A stretch of DNA of 64,000 bases. It comes from Amylostereum areolatum (lineage: Eukaryota; Basidiomycota; Agaricomycetes; Russulales; Stereaceae). The stretch spans positions 1,163,163 to 1,227,162 of the forward strand of contig SAXG01000009.1 of NCBI GenBank assembly GCA_012932865.1, given 5' to 3'. Every line of letters starts with the position of its first letter. The first letter of the stretch is position 1. The notes beneath the pieces are model-generated. The model saw only the letters and a list, made by a program, of their open reading frames with translations. It did not search any database and was not told the origin of the DNA. Positions 1 through 64,000 of this stretch are shown here, piece by piece. Made by a program: the position numbers and the translations under genes.

Positions 1-82
1 TCCCGCACGTTCTCATGTTCCCTTGCTGCTCTTGTGAGGGCGAAAGGCTTTTCCCCCGACTCAGATCCCCACATCATCCGGC

Positions 83-1593
83 ATGGCCTTCCAGTCTTCT
101 CCCCAACACCCTGTGCATCTTGCGGATATCCGTACGCGTCACCCTCTACTGGAGCGGTGGGAGAGGGTGAGACATCGCCAGGCTCACTGGATCATCGAAA
201 TGATCTCTGAAGCGGTAAGCCATCATCCTCTACGCTGAGCGTTACTGACTGTAGTTGTCCAGTTCGGCGTGTTCGTGTTCTGTTACGGAGGTATGTGCAC
301 TGCAGTGGACTATACTCAGTAGTCACCCCGCCTTATAATCGCTACGAATAGGCGTCGGGCCAACGGCAGCATACGTGATCGGAAATATCCTTGGGAAGCC
401 CCTTGGATGTACGCGGGTTCCTTCGTCTTACTCATTGGTCAATCAGCTTGACACTTTCCCAAAGCTCTATTTACAATCGGATTGGGCTACGGGTTCGGTG
501 TCGTCTTATCCCTGTGTATCGTAGCATCAACATCCGGTGGGCACATCAACCCCGCGGTTACTGTGACGTTTTGCTTGTTCAAGGGTATGCCACGACTCAA
601 GGCTCTCAGGTGTGTTGTCTTTCCTTCCTATCCGTTTCTTTGCAGTCTTATAGCGCGTCTGTTATGTACTAGATACATTATTGCTCAGGTCCTCGGCGCC
701 TACATCGCCTGTCTGCTCGTCTATACGCAGTGGAAAACACTCATCAAGGTGTGCCTATCGCGAGCAGCTCAGCCGGCATAGTCATTGTCCACTCAACCGA
801 CCTCAGGAAGCCGAAGCAGCGCTCATTGCAGCTGGAACCTTTGACTCTACTAACTTTACTCCGGACGGGACAGCTGGAATTCTAGCCCTCTACGCCGCCC
901 CGGGAGCCAGTCTTGGAATTATATTTGTGAACGAGTTCGTCGTCGTATGTCGATTTTTCTTCGTTATGTTTTCGTTTCGTCACTTATCGCTCGAAGGACT
1001 TCGTCATTGGTATGGTGATCTGGGCTTCTCTGGACACCACCAATTTCTTGATACCCCCGGCACTGGGGCCTTGGCTCGTCGGCTTTGTATAGTAAGTTGG
1101 GCGTTAGTCTTGCTCAGGACCATACGAAGCCAACCTATTGCAGCTCTACTGTCATTTGGGGATACGTCCCTCCCGGACGTAAGACTTATCCACTCGATTC
1201 AGGCCATCGTCATAACATTTTGTTTTAGTCGCCGCGAATGCCGCTCGCGATGTTGGCGGACGGATGGCTGCCGTGTCAATATGGGGTCTCAGGGCCAGCG
1301 GAGGTCGATACGCCGCAATAGCTGCGTTGACGAACATTCCAGCGACCGTCTTGGCCTATATGGTATACTCGGTTATTTTCTCTGATTCCAGCCGCGGTAC
1401 GTTGCAATGAACTCTGCTCGTCACTTGACTGCACTGATACGTGCACCTAGTGGTGACCGAGGCGCAAAAGGAGATGATGGCAGGCCATGCCGCGCACATG
1501 GAACACAGAGACCACGGTGTGACCTATCGAGCCTCCTCCTCATCCGACATCGAGGAGAAGGCGTCTGATGACAGGAAAGACGCGCGAAGCTGA
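83..1593 (+). CDS. aquaporin / aquaglyceroporin (MIP family)
   Basis: Membrane channel for water or small neutral solutes such as glycerol. The ATG at 83 opens MAFQSSPQHPVHLADIRTR, a cytosolic N-terminus, followed by at least six exons. The first pore loop reads GGHINPAVTV (about 537-570), the canonical NPA motif. The second half-helix reads AANAARDVGGRMA (about 1231-1270), so the second NPA is NAA, but the selectivity-filter Arg of NPxR is kept. Hydrophobic stretches around these loops fit six membrane spans. The last intron (about 1396-1449) splices in frame to a hydrophilic tail ending EEKASDDRKDARS and a TGA at 1591-1593. Family membership is firm. Substrate is not readable from sequence. 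Exact internal exon edges between 600 and 1230 are uncertain. Confidence 0.85.
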
Positions 1594-2025
1594 AGGATGC
1601 CTCGCCAATCGATATTATTTAAAAGCTCTCCAAGACTCGAAGTCTGAGTTTCTCCAATATGTATTTCAGTTGTGTTCACGAAATAATGAATATGAGACGA
1701 CATCATTATGGAAAGCGCCAACAGCCGACGCATAAGAATCAGACGAGCGCGATGCTGTACACCATGATACAATTGCGGTACTCTAGATAACTTGATATCT
1801 CCAACTGTGAGAACATATTACGCAGATCATACCGTATATACCAAACAAAATAGAACCTCGTCAACTTGTCGGAACAAAAACAGGCGGGGAGCACTCGGTA
1901 GAGAAGTCACGAAGTACCTGGGTATTTCACCATTCAGAGCGAGCCAACGCTTGTAAACATACGAGGTCGCCCTTCAGGCCGTATGTCTGTGCTAATAATT
2001 CTATGCGAGGGCTTTATGAGGACGA
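1594..2025. other. intergenic, convergent gene ends
   Basis: AT-richer spacer between two converging genes. It should hold the 3' ends of the aquaporin and reductase transcripts. I see no gene, repeat or RNA structure here. Confidence 0.5.
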
Positions 2026-3448
2026 TCAGACGTCCATGGATAGCAATCGACCGACGTACAGTTTGCCGGTGTTCTTCCCAGCGAACAAGTCCATCAAAGA
2101 GGTTGGTACGTTGCGAATGCCTTTGACTTCTTTGTAACGGAAAGTGATAGAATTTGTAGAAAGTAATCTTTCAAGCTCAGTGAATGCTGCAGGGAACTCG
2201 GGGAGGAAGTCCATGCTATATCAATATCGGATAGGTTAGTGAACGGTCAGGCTCATGACGAGGTGAGATCATACACGTAAAAGCCTGTAATACTCGCACG
2301 TTTGTGGAATAGCTCCATATAATTCTTGATTCCAGGTTGCGCTGGCGAGTCTGTGACTAGCATAAGTGAACGGCATTTTGGAGACGTAGACGTCAACGGA
2401 CTGTAGGAAGAGATTCCACCTGGAAAAGTGTGAGGCCTCGTAAGACTGGAAGGGAAACTGCGATAGACTGTCGCTTACCACACAACGATATCCTTGCGCG
2501 CGGGTTGAGCCTAGAGAGCATGAAATCCAAGATCTCCCCACCCACATTGTCGAAGTAGACGTCGACTTCGCCGACTTGTTCCACGAAGGTTTCCCGCCAT
2601 GATGACTCCTTGTAATTGAAGGCTTTGTCGATGCCGAGATCGTTGATTAGCCACGCGCACTTCTCATCACTTCCGGCGATCCCGATGACGTGAGCACCTT
2701 TCCTCTTGGCCAGTTGACACGCGAGGGAGCCCGTCGCCCCTGCCGCAGCCGAAACAACAACCGTCTCGCCGGCTTTTATTTGACCTAGTTTGCAGCCCTT
2801 ATTGTCAAGAATGAGAGTTAGATGCCATCGTCGTATCAAATTCGGCACAAGGACCAAACATACGAAGTACGCAGCAAGCCCTGCACAGACTTGTGAGTCA
2901 AAAACACAAGGCATGACTCCATGTGTAAACAACGCACCCGTAAACCCCAAAGGGCCGAGATAATGTTGCAACGTTGCTCCCGTCGCCGGTCTAAACGCAA
3001 TTATAAGTTGAATGAAGAGGTAATCTACGGACAAGAGACAGACCTGGCCTTGAACAACTCCGCTTCGTTGTAAACACCATACTCGGTCAACCCTGGTGTT
3101 GCCTGTGAGCTGCTGGAACATACGAGGGTGAAAGGAATATAACTTACCGAGTAAACCGATGACGATATCATCGACGGCAAGCGAGGCGTGTGGGCCTGCA
3201 CGCATCACGACCCCCAGCGCTGAAGCACGGACTGTCTCCCCAACGTTCACGGGCTCCATTGCACCATGAATCCCCGGCGTGATCCAACTCCGTATAATAG
3301 GATCGACTGAGATGTAGAGTACTTTGACCAGAAGCTGCTGACAGCCTGGTTGTAGAGAAGCAAGCGGGACTTTTTCCTCGCGGAATGTGTTCATGTCGAT
3401 CTTGTCGGAAGGGTACTGGCTGAGGAGGATACGTGTGAAGGTAGACAT
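2026..3448 (-). CDS. NADP-dependent MDR oxidoreductase (PTGR/2-alkenal reductase-like)
   Basis: Cytosolic zinc-free medium-chain reductase that reduces activated C=C bonds of enals and enones with NADPH. The N-terminus is MSTFTRILLSQYPSDK, followed by VDPIIRSW, which resembles the VDPYMR-type motif of this family. The nucleotide-binding region has GETVVVSAAAGATGSLACQ, then AHVIGIAGSDEKC, and VDVYFDNVGGEILD, all hallmarks of the prostaglandin/leukotriene reductase group. RPATGATLQHYLGPLGFTG is the usual substrate-side segment. The C-terminal exon ends GKNTGKLYVGRLLSMDV with the stop at 2026-2028. Five or so short introns interrupt it, several of them lacking stops so frames run through. Length after splicing (about 345 aa) fits the family. 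Confidence in family is high, in substrate low. Confidence 0.85.
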
Positions 3449-5080
3449 AATGGTCGTGGATAGCAGGAAAAGCAGGAAGTTGTGAGAATATAAGCACGGG
3501 AAACAGCGAGATGCTGGAAGTTGAGAGGGGGTGGAGGTGGGAGGCAGCTCTTGGTGCCACCAGGCCTTTTGTACGGAGACTTAAGCTGAGTAGAGAAATC
3601 GTGTGGCAAGATCCGTGGATGAGATCCTATTATGACCGTAGATGGGCGGGTGGTGACTGTCCGGGGGCATGAGCACCGCGGGGTCAATAATCTCGATACA
3701 CTAGGTTTCCAGCGTGGCGGGGGTGTGTGACGGTTAAAACGCCCTTCGACACGCCGTTTCTGGCTCGTTGCCCACGGATACCCCCTTGCGATTCCGACAG
3801 CTTACCGTTTTGTGCGTGTTCAGGACCCCGTTATCGCTTCGCGTCTCCATAGCTTGTAGCGTCTGCAAAACTCCTGTCCGGATCGAGGGCCGGATACCAA
3901 GTTGACCTTACCTGTTCTCTTTGCGCGTGTGGTGCCAAATAGAGACAATCGTCTATTGAAACGATCGCACTGCCTTCGTATAAGAGGCTCTCGTGCACGA
4001 CCGACGAAACGAACACCGACAGTTAGTGCCCATTAGCCTTATCTGGCCGGCGGAAGGATACCATCGAGTGGACATGTCCATTGACGGGAATACTAGGGAG
4101 AGGACAACATCGTACTGATTCTATCATTCCCGTGGCATCAAGAGTCCAGACTGCCCAAATCGATGGATCAATATGATTGGAATGAAGACAATTGTGAAGG
4201 CTTACCGTCGTCACCGTAAAGGTCGACAGACTCGGACACATGCCAGTACCGCCGCCGGCACTCTGAAGGACCAGAGGGCCTGTACGGAGTCGCGCTGTGC
4301 CCTCGACTGCAGAGGCAGCTTAAACCGTTCTCGAGGTCCCAAAATGTTCAACCTCACAATCAAAACCCCACAGCGCCGATTGCATCTTAAATCGAGTGGC
4401 GAGAGTGCCAGTCATCGGGAGGCGAGTTTTCACAAAGACTCGGTCTTCAAAAGGTCTGGTAACGGTGCCAGCTTAGCGCTCATGCCCGAGTTCATGGGGG
4501 TGCGGGAAACTCTGGGATATGAACTCACAGTGAACAATTACCATTGAACATGCGTACGCAGTGCGAGCTCACACAGGCAGGCTTGACCAAAAACTCCGTT
4601 CACGTCGGGAATAGATCCGCCAGTTTCATGTTCAAGGCGGAAAAAGATGATCGGAAGCAGATAGGAGGTCGAACATTCAATATTCACAACCGAGCCAGTG
4701 GTTGTCGTTGGAACTTGGGGATGCAGTTACACGCACCGGACCCGTACCGCACTCGATTACTTTCTCACGGGCAGTCCTGGGCTCCCTGCAAGTTACCAAA
4801 CAGATTTACCGCTCATCAGTGGTAAGCTAACTATCGTCAAACCACCAGGCAGTATATAGGGCACGGATACAATGATACAAACCGGTAAGTAGCTGACTAG
4901 GGAAGCGAAGAGGGCTGATCGAACTCGAAGGGACCAGTGGGTGCGAAGGATCACGTGATGGCGACTTTGACGTGTCGTCGCAGAGGCGCAGACGTGTTCT
5001 CATCTCTTCGCTCGGTACACACACTCTGACCACCGTTCTTTCGCTAACGCACGACATCCATGCACCCTTGATACACCACA
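3449..5080. other. divergent intergenic region
   Basis: 1.6 kb between the divergent reductase and DnaJ genes; it must hold both promoters. Open frames at 4173-4547 and 4544-4825 have no recognisable motif, no clear splice structure and poor coding character, so I do not call them. A TATATAG run lies near 4852 and a TGACGTG motif at 4968. Confidence 0.45.
4968..4975 (+). promoter_or_regulatory. UPRE-like TGACGTGT site upstream of the ER DnaJ gene
   Basis: TGACGTGT lies about 110 bp before the start codon of the ER-lumenal DnaJ gene. TGACGTG is the core bound by Hac1/XBP1-type bZIP factors in the unfolded protein response, and ER chaperone genes are standard targets. One motif of this length can occur by chance, so this is an inference from motif plus gene function. 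Confidence 0.3.
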
Positions 5081-6689
5081 ATGGTATACTCTCCTTTTGC
5101 CATTACCTTCACCCTGCTCCTTTGCGTTGTCTTGGTCACCGCTGCCGATTTATACAAAGCCCTTGACCGTGAGTTTCTGTTCTCTCTGTTCTCCCTTCGC
5201 GTCTGACGGCGGAATCTCAGTCCATAGATCTGCCTCTGAGCAGGACATACGAAAGGCATATAAGCGACTCAGTAGGAAGTATCATCCTGACAAGAATAAG
5301 GAGGAAGGAGCGGAGGACAGGTTTGTGGAGATTGCACATGGTCCGTCTATTCGTTTATGCTATCTTACCCTCTTACTGAGACTGCGTGTATTTGCCAGCA
5401 TACGAGGTGCTTTCCGACTCGGAGGTGTGTGTCCACGTGCTTTTCTGTTTCTTTGAGGCTCATTTCCCCTCAGAAGCGAAGAATCTACGACCAATATGGC
5501 GAGGTGAGTTTAGCATTCCTGTCTGTTTGCCCACCAAGTTGCTAAACAGTCTCCAGGATGGCTTGAAGGCCCACGAAGGTGGTCAACCATTCCACGCCAA
5601 TCCTTTCGACATGTTCTCGTCCTTCTTCGGCGGCGGTCGTGCGTCCGACTTCTTCACTCGCCATTTGTTCACGCCCTCTGAAACTTTACCTCCTCTTAGA
5701 TCATGGGCATGATCAGGTCCGACGAGGTCCGACATCTGTTTCTGAGTTCGAGGTCACACTTGCCGACGTATATAAGGGCGCTAGCATTGATGTACGTCCT
5801 CTATGTACAGCTCCTGTATTCTCTGACCTATCCTCGCCTAGTTCATGATCAAAAAGCGCGTGCTCTGTGACCATTGCCGTGGCTCTGGCGCCGCTTCCGA
5901 TAGCCATATTCATACATGTACTGTGTGCGGCGGTTCGGGCGTACGCCTCGCCAAACAGCAAATCTTCCCTGGTATGTTTGCCACGACGCAACAAACTTGT
6001 AATGAGTGCGGAGGCCGCGGGAAGGTCATCAAGAAACAGTGCCCTCACTGCAAGGGTGAGAAGGTGATCGACTACAACGGGCGTTATACACTCGAGATAC
6101 CGAAGGGCGTACCGGAAGGACACGAGGTTGTATTCGAAGGCGAAGGAGACGAGAGTCCAGACTGGGAAGCAGGAGATGTAGTGCTACGTGTACGGTCACG
6201 GTCCGAGAAAGGCGGTTGGAGGAGGAAGGAGAGTAGTTTGTATTGGAAAGAGACGATCGGGGTGGACGAGGTACGTACCATCCATTTTCCAAGTTAGAAT
6301 TCTCCTGATTGTAAGCTAGGCGCTACTCGGTTTCGAGCGGAATTTGACACACCTGGACGGGCACATAGTAACTCTCAGCCGGAAAGGAGTTACACAGCCA
6401 GGTATGCCGTATATCATGTCTCCTGGTTATCGTTACTGAAGTTGTGTTTTTGCAGGGTTTGTGCAGACCATAGAGGATGAAGGCATGCCCGTGTTCGAAC
6501 AGAGTTCATTCGGCAATTTGTACATCGAGTACAACGTCGTACTCCCGACAGTAATTTCAGAAGACACTCGCCGACGTGAGCGTCATCTGTCCAGTTTCTG
6601 GACCATCCTCGCTGACATTTCGTTCTATAGACCTTGCAGAGGCTTTCTATGGGAAAGACCATTCAGATAGAGACAGGGACGAACTCTAG
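5081..6689 (+). CDS. scj1: ER-lumenal DnaJ/Hsp40 co-chaperone, Scj1-like
   Basis: Co-chaperone that stimulates the ATPase of the ER Hsp70 (Kar2/BiP) and helps folding and ER-associated degradation. The start at 5081 gives a signal peptide, [19 protein letters not shown] then [10 protein letters not shown]. The J domain follows with [16 protein letters not shown], including the essential HPD. After a short Gly-rich linker the zinc domain carries four CxxC units: [27 protein letters not shown] and CPHCKGEK. The client-binding beta domains include [20 protein letters not shown]. The last intron (about 6575-6631) splices to [18 protein letters not shown] and TAG at 6687-6689, giving a C-terminal RDEL ER-retrieval signal. 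Signal peptide, type I DnaJ layout and RDEL together place it in the ER lumen. Start and stop are well supported. Confidence 0.92.
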
Positions 6690-6846
6690 AGTGTTTGCTT
6701 TTGAATCGAGGCTCGTATCATTATACGGATTCGAAGTACACGTTGTGTGCGTGGAAGACTGATATGCGGCCGCCTTGCGCCTGTTGGTGATGACGCCTAA
6801 TATTGACATTGGAAGGATGTGACTAGTCCGAGCAAATGCCCCACTG

Positions 6847-8825
6847 CTATGATTTCGCACCCTCCTCTACTTTGGCAGCTTGTTGTTTTTTCCACTGTCC
6901 CCACCATGGCGTCAATCGGTCTATTTGTTCTTGTCTTTGGATATGACTCTCCCCTGGAGTTTCAGTGAGATTCTATTGAAGTCAAACAATCGTGATCACG
7001 TCCTTGAACAGAATGACAGGTGGCATCAAGGCGGCATACCTTAACATCGGACCGGCGGTTCGCGAGGAAGGACAAACGCATCCTTTCTTGAACCGAAGGC
7101 AAGTCGCTGTATGGCCGCACGCGCAGGCTGTCCATATCGATGGTCTCTCCCAGCGACTCGAGCCAGGGAGCTTGCCACTGCTGGAGAAAGTTTACATATT
7201 CGCGCTGGAAGCGTGAAGGTATATCTATCTCTGGGTCGGGCGCCATTCCGCTGACTTCCACCGTGCCATCGACTTCGATGTCCTGGACGGGAACTCTTGG
7301 ACTTGCCATTAAGTCGTACACCCCGTTGTTCGGATTTGTACTGTGCTCGTCGATTTCCTTTGCGAGATCATCGAGAGTGCGTTGGAGAAAGCTGGCTACG
7401 GTTTGTGGCACTGCTTCCACGACCTTAAGCTGCATTAGGCTTTGGACCACCTCAGATGTTGATCGTGTATGGTAGAAGTCCAACTGACCGGTACACGCAA
7501 TGAGTAGTTGTTTGTGGGAAGTAAGGGGGTCGAAAGCTAGGAATTGACGTACGCTGTGACCTTCGTGGATCATAGTAAAGGGAACACTATCGGCATCGTG
7601 ATACTGAGCAAGATAGAGGGGGATGAGCACTGGGTACGCTGCCATCTGGCGGGACACCGGTAAGGAAATGTTAGTGAACACTTACTGACACGCAGAAGAA
7701 GTGCCACGTACAAAGTCGACGGTCGATTCTTCAAACGATATTTTGTGACTTTCGACGTCGTTATAAGACACATGAAGTTTAAGTTCGGATATCTTGTCAG
7801 CCATAGGGAATGGCGTCAGCTTGTAGGGTAGACATTTGATCGACATTCCGTGTTGGGATTCCAGTGAGGAGTCCCACGGCAACGTTTTGGGAAGCGCCAT
7901 TCGACGCAGCACGTCGGTGTTGAATGACATAGACGAGATTGGGGCTAAGTTGTTCCCTGAGTTCCCCAACGTCGTGAGTGTTTATTAGGGTGGGTGTAAG
8001 CTGTGACATACCGGGGACATAGCTGTGTACAAGATGCCATGGGAGGTGAGTGGTGATAAAGGATTATGTTCTAGAATAACGACCTACGTGTGATACACTT
8101 GCACTGTCAAGTGGTTCTGAGCCTGCGTCAGAAGAGATTCTGGGGGGCATGCACGAGTCTGCCACTTACATCCGGAACCCCTGGTACGGTTGTTCTGATC
8201 GCCGCCTCGGCATCAAATACCCAGGATGGGTAGTATACAGCCTCTATCCGATCGGGTTGAAAGAGCTCGCGCTTCGAGAACGGGTTGAGTTTGGAGAAGA
8301 GAAGTGCTGATATTTTGTCCACATTTCCAGCAGTAATTGCAGCCCACCATGACATGGCGTCTATAGCATTCTCGGGCGGCGACGTGAACGGGTATGCTAA
8401 TGAGAGAGCTTAGGGATGTGGAGGTGCGGGATGGCAAACCGAGACGTACCATGAACTTTCGGGTGATATGTCGAAGTTGAATGCGAACGTGATATTCGAC
8501 GGATGCCCCGAGCGCCTATTGCTCTTGGATATCGCAACATGGAGAGTCTAACCACAAGAATACTCCACTGGCACTGGTCAGGCCACAATGACTGTATTTG
8601 AAGCGTTACAACAGCCAAGGTTAGAAGTACTGTCAACGAACGGAGGGGGTTCACACTTGGGACCGAGATAGGTATGCCAATTGGCTCTTCGGCAATATGT
8701 GGCGACAAAATGGGTAACGGGAGGGAGATGTAATTCGTTGGCCCTTGGGTCGAGTGAACGTTGCAAAGTGGATTCACAATTTCAGATGAGGACGGCCTCG
8801 GACTCGGAACCACTCTGCGTATCAC
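6847..8825 (-). CDS. orphan conserved protein A (tandem paralogue of the next gene)
   Basis: I do not recognise this family. An upstream, Pro/Ser-rich N-terminus (from about 8825, uncertain) could be a mitochondrial presequence. Central exons read NPFSKRELFQPDRIEAVYYP then SWVFDAEA, later LPWDSSLESQHGMSIKCLPY, then MAAYPVLIPLYLAQYHDAD. The penultimate exon ends SFLANRRSDVK and splices (intron of about 55 bp) to a Trp-rich tail, RLTPWWGQWKKQQAAKVEEG, with the TAG at 6847-6849. The same blocks in the same order occur in the neighbouring gene at 9027-10553, so the two are a tandem duplication. That shared order across introns is the best evidence that both are or were genes. No catalytic motif or membrane span is clear. 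Start codon is the weakest part. Confidence 0.55.
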
Positions 8826-9026
8826 GTGATCGCATTTTCCATTCCTTCTCTCCGCTCAAGCTCATGATCAAGTTTCACAGACTTCGAGTCTGTGAAGCTC
8901 CGAATCTCGTGTCTCAGAGCATGCAATTCCCGTTTCTCTATTAAGAGAGCTCCCATTTCCGTGCGACGGCCCGGGTGACGTTCAGACAAAAAACGTCTCC
9001 AGTTGCACTGAATCCGTGATCTGGCG

Positions 9027-10553
9027 CTACCCTTTCCTTGCACGTTGCTTCTCCCACTGTCCCCACCACGGCGTGAGCTCGTCAAGCATATCCTTTTGAG
9101 GCACATACGCCTTCAGTTCATCCAGCTTGCTGCGAGCGTCACTGTCACGATGGTCTCCTTGCAGGCCATTCAATCCCTAGCAAGGTGTGTAAAATCCCAT
9201 CCATGAGTCATAGTCAGCGTAGAAGACAGCCAACGGAACGTTTACCTCTTCGACATTACTTAGTTTGGCGACGAAGAATCATTTCTTTGTAAGGCCGCAC
9301 GCGTACGCCGTAGGTCCTCCATGTCCACAGCTGCCGCTCTAGAGGCCATCCATGTTGCTTCGGATTGCTCTAACCATTTCTCGTATGCGCGCGGGACACC
9401 CATAGGTATTGCCGTTCCCGGGGGAGGTGACAATCCGATGATGTCGATATTCTGGAGAGAGGGTTCCATCGTCCCCGCTTTCTGGTATACCGCACCATTT
9501 GCGATTACGCCGATCCGGTCCACCATTGTTGAAACGTGATGAGCTACGTCTCGGAGTGTCTTGACCTTACTTGGAGGCACCCCTGCGCGATGAAGCGCGC
9601 TCTCGAACGCACCCTCCATCGCTCGGGTGCCATACAATTTTTCCTGTTCAAAGCTACGTCAGCAGTGGTACTACAGTGATGGTACCCCGATGCTCTAGCG
9701 TGCGGACATTATATGCTTCTGTGATCATGGTGAACGGTTTGCCATCGGCATCATGGTACCGAGCCAGGTAGAGGGGTATGAGAACCGGGTACGCTGCTCT
9801 CTGTCGGAGCATCGCGGGCGAGAAAATGTCAGACAATAAGTTGTCACGGAGGAGGATAATGGAGGTACAAATTTGATGGAGGATTGTTTCAGTTGCACGT
9901 TGACATTTCCGCCGACGTCAAAGGCCACAACTTGAGGTTGGGGCCCAGACAACTTTGAGGCGATTGTAAATGGCGTTAACGTGTACGGGAGACACTGCAT
10001 TGGTATGATGTCATGTTGTGATTGCAATGATGCGTCCCATGGAAGAGTGGTGGTTCTCCCTTGCGTTTTGCAGGTGCTGAAAGACATACGGGATAGAGGT
10101 TCGAAGGCATTACCTGTGCCTCGCCCATGAGCGGTGGCGCATAGGCAAACTTGACTGGAACGCACCGGGCACGTAACTGTGCAGAAACTTGAAAGTCGCC
10201 GCACACGATGAGCCTTTAGCAGTAGTAACCGCCCGACAGAACTGCCTACGTGTGATTCAGCTGCGCTGTCACGCGATACTGAAGAAGTTCACGTCAATCT
10301 CAACGTCTCCAGAAATATAGAATGCGCTGTTTACGTTCGCTAATCCGCCACCAAATACCCTCGTTTCCACCTCTGCATCGACAATCCATGACGGGTAGTA
10401 TATCGCCTGCAAGCGAGCCGGCTGGAACGGGTTGGGCCGAGGGAAGGGGATGGCTTTGGAGAAGAAAAGACGCATTAGTACCTGTTTAAGGTTTTGTGTC
10501 GGTTCAACTTTATGTTTCTTACTAGCATAGACCCGTGCATTGCACTCATTCAA
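9027..10553 (-). CDS. orphan conserved protein B (tandem paralogue)
   Basis: Paralogue of the gene at 6847-8825, same strand, about 200 bp upstream of it. Matching blocks are NPFQPARLQAIYYPSWIVDA (compare NPFSKRELFQPDRIEAVYYP), LPWDASLQSQHDI, AAYPVLIPLYLARYHDADGK and a closing ELTPWWGQWEKQRARKG with TAG at 9027-9029. The middle differs more: MGVPRAYEKWLEQSEATWMA replaces the region before the tail in copy A. No presequence comparable to copy A is visible; the first possible ATG is at 10551-10553, so this copy may be N-terminally shortened or start in an exon I missed. Function unknown. I cannot exclude that it is a decaying duplicate. Confidence 0.5.
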
Positions 10554-10673
10554 GTAGCAAGGCTGTGGTGATTGTATTCAAATAAGCAACAAATAAGCAT
10601 AACTAAGTACTAAGCATGAAGTGTAGAAGATTCAACTCGCAGTCCAATAGTAGGGAAACTGTAGCCGGGATGC

Positions 10674-11711
10674 CTACTGTACGCGGCCGACGTTAGGCAA
10701 CGTCCCCTGTCCCCGGGGGTCGGTTGCGGTTGCCTAATTTGCGGGTTGTCTCCTGTCCCCGAGGCTGAGTTGCTTTCCGCTTACCCATGCTTAATTTTCG
10801 CAAAAAAAAGGTCAAAAACCCTCAAGAATACGTCACCAGCGGCACCAAGTACGAAATCGACATGAGGTTCGCTCATATTGTATTTTGTTTTCTACAAACC
10901 GCCGCAGCGCTGCCAGCCTCATGAGCTAATAGGACCCCTGAAATTCCCTATAGAGCATTCATCCCAGGGTGACCTGTTTTCGGTGGTGCGCTGGGACAGA
11001 ATTTGGGCCATTTTCGGTGATTTACATGATAGATTTTTTCAAGTCAGCCGTTTTCAGTGGTTCTTAGACTATACATATCTAAAAATAGTCTAATTTCCCA
11101 CGCCTTCGGCGTCGAGGTTTCCAGAGCAGAACTCTCATTTTATGCACAAGCTTGCTATAACATGCCTAGTTTGCTTCCATAGACCCATGGGAAGCAAAAT
11201 ATGCAAAATACTTGTGATTGGAACTGACAGATCCTCGGCGTGTTCAGATGCTTACCATTTTCGGTGGTGAAGATGGGACTTCGGACGGGCGGGTTCCTTT
11301 TCAGTGGTTCTTAGCTCCAACATGTCGGCCCTACGGGGCCCATTTTCGGTGGAGAGTACCATACATAGGTTCCCATAAGGCCCAAATTTTCGGTGGTCCG
11401 AGATGAATCATTTATAGGGAATTTCAGGGGTCCTGAGCTAATCAGCACTCAGTGACAAATAAGGTGGTCAGTGTGCACAAAACCTTGTATTCATATACAG
11501 ATTCGTGTACAGTGTAATGGGCCAAAGCGTGAGGATGATCACTCGACGCTACATAGGACAGCTTTGGCCCTTTGGGAGAGCTCACTCACAAGAGGTTGCG
11601 TTGCCTAAAGTGGATGTCCCCCGTCCCCGAGGCCGGGTTGCCCTCCTCTACCCGCTCCCACGGTCATGTGACACCGGTTGCGAGTTGCCAAACTACAGCC
11701 GCCTACAGTAG
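10674..11711. mobile_element. outer inverted-repeat element, about 1.04 kb, non-coding
   Basis: 28-bp imperfect terminal inverted repeats: 10674-10701 (begins CTACTGTACGCGGC) and 11684-11711 (reverse complement begins CTACTGTAGGCGGC) match at 23 of 28 positions. Both ends continue with related GGCAAC...GTCCCC...CCCCGAGG-type repeats (10696-10770 and 11590-11690). No transposase is present and I find no convincing target duplication. Best read as a non-autonomous DNA element or MITE into which a second one inserted. Confidence 0.45.
10921..11442. mobile_element. nested MITE with internal TTTTCGGTGG repeats
   Basis: Inverted termini at 10921-10963 and 11402-11442 share a 22-bp core that is identical in inverted orientation (10931-10952 versus 11413-11434). 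The interior has seven copies of TTTTC(G/A)GTG(G/A), at 10977, 11011, 11051, 11258, 11298, 11343 and 11387, and a small hairpin (TTTGCTTCC...GGAAGCAAA, 11170-11198) almost exactly at the element's centre. It carries no open frame of note. It sits wholly inside the outer inverted-repeat element. Confidence 0.55.
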
Positions 11712-13582
11712 AGGGGTTTGTGACGGTCCCAAATGCTCTCGCTCGTGTCGGGCTCTCTTGGCAATCTGCCATTTCGATAGCAGAGTGGGTTGTTCTGTTC
11801 CTTGAGGGTTCAGAGCTGGAGTCCTTGGGGGCGTAGGAAGCAAGTCGCCGAGGGCCGAGTAGGCCTGCGAATATGCAATGTCGATGAGGACATATCACCT
11901 GTGATATGGATAACAAAAGGATCAGTAAAGCCTTTACTATCACATTGATTGATACTGTATGCACGTACCATCTATGAAAGCTCCGTTCGAGGCTTGCTGG
12001 TTGGTTGGGTTCTTGCATTATCGTGTCACCTGTCGTTGATTCGGACGTGGACGACACAATACAATGCTGTTGCGGACCTTCAGGATCCTGAGGATGTCGT
12101 TGTGCTCGCACTCAAGACCGGCGGTGGCCAATGGCGTCAGCCGAGGAAAGCTGTAGACAACAATATAGTAAGCAAGGACATTGATCAGTTTGTTAAGGTC
12201 AGTCATACCTGGACGGCCGTGTTCTCGTTCGCTTGCGAGGAGGTTGAATGGGCACTGTTTCTGGGGGCTGCATCTTGGACGGAATCAGTGGACCTGCGTT
12301 CCTGCTCGGTGCACCGTCCCAATGGCCAGCCAATGTCACCCCCAACTCGCATAGATTCTTCTGCACAAATAGTACATGTCAGTTCGTCTCGCAAGAGAGA
12401 AAGAAAATGCGCACATGATCCAGATGAACGCACCGAGATGCACTGGATGCAGATGACAGGGTGTGCTGTACTGTGTCGTGTCGGGTCGGGTCGTGTCGTA
12501 CATCACTCGAGCTCGGGACCACCACGCCTCATCCGAGCACCGAGGAAATTTCCCGAAAAATCTCTAGATATATAAATAAATCCAATCAGGGGGGGTGGGA
12601 GCGACGCGGTCATCGTGACCGAAGCGACAAAACACGTCCATGTTGCTGCACAAACATTGCTTTGGAGGAAAATTGATTTGAATTTGTTTTCTGATATACA
12701 AAGTAAAAGGTATAAGTAGGGCTGTGCCATGGAGGCTACTTTGACGCTAACGGCGGTGCGTAGAGGTGCCATAGAGAGTGGGAAGGTATGACGGTGGCCA
12801 AGTACGTGGTGGAGGTCAAGACGAAGAGCGACGCGGCGACCCGGCCGACGCGCAAGCCTAGGATGACGCAAGCAGCCACGTGCATTTGTCAACGCGACTT
12901 GTCACGCGTCGCGTTACGATGACGTGGCTGTTGTCCCACAACCAATCAGAAAGCTCACTTGTCTCGCGGTTTGTGTCGTGACGTGACGCAGCGCTCCACC
13001 GCGTCTCTCTTTGTATTAAAGGATTCCACGGATCTCAACCCTGTACCCCCTTCTCCAGCAAAACGACCACGCAAATTCGTAAGAGTCTTGTGCCCTTACT
13101 TGCCGCGATATTCGACGTCACTGCACGATACAGGTCGCTACTATATGGGTGTATATGGGTCCCGTGTCATAGGTCCTGTCCAGCTAGATGATTAGCTCGA
13201 GGCGGAGTTGGAAACACGTACTGGTTGGATATAAACATCGTTCTCGTGCGCGACTATCCTCCGGGCTTGTCCCCGCTGCCGGCCTGCCGCCGGTTATACG
13301 CTCTCGACGATAGCTGCCCAGCGTCGAGAGCAGAACTAATTTTTATCGGAGTCTCCTGAAGACCGATCATTTGGAAGACCAGGCTGCTGGTGTGCTATAG
13401 CCTCTCTGCTCTCCCCAGTATCTTCGCTAACCACGTTGCTGTAGCCGTGCAGCTTTGAAACAGAGCAACTCAGTCTGGTCAAATTATTACCTCGATGGAC
13501 ATCTATGTGAGCTATCGTCTGCTTCTGTCCATATTGTTTAGGGTGCTTCTGAACGAGGTTTCTCTTTTCAGCGACCGGTCAA
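11712..13582. other. gene-poor region, no gene assigned
   Basis: Open frames exist on both strands (11949-12575 plus; 11605-12111, 12018-12206 and 12203-12433 minus), but none shows a known motif or a convincing splice chain. A decayed minus-strand gene is possible around 11.8-12.45 kb, where several intron-like donor/acceptor pairs occur, but frames do not join cleanly. A short GTCGTGTCGG-type simple repeat lies near 12475. Confidence 0.35.
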
Positions 13583-13702
13583 ATCAAATACACCAACCTT
13601 GGCTCTGCCGCGGCCGCGCAAAGTCATGTTTCTCGCATCCGTATCAAATACACCAACCTTGGCTCTACCGCGGCCACGCAAAGTCATGTTTCTCGCATCC
13701 GT
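13583..13702. repeat. 60-bp tandem duplication, two copies
   Basis: Two adjacent 60-bp units (13583-13642 and 13643-13702), each beginning ATCAAATACACCAACC, differ at only two positions. The period of 60 keeps frame, so an open reading frame crosses it, but nothing indicates that it is translated. Likely a recent replication slippage or unequal exchange. Confidence 0.9.
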
Positions 13703-13970
13703 CATTCTCGCCTGATGACATCCGATGATAAATGATAACATTTGGATGTGCTGTTTTTTTCTTGGGGGGGAACGTGTGTGAACAAGACAGTCACTTTGTG
13801 AGGCGTGGGGTTTTGCATTGGTAAAAGTGTGTATTGCTATCCGTGACCGCGTGACCACGCAAGCGGTGATGCATGATGAGCAGTGCGAATATATATCCAT
13901 TCCCCTGTGACTCCGCGTCTAGAGGCCAACTGGAGGCCGATTCCGTGCACACACGTGCAAGTCCGTCATA

Positions 13971-14578
13971 AGATAGGCGACATTCACAACCTTCCCCATC
14001 ATGTGCGTGTGACAAACGTGTGACATAACGCCCCAACATGCGCGTGAGACGGGATAAGTAAGGGATAAGTGGATGATAGATTCTCTGAGCCACCGATGGC
14101 GCGCGTCTCGAGGTTTACAGTACAAGGTGCGAGGATTTCCCACCTGATTTGTAAGTTGCTCTGCTCGTTCACGCGCAAAAAGTAGTATCTAAATTAATTG
14201 GTGTTCAACGGCGAATACAGGAGACAATCTGAATACACAGACCATCTTGGATAGACTGAACAAGAGAAGTAATGTAGCAGTTTTCCCAGAAACGAAGTTG
14301 TGCGAGAGTTATGGCTGTTCCATGACCAAAACTCGGGCATCTCGGAGACTCATGGCTGTAGGTCTGTCTGGGCTTTTCCGTTTATATCTCAAGGGCAAAA
14401 AGGGGAAATGCCAAACAAAATTTATATTCCAAAAGATACAATCATTTAAAACGATACGACGTAGCGCTTTTACATGAGATGGACTGGATCAAATGGTATG
14501 GACATTTCTCTCGTCGACCCCCCCTAAGCGTGACACTCGGCCTCACGTGATGGGGAAGGTTGTGAATGTCGCCTATCT
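13971..14578. mobile_element. Tc1/mariner-type MITE with TA target duplication
   Basis: Perfect 31-bp terminal inverted repeats (13971-14001 and 14548-14578, starting AGATAGGCGACATTC) are flanked on both sides by TA, the target-site duplication of the Tc1/mariner superfamily. The 608-bp length and absence of a transposase make it a non-autonomous, Stowaway-like element. It ends about 90 bp before the start codon of the DM9 gene, so it sits in that gene's promoter region. Confidence 0.75.
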
Positions 14579-14669
14579 TAGTTGCACTGCTCCGGCACCG
14601 CCCAAGTCGTCGACTTGCTCATAAACCCGAACGCCGACCATCTAAGTACTAGTTCACCATCCCGCAACC

Positions 14670-15649
14670 ATGGGCCACTCCCGTCGCCGTAGCGTCGACT
14701 CTTCCTCCTCCTCCTCCTCCTCCTCCTCCGACAGCGACGCCGAGAACCACCACAAGAAGGACAAGAAGGACAAGAAGAAACACGGCAAACTCGAGGGCCA
14801 CTTGAAGGCCATGCCCGCTAGCGCGCATTCCCCCGCCAACATCGGCGACCACTACGGCGCACCCATCTCCATGTCTGGCGGCTCCAGCGGCCACGGATCG
14901 CCCTTTGCCATGCCAGAGGCCCACCACGGCGGAGCTGCCTTCGCCATGCCCGACGCGCACACCAACCCCGGCGTACCCCCGCCCTTCGCCATGCCCCACC
15001 CCTCCGAGCATCCCTCCGCCCAGAGAAGCCCCCAGGACACGTCCGCCCCGCCCGCCTACGCCCCGCCGCCCCCCTCAGGCTACCGCGTGCCCCTCACCAC
15101 CGCCGCCCCCTTCCCCACCACCGCTCAAACCCACGACGCGCCCTTCCGCGACGCCGACGGCTCCCCCGTCTTCCTCGGCTCCGCGATCTTCCCCAACGCC
15201 GTGCACCCGTGCAAGATCGCGCCGCGCTTGCAGCCGCCGTGTCGCGTGCCGTACGGCGGGACGGAGCACGGGCATGAGGGGAGGTACGATCTGCTGCCGT
15301 TCGTCCCCGAGACGATGGAGTGGGTGCGGACCGGTGGGGGACGCGTGCCGAAGGGTCGGAGGCCCGTGGAGGGCGGGTACGAGGACCATGGGGCGAAGCT
15401 GTATCATGCTGTGGCGGAGATTGGAGGGGTGAGGGTGCCCGGGAAGACCGGAGAGCATTTGGTGGGTCTCTTTTTCTCTTCGGGGCATGTATGAAGAGAA
15501 CTGACGGCGGCGCAGGGCGGGGCGAATATACCGTTTGGGAACGGCGAGCACGTCGTGCGGGAGAACTACGATATCCTGTGCGTATACGTTCGGCATTCTC
15601 GATCTGACGTCGGTTCTCACGGATGGATGGCAGGTGCTGGAGGATGTGA
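14670..15649 (+). CDS. DM9-repeat (DUF3421) protein with Ser/Lys- and Pro-rich N-terminus
   Basis: N-terminal half is low complexity: a run of ten Ser, an acidic/Lys block (HHKKDKKDKKKHGK) and Pro/His/Met-rich repeats such as SPFAMPEAHH and AAFAMPDAH. The C-terminal half holds DM9-type units: the first includes FLGSAIFPNAVHPCKIAP and VPYGGTEHGHEGRYDLLPF; the second reads PVEGGYEDHGAKLYHAVAEI, then VPGKTGEHLGGANIPFGN and VVRENYDIL. Two short introns (about 15461-15515 and 15576-15633) splice in frame; the last exon gives CWRM and TGA at 15647-15649. DM9 domains in molluscs bind mannose; in fungi the role is unknown, so a lectin-like function is only inference. No signal peptide, so probably cytosolic. 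It converges on the Wss1-like gene, 122 bp apart. Confidence 0.8.
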
Positions 15650-15771
15650 ATTGCGAAATGCGTGGACGAGAAGATGGGGCGATAACAATGAGTGTACAAC
15701 AGTGTCTGTATTTCCGATGTATCCAAGATGTATGCGTATGCGGAATAGCGAATCGAGAGGTTGTTGGGTCG

Positions 15772-17691
15772 TCAGCCTTGCCATTGAGATTGACCCCGCG
15801 TGGTGCCACAGGCCGAACATGCCAGATGGTCGGGTTCGTTGTCCCTGCCAGGACAGATGAGCCAACGGTTAGCTTTATGCTCTGGAGAAGGACGAGAGCC
15901 GGTCACGAGACAAGTACGCACAAGGTGCACACGGAACAGGGCCATTGGGCTCCAGAAGTCTGAATGGTGTCCGGCGGTCTTCCCGAGGAGCTGGTTGGAG
16001 GAGATCCGTCCTGGAAACTGGCCACAGGCTTTGCTCCCAACGTGCGTCCAGCCGGTGTCGACGCGAGGCCCAAAGACTCGTTCTTCCGCGATCGAATCTC
16101 GTCTTGCGCAAGGCCGCCGAGTCCTGCGCCTTTGCCAGGTTTCGTGCTCGGACCAGATGTGCGGTTTAATGTAGGACCAGCATCGGGTAGGGTGCTTTGG
16201 CGTAAATGGGTCGTCGACGAGGAAGGGACGGTGGCCGGTGTGGCGTTCGTGGGACGGGAGGACGGTGTTTCGGCGGTGGATTTCGTGGTTATAAAGTCGC
16301 CCCAGTAGTCCGCCAGCGAACCAGATTTGAGGCCGTCCAGGTCGCCTTGGCCCATGGAGTCCACGAGCGTTCGCCGTCGTTCTTGGTCGGTCTCTTCGAC
16401 TTCTTCCGTGTCCGACTCGTCGTCTTCGTCCGCAGATTCGTCTTTCGGTGGATCAGAGGAAGGCCCTGTACGATCGTAAGCTGTGGAATGATCGATCGTG
16501 GGGGAAGGGACACACTTTTGCCTTGGAGGGCGAGCAGACGTCTCTCGGCAGCGGCCGCCCTCTCGTCTCTCGCGCGTTTACTGCGATAAAACATGAACGG
16601 GGACAGGGTTATACAGCCAACATGCCCACCTGCTCGCTTTCTTGCGAAAGCCTGCACCGGCCTTCTTCGCGTCTGCATCTTCGACATCCGCGTTGAGCGC
16701 ACGGCCGTCTCCCTGGAACGTCCCCGCGGCGGTGACGCGCGCGCCAGCCTTGCGTCGCTTCGCCGTCTGGGCGCCGGTGTTTTTGGACGGACCGGCCTGC
16801 GTTCTCTGTCTTCGGCGACGGGCAGGTCGAGCGCGGGTGTGCGCGCCTCCGCACTGGGGACGAAGAAGGAAGGGTGAGATGCTGGGACGGGAGTCCGAAA
16901 GGGGGGATGCTGTACGATGTATTCGGGAAGGTCGCCTAGCTGGGCACCGTCTCCCGCGATCACGGCAGAGTCGGAGAGACGGTTTCCGGAGGACCAGTAG
17001 CCTGTTGGACGTCAGAGGGAGTGGAGAGCGTGGGGCGCTGGGGATCACCGTCGCCGTAGTAGCCCTTCGCCTGGAGCGCTCGAACCTCGTTGCGGAGGCG
17101 AGCCCAAAGAGCCTGAAATGCGGGTCCGTGGTCCATGTGCTGAACGGTGGACGGTTAAGCCTTGTGTGGGACAAAGAGGAAAGCGAACTGAGGCTGCACC
17201 TTGATGTGAGCGAGCTAATTTGGGGGGATGAGAAGCGTGAAGCGGGAGAAGGTGTGGATAGGAAGGCACGCACCTCGTGGCATAGGGTGCTCATGAGCCA
17301 TGAGGGCGAGGCGAATCCGCCCCCCTTGTTTCGGAGTACGAGCTCTGAGGGAGACGCGCGGGGGCGTTGTGGGTAATAGAGTACTCGGGGAGGACAGGTG
17401 GATGCGGGACTCACCGTGATTCCAATTCCTGCCTGCAAAGACGGCGTTGTACTCGTACTGAAATAAAAGGATGGAGGGGTTGATCGAGAGGAAGAGAATG
17501 GAACGCACCTCCTCGAGACTGTTGACGGCGAAACCGTGAGCGCGCATGAGGGGTTTGACCTGAGCGGCGAGTGCGCGGAGGTACTGACGTGCATTTTCGG
17601 AGTGTGCGGGGTCTGTGGCAGGAAGGGCGGAGATGAAGTTGACGAAAGGGTTTGGGTTGGACTCGGACGGGTTCAGGCGGTAGTGGACCAT
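15772..17691 (-). CDS. wss1: Wss1-type WLM metalloprotease (DNA-protein crosslink repair)
   Basis: Wss1/SPRTN-like protease that cleaves proteins covalently trapped on DNA, acting in the nucleus with SUMO and Cdc48. Start at 17691, [19 protein letters not shown]. The WLM domain reads [20 protein letters not shown], then [12 protein letters not shown] and, across two introns, [20 protein letters not shown], giving the zinc motif HExxHxxxxxH. It continues [17 protein letters not shown] basic, disordered middle ([33 protein letters not shown]) precedes [17 protein letters not shown]. The last intron joins WPCSVCTL to [18 protein letters not shown], a complete RanBP2-type zinc finger (W-x-C-x2-C...C-x2-C), followed by TGA at 15772-15774. 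Order WLM, linker, C-terminal finger is sound for the family. The gene is divergent from phosphofructokinase. Confidence 0.9.
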
Positions 17692-17863
17692 GGCCGAGGC
17701 GGATTGGGCGAGAGGGGCTCTGGCCGGCGGCCGCAGCCTCCGCCAGCTCAGCCTCGGTCTGCGGCGGCCCGTCTGCCATCTGATCTAATCTCGTCCGACC
17801 GCTTCCCTCCTCCGCCAACTAAAACCCCGCCCTTGGCCCTTCCCCTCTCTTCCACTCACCGCC
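17692..17863. promoter_or_regulatory. 172-bp bidirectional promoter (wss1-like / pfk)
   Basis: The start codons of the divergent Wss1-like and phosphofructokinase genes are only 172 bp apart, so both promoters must share this GC-rich, pyrimidine-tract-bearing stretch. No TATA box is visible, as is common for constitutively expressed fungal genes. Confidence 0.6.
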
Positions 17864-20800
17864 ATGTCGCATTCTCCCCCAAAACACAAGATCAAGCTCG
17901 CCGTACTCACTTCCGGCGGCGACAGCGCTGGCATGAACGCCGCCGTTCGCGCCGTCGTCAAAGGCGGCATCTTACGGTTCCTCCTTTCCCCCTTTCCTCC
18001 CCCGTCCCGCACTCATCTCCCACCACATCGACAGCGGATGCGACACCTGGATCGTCCGGGAGGGATACGAGGGCCTCGTCCGCGGTAACGACGACGCCGT
18101 CGTCCACAACCTCGCCCCGAGGCACTTCCACCAAACCACCGAGGTCAAAGTCCGCGACCCCGCCTTCGTCGAGAACCTCCGCTTCGGCGACGGCGCCGTT
18201 CTCCACGACGGCACTGCCGACCTCGCCGACGGCCGCTCCCTCCACGGCCGCTACATCGTTCGCGTCGGATGGGACGACGTCCGCGGTTGGTTCGCAGAGG
18301 TGCGCACCACCCTTGCCCGTTGCCCTCTGCCAAGGCTCTTCGCTTGCGCTGATGCACCTGCCGATCCCAGGGTGGAACGCTCATCGGCACCGCTCGTTCC
18401 GCCGCGTTCAGGACACCCGACGGCCGCCTCAAAGCCGCGTACAATCTCATCAAGGAGGGCATCGACGCCCTCGTCGTCTGCGGAGGAGACGGATCTTTGA
18501 CTGGAGCCGACGTCTTCAGGTCCGAATGGCCAAAGCTCGTCGAAACCCTGCGTGCGGAAGGTACGTTACCACGCGAGCTTTACCCTTCCGCCCTCATCGG
18601 TCGTGGCTTCGGATCCGCTTAGGAAAGATCACGGACGAGCAAGTCGCTCGGCACGGCCACCTCAAGATCGTCGGCCTCGTCGGGTCCATCGACAACGACA
18701 TGTCCATGACCGACATGACCATCGGCGCACCCACCGCCCTCCACCGCATCTGCGAGGCGATCGACAACATTCACTCCACCGCCATCTCCCACTCCCGCGC
18801 GTTCGTGCTCGAGGTCATGGGCCGACACTGCGGTTGGCTCGCGCTTCAAGCCGGCGTTAGGTGCGCGCTCTCCCTCCCTCCGCGGCGTACGCTGTGGATG
18901 ACTGACGCGTCTCCTCCAGTTCCGGCGCCGACTTTATCTTCATCCCTGAACGTCCGCCGGTGGCCAATCCGTGGGAGGACGAGATGTGCGAGGCGATCAA
19001 GCGGGTAAGTAGGTGCGTCAGGGGGACCGTCGGCCGTCGATGCTCATGCCGCTGCGTAGCATCGGGCCATTGGTAAACGCAAGACGATCGTCATCGTCGC
19101 CGAGGGCGCGCACGACTCGGAACTCCAGCCGATCCGCGCGGAGTACGTGAAGGACGTGCTCACCGACCGCCTCGGCCTGGATACTCGCGTGACCACGCTC
19201 GGACATACGCAGCGCGGCGGGCGTCCGTGTGCGATGGACCGTATCCTGGTACGCGTATCGTTGCAACTGGGTTGGATGGTGTACTTAGCATTTTTGGCCC
19301 TCAGCCCACCTTGCAAGGCCTTGACGCCGTCGACGCGCTGCTGGAAGCTACGCCCGAAACACCCTCCTACATGATTGGAATCCGCGAGAACAAGATCACA
19401 CGCGTGCCGCTCATGGAGGCCGTGGCGATGGTACGTCTTGCGCGCATCTTTGCGTGCAAGCTCACGAACGTGACCCTCCGGTCCACAGACCCAGGCCGTG
19501 GCCAAGGCCATCAGCGAGAAGAACTTTGACAAGGCCGTCCAGATGCGCGATTCCGAATTCAAGGAGAGCTTGGACGGCTTCCACGCCACAGCGAAGCTGG
19601 AGACCGAGAAGCTGCTTCCCCCGGAGAAGGCGAGCATCTTAAGCATTCTGGACGATTGTATTCTGACGTCGGCGCCGTGTCCTTAGCGAATCCGCGTCGC
19701 TATCATGCAGTACGTTCTACACACATCTATGCAGACCCGTTATCCCAACTTCCCTACAGCATGGGTGCCCCAGCAGGCGGGATGAATGCGGCGACGCGCG
19801 CCGCGGTGAGGTACTGCATCCGCCAGGGCCACGTCCCGCTCTCGATCTCAAACGGGTTCCGCGGCCTGTTGAACGACCACATCCACGAACTGTCCTGGCT
19901 GGGGGTCGACAACTGGCAGGTGCGCGGCGGGTCCGAGCTCGGCACGAACCGGACGCTGCCCGACGTCGACCTCGGCGCGGTCGCGGCCAAGTTCCAGGAG
20001 CACAACGTGCAAGCGCTGCTGATGATCGGCGGGTTCGAGACGTTCAGCTCGCTGCTCATCCTCGAGAACGGGCGGAAGCATTACCCCGCGTTCCACATCC
20101 CGATGGTGCACCTGCCCGCGACGATCTCGAACAACGTGCCGATGACGGAGTTCAGTCTCGGGAGCGATACGAGCCTGAACGCGCTCGTGGACGCGTGCGA
20201 CGCGATCAAGCAGAGCGCGTCGGCGAGTCGGAATCGGGTGTTTGTGGTGGAGACGCAGGGCGGGATGTGCGGGTATATCGCGACGATGGGCGCGCTCGCT
20301 GTACGTTTGCTTTCCTTACTTCCTAGAGCGCGGGGGAGTTGTTGACGTGCGATGCAGGTGGGGGCCAGCCTGGTGTACACGCCGGAGCGAGGGATCGATC
20401 TCGACCTCCTCCGACGGGACGTGAAGTTCTTGAAGATCCGATACGGTCTTGATTTGAGGGGCAAGAACGAGGGCCGGGTCGTGATCAAGTAACGCTTTCG
20501 CATGTTCGCTGGCGGGTGGACGCTCACGGCTTCCGGTGTTGCAGAAACGAGCAGGCGTCGCAGGTGTACACGACGGAGGTGCTGACGAAGATGTTCAAGG
20601 AGGAAGGCGGGAGCCTGTTCGACGCGCGGGCGGCCTCGCTCGGACACACGCTGCAGGGGGGGATTCCGTCGCCTCTGGACCGGGCGCGGGCGGTGCGGCT
20701 GTCGCTGAAGTGCATGGCGTTCATCGAGGAGCAGCACGGGGTGCTGGAGAAGCAGTCCCCGCGGGCGCGGCAGGCGGGTGCGGAGTCGGCGGCGGTGATC

Positions 20801-20995
20801 ACGATACAGGGGTCGAGCGTGCAATGGGTGCCCGTGCAGGAAATGGTGGCGCACGCGGACATGAAGAATCGGAGGGGGAAGCACGCGTGGTGGGAGGGGG
20901 TGAAGGAGTTGATAGAGTCGTTGGTGGCGCGACCGCAGCTGATTGGGCCGGAGGAGGGAAAGGCGGAAAGGACGATGGGCAGCAACGCAGAGTAG
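17864..20995 (+). CDS. pfk1: ATP-dependent 6-phosphofructokinase, eukaryotic tandem type
   Basis: Phosphorylates fructose 6-phosphate with ATP in the committed step of glycolysis; cytosolic, allosteric. Start [20 protein letters not shown] at 17864 leads into [15 protein letters not shown]. Catalytic half: [33 protein letters not shown] (ATP/Mg), [20 protein letters not shown] (the Asp pair of the catalytic loop), [17 protein letters not shown] and [16 protein letters not shown] linker (about 19500-19650) joins the regulatory half: [54 protein letters not shown] and [19 protein letters not shown]. It closes [11 protein letters not shown] with TAG at 20993-20995. Eight or so short introns. The N-terminal extension of yeast Pfk subunits is absent, as expected outside Saccharomycetes. 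Both halves are complete, so it should be active. Confidence 0.95.
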
Positions 20996-21236
20996 ACGAC
21001 GACGTAGAGTAGAACTGGCTGGTTAGTAGAATGTAAGGATGTGGGTTGTATGTTGCATGTTGTACCAGCAGTGCACGCTCGAAACGTCTTCGGAGGAAAG
21101 CGGGCCGAAAGGGGGCAGGAAAAGGAGGAAAAGGGAGATTGAAAGTCCGCGATGTTGAATTCCCACGGGGCAGACGGACGCGGCGTGTTTCCGTTGAGCG
21201 ATCTCTCCACCCACTCCAGCCTCTCCGTCGTCGGCC

Positions 21237-22607
21237 ATGCCATCGCACACGCAGTACTCCGCCCCGCTCTCCGCCGCCGTTCGTCCCCCGCTCCCCTTCG
21301 ATCATCAAAATCCCATCGTAAAATCAAGTACGCTCTCCGTTTCTCCCCGTCTCCTCCTCACCTCATCCCGTATCTCGCCCAGTGACCGCCGACAACCTCC
21401 CCGCCGTCAAGTTCCAGGAGATCATCCGCGACGGACAGTCCACCATCGTCAGTCTCTCTCCCTCCCCCTTCCCCTCTTTTCTCAAGCCACCCTTGCTCCC
21501 CAGGTCGCGCGCATGAAAGTCCCCACCGTGCGTATCCCCCGTCCTCCTCCCCCTCCTGCCTGCCCCCTTTCTGACTCCGATCTCTCCCCATCAGCCCGGT
21601 GGACACGCCTTCATCCTCCGACGTCTCGACACGGGCGCTATCAGCCTCACAACCATGTTTCGCGCCGCCTTTCCCACCGCGAGCGAAGACGCGGAGAAGG
21701 ACGAGTCCGCCTGGGTCAAGGCCAACTACGACGTCTCCGGCTCCAACCGCGGAGGCAAGGCCCGTTTCGCCGGCACCTGGGTCAACCCCGCCGTCGCCAA
21801 GGAGCTCGCCGCAGCCTACGCCCTCACCCACATCCTCTCCCCCCTCACCGAGGCCAAACCCGACCCCAACACCGAGTACCGCAAGTCCTCCCGCGCCCAG
21901 GGCCAGTCCCCCGACAAGCCCCCGGCCTCCACCGCGAAGCAGCTCCCCACCCCCTCCCCCTCCATGAACACCGGAACACCCAACCCCCCCAAGCGTCGCC
22001 GCGAGGCCTCCCCCGCCCCTAAACCCCCCTCCTCCGCTTCCCCCACCAAGACCCCCCTCCGTCGCTCCGCCCGCACCGCCAGTCCCGCCCCGACCTCCCT
22101 CTCGAAACCCGTCTCCCCCAAAGCGCCCAAGACCCCGCGCAGTCCGACCAAGCGCAAGGCCGTCGAAGTCGCCACCCCCGCCGGCTCGGACGAGACCGCG
22201 GTCGACGAGGACGCGGTGGACGTGCCTGGTCCGGATATGAACCAGGATATCGCGGAGCAGAAGGAGCTCATCGAGGCGTTCAAGGCGCAGCGCGAGGCCG
22301 CGCGTCGCGCGGCGGACGAGAGCATGGACGATTCCGACGACGGGGAGAAGAAGCGCGAGAGGGAGGAGGACGGCGCGCCGCTCCGGTTCGAGTTCAAGGA
22401 ACCGGCAGCGCATCCGCAGGACCGTCAGATCGCGACCAACAGGCGGGTTAGGATGACGCCCGAGAGGAGGTCGTTGGCGTGGGGGGTCGGCGCGTTCGCC
22501 GCTGCGGTGGCCGCCATGTGCGTCCCTGTTTTCCCTTCTCTTGGGTTTTTTCTTTGTTGCTCATGGTGTGTCGTCGCAGGACGTTCATCCCGAACCCGTG
22601 GTTCTGA
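21237..22607 (+). CDS. bqt4: Bqt4-like APSES/KilA-N protein with C-terminal membrane anchor
   Basis: Resembles fission yeast Bqt4, which tethers telomeres to the inner nuclear membrane. Start MPSHTQYSAPLSAAVRPPLP; short introns join VKFQEIIRDGQSTIVARMKV then PGGHAFILRRLDTGAISLTT, SAWVKANYDVSGSNRGGKAR and TWVNPAVAKELAAAYALTHI, which together form an APSES/KilA-N-type DNA-binding fold. A Pro/Ser/Lys-rich disordered middle (PTKTPLRRSARTASPAP; KPVSPKAPKTPRSPTKRKA) and an acidic coiled segment (QDIAEQKELIEAFKAQREAA) follow. The final intron (about 22520-22579) splices RSLAWGVGAFAAAVAAM to TFIPNPWF and TGA at 22605-22607, giving one hydrophobic tail-anchor at the very end. The combination of APSES-like domain and C-terminal anchor is the Bqt4 layout and argues against an ordinary APSES transcription factor. 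The telomere role is inferred. Confidence 0.78.
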
Positions 22608-24036
22608 GTCTACGAACTCGGTTCCGGACCCATCTATCGTCGTATCTGAGCTGTCTCCTTTCTCCCGGTCTCTCTCGTGCTTGTTTTATTCCGTCGATAT
22701 TCGGAGGGGGGCCACCGCGCGCGTTCCTCCGTGTACGTATCTCTCCTTTCTTTCCTCTTCTCTCGCGTGACACCCAGCTCCTCCCCTTTCTCCCGTTGTG
22801 TTATTAAGTATGTGGATTCAACGACCGGGGCTTGGCGCGTTTCTTTTGTCTCTCTCTCTCTCTTTTTTGACTCCGCCTATTACTACATACATACTCCTAC
22901 TACGTACTACAGCTTTTCTCCCTCGTCCTCGCTTTCTGCTCGCCCCCTCTCCACTACGCCGCATATCTCTCTTTACGTGTTCATACCGCTCCACCCCCCG
23001 TTGTCGTGTCTTGCCTCTGTAATGTATTGGATGATATTTACGACGCCTGCCCGCCAGTGTCGGACGCGCCGTTGTATGAAATGTCCTGCAAGTAAGGTGA
23101 AAGAGGCAGATCGAGCAGACCAAATGAAGTCGAAATTCCTTGTACTCGTTTTGCCGAGGTGCCCGCATAGTACTACTGGCAGCAAGGCGCCGTGACTCAG
23201 AGACTTCAGAGCGCCCTCGGCTCTTTGCCTCCTCTTCGAACCTGCAGTGGCTGCATGGAATATTTCATCGCGTCCATACTTTCGTCTGCTGCGTGTTCTT
23301 GGACGACTCGGAGCGACCTCTGCTGTCTAGACTCTACGGTCCGTCTATCCCTTTTCTTGTTTCGTCCTGGAGATACGACTAGGCGAGTGCTCAAGCGCTC
23401 ATCGTCCCTATTTGCCCTTCTTCACCGAGGCCTGCTTGCCCAGCACCGAGACGCATATATGTCACTCCTGCCATGTCACCCCTGCCATGAGGCGCTGGGA
23501 AGAATCAAGATACATACGTCGGTGGGTTGGAGTCTTGGAGAGCGACTCGATCAAGCGTCCGACATTTACTATAAAAATGGCATTCATCATCGTCCGACAT
23601 GAAGTCGGCGGTCCTACGTAGGCGGTTCTCTTACAAGATATTCGTTCTCTTTGCTGAATGACACTTGACGTGGTTAGGCTGGCTGGTTCTGTGGCTCACT
23701 ACTGTTCAAGGCAGGGCGTCATTGGCCAGAAGGCCAAAAACAGACTCCGAGCTGTATCTTTTTCACCGGTCTAGATTCATTATAGATCCGGATGGGCGGC
23801 TTCAAGCTTCAAGTTGATTCAAGTTCTGTCAAACGAGATTTGTCAGATTCATAAAGAACTCGCACCCACAAGCGACGTGATAATAATGTAACAACCTCCG
23901 GCCGAAGCTCTCCTTCACCCTTCACTCCCATGCGGTATAAATACACCACCACGTCGATGACCCACCTCGCTCCTATCCCACAGGCGCTCTCCCTCGCCTT
24001 TCCCTCTCAACGTTCACGACCCCCCTCACGACCAGC
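22608..24036. other. intergenic: 3' region of bqt4-like gene and promoter of the MFS gene
   Basis: Pyrimidine-rich sequence up to about 23000 is probably 3' UTR and terminator of the upstream gene. Open frames (for example 22677-23195 and 23192-23602) lack motifs. A duplicated TGTCACYCCTGCCATG phrase occurs at about 23460-23490. The stretch 23880-24036 looks like the promoter and leader of the transporter. Confidence 0.45.
23936..23943 (+). promoter_or_regulatory. TATA box (TATAAATA) of the MFS transporter gene
   Basis: TATAAATA lies about 100 bp before the transporter ATG at 24037, at a sensible distance for a short 5' leader. It suggests a regulated, inducible promoter, as is common for drug and polyamine exporters. 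Confidence 0.6.
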
Positions 24037-26206
24037 ATGAACGACCACACCCACACGAAACGCGACTCGGACATGACGGCGCTCGACCCGCACCGGCCCT
24101 CTAGCAGCGTATCGACGGATTCCCACCCCGCGACCATCGCCGGCGTGGAAGCTGATGCTGCAGCGGCGTCGAAGGAAAAAGGGGAAGGGAAGACGGGCGC
24201 AGGCGCAGACCCGGAGGTCATCGTGCTCGACTGGGAAGGCCCTGATGATCCGGGCAATCCTCGAAAGTGCGGTTCGCTCGTTCATTCATTTCCATACTTA
24301 TTCACACGGCGACGTAGTTGGAGTTCGTTCATCAAGTGGCGCTCGGCCGTCATCGTCTCCGCCTTCACCTTCATCTCCCCCGTGTCCTCTTCTATGATCG
24401 CGCCGTGCTCTGCCCAACTGGCTGAACAATGGGGTATCACGAGCACAGTCCTCCTCGCCATGACCACCAGCGTGTTCATCCTTGGATACTGTTCGTTCTC
24501 GACATATATCACCCGCTCGTTCACTGACACTTTGTTTAGCGTTCGGGCCTCTGTTTCTAGGACCGCTAAGTGAACTGTATGGTCGATCACGCGTCTTGCA
24601 GGCGTCCAACATGTTTTACTTGGGTGCGCCGCTCTCCTTCCTTCTTTCCCTTACTTTGTTGATCCCCCTTTTCCAGCGTGGAACATCGGTTGTGGGTTCG
24701 CGCAAAGTAAAAACCAACTCATCGCCTTTCGGTTTCTGGCCGGGCTCGGCGGATCGGCACCTCTATCGGTGCGTCTTGCCTTCGTCTTCACTGCGAAGAT
24801 AATCCTGATTGTGTAGATCGGAGGTGGCGTATTGGGCGACCTGTTCACCGCCGAAACCAGAGGCCAGGCCATTGCTATCTATTCCCTCGCGCCTTTGCTT
24901 GGCCCGGTTATTGGCCCGCTGACGGGTGCATGGGTCGCCGAGAAGTCAACCTGGAGATGGGTGGTACGTATGCAACCTACACAACCGGTGACTCTGAAGC
25001 TGACCTCTGAATGCAAGTTCTGGTCGACCAGTATCGTGGATGCCGCTGTTCAAGTCGCGGGTCTTTTTTACCTGAAAGAAAGTACGCCACAAATTGCACG
25101 GTATCGTTTCACGCTGTTCTGACCTCCAGCGTACAGCCTATCCCCCGGTCCTTCTCGAGCGGCGTGCAGCGCGGATGCGCAAAAGCGCCGATATCGAGAA
25201 GAACGTCCGGATCATTACAGTGTATCAGAAGACGCAGGCCAGAGAGTACGTCCCTTCGCCTATCTATTGTGTAGATAACCAACGCAGGATTTGCGCAGCT
25301 GGAAATCGGTGTTTACCAAAGCGCTCGTTCGCCCCTTCGCCCTGTTCGTGTACGAGCCGATTATCCAACTATTGGGGGTGTACATGGCGTTCATCTACGG
25401 TCTCCTCTACCGTACGCTTTCCCGCGCTCTACTCTGTTCCGTGGGTTGACCCATGGCTTTTAGTGTTCATCACTACTATCCCGGACATCTTTGAGAACAC
25501 GTATGGCGAACGCGTTGGCATCGCGGGCCTCAATTACCTTGCCCTCGGTGTCGGGTTGACGGGCGCATCTCAGATCAACGCGCGGTTACTGGATTACATG
25601 TACCGGAGGCTGACGGAGAAGCGCGGTGGGAAAGGGAAGCCCGAGTACCGTCTACGTATGTTGCTTCCTCACGCTTGCGGTCGTTAATCGTGCGCTCACG
25701 CCTTGCCAGCGTCAATGGTTCCCGGAACGATCCTTCTCCCCGTCGGCCTGTTCTTGACCGGTTGGACTGCGCGTGCCAGCGTCCACTGGATCGTTCCCGA
25801 CATCGTACGTCCCCTGTTCTTCTCTCACATCTGCATACGCTGACCTCACTGCAGGGCATCGCGATGGTGGGCGCGGGCGTCATCCTGAACTTCCAGGCGA
25901 TCCAAACGTACGTCATCGACGCGTTCACGCTGCACTCGGCGTCGGCGCTCGCCGCCGTCGCGTTTCTGCGCTCGTTATGCGGCTTCGGGTTTCCCCTCTT
26001 CGCGCCGACGATGTACAACGCGCTCGGGTATGGCAAGGCGAACTCGATCCTTGGCGCGGTGGCGATCGTCATCGGGTGTCCTGCGTGCGTTCTCTTCCTT
26101 GCCATGTGCTCGCGAGATGCTGTCCTGATGAATGGGTAGGCCGTACTTGTTCTGGGTATATGGAGAGCGAATCAGGAATGCGAGCAAATACGCGCACAAG
26201 TCTTGA
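24037..26206 (+). CDS. MFS transporter, DHA1-type (multidrug/polyamine H+ antiporter)
   Basis: Plasma-membrane proton antiporter likely exporting drugs or polyamines. Cytosolic N-terminus (MNDHTHTKRDSDMTALD) ends with VIVLDWEGPDDPGNPRK, the usual NP.NPxxW lead-in. Membrane segments include WRSAVIVSAFTFISPVSSSM, VLLAMTTSVFILGY and FGPLFLGPLSELYGRSRV, the MFS motif A. IAFRFLAGLGGSAPLSIGGG with VLGDLFTAETRGQAIAIYSL and LGPVIGPLTGAWVAEKSTWR carry motif C-like Gly/Pro patterns typical of 12-TM DHA1 antiporters. The second half includes FALFVYEPIIQLLGVYMAFI and NYLALGVGLTGASQINARLL. The last exon, after an intron at about 26081-26140, reads PYLFWVYGERIRNASKYAH then KS and TGA at 26204-26206. About ten short introns. 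Frame is intact throughout; substrate unknown. Confidence 0.9.
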
Positions 26207-27946
26207 CGCGTTCGCCGCTCACACGGCCTCGTCTTCGACAAGACGTGCCGAACAGGGGGGGGGGGGGGGCAACATTGACTCGCCCCCTGCGCCGTTTGCG
26301 CCACGGACCCTCCCGCTAGACATGGTTGTTTCCCTGGGTCCTGGTAGGCTACATCAATTTCAAGGGGTTTGGCTGGACGGGAAAATAGCCTTTTTTGGAT
26401 GTCCCTTCATGTCATACCTATCGCATCATCACATTGACGGCTCGCGCACGTCGACGGTCGTTGCACTGTGACTTTGCTCTCGAATTGCCGATGTCGAGTG
26501 CAATATACACTGACACGGCTTTATCATTGAGTGCTTTTGCTCAGAAGGTCAGTTGTCATGCTCAGTGGTGCAAGGCGGCCACTGGTGCTCATTTATAAGT
26601 ACAGTGCGTGCATTATGCGTTGTGCAAGAGCTCGTGGTTGCATTTCTGACAGCCTTGGATGCTGAACTTCTGTGCAGGATGTATGCCTCATTTGCGGATC
26701 GTATATCATGCAACATGATGGGTGACAGTGCGACCTGCGACAGCGAATGGCAGCGACACGAAAAGTCGAAAACACCGGTGATGCTCATGAAGCGGTACGA
26801 GGTCGGTGGTTACGGCCTACACCAGTTTTCATGTTGACGACATCCACTATCTGACAGCTGTCCGTCTATGACCTTCCACAAACAATGCTTAGCTGGCCTA
26901 CCATGGCTACAACTTATGGTGGTGCGGCCTCGGTATTGAAGTAGAACATATGCCGTCTTTCTGTTCTTACCGTGCAGCACAAACCTTGTTCACAACATAT
27001 TTACATACCCGTTTATCTCGCGGTCGATGTACTTATCGAAGTCCAGCCCGGTAGCTCATGCCAGCAGTGTAAGTACTAGTAGTTTAAATAATCAGCTTGT
27101 AGCTCGTGTCCAGCCTGCTACCCCACTGCCGCAAGAGCACTGTTAGCATTCCCTTTATATGCATATCTGATGCGATGCACAGGTGCTGCTCACAGAATTT
27201 ATTTAAACTATCCACCACTGTCTCCGTTTCAGAGCTCAGCCAGAGGAGGTCATCCGCATGACGAGCAAACCATGACATAAATGAATTTGATTGGCTCTCC
27301 AGCGCTCGAGAGAGCCTTTCGCGCCGTCCTAAAATGGCTATTTTTCCGTCCCGCGAGATCCCTTGAAATTGATGCAGACCTTATACTCAGAACGACTGTC
27401 TTCTGAGTAAGGTCAGCCACGGAGACTAGGGTCCTGGGACGGACGGACGGACGATCTGACGACGCGCCTCACGATTGCATACGCACAATAGATGACTTTT
27501 TCACCGCGTGTATCTAGTATCACTTTCTCGGACTATACATGCCTAGGAATCAGGACGGGTTTGAAGATACTGGCGACGTTTGCGTTGGCAAAATAGACCA
27601 TCCAGGCCCACTGGAACAGGGCATTGTGAAGGACGGTCGGCGTCATGATAGGTCGCAGCCACCGGCGAGGGTCTGAGACGAGGGATTCGGAGGACGCGCT
27701 GTCGTGGACTCGTAGCTGGGTTGCTGGAGTGGACTGTAGACAAGATGCCTGACGGTGTGGGTGAGAAGCTCAAGGCGGCGGACAAAATATTCAACGCTGT
27801 ACGCAGCCACCTACGCAGCACCGCTGTTCTGTATTATTCGTATTCCCTGTCTGTCTCGTATCATGTATCAACCGTGTCCCACCACCCACCTGTGGTGTGT
27901 AATATCAATTGTATATTCCTATAAATGGAGCGCTAGTTTGTTCCCC
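26207..27946. other. gene-poor region with a G15 tract and retroelement debris
   Basis: No intact gene. A 15-base G run lies at 26255-26269. A reverse-transcriptase-like fragment is at 27084-27278 (minus). On the minus strand around 27540-27720 a frame reads MTPTVLHNALFQWAWMVYFA, which looks coding-like but I cannot place it; it may be a remnant exon. Confidence 0.4.
27084..27278 (-). mobile_element. reverse transcriptase fragment (LINE-like), degenerate
   Basis: The frame reads SWFARHADDLLWLSSETETV then VDSLNKFCEQHLCIASDMH. This resembles the catalytic YADD box of non-LTR reverse transcriptases with the usual downstream L..F/L pattern, here as HADD. Only about 60 residues remain and no flanking RT blocks are visible, so it is at best a small relic. 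Confidence 0.35.
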
Positions 27947-28659
27947 TCAGAGTGAGCAAGCTAGCAGCCCGTCTTCATACAAGCCAGATACGTAGAGCGT
28001 GTCGGTATCCTCGGATTGAAGCGCGGTCGTCGCCGTCATGAAGCCTTCCCCGTTGGTCTGGTACAGCGTCTCCATCGCCCAGTTCGGCGGCGACGGCACC
28101 TTGCTGCTCGCCGACGCCGGCGCGCGCAAGTCGAATCCCTCAGAGTCAGCGACCTCCGTATCCGTGCGCGGCTTCAACATCACAACCCAGCTCGGCGCGC
28201 GAGCCCCGCCCACGCTCGCGGCGACGGCCGCAACGGCGGGAGCGTGCGGGTGTCCGGCGACGAGCAGTCGGCCTTTGTTGTCGAAGTGGAGGTTGTCGGG
28301 TGCGAAGGGGACGTGGACGCGCGAGTGGAACGAGAGCGCGTGGGTGGCGGGATGGCGGGTGTAAAAGAGGATTTGCGCCCGGGCAGTGGAGGATATGGCG
28401 AGGGTGCGGCCTGTGGGAGAGCGCGCGAGACCGTTTGCGTAGGTCAAGCCGAGGGCGGAGAGGGTGTAGGTTAGACTAAGAGGGGGGGGGCAGTTATATC
28501 TCACCTCGAGCACGCCGGCGGCCGACGACATGGTACTGTCATTGTACTGATAATCTGATATCGCGGTCCGCGCGCGGCCTCCAGCGGCACCTCGACGCCC
28601 TCCTATGACATTATTTTTCGCTAAATATTCCCGCTCATCAGATAACTTATCACTTGGTA

Positions 28660-29461
28660 GGTTGCACTTCTATTACGTATATTCCGTTGTCACTTTCCAG
28701 TCGCCGCAGTCGCCGCACCAGCTCACACTTCACTTGCCTTACCAGCGGCTGCGAGGTCTCCATTGACGTCCATGGGAAGCGGCTGTCGAAGCTATTCACG
28801 GACGTCCAACACAGCTTCCTTCGTCGCGTCCTCAGCCTGAGGCCTGAACCCTCACTCGATGATCGCACCTCTGTTCACAGAGCTTGGCCTTCTCCCCCTA
28901 CAGGCGCGACGGCTCATACTAGCCCTCCGCTATCTCTCGCACCTCCTCTCGCTGCCGTCCACCCACTATGCAAAGGCTGCTCTCGTCGACTCTCACGAGC
29001 TCTTCCGATCTGGTAAGCCAGGATGGTATGCGGATCTCTGCTTCGCGCTCCGCTACTTCCCCCAGGCCGTATACCTCCCGGACCTCTCGCCGCCGATGCT
29101 CGTTCAAACGCGGGACTCTCCCGTCATTTGCGAGACCATTAAGTCTGTCCCGCGCGTGTCGATGGTCTGGCTACAAGACCAAATCGACACTTCGGCACGC
29201 CTGCACCTTCTCCGTGGCCGGCTGGAACCCAGCCCGAAGCGTGAACCGCGGGCAGTCACCATCTGTCTCCGCCACTACCTTCTGGTTCCGATCGCGAAGC
29301 ATCGCCGCGCCCTCACGCGCCTCCTGCTGAGTGACCATAACCTCGCTGTTGAATGCACTGGGGTTCGAGATTCAATTCAGTGGAAGCTGTACGCTGTCAG
29401 ACGCTGTCACACAGATATGGAGGAGCCGGGCACGGGGAGCCGGTCGGAATTACGTACATAG
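28660..29461 (+). mobile_element. LINE (non-LTR retrotransposon) fragment, 3' part of the RT ORF
   Basis: Two overlapping frames give the C-terminal region of a LINE-type reverse transcriptase ORF: TSGCEVSIDVHGKRLSKLFT and DVQHSFLRRVLSL, then after a frame change MIAPLFTELGLLPLQARRLI, LALRYLSHLLSLPSTHYAKA, and LLVPIAKHRRALTRLLLSDH. The motif order (RVQHxFLRR..., SMIAPLFTELGL, HRRALTRLLLSDH) is what I know from agaricomycete LINE-derived proteins. The frame change and missing catalytic domain show a dead 5'-truncated copy. It lies inside the interrupted paraoxonase-like gene, in opposite orientation. Confidence 0.6.
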
Positions 29462-29722
29462 GGGCATTGCTCAACATTCAAAAGCATTCTGGCAGTGGGT
29501 GTCCTCTGATCATCTCCCTCACCCCCTTCAAAGCTATTTCCTATCATCAGAGTAAGGACTCTCTTCATCAGCGCTCAGCCACAGTCGATCTCACTAGAAG
29601 TGGCTGCAGAAGGTGATGAGCAACACACCCAAGGGAAGTTTGGCTGGTGTGAGCCATAGGCACCGTGACGTGCGTCCATCCAAATCTACTCTCTTGTGCT
29701 GATATATTCATGACATTTTCAG

Positions 29723-30692
29723 GATCAGCTCGTGTCGCCCTCCTCCTCACATCCTTCAAAGTCTTCCTCTGGCTTCCCTCTTTCGTTTTCCCGTTCGGAA
29801 AGTTCGGCATCTGTCGTGCAACAAACCACCCTGCCAAAGACGCCGAAGTCGGTTCCCGCTTACCTTCCCACGCCGCCTACCTCCGCTCAATTTCCAGGAT
29901 CGCCTCATGTCTCCCGAGCGGAATCCTTCAATGAGTTCAATCGCTTCACCAACCCCAATGATCTGATCCCTCCGACGGCCCTTGCCAAGATTAAAGAGGC
30001 TCTAGCCTCGCACAAATTCACCGTGCTCAGGAAAGCCACGCTGAGCACCAACGCGGCACCCCCATCGTACTTCAAGCCATTCACGATGGATGACGTTTGT
30101 AAGGCGACCAGGCCAGGGTCGAGTAAGTGAGCGGAATGCAGGTGTTGAAAGGTTTACACGACTGGGTATTATCTTAATAATGATTGTCATCAATACCTAC
30201 GTTTGAAGTAGGCTAGGAGCAGGCCTCGACACGATGTATCATATATTCAAAGTCTGCTTGCACAGCAGGTTGGTGAGTTTTCGGAAGGAGTTGATCCTGG
30301 CCATTGCCGCCTAACTCGACCGGCAGGCCTCTCCGCGAGTTCGTTCGTCGGAACGACGAGTTTAGCATGAACGAGGTGAAGGACCGCGACGACCTCTCAC
30401 TGTACTCGGACAGCGCGAGAGTCGGGAATGAGACACGTTATATTAACCACCCGGTTACGAGGGCCGACACGAATGTCAACGCGTCGCGTACATTTACAGC
30501 CCCTTCCCTTCGCCACCAAGTGTATCTGACTAAGATCCATGACTGCTCGTGCAGTATTCCTTGTGAACGGCGAGTTCCGCATGGGTAAATGGAGCCGTAA
30601 CTGGCATTCCAAAGGGAGAAGAGCTTTTCCTTGATTACGGAAAGAATTACTTCCTGGAAGATTCGGAGACTGGGGTAATTCCGGCGGCCTAG
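29723..30692 (+). pseudogene. SET-domain (histone lysine methyltransferase-like) pseudogene
   Basis: The 3' part encodes the C-terminal half of a SET domain: DSARVGNETRYINHPVTRAD, then TNVNAS spliced to LFLVNGEFRMG, and GIPKGEELFLDYGKNYFLED. NETRYINHP corresponds to the substrate/cofactor NHS motif and EELFLDYG to the EE(L/I)xxDYG motif. A +1 frame change at about 30583-30600 separates the two motif halves, so the copy is inactive. An upstream exon (29723-30124, DQLVSPSSSHPSKSSS... to TMDDVCKATRPGSS, with a GTAAGT donor) may belong to the same gene, but its identity is unclear. The N-terminal SET half is missing. Such fragments are often spread by transposons. Confidence 0.55.
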
Positions 30693-32071
30693 CAGCGAGG
30701 GGGGGAGATGGAGGAAGAACTAGCCACTGCCTGACTGTCTGCCCGTGACTCAAAGACCACGACGAGACGAACCAACTTTTACAACCTTACGACGGGGAGT
30801 GCGACTGCGGCAGGCGCGGATATATCAATGCAGGAAACCTCGAAGCCCTAGGCAGTAACTAGTAACGGCCCAAACGAGTGCTTACTTACTCTGCTCTGGG
30901 CCCCATTTAATGTTGAATGTTGATTTTTCTTGTTGAGACTTGACAAGGTCGAAAATGGTGGTGGCGGCATCGTAGCCCAATAATGCCGCCACCATGACCA
31001 GATATGGATGAAGTTTGAACGTTCACCGAAAATCACAAGATTCGAGGCCAAGTTCGCCGACGTATTCTGAAGCGAGAGGAGCATTATTCCTGCCACTTGT
31101 TCTAGAATTATAAGGCCACGGTTTACCGCCAACATATGTCCCGGTGCGTATATCTTCCATCGCAAATGCACCTAGGCCAAAAGCCCCAACCTTGATTTCA
31201 AGAGGCTAGGCTCGGCAACAGCACGGGGTCACTAACGTTCGTGGCGAGAGCGTGACGTGCCCGACCCAGCTGGTGGGGATACCAAGATAGGTCTCTGCGA
31301 GAGCGAGGAGGGAGCCTAGGGGGTAAGGAATGCGCCGCGTGAAGAGGTGGTCGTTCAAGAGGTAAAACGACAGGGGCGTAGAGGAGGTGAGCGCGATGGA
31401 GTTGGGCGCGACGGTGAGCGGAGCGTGCGGATCTAGGTCGCACGAGGCGGGGGATTGGTCGGTGCGTCCGGGTCGGTGTCGTTGTCCTAGGAGAGGACGA
31501 ACTGCTCGAGCGTGCTCCGCGTGCGCGCGTGGTTCACGACGAGCAATGTTGAGGGTACGCCGGGGCGGGCGGGGGTCACGGCGACGCCGAGCGGGTGAAA
31601 AGCGTGCTCGGCGGGGTAGCTTTCGAGCGTAACTTGACGAGGCGCAGGTGCGAATTTGAGCGATGGACGGGGTAAACCCACAGAGAACCGCGCGGGGCCG
31701 GGTCCTTCAATGGACCCAGGACGGTGTTCCATCCCTTCCGATGCGCGTCGCAGCTGAGGAGAACGTGTCGTTGCGCGCACTCTCCGTTCGCGTCGAGAAT
31801 GTCCCAGAAACGGGCGTCCTCGCAGGAGGAGAAGGCGGTGTTCGGCGCGCGGACGTGGGTGCAGTCTGGTGCAGTGGGAGGAGGCGGGGCCGCGGTGGTA
31901 GTATTCTGGGGGAAGCGATGGGTCGCGTATGAGGAGGGTGGGGATGGTGTAGCGCGCGCGATAAGCGATGGTGGACTTGGTTGGAGATGGTGAGATGGTT
32001 TGAAGGGGGGAGAAGGAAGGACAGTAACATACGATGAGGACAATCAAAATGGCGAGCAGAATACGAGCCAT

Positions 32072-32438
32072 GAACGCGTCTTGGCCCAGTTTCGGGACAA
32101 GTAGTGTTGTATTCCAGAGGTACTAGGTAGGATCAGCACCGCTATAGTGTTTGCATGATGGTCTTGTGCGGGCAAGCCAGGTGAGGCTTGTGCATGGCAA
32201 TAGGCAATATGGTCGTGCTACATATCGAAGCCGCGTCGGGCAGAGCGCTCGGACTCTCAAAGTATCATATCATGTATGTAATTGTAAGTTCAGAAGTTTC
32301 CGTCAACTTCAAACAGAATAATATCATGTCCAAATCTATTGAATGCATTCGATACATATGTATGTCATCTAAATGATTCGAGCCTCCTCTTCTAGCCAGT
32401 GGACCCCTCGCCAAGGCCCCAGCTCTTCTACCAATAGA
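32072..32438. other. short intergenic spacer
   Basis: AT-richer spacer between the paraoxonase pseudogene start and the 3' end of the F-box gene. Nothing recognisable. Confidence 0.4.
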
Positions 32439-34013
32439 TCATTCGGTATCGATCCCATTCCACGCAACATCCGCCAGACCCTCTAACATCCCCATGAGCT
32501 TACGTGGAGGCTTTCGACATTGGTCAATGACGATGGACAGGCGTTGACCTGCGTCGCGACGACCCTTGGCCACGGCTACCAGCAGCGTTTGAACCTCGGA
32601 CGGTTCTTCCAGATGCTCGTCGCGATCCTCGACAGCATCGGCGTGTATGACCAATCTGGTCAATAGCGGGAACGGATAAGGTTCCTCCAAGGGCCGTACT
32701 GGTGGGATGACGCGGGGTAGAATGGATAGCAGGACCACCTCCTGTGCGACCCTGATCGTCTTGACCGACGGAAATCCTACAGGTGCCAGCAAGTTGGCGG
32801 TAATGTCCGACAGGACCTTGCGGAGGCTTTCAGGCGATTTCGGCATACGTTGCAATTCAGAGGGGAAGAAATCGGCGGTGACGTCCAACGTGAGCGTGGT
32901 GATGCTCTCGAGAGGGATAGCCGACTTGACGGAGGCGACGGCGTCGTCGCAAATCTGTGCCTTCGAGCCCCACGACAAATAGGAGGGCGGAAAATCCTCG
33001 TCGAAACAATGCTCCGCCTTGCTGATATCCTCATGCCAAGCGTGGATATCCAGCCAACGCGATAAACAGAAGGTGGCAGTGCGAAGGGGGCCAAGTTTTT
33101 TCTCTGTTTGACGAATGAATGCCTTCCAAGGCGAAGGGTCCTGGAAGATTGGGATGTGTTGCGTCACTTGGAGGCGCCCCAGGGATGGTGTCTCTAGGTA
33201 TTCCAAAAGCTGGCTCACGTCGGAAGTGGCCGCAGTCGGGTCGTCGATCTCCACGATGAAAGTCTTCAGTGTTTTGAGAGTGGTGGTAGTCGTAGAAAGG
33301 GACAGGGACTTCGGCTTCGTTGATGCATTTCTCATCCTGGTGACTTTGAGCGTAAGGAGGTTCGGGACCTTCTGCAGCATTTGGAGCAGGGTGGGGATGG
33401 GTGTGATGTCAGAGCAGTCGTGCAGGACCTCGAGGCGATCCGATAATAAAGGCGACGACGGGGAAAGGATCAAGTGCCAGCCAATGTGGAGTATACGAAG
33501 AGGGGGTGTTTTCTTGGAGAACAAGTCATCCGGTATACGCTGAGCTTTTACTCCGCGGGCGAAAAGCCATTCGTCGTATTCGATGTCCAACTCCAAGGTT
33601 TCCAGCTGATCGGCATTTGCGGCCATCTTCAACTGCTGAAAGCAATTGGAAAGGTCCCCGCTTTGACTGATAACATTCAATTTCCGGAGGCGAGGAAGAA
33701 TCTCGGATATAGGTGTCATGCCGTTATCTCCTGTTGAGTCGATGCGCCAGTAGAGGTCGATGGAAGCAGAGAGAGAGTGCTTGAGATAGAATGGAACCCA
33801 GGCAGGGGGTACGCGATGGTTGATATTACGCCACAAAATGGCATATTCCAGGGCGGCCACGCGCCACCAACGACAGACATGCAGAACCTGCGGAATCCAA
33901 GACCTGTGGGGGCCGTCTTTGTCTCCAATGCTATCCTTGCACCGAATGAGGAATATCTTCCAAAGGATATCGAAAGGTATCCTGTTGCTTGAACAAGCCA
34001 CGTTGTCGCCCAT
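32439..34013 (-). CDS. F-box protein with leucine-rich-repeat-like body (copy 1)
   Basis: Probable substrate receptor of an SCF ubiquitin ligase; target unknown. Single exon of about 524 codons. I chose the ATG at 34013 (MGDNVACSSNRIPFDILWKI) because the paralogue at 45030-46625 starts the same way (MSDNVAPPINNLPVEILLKM) and because an intron-like acceptor (CTTACAG) lies just upstream. The F-box spans about residues 9-65: IPFDILWKIFLI, then QVLHVCRWWRVAALEYAILW. Irregular LRR-like strands follow (LRKLNVISQSG, LETLELDIEYD, LRILHIGWHL, LLTLKVTRM). This architecture is a large, fast-evolving family in Agaricomycetes. The frame is intact. Confidence 0.8.
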   Translation of the reverse strand: MGDNVACSSNRIPFDILWKIFLIRCKDSIGDKDGPHRSWIPQVLHVCRWWRVAALEYAILWRNINHRVPPAWVPFYLKHSLSASIDLYWRIDSTGDNGMTPISEILPRLRKLNVISQSGDLSNCFQQLKMAANADQLETLELDIEYDEWLFARGVKAQRIPDDLFSKKTPPLRILHIGWHLILSPSSPLLSDRLEVLHDCSDITPIPTLLQMLQKVPNLLTLKVTRMRNASTKPKSLSLSTTTTTLKTLKTFIVEIDDPTAATSDVSQLLEYLETPSLGRLQVTQHIPIFQDPSPWKAFIRQTEKKLGPLRTATFCLSRWLDIHAWHEDISKAEHCFDEDFPPSYLSWGSKAQICDDAVASVKSAIPLESITTLTLDVTADFFPSELQRMPKSPESLRKVLSDITANLLAPVGFPSVKTIRVAQEVVLLSILPRVIPPVRPLEEPYPFPLLTRLVIHADAVEDRDEHLEEPSEVQTLLVAVAKGRRDAGQRLSIVIDQCRKPPRKLMGMLEGLADVAWNGIDTE

Positions 34014-34396
34014 CTTGTCGTCTGTAAGCGGAGAGCGGATGAGCATACCTCGCAGATTTTGCGTGAGGATAAACTACGTTACCGGTCAGAAGTAGAGGAT
34101 TGAATTGGGAGGGATGTTTGTGAGTGCGCGTGTCAAACAGGCGACGACGTGAAGAGTCTAGCGATTGGAGAGATAGGGAGTCGTAGCAGGCAGTTCGGGG
34201 TGTCAAGGGCTTCTTATAAGGTCGCGTACTATGGGGTCATTATGTGAATGAGAACGGAGTGGCCCGTGGCACAATTGGAGAAGAACGTTTCGGTGTGGCA
34301 CAATGAAGAAGGAGGCATGCAAGTGGAACACTTGAAAGAGGCCCCGAGGGAGCCACAGGTCATGTAATAGCAAAAGGCAACCTGGGACAATACAGA
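34014..34396. other. intergenic, promoter of F-box copy 1
   Basis: Spacer upstream of the F-box gene and downstream of the hydrolase. It probably contains a 5' UTR intron of the F-box gene ending near 34022. No other feature is visible. Confidence 0.4.
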
Positions 34397-35923
34397 CTAC
34401 TTGATATTTCGACACAGGAGGAGGAGGCACACACGGCGATGAAGAACAGTGACGGGGTCTGAAGAACACTCGTGAGTCCCAAACTCGGCGGCTTCAGGTG
34501 AGGAAAAGGACGTTTGTGTGTAGCGTAGATATCGTTAGGGTGAAAAAGCTAGAGGGACCGCTTGAGTGGACGTGCGGGGAAGACATGCAGGGGGTGGAAG
34601 ACTTACGTTGTGCTGTAGGCGGCCAAGCGCTCATTACCCACGCAGAGATCTCGCGCAACGCCTCCGTCCTTTCTGGCTCGCACATGGCAAGACCAATAAA
34701 ATCGTGCGTACCCCCGAACGTCTCGATGTACGTGACGTTCCCTGCTCCGATGTCTGCGACGAGCCGTCGTCGGAAGGTCGCCACGGAATCGAGTTGAAAC
34801 TCCGCCTCGCCCGCATTGATGCACGTAGGTGGAAAACCAGCAAATGTCCCGGGTACATGTTGGGCCTTGAGCGACCCGGGAGAAATCCAGATGTTTGTGG
34901 ACGCCTCGTCGAGTGCCATCTTGCCAACCAAGGCCTTGGCGGGGTACCCGTCGAAGAACGGTCGACAATAGTCGGACGGGGTGTTTCGTTCAAGGGACGA
35001 ATCGGGGCCGACGTGGGTAAGGACCCATTCGGTGGTGGGGGAGAGCAAGAGAAGAAGGCCTGGCGGTGGGATCGCGGGCAAACCACTGCTGACGAGGTAT
35101 CGCGTGAGCGAAATGGCGAGGTTCCCGCCGGCCGAATCGCCACTGATGATGATGTTCTCTGGGCGGAATCCGACGGTCGAGATTAGGTAGCTGTAGCCAG
35201 CGATCGCGTCGATGAGAGCAGTCGGGAAAGGGTTGGCGGGCTTGAATGGATCCGCGGAGGAGAGGCGGTATTCCACAGAGAACACGCGCTCGACCTGCCC
35301 GATGTGTTCGATGAACCCACAGCATATGGCTGGATTCATCAAGTCCTTGGGTCCGGCGTGGCCCATCTGAAGCGAATCGGTGAATATATGAAATAATATA
35401 GCGAACGAAACCGACGTACAACGTAGCCTCCACCTGTAGTGATTGGAGACGGTTCAGTGGTGTGACAACTGCTTGAAGATCGTTACGAACCATGCAGCTG
35501 ATAAACAATCTTTTCATCCTGACCCGCTTTCTGCCCGACCTCTCCATTCGATCCGCGGGAACCGTACCAGTAGGCAGGGACGCGCTGGACTTGGACGTCG
35601 TTGGATTCAGCGATGGTTTTGATCTCACCGACGACAAGGTCGGGAGTAGGTGCCAGCCACACGAAGCCCGTATCTTTGGCGGCCTTCTCCGCGGTCTCTG
35701 AACTTTGAGCTGCAGCCGGGAGGCCTGTTTTGAAGGCGGAGTGGACGAAGACTTGCAGGACATGTACGCCGAAGACACGTCCCCAACCCCACGACGAACG
35801 AGGTCTCCAAGAGGGTTTGAGGGAGGATATCAACCAGTAAGGCAGATATATGAGGAGGGTGGAGAAGACCGTCCAAAGAAGGAAAGCTCCCTTCAATGGT
35901 TGAACGTGGTACTCGAATGACAT
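34397..35923 (-). CDS. alpha/beta hydrolase_3 (HSL-type esterase/lipase), membrane-anchored
   Basis: Carboxylesterase or lipase of the hormone-sensitive lipase group. Start at 35923: MSFEYHVQPLKGAFLLWTVF with a hydrophobic N-terminal anchor (LLWTVFSTLLIYLPYWLIS). The oxyanion motif HGGGY is assembled across two introns (35425-35480 area) and continues MGHAGPKD. The nucleophile elbow is IIISGDSAGGNLAISL. Acid and His of the triad are most likely in INAGEAEFQLDSVATF and FGGTHDF. The 3' end is uncertain. A GTAAGT donor after SAWPPTAQ, with a CTAAC branch sequence and an AG near 34495, would give a tail ending LCRNIK with TAG at 34397. Without that intron the frame stops at 34494. Catalytic motifs are intact. 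Confidence 0.78.
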
Positions 35924-36664
35924 GACGGGAAGGAGTGAATGCAGAGAGGAGCGTTCAAGAGTGTGGCGTCCACGATCAACAACGTATCAACCACGGCGAA
36001 TCCACGACGCAGTGACTGTGACTGTAACACCAAGGTTCAAGGGGCTGTTGAGAATCAGAATATGTTCGATTCGAACGAAGGGGTCCTCGGGGTTTGAAAA
36101 TTATAGCACAGCGATGCAGCCCCTGGCATATTCCTTGAGCAACATTCAGTATGACAAAGTCAGAAAATCGGAGGGTACGCACCGGAATGAGCAGAGTTCC
36201 GTAAGGAAGGGACGTGTAGCGTCGCTTTCATGCCGTTCATGAGGAACGCGAAGGAGGGGTTTCGACGTGTGGTGATAACAGCGATGTCGAACGGATAGAA
36301 GAAATCATCTCCAGTGGCAAGTGGGTATGACTCTCCTTGGATTTAGACTTCTCGTCTTGGAAATTGGTACCCTCGCAAACGAGAGCGGTGGGTCACGAAG
36401 TGTGGGGGGGTAGTGGGTGCTTCCTTGAAGTCAGAGGCAACGGACACTCCTCTAAGACTGTGAGCATGTACAAGATGGTCCAGTGGAGAAAGAACAGACT
36501 TTGACGGGGACTGGTTTCAACCAAGTGGGAAAGCTAGAGTGTAAAGTTGATAGCGAGTGCCAGACTGCCAGTGAGTGCAGAGCTGGACGTCCTTAGAGGA
36601 TAGGCTGTAGGTGTTCAGTGCTGCACGATACATCATAGCAGTGGATGACTGGGGATCGGTGACC
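35924..36664. other. intergenic, left flank of the transposon
   Basis: Promoter side of the hydrolase, then spacer up to the transposon's target duplication. Open frames here have no motif. I see no sign of another gene. Confidence 0.4.
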
Positions 36665-36672
36665 GGTGAAGC
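36665..36672. repeat. 8-bp target-site duplication, left copy (GGTGAAGC)
   Basis: GGTGAAGC directly abuts the left terminal inverted repeat and is repeated exactly at 43535-43542 beyond the right one. Confidence 0.9.
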
Positions 36673-36705
36673 AGGACCCCCGAAACACCCGCCAGAGGTT
36701 AGATC
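36673..36705 (+). repeat. 33-bp terminal inverted repeat, left
   Basis: Begins AGGACCCCCGAAACACCCGC. It is identical over 33 of 33 bases to the reverse complement of 43502-43534. Confidence 0.95.
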
Positions 36706-36886
36706 CGCCCCAGGCGGTCGGACCCGGCCAAAGTCGAGGTCTGAGAGGGTCATTTGGCCCCGGGTTTCCTCCTCGGACCTGCCTCGCAGGACCATTTGGC
36801 CCCGGGTCTTTCATCGGACCTTACAGAAGTGTTTATTTGCGAGATTTAGCATTATAAACATACGTAGTGGTATAGTACGCGTGTAA

Positions 36887-39800
36887 TCAAGCCCTGTCTT
36901 CGGCTGGCAAGTCGTTCTGTCCTTTCTTCGCACGGACATGCATCATCTTGATGGCTTTCTGTAAGTCCGCTTCGCGCCCAAGTAGATAGCGAAGGTACTG
37001 CGAGTCTGCCTCTGATATCGAGTAGTTGAGTCCTTGTAGCTGAGGCTGGGCAGTCAACGCGACGATAAACGCCGATGGAGCGAGTATAGTATAGCGTCGA
37101 ATCTCGAGCCGGCGAGATGTCGTCTTCTTAGGAACGAGACGGAAGTTCCTGCGAGACTGAGGGGAGCTAGGCTCGAAAACCTCGACGATAATATGAGAGG
37201 GTGCCGTGATCTTGGTGGCCTCGGATACCCAGCCATGTGCGCCGTACTCTCCTCCGCTTTTCACGTAGAGATCAAGAACTAAATGCGGGGTGTGTGAATA
37301 AGCATGTGAAGGACACGATCGCGGTGAAGACACACCTCGAGCCAACTGTATCCGACCCTCGTAGAACACCAGCCCGAATTCAAAGCCAGGCGCCGCTTTC
37401 AGAGCCCGGTCTTCGGATATCCCAGCGTTCTCCATGAATGAAGGCAGGTTCAAAGCTTGAATAGCGCGCTTCCGTTTGGTTTGCGCCTACGGAAAAACAG
37501 CCACAGTCCATGACGAGTGGGTTAAGACAACACCATCAAAGACGGATGGCAAGAGTAACGCACCGAGCCAACCCGACCAGCTGCTGCAAGCTCAGCGTTC
37601 GCGCTGTTACCTGCCGGCCGTTTCTTCCAACGAATAGAGCGATCCTGACCGGTGCTTGGACCCTGTTCTCCCGGCGTCTTCAACATCTCACGGTACTGCT
37701 TGAGGAGACGTACTCGCAGCGACACATCGGTCGACTGCTTCTGTTTTGACTTACGCGTACCGGATTCCGCCTGTCGGGTTTGATGCTTCTTACGAAGTTG
37801 GACAAGCATGTTGAGGTCCAAGTCGGCGCAATCCGCACTTGAGAGTGTCGTTCTTTCTTGTGGATCCTGTATATCTGCTAACTTGTCGGCAAGAAGCGCG
37901 CCCAACCGTTGAGCATCTTCTTCCCATATCGCGTCGATCTCTGGATCGTCTTCGTCGGGCAAGCTATCACTACCATATACTTCACATCAGTCACACCTGT
38001 CCCAGGGAGAGAAAGGGAAATATACATTCTCATCGTCTGTTCGACGGAAAGTGCTGTTGAGGCGAATGCTAGTCCATTGAGAGCGAGGTCTTCTTGATGA
38101 GTAGTATGCTCATTTTCCCATAGGTCAATCATGTCTTGTAGTCTGCGATCATCTTCGTCATCCAAATCATCGCCGTCGAACTGGTGAGTGTCGAGGTCTG
38201 GCAGTTCCGCATCGTCATCCACGTCCATCTCGTCAATGACGTCCGGGTCAGCCGCGCCACCCGACAGGGAGTCAAGCATAGATCGCACTGACGGAAGCTT
38301 TGTCGACGTGACATGCCAGTCGCGCATGTCTACCCCCAAAAGCTCCCACAAACTGGAAGCCTCCCCATATGCGGCGATTGCAATCTCGTTAATCTCGTCG
38401 TCGGATGGAAAGGTGGACAGGGCAAGGAGGTCGATGTCACCATCGTCTTGGTACGTGTGGTTGTACCCACTCGCGCGTGCTTTCCCATCCGAGCCTTCGT
38501 TGAAAAGGTGGTCCTCACGAAGGCGAACATGAAGCTTGCGTATCATGTACTGAAAATCAAGAGCGTTGAAGTCCGTAACGATTTGCCGTGACGCGCCAAA
38601 GACATGTTCGCAACCAGAGGTTCCAAGTTTCCAAGGTAGGAGGGGATGTTTCCCCTCGTACTGGTCCCGAAATATGTAGATTGCTTGCATGAGGCCGTCG
38701 ACGAGAAACTTGATGATGTCGAGTGTATCTTTTGAAAGGCACTGTGTTGACTTGGAGTATTCTGCGCGTCCCAGGAAACCTATCCACATTTGTGTGAAGT
38801 AGTGGACGCGAAGGACAATGTGGACACGATCAGCCAAGAGGATTCTACGATTGAGGTAGGCATCGGGGAGCTCGCCATAGACGTAACAGTACACAATGGT
38901 ACCGAGACGGTCGGAGTGATGGGTGGTGAGCCATTCTAGTGTTTGCGCAGAAAACACTCGGGTGGCAGCATTATCATCTTGACGGTCGAGTTTTTCTACG
39001 TCTCGATGATATACTGGACTGGCGGGACCATCACTGCCTGTATCGGCGAATGCGACCCTCCGGATGTCACTGTAAGCGGCAACATGCTCACCCAGTGTCA
39101 AGACACGAGCACCGGAAAAGAGTGCGTTCCGGAGAGATTTCCGACCGTGTTCAGGATCCTGGCCAATGGCAACGCCGTATAAACGGTCCCCGACCTTGAA
39201 ATAGGCAACACGGACGTGATAGTCTTGGCTGGGGTCGACGGGATGGGGGATAGTGTATTCCACAACCTTCTCGGCCCAGCTCAAAAGATGACACTCGATT
39301 TTGCGCTCCTTTGCAGATCCATCCACAGCGTACATCGAAACATTGATGTTGCGCTCAAGAAGTCCGCCGAACAAGATAGTCTTGAGGTGCTCTTTGAGGT
39401 CATCTGCATCTGCACTCGACGAAATGGGAAGGGCGGCCATGACAATCGTCGGGACTCCAGGTGCGACTGCCTGAAGAGTCCATACACGAATCTGTTAGCG
39501 TATGAGAGATGAGCCAGGGTTTCATGTGGTTTCAGAGAGCAATAAGACGAACCTGTGTCGCCTTTTCTATCTCACCACGACGTAGCGCAGCTGTGAGCTG
39601 GTCTGGATCTGGAAGCACAGGAGGAGGGGATATTGTGCTCCCCAGCAGAACGTACTGGCCTTGATCAGCATCCCAATAGGGATGCAACGACGGCGCAAGC
39701 TTCGTGTCGTCGCAGGCGAGGGCGACGGGGCCATCGTACTTCAGTTTCTGGAGAAGTTTGACTACGCGCTCAAAAGTGCGCTCTTGAATTCCAACAGGGA

Positions 39801-41762
39801 ACCCAGGTTCGTGTGAGCGAGATATTCTAGATGGCACTGATACTGAGCGACAAACCACAGGAATGAGCAGGAGTACTTACTGCAATGTGCGAGGGTCAGG
39901 TAAGGGCAAGACCTTTCGAACAGCTTGGTACGCTCGAGGGCTACGGATATTAAGGATATGTGCCCACTCGGTGACACTGGGTGAGTAGCGCATCCCGCGC
40001 TTGTCCACGCCACGCCGTTCTTTGTCTTTCGAGTCAACCATTGCTTTTACCAGACCGGTGAACACAGGTTCATTGTCGTATTCGCCGTTCAGGACCCCTT
40101 CACTAAACTGGAGGAGTGGTTGGCGCGGATTCTAAGGCAAAATAGCTAGATCAGCGGCCCGGATACAGATGAAGAGAAATAGTAAGATACTTCTTTGTAT
40201 GCATCAAGCAGCGCTTTCAGACCGGGGATGGTTTGCGCGTAACGGGCTGCTTGCTGTTCAGCGGAACGGAGTTCAGATTTTGGAGTAAATTTCGCATTCT
40301 CCGGGTTTTGCTTCTTGGCCCGCGTGAGGGCGTTCTTGAAGACCTTATCGGAAAGGAGTTTTGCGCACGCCGAACAGGGTGAATATGACCCAGGATTGCT
40401 GTCGTGCGGGACCTTGATTAAGTCCTGGCAATCTGTGGAAACAACTCGATCGAGATTGAGGTCATTGCGCCACCGGTACCGCATTTGTTCAGCGGCCTCA
40501 ACGGATTTCTTTTGGCTTTTGGTGAGATGAGCATACTTCTCGACGGAGGGGAACAGCTCTCGTGTGAGAACGGTAACCGAAGGTGCCCCACCGCCTTCGC
40601 TGAAAGTCCTCTCAAGATATGTTTTGACATCGGCAGATTTTGCACCGGAAAGTCCAGGACAAGGACGATCGATCATAGGCATTGGAACTCGAGAGCGAGA
40701 GGAACTTGAAGCGGAACCAGTGCGATAGAAAGCGTCCAATGTTTGTACTACCCGAGGCCCAGACTTCCGACCTGCACACGGCTTTTGTTTTCCCGTCTTC
40801 CTGAGTACATGCCGTTTGAACGCGTTTACTTCGTGAAGAGCATCCATTATGATCGTTTTGTTGCAAGCGGAGTGTGTGACGGACAATGGTGCTTCGTCAT
40901 TGAACCGAGCGTCAGGATCCACTTCGCGGATTTTCTCACGGAACCTTTCCACGGCATCACGCCTCGCGGTGTACGTTCCATCGGCTATGCTTTGCTTTGC
41001 TAGTCGCGCTTTCATCGCCGTTCTCGAGTTCCCAACATTAGCGGGAGCACCCTCTTCATCGACCTTCACATATCCTGGTAGTTGTCGCCTCTTCGCTGAC
41101 CCCGAAGGTCCCCGAGTGCATTGATCAGATGCCGGTGGTGCAGCTTCTCGTGAGTCGTTACTTGAATCAGAGACACTGATGTCGCTGAGTGTGCGTTTTT
41201 TCGACAGGTTGGAGACCGTCTTCGTGACCTTCGCTCTGACCTTCTTCGCTGTTTTTGCCAACACTCCCTTCGCATACACCTTCTTCGTCGCCGAAAAGAT
41301 GTCGAAGACCCGGAGTTTTGCTAGGCTGCTCGTTGAAGAAGATGCGGAATGGGTATGGCCTTGAATAAGATTTGACTTGGAGGACTCGGGAGAGCTAGTG
41401 GGGCTCGTTGAGAGTCCTGAACCGGGTACGTTGTTCGCTGCAGACGGAACTGGTGCAAAATCGGACGTAGGACTAGCTGACGGTTCAGCGTTCTGCATGA
41501 AGTCGATTGACATCATGCTGGCAGGTGGGCTTGTTGACTGTCCGTCGACAGAGGTATGTTCAACACCGTCATCGAGAGAGGTCCCCGATGCAGAGAAGAT
41601 TGAGTCGCAGAGTAGATCGGCTGTATCAGCTGTCATCTCCCAGTCATCCGAGATGTTTGTTGCAGTTGGACTCTTGGGACGGTTCTGCAGAGGCGCATTC
41701 TTCTTCTTCCTTTCGTTGTCACTCATGGCTGCTTTCTCCTCCCCTAGGATTCTCTCCATCCC
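36887..41762 (-). CDS. P-element/THAP9-like transposase, multi-exon and intact
   Basis: Cut-and-paste transposase. N-terminal exon (from MERILGEEKAAMSDNERKKK, 41762, or the inner ATG at 41726) is Ser-rich and basic, then has zinc-binding-like VTHSACNKTIIMDALHEVNA FKRHV and PCSACAKLL segments. After an intron (40134-40192) comes KRGMRYSPSVTEWAHILNIR and SPRAYQAVRKVLPLPDPRTL, matching the THAP9/P entry block. Candidate catalytic residues are Asp in ALACDDTKL (near 39710), Asp in GQDPEHGRKSLRNALF (near 39160) and Glu in SGCEHVFGASRQI (near 38590). Six introns all keep frame: 40134-40192, 39844-39897, 39493-39553, 37961-38023, 37480-37556 and 37279-37336 approximately. The C-terminus reads AKKGQNDLPAEDRA with the stop at 36887. 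About 1,450-1,500 residues. No frame damage seen. Confidence 0.82.
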
Positions 41763-41847
41763 CGAGGGTAAACCCTGAGCGCGCAAAACTACCGAGGGTG
41801 TAGCATCCTTCTGTACGTGGATCGACGCTCGAGTCAGTATTGTGCGT

Positions 41848-43125
41848 TCATACTTCATGGAATCTACTGACCTGGACCCCATGTCTTGTAGCAAGGCGAA
41901 TGAACCACCGAGCTCGATGTACGACGGTCGTTTGCTGTGTCCACAACGGTTCGTTCAGTACGGCATGGGCGATCGTGTTTGCTGTACACACGCCGCACGA
42001 TATGTGGTCCTGTTGAGATCCGTGCGTCACTCCATCTTCGATCCACTCATACTCGCTCCCCAAACGAACGCGGAGCCAACGCTGAAGTTTGTTCAGATCC
42101 TCGCGTGGAAAGGGCAACCGTAAACTGTCGCCTACATGAATGTAAGTTGGTCTACACCATGCGCCGCCATGCTCAGATTGCTTACCGCAGGAAATAGTTC
42201 GCCGCTTAGGGTCGACCTCAATAACCACAAAATGCTTCGCGGACTTGAGGTACACAGGTATGAGCAAAGGCCTTCCCTCATTGAGCAAGAGTCGCTCGAG
42301 CTTGATGAGAAAGCGAGGCTGCTTGGAAGAATAATGTTGATCGTCCTCAGCCTTTCGAAGCTCGTGCCAAACCTCGAGTCCTCGGACTTCATGTGAGGAG
42401 GGATGAGTACCAGTTTCCATTTCTTCGGCTACCCAATGAACCATCATATCGACAGTGATGGTGCTGACCATTCCACCTCCCAGAAGTTTGAGAAAATCGA
42501 ATGTTGTTGCGCCTGAACCCTTGACGGCTGTTGGCGCATTCCATGGTAACTTGTCCAATATCCTGCCAGCCTCCGCAATACAACCCTCAGCCTGAGTTCC
42601 ATCTGATACCCCTCTATCCTGTTTTTCCAGCCAAGATCTCGCGTTCCTACAGGCTTTTGATGCCTCAAGGACTTTATGCATCCGCATCCAGTAAGTTACC
42701 ACCCAGAGCGGGTAGCGGCCGTTCTTGTACTGCGGGTCGCGTACTGACGACATGCCATCTAGAATTTGTTGTCCTACAATCCTGTGGGCGTCTTCCACAA
42801 ACCACCGAGGAGGGATATCGCGTTTGTCCAGGTGAGTGTACGCATGGTCCGGGGGTTCCTTCGAGAAGGCTGATTCTGCCCCTATTTGGGACACGAGGGC
42901 AGTGCTTCGTTCCGGAAGTGGGTATGCAAGAAATTCAAGGACAGGGAGTTCAGGGGAGGGGAGAATATCTGTTTCGATTTCGGAGGGAATGGCAAGAAGA
43001 GTTTGAACATGTTGCGCGAGCTCAGGTGGGATATCGGTGTCGGGGTATTTCCTTCCAGTTGCAATCCATTGGTGTTCGTCAAATGCAGGTAGATCTGCGT
43101 CATCTTCAATGGAGGTGATGTCCAT
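41848..43125 (-). CDS. Ulp1-type (C48) SUMO protease-like cysteine peptidase, transposon-borne
   Basis: Adenain/Ulp1-fold cysteine protease carried by the transposon. Start MDITSIEDDADLPAFDEHQW at 43125. The catalytic set is visible: His in KSAKHFVVIEVDPKRR (about residue 300), Asp in IHVGDSLRLPF (about 335), Gln and Cys in QQDHISCGVCTANTIAHAV (Cys about 377). The N-terminal part contains YPLWVVTYWMRMHKVLEA and DFLKLLGGGMVSTITVDMMV, seen in related transposon-borne proteases. Read alone it stops at 41848. However, a GTCAGT donor after RLATRHGVQ (about 41871) and an acceptor GTACAG (about 41812) would remove that stop and join KDATPSVVLRAQGLPSGMER in the transposase frame. Protease and transposase may therefore be one fused polypeptide. 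Confidence 0.82.
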   Translation of the reverse strand: MDITSIEDDADLPAFDEHQWIATGRKYPDTDIPPELAQHVQTLLAIPSEIETDILPSPELPVLEFLAYPLPERSTALVSQIGAESAFSKEPPDHAYTHLDKRDIPPRWFVEDAHRIVGQQILDGMSSVRDPQYKNGRYPLWVVTYWMRMHKVLEASKACRNARSWLEKQDRGVSDGTQAEGCIAEAGRILDKLPWNAPTAVKGSGATTFDFLKLLGGGMVSTITVDMMVHWVAEEMETGTHPSSHEVRGLEVWHELRKAEDDQHYSSKQPRFLIKLERLLLNEGRPLLIPVYLKSAKHFVVIEVDPKRRTISCGKQSEHGGAWCRPTYIHVGDSLRLPFPREDLNKLQRWLRVRLGSEYEWIEDGVTHGSQQDHISCGVCTANTIAHAVLNEPLWTQQTTVVHRARWFIRLATRHGVQVSRFHEV

Positions 43126-43501
43126 GTGGAAAGAAGAGGCGTAGATGTGAGGAAATGGCGTGGGGTACTACAACTTTGAGTGCAAGCCTCCCCGACGCTA
43201 GCCGTCGCTGCCCAATGCCAGCGCACGCACCACCTTCCAGGATGGGTCAATTTCCTCACGAAAAGCACTGTACTTGAATTATGCAAAGACTATGCCTGTC
43301 GTGCACAAGGATTGGACAATGTCTCACTATAAAATCTACTAAAATCTACTAAAATGGACCCCGGGCCTGGGATCGGACCTCCAGCGCCGGGCCAGTCCCC
43401 ACCCGGACCTGCCTCGGACCTCGAGGCCGATTTTGGGCACTCAGCCCCGGGCACCTCCTCGGAGCTCCGGCGCTGACGCGCCATTTGGCCCCGGGCCTCG
43501 A

Positions 43502-43534
43502 GATCTAACCTCTGGCGGGTGTTTCGGGGGTCCT
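43502..43534 (-). repeat. 33-bp terminal inverted repeat, right
   Basis: Exact inverted partner of 36673-36705, ending ...GGGGGTCCT on the plus strand. Confidence 0.95.
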
Positions 43535-43542
43535 GGTGAAGC
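43535..43542. repeat. 8-bp target-site duplication, right copy (GGTGAAGC)
   Basis: Exact copy of 36665-36672, directly abutting the right terminal repeat. Confidence 0.9.
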
Positions 43543-43574
43543 GCACGGTTTGCCAAAGGATTGATCGAATCGAT

Positions 43575-43589
43575 TAGGGTTAGGGTTAG
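43575..43589 (+). repeat. telomere-type repeat, left edge (TTAGGG units)
   Basis: TAGGGTTAGGGTTAG, two and a half units of the TTAGGG telomere repeat used by most filamentous fungi. It reads toward the palindrome centre and marks the outer edge of the left arm. Confidence 0.8.
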
Positions 43590-44801
43590 TCCGACGTACG
43601 AACCTAAAAAAACCCCTCACAGACTCGTGCAAGCCACCATGAAGGCAGGCACGAGCCGTGAGGGGAAAAAAAAGAAACATCTCCCGCCCCGAAGAAAAGT
43701 ACAGTAAAAAAAAGGAGACGCCGACTGAACGAGAAGCGTCAGTAACGGGCGTATGCCCGAACTCGGCCTCGACCTCCCGAGCAGACAAACGAAACCCGAA
43801 GATGGAGATCGACGAACCAGGAATGAAGCGTCATCGAGCCCGTTTAAGGAGGCCCCCTTAACAGTGTACCGAGTAGGGCGCAAAAATGGCGTATCCTACT
43901 TCCGCTGGGTTCCGCCGCTGCAGACGGCAACGAAGAACGGGCGTATGCCCGAACTCCGCCTCGACTCCACACCTGGACGAGCGAAATCCCGGAAAGGCAC
44001 GCACTCGGCCAGCCCATAAGGGCGGGACACGAGGAAACGGCGGGAGGTGGGAGTGGAAAAAGGAAGAAACAGACGAGGGGGGAACGGGGGCGGCAGTCTG
44101 GAGAGTACGCAGAATGCTGCGCGGTATTTATACGCGCTGTGGTGGCGGTAGCACGTGATTGACGCGTCGCGTCCTTGTTGATTCCGCCGAGTTTAAACTT
44201 TAAACTATTCTGTTGATTGCGTGTCGCGTGACCGCGCGCACCGCCACCACAGCGCGTATAAATACCGCGCAGCATTCTGCGTACTCTCCAGACTGCCGCC
44301 CCCGTTCCCCCCTCGTCTGTTTCTTCCTTTTTCCACTCCCACCTCCCGCCGTTTCCTCGTGTCCCGCCCTTATGGGCTGGCCGAGTGCGTGCCTTTCCGG
44401 GATTTCGCTCGTCCAGGTGTGGAGTCGAGGCGGAGTTCGGGCATACGCCCGTTCTTCGTTGCCGTCTGCAGCGGCGGAACCCAGCGGAAGTAGGATACGC
44501 CATTTTTGCGCCCTACTCGGTACACTGTTAAGGGGGCCTCCTTAAACGGGCTCGATGACACTTCATTCCTGGTTCGTCGATCTCCATCTTCGGGTTTCGT
44601 TTGTCTGCTCGGGAGGTCGAGGCCGAGTTCGGGCATACGCCTGTTGCTGACGCTTCTCGTTCAGTCGGCGTCTCCTTTTTTTTACTGTACTTTTCTTCGG
44701 GGCGGGAGATGTTTCTTTTTTTTTTCCCCTCACGGCTCGTGCCTGCCTTCATGGTGGCTTGCACGAGTCTGTGAGGGGTTTTTTTAGGTTCGTACGTCGG
44801 A

Positions 44802-44816
44802 CTAACCCTAACCCTA
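44802..44816 (-). repeat. telomere-type repeat, right edge (CCCTAA units)
   Basis: CTAACCCTAACCCTA, inverted partner of the left-edge telomere-type repeat. Confidence 0.8.
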
Positions 44817-45029
44817 GCACGAAGTACTAAACACGGTACAACTCAATGCTATATTTCAAGGTCCTTATACTGTATCATACATACATGTACATACATAGAG
44901 CACTTCCGTTTATCTCTGGCGGCTAATCGTACACAGTTAATCGTACACATCCCCAAATTTGCTGCATAACATACACCAGAGCAGTGGGCCAAACTGTGCA
45001 TACAAAACCGTCAGTTCACCAGCCGTTGG

Positions 45030-46625
45030 TCAGTTCAAATCCACTTCTTCCACGCCAAGAAGGTGCCATGCAACCTCTGCAAAACCTTTCAGCTCGTATA
45101 TGAGCTTAATCGGACGTTTCAAGCATTGGTCGATGATAACGAGGAGGGGCCGCCCCGCGACGTGACGAGCCTTGACCACCGCAGCAAGCAGGGCTTGAGG
45201 TTCGGACCACCCCTCTAGCTCCTCGTCGCAATCCTCGACCTCATCGGCGGGGATGATAAGTTTCTTCAGAGAAGGGAAGAGGTAGGTGCCTTCGGAGGGG
45301 GGTACTGAAGGAATGGTTCGTGATAGGATGTGTAGTGAAACCATTTTTGGCAGCAGTCGGAACGTTTCAACTGCGTGCATTGAAGATAGGGTTGCCTCCC
45401 ATTCGGAAGGTGGGATGCAGTTGGTGCGAATCCCCAACGTGAGCGTGGTGACATTGCCGAGGGGGATGCAGGGGATGGATAACATGAAGGAGGATTGTAT
45501 GTCTTGAATTTGTAACAAGTTGTTGGTGAAATTAGGGTTATAATATACCCACGAATGCCACGACAAGCAAGCTGGAAGCGGGTTACTGCCGTCACAATTT
45601 TCCAGCATGTCTTCGTGCCAGCAATGGATGTTTAACTCCGACGCCTGGGATAGGCAGACTGTGGCGCTGCGAAATGGGCCTTGCGCCTCTAGCTGACAGA
45701 TGAATGCCTTGAGAAGAGATGTGAATTCTATAAAAAGGTCGACATCTGTTGTGGCGCGGCGGGGTTCGATCCCCGATATGATCTGGATATGCTCCAAGGA
45801 CGGCGCCTTCACATACTTGAAGAAATGGAGCGCGGCTGACAGGGACTCCCGATCCCGTAACAATACACGTAACACCCTCAAGCGGGAAAGGGTGACAGTC
45901 TGAAGATGCGCCAGTCGTTCGCCAAGGGGAATTGCTCTTTTCGACAATGACCACTCGAGAATGAGGAGGTTTGGAACCATCTGCAATTCCCGTAAAGAAG
46001 AAGTAATGGATTTGCCGTCAGAGGTGTCGTGAAGTTCCTCCAAGTGTGTGGATAGCAAGGTTGAAGATAGCTCAACTCGAACACGTTTGCCAACGCGGAG
46101 TATGCGCAGACGAGGGCTTTGACTGAAGAATAGGTTGTCCGGGATACGAATGCGTGGTTGGGGCGCAAACTGAGCAGCGTTTATGCGCCATAAGCTGTCG
46201 TAGTTGATTTCGAGTGTCTCCAATTGTGGGGCAGGTCTTGTCATTAATACGTGCAAACTAGGAGCCTCCGAGAATTGGATATGGAGTTCTCGAACACGCC
46301 TTAGATGTTGGAAAATGGATGGCGAGAGGCCACTTCCTTGTTGGGGGGAGCTGTAGTTCCAGTGAAGGCGAAGAGGGAGTGTAAGGGAATGTTCGAGATG
46401 TAGGAACTGCCACTCGCGCGGAACTCGGTTGGTTATGACACACCAGAGAGTGGGATCGTTTCTGGCGATGGAACGCCAAAACTTGCAGACATGCATGATC
46501 TGTCGGAGCCAAGAGGTGCGACGATCGGTGGCATCTTCAACGCTGTCCGTACGCCGAATGGCAAACATCTTCAAGAGGATTTCGACCGGTAAGTTGTTGA
46601 TGGGAGGAGCTACATTGTCGCTCAT
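45030..46625 (-). CDS. F-box protein with leucine-rich-repeat-like body (copy 2)
   Basis: Paralogue of the F-box gene at 32439-34013, same strand and also single-exon. The ATG at 46625 (MSDNVAPPINNLPVEILLKM) matches the other copy's start. The F-box continues MFAIRRTDSV then RQIMHVCKFWRSIARNDPTL followed by WCVITNRVPREWQFLHLEHS, closely echoing NHRVPPAWVPFYLKHSLSAS in copy 1. LRR-like strands: LETLEINYDSL, LRILRVGKRV, LLILEWSLSKR, LRVLRVLLRD. The C-terminal block LIIPADEVEDCDEELEGWSE corresponds to LVIHADAVEDRDEHLEEPSE in copy 1. Likely an SCF substrate adaptor; target unknown. The frame is intact. Confidence 0.8.
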   Translation of the reverse strand: MSDNVAPPINNLPVEILLKMFAIRRTDSVEDATDRRTSWLRQIMHVCKFWRSIARNDPTLWCVITNRVPREWQFLHLEHSLTLPLRLHWNYSSPQQGSGLSPSIFQHLRRVRELHIQFSEAPSLHVLMTRPAPQLETLEINYDSLWRINAAQFAPQPRIRIPDNLFFSQSPRLRILRVGKRVRVELSSTLLSTHLEELHDTSDGKSITSSLRELQMVPNLLILEWSLSKRAIPLGERLAHLQTVTLSRLRVLRVLLRDRESLSAALHFFKYVKAPSLEHIQIISGIEPRRATTDVDLFIEFTSLLKAFICQLEAQGPFRSATVCLSQASELNIHCWHEDMLENCDGSNPLPACLSWHSWVYYNPNFTNNLLQIQDIQSSFMLSIPCIPLGNVTTLTLGIRTNCIPPSEWEATLSSMHAVETFRLLPKMVSLHILSRTIPSVPPSEGTYLFPSLKKLIIPADEVEDCDEELEGWSEPQALLAAVVKARHVAGRPLLVIIDQCLKRPIKLIYELKGFAEVAWHLLGVEEVDLN

Positions 46626-47007
46626 GTTGTTCTGCGGTGGAACCGAGTTCAAGAACCGTCCTGGTAAGATGGTGGGTACTTACGACGTAGTCGCCGTGGA
46701 AAGAACCACTCGGTAGAAAGAAACGGGAATCCTGAATGTGTGCAATGTCGATAGTAGCTGGACGCTGATCAGTGATCGGCCCGTGAGACAGCATGGCGGG
46801 TGAGCACCCCACTGACACCTCCATCGAGACATCGCCAAGAACTCACTTCGAGGTCTTCGTCCTGTGTGGATTATTCCGAATGTTTGGTCTATTGATGGTC
46901 AGCGGCCTACAACGGTGTGGTGTGCGGCGTCGCCGAATGACACAACGGCAACACAAAGGTAGCAAGAAGACGTGGGAGGAGGATAAGCCAGCGAGCCAAT
47001 CAGACGC
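46626..47007. other. intergenic, promoter of F-box copy 2
   Basis: Upstream region of the F-box gene. No other gene, repeat or clear box seen. Confidence 0.4.
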
Positions 47008-47286
47008 TCAAGATGGGGCGGTCGCGTCAAGCAGCGGGCCGAGCCGGTCCGCCGCTTCATTTATAACCTCCCCACGAAGGCGAACATTTTCTTCTTTGAA
47101 CAAAACAATGGGGACACAAAGTTCGTGCTCGGTCAGCTCCCAGCCTCCGCGTCCGCGTTCCAGTCCCCTAGATAGACCCAGCGCGTTGTTAAAGGATGAC
47201 GCGGGGTCCATCTGGAGTGCGCTTTCTTTCTGATCTTGACCAGGTTTTTTTTCGTCCTGGAGGCGTCGCTTCGGCTGGCTGCTCAT
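47008..47286 (-). CDS. small hypothetical protein
   Basis: A 92-codon frame from MSSQPKRRLQDEKKPGQDQK at 47286 to LLDATAPS. It is hydrophilic and has SSFNNALGLSRGL and CVPIVLFKEENVRLRGEVIN, the latter with amphipathic helix character. No signal peptide, membrane span or known motif. It could be the 3' exon of a longer gene starting upstream (frames continue to 47337 and beyond). Support is only open-frame length and composition. Confidence 0.3.
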   Translation of the reverse strand: MSSQPKRRLQDEKKPGQDQKESALQMDPASSFNNALGLSRGLERGRGGWELTEHELCVPIVLFKEENVRLRGEVINEAADRLGPLLDATAPS

Positions 47287-47676
47287 GATCGGCGAAGGGC
47301 CTGTAGGATGGCTGCGTACGTCTAGATGGACCGACATACAGTATGTAGTACTTTACCGGATAGACGGTGTATCGTGTTGTCGCCTGTGTTCTAGTCAATC
47401 GACTTGTGGATCCATCTTCATTCGGGTGAATCAGATACCGAGGGCAATCGAAGGTGTGGCGCGTGTGACTCGGACTGCACTCTCCGAAGCTGGAACCGTA
47501 ACGTTGGCTTGGCCTGGCGTCTCCAGACTCCAGTAGTCCCAACAGCAAACTACGACTCGCAAACATTTGCACCCTCAAACACTCCAGGACACCATACAAA
47601 TCGCCGTCAAGCACATCACCCTCGTTCCGGAAAGCGGTAAGTAAAAACAAAATCCCCCGCGGTACCAGGCCGTCCA
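47287..47676. other. intergenic spacer
   Basis: Between the small frame and the 3' end of the BRO1-family gene. Nothing further recognised. Confidence 0.35.
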
Positions 47677-50600
47677 TCACTTCCTCCTCGTCTTCTTCTC
47701 CGATCGTGCAGACGGCGGAGCAGGCATATCTACCGTCTGCCATTGGTCCGAGTCGGGCGGCGGCAGGTCGAGCGCTATCTTCCTCGGAGCGCGCACGGCC
47801 GGGGTCTGTGGCGGCGTCTGGCGCGACGCTTGGGGCTTCGCGGCCGGTGACTGAGGTGGGGACGATGGTGCGGGTCTAGGCGGGCTATCGTGCTGTAAGG
47901 ACATGGACCGCATGGACCGCGAGAGGGTACTGCATGGTGTCGGGTTTCCCATGAAATCATCAGCGGCTGACCGGAACGACCTCGAGGCAGGACTCACACC
48001 AGCTCGTCACGGCGGAGCGCGACCCAATCTTTGCACGTTTGTTTGAAGCGCATGAGGATCGCCGCGAGGTCGTTGTAGAACTGGGGTGGCGATCAGGATT
48101 CAGTGCACCGCGTCAAGATGGGCCGGTGAGATCCACGGACCTGCAGACCCTCGTCGAGGTGGCGCATGATGTCCTTGTATTTGTGATACGCCAGGTCGAG
48201 CGATTGGAGGGCGTGTTCGCGTTCTTTCACCGACTCGTCCTCCCGACGGGACGCCAAAAATTCCTGCATCCGGGCCTAAACAGCGGGTCAGCGTCCCGCC
48301 GAGCCAGCGGCGTAGCCTGACGCACTTTCACCGCCTCTAGTATCTCGTCTTGCTTGACGCCACCCTGCGCGACGTCGTTCCGGAATTTGTCGTACTTGGC
48401 CAGCTCGTCTTCGAGCACGTCCTCGAACATGGAGGGTTGGACTTCGGCCCAGCGCTCGACCCCCGCCGCTGCTTTCAGGATGCGTGGATGGATGTCGTCC
48501 GCTTCTTTGCGACGATTCGCCCTCCTGACGAGATCTTCGCGTTCGCGCGCCAAATCGTCGAGTTCCTCCAGGTGCACGCGCAACGCGCGGGCGTGAGTTT
48601 GTGCGGCGGTCGTCCCTGACGCTTTCCTTGAGCCTGGCGCGGGCATGGTCGACGAAGGTACGGAAGCTTCCAGCACGGCCTGGAGGGGAAGCATGGCTGA
48701 TGCATCAGACGTGAAGATGACAACACGATTGCCTCCGGTGAGCCTACCTCATCCCAGGTCAGCTCCACGATATGTGGTTCCCAATCTTCCCATCGTTTCC
48801 GAACCACGCCGTCACTTTCAGCGGCCTGCTCCAGGATGCTCCTATATCGCGCCGCCTTGTTGGTGAGCTCTTCGTTGGCCTCGTGTGATGGCTGCCGTTG
48901 CACAGGTGCGTCCGCCCGCCGCTGTTTCTCGTCTTCTGACGCCTCCTGATCCAGTATGTCCAACGCCTGCCCCCACCAGAATCAGAACGCTGCAAATGAA
49001 GAGGTGCACAGAAGCCGAAGCTGGTGACTTACATCGTCGAGAATCTGCGCCGCACGCCGGGCCAGCATCTGAACGTCTTCGATGGATTTTTCGACGCGCT
49101 GCGGGCCGCTGTCCGTTCGCACCTCTTCGGCTTTGCGGAGAAGGCTGGGGGGCAGACCGATCGGCTTGTCAAGAGCCTCGACGACGCCGGGGAGACTGAG
49201 GTCCCGTAACGTTCTACACAGAGTTCGAAACCACGGACTACGAGACAGGAAAAATGCACCTACCGGAGCCGCTTGTCGTCGAGCTCGCGCGCGAGGTCCT
49301 CGATTTCCTCCTTGACGAACGTCTGACGTCGATCATTGTAGATTTCTGCCAGTCATGGGGTCAGCGTGACTCGATGCGCTCCCGAAGGGGATGCTCATGT
49401 ACCTATCGCGGTCCTCGCGCCCCAGCTGAGAAGCTCAGAAAACAGGACGGGTTGATCCCCGACGGCGGCCTTAGGGTCTTGCAGCGTGGGCGGAACGACC
49501 TGCCGGACCATGGAAGTGGGAGGGATGATGGGAAGTGTGGAGGTGGACGGCACGTCATGGTGATAAATCAGGTCGTTGTCCCGTTCAGCACGCTTGAGGT
49601 TCTTCTCTACAATGTCCAGAAGGGACTGAGCAGAGTGCGAGTTAGGAGCTAGAGCGGCAAAAGCGCGAAGATGCCTACCTTTACGTCTTCTCGGACAGCT
49701 GCCGCCACACCCTCACCGGCACGACGAGCAACGTCGTAACCTTTCTTGGCCGTTTGTTGGGCAGCGATGAGACGTGCCAGTTCGAAACCATAACTGACAT
49801 CATCGTGAGCATTTGGGATGGGGCAAAAAAAATGAGACAGCGGGTACTAACTTGTTACGTTCGACGTCGTCAACGCTCTTGCGGTACTGGGAGGCGGCGT
49901 CAAAATGCATCTGCTTCACCTCGACGTGGGCTAGCCACCCCTAGACGCGGGAGGTTAGGGTCGTGTTCGGGTCCGCGACGAGGAAAACGGAGGCACGAAC
50001 AGACGGAAAGGCGTATCGAACCCCAGCCGGCGCCTCACGCACTGTGGAAAGGGCGAGGCCATAATAGGAAGAAACCTGGAGAAGAGGGGGTCAGCGGCGT
50101 GAAATCAATGGAAAGAGAAGGGGGAGAACACACCTGAGCGGCAAGTTTGGCGATCACGCCGTTCGTGCGGTGATCTGCAGGGGTTATGGGACCGCCGATG
50201 CGTGTTTATCGGAGAGACATACCCAACACGGCGCGCTGCCAGACGCATTCTTGGGCCTGAGCGAGCATGAGCCATTCGAGCGTTTTGAGGAAGGCGGCGG
50301 AAAGGTCCGGGGAACACTCCTCCACGAGAGTCGACAGGAGCTTTGGAAGTGCGGTGTCTGATAGATAGGAAAGGGAGCCGGCTGCGTACTAGAACGACGA
50401 TGGGTGAATGAAGGGCGCCGACGCCCTTTGACGGGCGAGCTAACCTGGTAGTACGCGCTGGCCTGTTTTACGCCCTCAGGTTTTGACCGATCTTCCATGG
50501 CGGCGAGTTGGGAGTAGCGAGCGGCGAGGTTGAACAGAATGGAACATCGTTCGTAGTGCAGATTGGAGAGGGTGACGGGGCTGTTGGTGGGTGCGAACAC

Positions 50601-50974
50601 GGGATCGAAGGAAACCTGAAGACCGATCTGGGGCAATGTGGGTGGACAGAAAGGCGAGTCGAGACGCGTATGTGGCTCACATCGGGGGGAAACTTGGTAA
50701 GGATGAAGACGAGCTGGGCATGGTAGCTGCGAGAGAATGAGAGTTGGGAGCGTGGGGTCGACATCGCTGACACGCACCTGAGGATTGCGGTAAGGGAATC
50801 CAGGTGAACGATGGCACTGGTAGCAGATGCGCGTAGGGAGATCCAGCGCCTAACGTCTGCCTTGAACGCGTCTGGGTGGGTGTCTGTGTGGTGTGCGTGG
50901 ATGTGGGAGGCGACGGCGTCGGATATGGGAATCACGTATGATTTCTTGGAGGGGATAGCGAGTTGATTTGGCAT
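47677..50974 (-). CDS. rim20: BRO1/ALIX-family ESCRT-associated protein (Rim20/PalA-like)
   Basis: Scaffold that binds ESCRT-III (Snf7) and, in the Rim20/PalA branch, YPx[L/I] motifs of the pH-response factor Rim101/PacC. Start MPNQLAIPSKKSYVIPISDA at 50974. The BRO1 domain (about residues 1-370) has TNSPVTLSNLHYERCSILFN, LAARYSQLAAMEDRSKPEGV, LSAAFLKTLEWLMLAQAQEC and ASQYRKSVDDVERNKYGFEL. A V-domain-like pair of long helices follows (TFVKEEIEDLARELDDKRLR; RRAAQILDDALDILDQEASE; EELDDLAREREDLVRRANRR). The tail is Pro-rich (PAPSSPPQSPAAKPQASRQT) and ends ARSEKKTRRK at 47677. About ten short introns. The alternative is the endosomal Bro1; the short Pro-rich tail and the missing Doa4-type motif favour Rim20 only weakly. 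Confidence 0.8.
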
Positions 50975-51843
50975 GGTCGAGAGCAAGAGAACGGATCAGG
51001 AATTGGACCGATGTCGTCAAGTGTCGTAAGAGACGGCGGTGGGTTGGAGGAGGGCCGTCCGGAGGCGATGAGATTGAGCAGAGGTCTGAGAAGTGCACTC
51101 GACTTGGAGAGCCACCGACGCGAGATCACGAGATCGTTCACTCGAGAACAATCCTATTTGGCTTCAAGCCACAACCAACGTTTGCAGATGCGAAGATCGC
51201 GAGCGGACGAAGGGGACGGGTGTATAATATTGAGAACAGAAGACTCTGAAGAGCGCGAACCGCCGCGTGGGCGAGCGCTCGCCGGGGTCGCCGCCGCCGC
51301 TGAGCGAACGGCGATGGATCGTCTTGTACATATCCGCCACCTGGCCTTTGCCTGGCCTCCGCCATCTCCTCCGGCCCCTCCAAACCCTTGCTCGCCATTT
51401 TTATCTCCTCTTCACAGAACCCCAGCGACCTCCGGCGCCCCGCTATCCACGCTCTCTTCTGGATTTCTTCCGCTCGGCTTCCTCCCTATCTCGCGCGCTC
51501 TGGCTTCTGCTCGCTCGACAATGTCCATCGCGTTCGCGCACGCGCTCGGCGCCCAGCTTGGCAAAGGAGGACCCTGTGCCGATGGTATAACAGAAGAGAC
51601 ACACATAAGCTCGCGATGATCGAGGCGCATACATACGCCGATCTCGAGCACTCTCACGCACACCGAACCAAGGGACGAACGGGAAAGGCACTGCAACGGA
51701 GAGAGGACTCGTGCGAAGGCTTCTTGCCAGTCATTTCCTTACGGCATCCTTCTCTTCTAGAGCCAAATCCGGCCCTCCTCTCGAGACTATAACTACCTCC
51801 TCTCTCGCCTTCGTCCTCTTCCTCTCCTCCTGCTTTCCCGCCA
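50975..51843. other. divergent intergenic region
   Basis: Lies between divergent start codons of the BRO1-family gene and the small orphan gene. Open frames in it (50963-51619, 51388-51792) have no motif. It presumably holds both promoters. Confidence 0.4.
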
Positions 51844-52544
51844 TTGGCCATGTATTCCGATCCTCCTCCTCCCCTCGCTCAAGCCAACCCCAACTACCCT
51901 TCCCCCGCCTTCGGTCCACGCAACGACCAGCCCTATCACGCTCCCTATCCTCCTCAAAATCAATATCCGCAACAGGTGAGCGGTCCCCGTCCCGCCCACA
52001 CTTCCCGATCCTCACCGCGCGCACCCCACCCCACCTAGTCGGCCATGCCCCCGCCCGCCTACTCCTCCTCCTACTACCCCACCAACCAGAACCAGGCGCC
52101 CTTGTCCGTCGCCCCCCAGCAGCAGCTATCAAGCTCCATCCGCGCCTACGCCAGCGACTTCGTAAGTCGCCGTGCTTCCGATACCGGCCGATAGCACTTT
52201 GACCGACCGCCTCTCGTCTCGCCTCCCCCCCCCCCCCCCCCCAGATCTGCGTCAGTCTCTGGTTCCCCAGTCACTCGCAAAGCCCGCTCTGATCCACCCT
52301 TCTCTCCTCCAGAACCAGCACGTCACCGTGTGCATCTCGGGGAACGTATGGGTTATTGGAGTCATCGTCGGCGCGCTCGAGTTCTGCCACAAGGTCTCCC
52401 CCTCTTCCCGATCCTTATGCACGACGCTGACCGGATCGTCCCACCCAGTTGATGGGCTGCATGTACCGGGTCGAGTACGTCTCCCCGCAGACAGGCAAGA
52501 CCGTACGGGGCGAATTTCCGCCCTCCCATTTGCGCCCCGCATGA
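51844..52544 (+). CDS. small orphan protein, Pro/Gln-rich N-terminus
   Basis: Four exons. MAMYSDPPPPLAQANPNYPS starts at 51844 (an inner ATG at 51850 is equally possible), followed by a Pro/Tyr/Gln-rich segment: SAMPPPAYSSSYYPTNQNQA, VAPQQQLSSSIRAYASDF. An intron of about 155 bp contains an 18-base C tract (52225-52242). The compact C-terminal part is NQHVTVCISGNVWVIGVIVG then ALEFCHK, spliced to LMGCMYRVEYVSPQTGKTVR and GEFPPSHLRPA with TGA at 52542-52544. The last segment looks like a small beta-barrel (chromo/Tudor/SH3-like), but I cannot assign a family. The splice frames fit cleanly, which is the main support. Confidence 0.55.
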
Positions 52545-52640
52545 GCCAACAGCGCTACGCCCACCCCTCCACAACACTCGTCCCACCATTTGTATGTCTG
52601 CTATATGTATATCATTCGCCACCGCCACCGCTTGTCATTA

Positions 52641-54640
52641 CTATGTCCCTGCCTGTCTGCTTAGCTGTTGTACTTGCGTTTGATCGCCCCTCCTCACGTT
52701 TATTGTTGTCTGAATGCGTTCGACGCGGTGTACACTCTCCCCTCTCCCGTTCCCTACTTTAGCTTCTGTAGTATAATTGACATCTCCATTTACGATAGCC
52801 CGTGGTGCATCCTTTTCTGAAATGACGGTGAGAAGGAGAGGTACGCCCTGAGGGCGCTTGCGCCGTAGAAGAACTTCCACAGGGGGCACGGGCGGCTTTC
52901 TGGGGAACGTTATGACTGCCCTTGTTGTGGGGAACTGTGTACCATCGGTAAGATGGACAAGACCGAAGGTGTTCTCCGCCCGTTTCCGCCCCAGGGACCT
53001 CGACGATGCGACAACCCGACGGGCGGGTGCCTATCCGAAGTACGATGAAATCCATTTCCTTCCATTGAGATATGCGCAGCGTATGTGGGGAAGCCCGCGT
53101 GCCGTGGGTTGCTTCAGACTGTATTTCAAAGCGTGGAGAACAAGAAGAAACGTGGGGTGGTCGCGTGCAGGCTACAGTGATTAGAAGGCGAGAGCGGTCT
53201 GCGGCGTGACGCCTCGTTAGAAGATGGCAGGTGCGTTCGGGCCCTTGATATAACTAATCGTGAGGATGAACGGAGTTTTCGGAAATGAGGTGTGCGATCG
53301 CGGTGACGCCTTCTTGTGCAGGACATTCGCAAGGATGGGGCGCGTGCGAGTTCGCGGCGGACGGCGGGCGGTCAGCCTCGGCGAGGACTTGACTGTAATG
53401 GCGTAGTGCGTATGATAGACGCTTGTTCCCATATCGCGCACCGTCGGCTTGACGTTATTTGAACGCCCATCGCTCGTTCGAGCTCGCCCAACCACGAGCG
53501 AAAATAAACGAACGTGGGCAAGACGTGGGTGAGATGAAGGCGTCGAGATTAAGGACCGGGAAACGAGGGTTGTGGCCCGCGTGGATGACTTCGAGCCCCG
53601 AGACCATGATCGTATAAGCTTGATACAAACTATCCACGGAGGTGCGTGAGGCGCATCTGCACGTCAGCGTGCACTGGTCAGCCCGACGTTCGCAGAAGCA
53701 AGGTCCATGGTTAGTGCGTAAGTACACGACACGAGGCGAGAAACGGTGACCACGAGAGAAAACTGACGGCGAAAGATCTTGTTGTTTTGCGTGCCGGTTA
53801 GAACGGCCGGCTGCGGCTGGAAATGAAACAAAGATCGAGATGCCCACCTTTGGATAATGGTGTCCGAGGGTGTGGACTTCGCGTATCAATTGTGAGCGTA
53901 GTACGCAGTTGACAAGGCCGCCCGGCCAGCTAGAAGCAAAGCGATGGATGACCATTGACCAAGTAGGGTCGTGTGCGCTGGCATGGGCAAGGGTGTATTT
54001 GAAACATTATTGGAAAGGCGGGCATTTGGGTGAACGGTCGTCGGTTCCGGAAAGATCTCGTTTGGGTGGAGATTTGCAGGGTCGGTCGGGGAGACGCCCT
54101 GGTCCGAACGACGGTCTGAGGAAATTGGAGGAAATTCTGGTAGAAAAGCGGAGATGAATGGGCCAAGGTGTCCAAACCTCTCGACTGCCGTGACGCTTGC
54201 GGGTACGACGTAAGCGTCCCAAACCAAGATGGCCGTTTGAATCTGTAAGCACAGGCGCGGAGCCGCCAATTAGCTATAGTCAATGCGAGTGAGCTTCGGA
54301 TACTTCCAGGCAACTGTCGGATCTGTGTGTACCAGGAGACAGAGAGAGAGACACGCCACAGAGATTGCCTTGAATTGAATTGATGGGCGCCTTGAGAGAC
54401 ACGAGTCTGTTTGGACCCGAAATATGCCTACATGCATAGTGAGGCGGCTACGAATGGAATGGTCGATACGTGTGGTTTGCGGAACGCGACGATGCCGCCG
54501 TTTGATATTGACGTGTGGACGACGTAGACAATGAAGACGAATAAATGCAAGAGCACGTAGTGCCCCGTGTAGAGAGACGGGTGGTGTGGTCGCCCGTAGC
54601 GCAAAGACGAGTAGAGTGGGAGTGATGGTAGCGGTGTGGC
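52641..54640 (-). CDS. unresolved intron-rich gene candidate
   Basis: Several coding-like segments occur on this strand, but I cannot join them with confidence. From 5' to 3' they are: a hydrophobic segment HYVLLHLFVFIVYVVHTSIS followed by NGGIVAFRKPHVSTIPF (about 54435-54560); IQTAILVWDAYVVPASVTAV (about 54180-54245); WSMVIHRFASSWPGGLVNCV, then REVHTLGHHYPK (about 53850-53960); SVDSLYQAYTIMVSGLEVIH and NPRFPVLNLDAFIS (about 53530-53650); and LVHLTDGTQFPTTRAVITFP with PVEVLLRRKRPQGVPLLLTV, stopping at 52641. They could be one membrane-protein gene or two genes. No family is recognised; boundaries are guesses. Confidence 0.25.
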
Positions 54641-55004
54641 GACTTGTCGAGGAGAGCGAGTAGGATGAGTTCCCGCAAAAGGGCAAAAGGCACAGCCACC
54701 CGGTTGCTCTGGCAGGTTGGCCAGGCCGGAAAGAGTGTGCACTTGGTTGTCCTCAATCTCATCTCCCGTCTCCCGCCCTCCGCCCTCCGCCCCCTCCGCC
54801 TTCCGCCCTCCCGCCGCCCTCTCCCTCCCTTTCCTCCCCCCAAACACGCCCCCAGGCATATACATCCATCTTTGAAGGCGCTGGCGTCGCTTTCTTCTTC
54901 ACGTCCTTCTTCCAACATCCTCCCACAACCGGCGTGCTTTCACCGATCATCCCACTCTCACATCCCCTCTTCCTCCTCCATCCCGCCTCTCCCCCTTCTT
55001 CGTC

Positions 55005-57764
55005 ATGTCTTACATCGATTCAAACTCCCCTGGGGGTACCTTGTCCTCTAACAGGCTCACGAACAGAAATACGAACCGCTACAGTGTCACCGCCCTCTTC
55101 AGTATGGCTGCCGAGAACGACGTTGAAGTCGAGGACGATCTGGCTCGAGGTCTGTCTCCCCTTCTTTTTATTCTCCACGAAATCCTCGGGTTGTAACCCC
55201 CGCACTAGCACAAAAACGCCTGCGCGACCTCAAGGCTCGCATCTCCGCCCAGTCCAAGAAGAACTTCGTGTTGGAACGCGACGTTCGTTACCTCGATTCC
55301 CGTATCGCTCTCCTCATCCAGAATCGTATGGCTCTCGACGAGGTGCGTTCACTCCGCTCTCATCAACCCACTCGCTCACCCTTCTTTCGTCTGATAGCAA
55401 CGCGAAGTCGAGAAGCATCTGGAAGAAGTGGACCCGTCCGAGGGCCATTTCCCGGACGAGCGCAAGCTTCAACAGTACTGCAACCTCTTTTTCCTCCTCC
55501 AATCCGAGCCGCGCCATGTCGCCGCCCTCTGTCGTCTCGTGTCCTTGTCCGAGATCGACACCCTCCTCCAGACGGTCATGTTCACGCTCTACGGGAACCA
55601 ATACGAGAGCAGGGAAGAGCATCTCCTTCTCACCATGTTCCAGTCCGTCCTATCGGCGCAGTTCGACACTGCAACCGAGTTCGGCTCCCTCCTTCGTGCC
55701 AATACCCCCGTCTCTCGCATGATGACCACCTATACCCGTCGAGGCCCCGGTCAGAGCTACCTCAAGGGCGTCCTCGCCGAGCGTATCAACAGCCTGATCG
55801 AACACAAAGACCTCAATCTGGAAATCAATCCCGTCAAGGTGTGTTCTTTGTCCTGCCTTTTCCTTTCTTTCTTTTGGAGTCGAACGTCGTTCGTGTAGGT
55901 CTACGAGCAGATGATCAACCAGATCGAGGAAGAAACCGGCTCACTACCAGAAAATCTTCCCCGTGGCGTTCCTCCCGAGGTCGCACAGCTCAACCCAGAC
56001 GTCCAGGCCATCATCGCACCACGTCTGACAATGCTGATGGAGATCGCGAACAGCTTTCTGGTCACCATCATCGAGAGCATGGAGAGCGTACCCTACGGTA
56101 TCAGGTGGATATGCAAGCAGATTCGGAGTCTGACGAGGGTACGTGGTCGGTCCAACTGAACTCGACGCTTGAATTTAACTTCAAGTTTCAGAGGAAATAC
56201 CCCGAGGCGACGGACTATGCCATCTGCTCGTTGATTGGTGGTTTCTTCTTCCTGCGTTTCATCAATCCGGCCATCGTGACACCGCAAGCGTACATGCTGG
56301 TCGATGGCGTTCCAGCGAAGCACCCGAGGCGGACTCTGACACTGGTAAGGTCCTTACTACCTTTCGAAGAACTACATCTCATCTGATGACCCGGCATAGA
56401 TCGCTAAGATGCTGCAGAACCTGGCCAACAAGCCCTCCTACGCGAAGGAGGCCTACATGATCACGCTCAATCCCTTCGTCGAGAACAACAAGGCGCGGAT
56501 CAATCAGTTTTTGAACAACCTGTGTGAAGTCGGCGACTTCTACGATACTCTCGAGGTTTGCAACCGTCATATCCGAACATGTCAGCGGTACTGATGTGTT
56601 GGACAGATGGACCAATATATGGCTCTTTCGAAGAAGGATTTGGTTATCCACATCACGCTCAACGAGCTGTACAACACCCACTCTTTGATTTTGCAACACA
56701 TAGAGACCCTAGTACGTATCTTATTTCGCAATCGGTAGTTTCATCCTGCTCACTCCTTCCAGTCACCAAACGACAAACAACACCTGCGAATTCTAACGGA
56801 CGAGCTGGGCCCTGCCCCAGCTCAGGTGCCGCGCAAGGAGAATCGTACCATCGACCTGAAGCTCTACAGCCGCTGGGAGACGCCGGTACAAGATATCCAG
56901 AGCGCATTCGCGGACACGGTATCGTCGAGCGACATGCTCTACATGGAGACCAAGTCGATCTTCGTGCAGCTCATCCGTTCACTACCGCACGCGGCGGACA
57001 AGCGACCGTACAACCTTCCCGCTATCGCCGAACGCGCAGCGACGACGAAGGACGCGACTCTCGTGCGAAAGGGCATCAAGGTCAAGGAGATGCTCCGGGA
57101 GCTGGAAGAGCTCAAAGTGGTCGACCAGATAGATGGTTTCAAGCTTATGCAAGACGAGGTCGCCGCGGAGCTCGTTCACCTTGGCAACCTGCGCGAGAAG
57201 GTCCTGCTCGAGACCAAGAGCCTCGAGGCCGTGTACAAGACGATTTGCGATCACAACAACTACATGCGCTCCCAGCTCGAGCAGTACAAGGCGTACCTAC
57301 AGAATGTCCGGCTCACGGCGTCGAAGGACAAGGGCGCGTCCACTGGCGTCGGCGTCGTCACTGTGGGTGGCAAGGAGAAGAAACCGACCAAGGCGGCGGT
57401 CCTTGGCCCTTACCGTTTCACGCACGCCCAGCTGGAAAAGGAGGGCATCATTGTGGAGAGCAATGTTCCGGACAACCGAAGGCCGAACATCTACTTCAAC
57501 ATCACGTCCCCCACACCGGGCACGTTCATCATCGCGCTGCATTACAAAGGCCGCGAGAAGGCTATCCTCGAGATGGACCTCAAGATCGACGATCTGCTTG
57601 AGAAGGTAACATCCCTCTCCGACACTTGTGAGGATCACCTTTCTGACCTTTTCTGTGTTCTCCTACAGCAAAAGGACAACAAGCATCTGCTTGACCTCGA
57701 GTACGTTCAACTGAACGTACCGAAAGTCCTAGGCCTTCTCAAGAAAGTATTCGCAAAGCGATGA
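55005..57764 (+). CDS. IQGAP-related Ras GTPase-activating protein (Gap1/Sar1/GapA type)
   Basis: Stimulates GTP hydrolysis by Ras and so restrains cAMP, mating and polarity signalling. Start [20 protein letters not shown] at 55005. An N-terminal coiled segment ([20 protein letters not shown]) precedes the GAP domain: [20 protein letters not shown], then [20 protein letters not shown], which should carry the arginine finger, and [20 protein letters not shown] with [20 protein letters not shown]. The RasGAP C-terminal domain follows: [40 protein letters not shown], and [20 protein letters not shown] to [15 protein letters not shown] at 57762-57764. There are no IQ or calponin domains, so this is the short fungal form, not a full IQGAP. 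Six short introns splice in frame. Confidence 0.92.
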
Positions 57765-58724
57765 GCACGTACGTTTCCCCTTGGCCCCTGGTATGTTTTC
57801 GTCTGCCTCGTCTGTTTCTACACGCCCCCTAGGCCTGCGCCCCCGTTCTTCTGTATCTTACCCACGACCACTCTCTTTAACTGCGGCCCGTTACCCTTTT
57901 TGCCCTCGTTACCCGCGGTGTACCGCACTTTTCTCCACCCCTCGCTCGTTTTTTTCCGTTCCCAGGTTGTCCCCATTTCTTACCTACCCAGCGTTCCCCT
58001 CCCGCGTTCTGCTCGTCCTCAGCGTCTCACCTTTCCCTGCGTTTAACCGTTAACGGTCTATGTTTTCGCCACTCGGGCAATCTGCATTATACATATTGAC
58101 GGTCATTTATTCCGTTCGTCCGCCTTTCGTTCTCTGTATCGCCCGCGCCCCTCTTTCCGTCCTCCGTTTTAGCGTCCGTTTCAGTTTTCCTTTCCCTTTT
58201 TTATGCCTCGTTTTGACATGTCTCGATCGTTCGCTCGCGTTTCGGTCGTCTTTCGGATGTATTATTATGTACTCGTCGTCACCCGCGGAAGGAGATACAG
58301 AGGCCGATATACATTATTTGTTGTGCATCTCACGTCCCGCGTGTCCTTCGCAGTGTCCTGTTGACCAAAAGTCAGTTGAGTGCGGCCGGTCATCGACAGC
58401 GTCGCGGGTTTTGGGCGAGTTATAGTTCGGCGGCGGCCGTGAGTCCAATGTACAAAGGTGGAATTATCATCAGCAACCCGAGTCTGAGCTAGGAAATACG
58501 AAGTCCGAGGGGGGGAGGATGAAAGTGCATGTCCGTGAGAAGGTCGAAAACTACCAAACGATGCAACATGCGAGGGCGGGGCGGGGACGAGGAGCAGAGG
58601 CGGGGACAAGAAACGCGTAAGTACGGCGGTATCGTATCGAGAGCCAAAGAGACCTGTGCAAGGCGCGAGCGTTGTGAAACGTGGAGCCGGTCCTCGCCGA
58701 GGATGCTAGTGATTAAGGCAGACG
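57765..58724. other. intergenic, convergent 3' regions
   Basis: Pyrimidine-rich sequence follows the RasGAP stop to about 58260, consistent with its 3' UTR. The remainder is downstream of the aspartic protease. No gene or repeat is recognised. Confidence 0.45.
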
Positions 58725-61037
58725 TCAAGAGAGGAGGAGGAGGCTTGCGCCGCCCAGGGTGCACACGGCCGAGACGATGAGCGAGACGAGCAAGGGGACA
58801 GAACCTGCGGACGTCCGCATGCCCGACGAGGTCCACCCGGGCGGCTCCCCCAGGACCTGGCTGGACGTGGGCACCGTCGTCGTCGTAAACACGGCGCCGC
58901 GCGAGTCGGTCAGGGTCAGCGTTTCTTCCACGGGCGCGCGCTGGGGCAGCGTGCTCGCGGTGAGATGGCCGCGGAGCAGCAGGGGCTCGTACGTCGACGT
59001 TGCGAGGTCGGTCATGTCGGGGGAGGCCGTCGGCACGGAGGTGTTGAAGAGGTACGGGGGCGTCGTGAACGTCGGCGTCGGCACGAGCGAGTTGGGCAGG
59101 TTCGTGGCGACCGTGAGCGAGAGCGAGGAGAAGAGCGCGTTGAGCGCGGATTGGGGCAGCGGGACGAGCGGGTTTGTGGCGTTGCTCGGTTGGAGGGGGT
59201 ACAGCCCGATCACGGGCGGTTCGACGTCGGCGATGCCGTAGCTACGTTGTGTAGGTTGGTCAACGAGAGTGATTCCAGGGAGGGCGCTGATGCATACCTG
59301 AAGATGGTGTATACCGTGCGAAGGAACGCACCGCCGAACTGCCAGTCCAGGCCGTCTGAGCTGGGGGCGGTGGCCTTGGGCCATGATAGACACAACGCTG
59401 GGCTTTCGGACGTGGGCCCGATGATGTAATCTGACGGGAGGAGCGTGAAGTTTTGCTCGCTGCGAAAGGGTGATCAGGCGTTGCTCGCGGAAGCTTGCGG
59501 TTGAGTTACTTACTTGAAGGTGAAGGACATAGTCAGGTTGGTATCGCAAGGGATAGCCCATTGACCAGCTGTAAAGGGGTGTCGGATGGACGAAAGGAAA
59601 GGGGCTCGGAGTTCTCACTTTCGTCGACGAGTCGGCTGGAATCGATGCCGGCGTATATGCGCTCAACCTGTGCTTATGAGGCCAACGAGTCCAAACACGA
59701 CTTGGTTGTACTCACATCAGGATAGGGTCCAAATATACCCTCGGTCCCTCTGCGCCATCACCATTAGAAGAGGAAAACTTGACAGGAAGCATGGACGTAC
59801 ACGTCGATTAAAGCAAGGGATTGGTTCGCGGTGGCGTTGGGATACGTCGGGATAGGTTTCAGGAGCTGGGTACCGATCTGCAGATACTGAGGACATGCGC
59901 ACTGCTGGGACGACGTATGTACAACTTACGGATATGCCAGACATGGGAATGGCCCATTGGAGGTAGCTCGACCTGTTATTCTCATGGGCGAACGGCTCGA
60001 AGGGAACGACTTCATTCCAGTCGATGAGGCTGGCATTTTTTAGGTACGTAGAGTCGACCGCGCCTGGGTGGAGTCGCTACATGACGGGGAGAGTGACATA
60101 AAGGGAAGAAGGAACGCACCTAAGGCGAGCGAACCCCATGGTTCCGCCCTCGTGAGAGCGACACCAAACAAAGGATAATCGAGTAAACCGCGCTTGGCCA
60201 ACGTCGCGAAGGGAGGAGTCGCTGAACCGAGAAGATCTGTGAGCCTTTTGCCGACAAAAAGGAAGTGGGGAAATCCCACAATTGGCGGCCAGCGTATTGA
60301 TGGAGGACAAGCGAGAAAAGCCAAGACCCAAGATACCACTGATGTCATCGACGAAGGACACGTTGGACGAGGTCATGAGTCCTGACCAAACTCGTAAGCA
60401 AGGGCCGAGGAAGCACAGGTCAACACTCACCGAACGATTGCTCTGAGGCCGATAGGGTGTCCAATTGGATGGTTTCCCTGGCCGCGAAACCGGATGCAGC
60501 TGGAGGTGGCGGTGATGAGTATATGGACAAGCACAGGGAAGAGTGCGTACCTGTGGAATCCGCGAAGCTAACATTGAATAGAGACGAGTTGTCGTTGATG
60601 GGAGTGAATGTTGGGCTGTGGTAGGTGAGGGGGTATCTGGGCACCGATTTACAGTGGGTTGAAGAGCAAGCGGAGGAGAGCAGCCATAGATCGGCTGAAG
60701 CGGTGTCGAGTGCGACGCGAAAGGAGATGTTCCCGACGGAAAGGACGGAGTAGTACGTTCTGCCCAGTGCCGAAGGGTTAGATGAGCAGGGGAGGTTCGA
60801 CCGGGACGGTGCTCACTGCTTGTCGCTGGCGAGGACGACGGAGGCGATGGCCGAATTGTTAGTATCTTGCTGGGTGCCGTTGGTGGACACGGTTCCGTTG
60901 AACTCGATCTGACGCCGGATGCGGTCGTGGAGGATGCGGGGAAGGCGGGAGGGGCGGGGGAGGACGTTGGGCCGTGCGGAGGCAACGTCGAGGCAGGCGA
61001 GGAGAGCGAGAGGAAGGAACGGGAGGGTGAAGCGCAT
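58725..61037 (-). CDS. pepsin-like aspartic protease (A1), secreted and probably GPI-anchored
   Basis: Extracellular or cell-wall protease-like protein. Start at 61037: MRFTLPFLPLALLACLDVAS is a signal peptide, cleavage near ASA-RP. It continues with a propeptide, then SVLSVGNISFRVALDTASAD LW as first active-site segment, and DDISGILGLGFSRLSSINTL. The second active-site segment is made by splicing SLALID to VGTEGIFGPYPDVERIY. Both catalytic Asp are present, but the flanking motifs are DTAS and DVGT instead of the normal DTGS and DTGT. Many N-glycosylation sites. The C-terminus has a Ser/Thr-rich stalk (TSSQVLGEPPGWTSSGMRTS) and a hydrophobic end, VSLIVSAVCTLGGASLLLLS, with no charged tail, which fits a GPI signal. 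Stop at 58725. About ten short introns. Activity is uncertain because of the changed flanks. Confidence 0.85.
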
Positions 61038-62450
61038 TTTTTTGCGGCGAAGGGGACGAGGAATGCGGCTACGAGAGGCTACGAGTCCGGTTCCATGAAC
61101 AGCGAGCGAGGGTAAAAGAAATGAACGGAACCCGGTCGCGGTCGTTTGGCGGTCGTAGTAACTTAAACCAGGTCGTAGCAATCGCAATAATTGGCTTGTT
61201 GCCTCCTTCACGTGACACGCTTCTATGGGACCGCCTCTCTCTTCGGAGTCTTCCTCCTCTCCTCGATCTCACGACGCATCCTGCACATTCGCATTTTACA
61301 ACCAAGTGCATCCCAATATACATACACGCAGATAAGTACCGGTGTGCAGGCGGCAAATGGTGACCCAGTCAGGTGACTCTCGATGGCGGAGAACGAAGGG
61401 CCTCGGCGATGTCCGAGCGTATATAAACCCCATCTCGTGCGATTAGCTTTCCCTCGGGACCCGTCCATCCCCCAACGTCCGTGCGCCCCCGTGGGTGTCG
61501 GGTAAGCTCCTTCGTGCTCTCCTCCCTTGCCCCGATCTTACATCTCTTTCAGAGTTGTTCCAGTGTCGTGTGCGCGCCGTTCGCGCTTCGTGTAGTACCT
61601 GACAAGACGTTGTCCTGGTTCCCTGACCCTCAAGTCCGAGCAGTTCCTACTACTGCTCGGCACCGTCGACGGTGATGCTCACATCCCGTCATCCGCGCAC
61701 CGACTCTCCAGTCGTGCGTCCCGCTGGCCCTTGGGGCCTCCACATCTCCCACTCTACTGGTCTGTCAGCAGTCCCGGTACTGTGGGATCTTAGCACGACG
61801 CAAGTCCATTGCGACCTGAGTCGTGCTCCCCCCGGCTGCCGAGAGTTGTACTCTGTATAGCTCTTGTATGTTCTGTTTCACTGCCATGATTTCAAGTCCT
61901 GAATGCTCATGATCCCATCTAGCTGTGCGGCCTACTTGAAGCTCTGCAATCCTCTGCCGATTAGGTTCAGAGGTGGCGTGCGTATCCCTGTTTCTGTTTT
62001 GCTTATCATGTGCTGACTTTGGCTCCAGGGAGCTCGATTCAAATTAATTACCCCAGATCATCCCGGTCGTCGCGAGTCCTCCCCCCTCGACGCTCTCTCC
62101 CTGTGGTTGCGTACGGAATCGACGGTGATGGAAGGTACCGGTTCTTTTGTGGCCAGAAGGAGCTGGCATGCTATCACTGTGACTTCGTATGTATAACGGT
62201 TAGGTAGGGTGTAGATGTGGAAGTAGTGCTTGTATGTGCGACCATGTATCCTCTGATGATTGTCAATAGTAATCTGAGGCTTACTAATTTGCTGTGTGAT
62301 GTCTCCATCTATTATGCTGATCATTGTCGCAGCACCACTTTGATCAAATTATGTGCATTGCACTCTCGCAATATTCTAGGTCGATGCCAATTATACAGAT
62401 ATGCATTGTCCAAACCATGTGCGCACGAAAAAGATACCAATACAAATACA
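61038..62450. other. intergenic region with an orphan TATA box
   Basis: 1.4 kb between the protease start and the cullin 3' end. A TATATAAA box at 61420 points away from the protease, toward 61450-62400, where only short open frames without motifs exist (61481-61675, 61672-61860, 62217-62468). A non-coding or small spliced transcript is possible. Nothing else stands out. Confidence 0.4.
61420..61427 (+). promoter_or_regulatory. TATATAAA box without an assigned gene
   Basis: TATATAAAC on the plus strand, in a GC-rich setting about 380 bp upstream of the protease start but facing the other way. It could drive an unannotated plus-strand transcript, or serve the protease from the opposite strand, since TATATA is partly symmetric. 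Confidence 0.3.
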
Positions 62451-64000
62451 TTATGCCTGCAAACGTGAGATGAGGATTTCGTGCAAACATGGTAGAGAGA
62501 AGGGGTCGTTACCAGATAATTGTAAGACTTGCGGTCGTCGCACCGCTCAAGATACTCTCGCTATCGCACCCGTGAGCTTTATGTATCAAGAAGAAGGGGG
62601 GAAAAGAAAACAAACCTCTATCAGCCCCTCGATGCGCTTCTTGATGTTGAGCGGGTTGGGTTGGAACCGCGTCGCAAGCTGCCGCGTTACCTCGTTGATG
62701 AGGTCGTTGTGGGTCATGTGTTTCCTATCTTTCATAATGCGCACGATGCACGCCTGCGTAAACACACCCGTGAGCGTCGTCCGCGTGCGACCCGACAACT
62801 GAACCGTCCCGACGTACCTCGGTTTGATGTCGTCGTTCCTCCTCGACCCGATCCTGCGTCTCCTTGCGCTCCTCCCCGCTCTCGACCTTCGATGCGATCG
62901 TGCTGATCTTGATTCGTTGCAGCGGCGATGTGAAGTCATGATTGAACGAGAACGCGTCGCTCAGGTTGACGTCCCTGCTGGGTGGATGCTTCTTCAACAC
63001 CTTGAATTTTGCGCACGCGAGCGACTGGAGGTTTCGCTGGAGATCCGTATCTGGAATTGTTGTCGCCCCCTTGATTTCCTACATGGTATACGACAGCGGT
63101 TGGTAATTGAGTTGGAGAGGGCGATGGTATGCTCACCTCGTAGGTGAGAAATTCACCCTCGGCGACGTTCTCGAAGAGGAGGAGAATGACCAGGGCGAAC
63201 GTCGATACGTTAAGGTCGTGTGTTCGCGCCTTAAAGGACACGCGAACGTCGGCATTTCCCAGTGAAGGTTGCCATGTTAATCGCCGGCCAGAATGTCGAG
63301 AGAAGTAGAACTGCTCAAAACTCCCACACGCCTTGACCAACGATTGGGGGAGAACACACGGGACAGTTGTGTAGGACATAGGCCAGAACGTTGATGTCAT
63401 GACCGTCACCGACAAGTCGACCGCTGGCGCCTGTGTATAAGAGAGATCAGCGACATATGCCGAGAACGGAGAGAGTACTGACGGTCGTCTTGCTCAAATG
63501 TGTATGATATGCTTGCATAGTCTCCTCCGATATCTTCATGTCATGGAACATGCCCTCCAACTTCTGAGTAAACTGGTAGCCGCACTCAATCCTGAGCTTG
63601 GCCAGCATGCCACGTTCTGCGTCGTCCGAAACGGAGCGGCCGAGCAACAATCTCTTCGCCAAGTGGCCCTTGTAGTAGCGCTCAAAGACGTCTTTCTCCG
63701 TAAGGAAGCGGAAGACCGTGATCGTCTTGTCCAGAATGATCTCAACCTCCGAATCTGTTTTCTACCGAAACGTCAGACAGTGAACGGTTCGTCGTCCTAG
63801 AGACTCACGCCTTTCAGCCCCTTCTTCAAATTTTCATCGATGAAGAGGGAAATGAACTCGGGAGCTCGAGGTTGCTGGTTCACAAAGGTCTCAAAAGCCT
63901 ATGCCGCGTGAGCCCTGTGCGTTGGATTCAAGGCAGACTTTACTTACCTCGTTGAGACCGCTCTCGAGGTCGCGGTCGTTACAGAAGCAAGCCTTCAGGA
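62451..64000 (-). CDS. cul3: cullin 3, C-terminal half (N-terminus beyond window edge)
   Basis: Scaffold of a BTB-type ubiquitin ligase. The visible part starts mid-protein at the right edge with [20 protein letters not shown] and goes on [40 protein letters not shown] and [20 protein letters not shown], the cullin-homology region. Later come [20 protein letters not shown] and [20 protein letters not shown]. The winged-helix end contains [20 protein letters not shown], with Lys of IVRIMKDRK as the NEDD8 site, and [20 protein letters not shown]. Two final introns give [17 protein letters not shown], the standard cullin terminus YLA, with TAA at 62451-62453. TRQL.RFxPxPxxIKKRIE matches cullin 3 better than cullins 1 or 4. 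Confidence 0.9.

Follow-up and report, generated by a model that had tools for sequence, protein, structure and literature searches.

The 64,000-nucleotide stretch of Amylostereum areolatum DNA analysed here (the window) contains a 6,862 bp element which, judged from its sequence, very probably belongs to the P superfamily as a DNA transposon that moves autonomously by cut and paste, encoding one large protease-transposase fusion. The P element, known mainly from animals, is the textbook example of an invading transposon.

Anatomy of the element and its gene

The element had been described beforehand as complete with perfect ends, and this was reproduced. The 33-bp terminal inverted repeats (TIRs) were identical at 33/33 positions, and an exact GGTGAAGC was found again on both flanks as an 8-bp target-site duplication (TSD). 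A repeat search returned 34/34 rather than 33/33 because the outermost C/G pair, which is part of the two TSD copies, also pairs. The probability of a perfect 33-bp inverted pair together with an exact 8-bp repeat arising by chance would be negligible. All five CCCGGG sites of the element lie less than 190 bp from one of its ends, and the remaining 57 kb of the window contain nine further sites. The element, designated family A, has the following parts.

36673..43534, minus-strand gene: the whole element (family A), 6,862 bp
36665..36672, unstranded: left 8-bp TSD, GGTGAAGC
43535..43542, unstranded: right 8-bp TSD, GGTGAAGC
36673..36705, unstranded: left TIR, 33 bp
43502..43534, unstranded: right TIR, 33 bp
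36759..36821, unstranded: two subterminal CCCGGG repeats, putative transposase-binding sites
43359..43495, unstranded: three subterminal CCCGGG repeats, putative transposase-binding sites

The predicted product is a single fusion protein of 1,919 aa, encoded on the minus strand by nine exons separated by eight introns of 54-77 nt. The splice sites of this model were predicted from the sequence and the ninth exon was placed by comparison with homologues. An initial model of eight exons and 1,937 aa was dropped when the homologues revealed 54 nt inserted in frame within the protease domain. The preliminary description had noted unbroken minus-strand frames across at least seven exons; the frames are indeed open and splice-compatible (1,919 codons, no internal stops), and the exon count was revised to nine.

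42186..43125, minus strand: exon 1, ATG at 43125; Ulp1-type protease, His298 codon at 42234-42232
41872..42131, minus strand: exon 2, Ulp1 Asp315 (42129-42127), Gln353 (42015-42013) and Cys359 (41997-41995)
40191..41810, minus strand: exon 3, a linker followed by the listing of two conserved clusters of Cys/His, putatively zinc-finger-like
39881..40131, minus strand: exon 4, encoding the P-type helix-turn-helix, which PF12017 matches at 39880-40002
39553..39826, minus strand: exon 5, start of RNase H; first catalytic Asp1063 (39711-39709)
38026..39491, minus strand: exon 6, Asp1172 (39323-39321) and D1227xxH1230 (39158-39147); also the RQDDNAA motif, and Glu1410 (38609-38607)
37564..37969, minus strand: exon 7, C-terminal region
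37336..37486, minus strand: exon 8, C-terminal region
36887..37278, minus strand: exon 9, stop codon ending at 36887

The domain order of the predicted protein is thus Ulp1-type (SUMO/ubiquitin-like) protease, two Cys/His clusters, P-type helix-turn-helix (HTH) and RNase H transposase, the last with a long insertion between the second Asp and the Glu. The Ulp1 fusion, the replaced GTP-contact residues and a sister family, designated B, had gone unremarked in the first reading of the sequence.

Relationship to the P superfamily

The P-type HTH model PF12017 matched the family A protein at 30.3 bits (cut-off 23), and in a genome scan it exceeded the cut-off at all six full-length elements, namely A and five copies of B. 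The decisive test was the comparison of profile with profile, the single-sequence and Pfam RNase H tests being weak or negative. When a profile of the fungal transposases was aligned by hhalign to one of 72 relatives of Drosophila P, a probability of 96.5% and an E-value of 8.9e-10 were obtained, while reversed and shuffled controls stayed below 1%. Removal of the HTH left 95.2% (E 2.7e-8; reversed control 0.18%) and a score of 60.1, against 22.3 for the best of 20 column shuffles, and further omission of the family B row gave 95.2% and E 2.8e-8. Exact 8-bp TSDs were present at 10 of the 11 distinct insertion sites scored (A 1/1, B 4/5, short copies 5/5). The P label proposed beforehand was therefore upheld by the HTH model and the profile comparison, and the TSD length agrees with it.

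The D, D and D(2)H of the fungal proteins line up with their counterparts in the Drosophila P enzyme. In the family A protein the P-superfamily signature D-D-[C/D](2)H-E reads D1063, D1172, D1227xxH1230 and E1410, the Glu having been placed by its motif and a sub-significant alignment. The full D-D-D(2)H-E signature was found in the window protein and 101 of 120 homologues. The triad first suggested, ACDD / QDPEH / CEHVFG, needed one correction: QDPEH corresponds to D(2)H, whose place as second catalytic Asp is taken by the D of AVDGS.

Several narrower searches gave little. The C-terminal segment carrying the Glu, when compared alone with the P profile, was not significant (hhalign 2.4%; reversed control 3.8%). 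Against Drosophila P alone, the fungal profile scored 31.2 in hhalign, where the best of 20 shuffles reached 30.3, and 1.2 bits in hmmsearch, below the 3.0 bits of the reversed sequence. The P transposase 6p5a was not recovered when the fungal core profile was searched against the PDB. The Pfam models for P RNase H and for GBD gave no match among 26 whole relatives at E-values up to 1, and a genome search with both models returned zero matches, as did its controls, so that it carries no information; the RNase H model matched 2 of 10 trimmed relatives weakly (best E 0.052). A THAP domain gave no Pfam match in the window protein or its relatives; PF05485 is missing in many of the 120 listed P records too.

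These results bear on whether the element might belong to a separate superfamily that merely shares a distant ancestor with P. Such a reading would fit a catalytic core that escapes both of these Pfam models of P in all but the two weak RNase H cases, the failure of Pfam scans to find THAP, the altered GTP-contact residues, a C-terminal segment that does not align significantly, and a spacing between the first two Asp of 109 residues vs 73 in Drosophila P, going by the residue numbers in the accessible part of PMC8230255. The HTH and the N-terminal part of RNase H are nonetheless homologous, with their order kept and the catalytic residues in register, and the TIRs and 8-bp TSD are like those of P, so that a separate superfamily is considered unlikely. 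Far less probable still is a KDZ element (Kyakuja/Dileera/Zisupton), a group of fungal DNA transposons common in mushrooms. The genome is rich in KDZ (155 matches), and one Dileera, Zisupton-1_PGr, makes 8-bp TSDs according to the part of PMC12730594 that was available. Against this stands the strength of the P profile comparison. The KDZ model PF18758 matched neither the window protein (Pfam, E up to 10) nor its relatives, and none of the KDZ matches listed from the genome scan fell at an A or B copy. The KDZ label was rejected, the model working on this genome yet missing the window protein. A hAT label was likewise unsupported, no hAT model reaching even E 10 in the Pfam scans. Of the P, KDZ and hAT superfamilies named for comparison in the preliminary description, P was matched by the spliced protein, and the Pfam models for KDZ and hAT were not.

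Comparison with known P elements

Assigned to the P superfamily, the element shares with Drosophila P (6P5A) the HTH to RNase H order, the D/D/D(2)H in register, an 8-bp TSD and repeats inside the ends. The TIRs measure 33 bp compared to 31 bp, and the element 6.9 kb compared to 2.9 kb, the Drosophila values being those in the accessible text of PMC7776569. Unlike the Drosophila enzyme, the fungal protein has an N-terminal Ulp1 protease and Cys/His clusters, and no THAP was found in it; the two also differ at K400/V401 and K385, as described below. The D-D-D(2)H-E signature is shared with THAP9 and zebrafish Pdre2 (PMC8230255, accessible part), whereas the protease fusion belongs to the fungal element. 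Human THAP9 is without flanking TIRs in the account of PMC7776569, as far as its accessible text goes, whereas TIRs and a TSD of its own border the fungal element.

The Ulp1-type protease

The residues expected of a Ulp1/C48 peptidase are present in the family A protein, with H298, D315 and C359 as the predicted catalytic His-Asp-Cys and Q353 as the oxyanion Gln. PDB searches with the fungal profiles recovered Ulp1/SENP proteases, the 26-member profile reaching yeast Ulp1 (1euv) at E 3.5e-13. PF02902 matched 12 of the 26 relatives, and the window protein alone gave no match to the Ulp1 Pfam model. Across the 120 listed homologues, the protease region was present in 110, with the His conserved in 107, the Gln in 106 and the Cys in 106. 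The likeness to the Ulp1/SENP SUMO proteases (1euv) consists of the profile match and the H-D-Q-C residues; the difference is that the fungal version is joined to a transposase.

The GTP pocket

For the GTP-binding insertion domain of the Drosophila P enzyme, eight GTP-contact residues are named in the accessible portion of PMC7776569. Five of these could be placed on the fungal alignment, with F443, D444 and N447 left without a position. The K400 and V401 positions are occupied by D and D in 121/121 fungal rows, and K385 falls in a gap. S409 was kept in 97/121 rows, and at the D528 position E was found in 102/121 rows and S in the window protein. Given the invariant Asp-Asp and the loss of K385, transposition may depend on another cofactor or on no cofactor.

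Copies, empty sites and probable recent mobility

One full-length copy of family A was found in the assembly. At its counterpart site on contig C56 the element is absent and a single GGTGAAGC is present. As the element occupies one of two matching assembly stretches and is missing from the other, it has probably jumped recently.

The sister family B has five copies of 6,848-6,849 bp. The one on C172, which is also the one without a TSD, is matched by the other four at 99.94-99.97% identity. Empty counterparts were clean for three B copies and had a changed left flank for one; for the C172 copy none was found in the assembly. The best-matching DNA stretch between A and B covers 834 bp at 68% identity, and over 1,716 codons pS was 0.77 and pN 0.31, with pN at 0.32-0.34 for the protease and 0.25-0.26 for the region of HTH and RNase H. 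Short non-autonomous copies of 491/501 bp share the ends and showed exact 8-bp TSDs in 6/6 places scored, or 5/5 if those on C143 and C94 are one site; two left-end-only copies (C99 and C40) were left out. The recent mobility proposed in the preliminary description is supported by the empty site on C56 and the empty counterparts of most B copies.

Two further alternatives concern the gene and its state. Protease and transposase might be two adjacent genes joined only by the gene model, since gene-prediction software can create fusions and the protease region is absent from 10 of the 120 homologue records. A single frame nevertheless runs through a splice-compatible 61-nt intron, both parts are present in 110 of the 120 deposited proteins, and pN between A and B is low in protease and transposase parts alike; two genes are thus very improbable. 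That the insertion looks intact and is dead or silenced is somewhat easier to entertain, with a sole full-length family A copy in the assembly, but is still rather doubtful in the face of intact frames and ends, a counterpart site without the element and near-identical sister copies.

Proposed mechanism

The sequence comparisons speak directly to anatomy, homology, 8-bp duplications and presence or absence at matching sites; the working of an autonomous fusion-encoding element is proposed from these as follows. The protein would bind to the 33-bp TIRs and to the CCCGGG repeats next to them, D1063, D1172 and E1410 would cut the element out, and insertion would follow target cuts 8 bp apart. The short copies with shared ends would be mobilised in trans. 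The role of the protease is the least certain step: it may, tentatively, lift a SUMO-dependent control of the element or of its transposase or, with somewhat lower probability, cut the long protein into working parts.

Distribution and significance

A total of 156 relatives were found, and the 120 listed, annotated mostly as hypothetical proteins, carry the names of Agaricomycete genera. P-type proteins are therefore not rare in mushrooms. A 2016 survey (PMC4905642), in its accessible part, gives Tc1-mariner as the sole superfamily of cut-and-paste elements for Pleurotus ostreatus. Two proteins of this species, P0060 and P0069, possibly from other strains, nevertheless belong to the protein family of A. 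No description of a Ulp1-fused P-type transposon was found in the titles and abstract starts returned by full-text searches of open-licence literature. The Pleurotus MSH4 insert (PMC7641404) and the active Marasmius transposons (PMC9674265) were considered as earlier reports, and the accessible parts of both papers describe no match to the family of A.

The Agaricomycete P branch may tentatively be pictured as encoding a widespread protease-transposase polyprotein whose nucleotide pocket has been rebuilt, which would use another cofactor or none, and whose Ulp1 domain would lift SUMO control from the transposase or from its chromatin. A branch of P with a built-in SUMO-type protease, spread over many mushroom genera, would be a natural setting in which to examine, through its altered GTP pocket, why GTP is required by the P transposase and, through its Ulp1 fusion, whether transposons turn deSUMOylation against their hosts.

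Structure and insertion site of the element

The preliminary description had reported a transposon with perfect 33-bp terminal inverted repeats and an exact 8-bp target-site duplication. Both were borne out, and GGTGAAGC was present at each side of the element. The features of this region are as follows.

36673–43534: element of family A, 6,862 bp, perfect 33-bp ends, gene on the minus strand
43575–44816: near-perfect palindrome, 1.24 kb, starting 40 bp from the element
32439–34046, minus strand: putative F-box-like ORF, labelled from sequence
45030–46652, minus strand: putative F-box-like ORF on the other side of the element, labelled likewise

Both 1-kb flanks were searched against the assembly (57 Mb, 182 contigs), in which the window is C172:1163163–1227162. 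On contig C56, they were joined over a single GGTGAAGC without the element, each being 100% identical over 1,000 bases. Because identical flanks meet there over one copy of the duplication, C56 appears to carry the second haplotype, or a duplicated stretch, free of the insertion; the C172 and C56 versions may represent two nuclei of a dikaryon. The window element is a real, complete transposon and, as had been proposed, probably moved recently, given the counterpart site without it. All five CCCGGG sites of family A were subterminal (≤190 bp from an end).

The adjacent palindrome has 484-nt arms, 99% complementary, around a 90-nt centre, with copies on C56 and C139. It opens with two TTAGGG units. 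A protein search with the ORF at 32439–34046 matched only itself, with no relative.

The unbroken minus-strand coding described earlier was confirmed as one open frame across nine inferred exons (1,919 aa; introns of 54–77 nt). Between family A and its sister family B, pS was 0.77 (saturated) and pN 0.31 over 1,716 codons, with pN low relative to pS in the protease part as well as the transposase part, a pattern that selection on both parts would give.

Related copies in the genome

All copy counts are lower bounds. The search for other copies and empty sites gave the empty site on C56, family B and short copies; family A had at least one full-length copy, the window element. Family B had at least five copies of 6,848–6,849 bp. 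With the C172 copy as the reference, the other four were 99.94–99.97% identical, with 2–4 differences each, one of these being a 1-nt length difference. Exact 8-bp duplications flanked four of the five (TTCACAGC, TGAGTGCC, CAGGCAGC and GGAACACC). B-free counterpart sites, intact across the junction, were present for three copies (two on C169, one on C147). The match for another copy, on C120, was limited to the duplication, a few bases and the right flank. The copy at C172:945489–952336 was the sole full-length B copy without a duplication (flanks aatggggg and CCTGCATC), and no empty counterpart was found for it in the assembly; exchange of flanks between copies may account for this.

The same ends occurred on short copies (491 or 501 bp), which had exact 8-bp duplications at all six scored places, those on C143 and C94 being one insertion seen on two contigs. 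Outside these six, left ends resembling family A (84%) occurred at C99:700439 and C40:26748, with no recognisable right end within 9.9-kb stretches. Two distant P-like copies (33–36% identical), whose open reading frames run to 448 and 501 aa, were located at C95:2624017–2625156 and C140:170252–171394, together with a small fragment on C13.

Assignment to the P superfamily

The P label given previously was upheld. The P-type helix-turn-helix (HTH) model PF12017 matched the window protein at 30.3 bits (Pfam cut-off 23); in the genome scan its scores exceeded the cut-off at A (35.9 bits) and at all five copies of B (43 bits), and fell under it at the C95 and C140 copies. A search with residues 960–1560 of an early 8-exon, 1,937-aa gene model gave 156 homologues at E ≤0.01 among 7,999 proteins scored. 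The best 120 of these, which were listed, bear the names of Agaricomycete genera. In the tree, A and B were sisters, nearest to three Bondarzewia proteins.

For comparison, the Drosophila P transposase query (checked against PDB 6p5a) found 156 relatives, of which 120 were listed and 72 aligned (≥500 aa, minus four removed for odd domains or vector sequence). These comprised Drosophila, other named arthropods and many records without a named source. In hhalign, the fungal core matched this profile with 96.5% probability (E 8.9e-10, 254 columns), against 0.6% for the reversed profile and 0.7% for the best of 10 column shuffles. The match persisted without the HTH (95.2%, E 2.7e-8), without the family B row (96.4%, E 1.2e-9) and without both (95.2%, E 2.8e-8). 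Against the D-D-D(2)H-E signature, taken from PMC8230255, the profile alignment paired fungal D1063, D1172 and D1227xxH1230 with fly D230, D303 and D339(2)H; E1410 paired with E531 in sub-significant segments only.

The fungal profile against Drosophila P alone fell short of significance, with hmmsearch scoring the reversed fly sequence above the real one, and a PDB search by profile found no P transposase. Pfam RNase H models gave no match (E ≤1) in the 26 members searched whole; after trimming, two of 10 matched, with a best E of 0.052, short of significance. Significant alignment covers the HTH and the first half of the RNase H only, so a sister superfamily to P is possible. A KDZ element is not supported: KDZ models did not match the window protein, and none of the listed genome matches lay at A or B. 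KDZ transposase pieces are themselves very abundant in the genome (155 matches, many with stops). A hAT element is likewise not supported, as no hAT model matched in the Pfam scans. Judged by sequence homology, the window element is of the P superfamily in kind.

Protease region and nucleotide pocket

The N-terminal part corresponds to a Ulp1-type protease. A 26-member profile matched yeast Ulp1 (1euv; E 3.5e-13), although the window protein alone did not match the Pfam Ulp1 model. H298, D315, Q353 and C359 are all present in the window protein, and the region occurred in 110 of the 120 listed homologues (His in 107, Gln and Cys in 106 each). PF02902 was absent from all 120 listed of the 156 Drosophila P relatives. 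Two Cys/His clusters precede the fungal HTH, in the region occupied in the fly protein by the THAP and dimerisation domains (PMC7776569).

The GTP-contact residues of the fly enzyme (PMC7776569) were compared in 121 fungal rows, made up of 119 homologues plus the window protein and family B. The K400 and V401 columns were Asp-Asp in 121/121, versus K, R or N in 67/72 and V in 64/72 P proteins; four of the 72 had D at position 401. S409 was kept in 97/121, D528 was E in 102/121 and K385 fell in a gap of the fungal–P profile alignment. Some positions that contact GTP in the fly enzyme are altered in these fungal proteins.

Mechanism and novelty

Taken with the homology, the termini, the target-site duplications and the counterpart sites lacking an insertion point to cut-and-paste transposition with 8-bp staggered insertion. 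The transposase would bind the CCCGGG-rich subterminal repeats, and the short copies would be mobilised in trans. No prior description of this element type appeared among the titles and abstract openings listed by full-text searches of open-licence literature. Homologues P0060 and P0069 from Pleurotus ostreatus, possibly of other strains, belong to this P-type family; PMC4905642 reports Tc1-mariner as the only cut-and-paste elements of that species. The protease may allow escape from SUMO-dependent control or may cut its own long chain. The protease fusion and the altered nucleotide pocket make the window element a new form of P.
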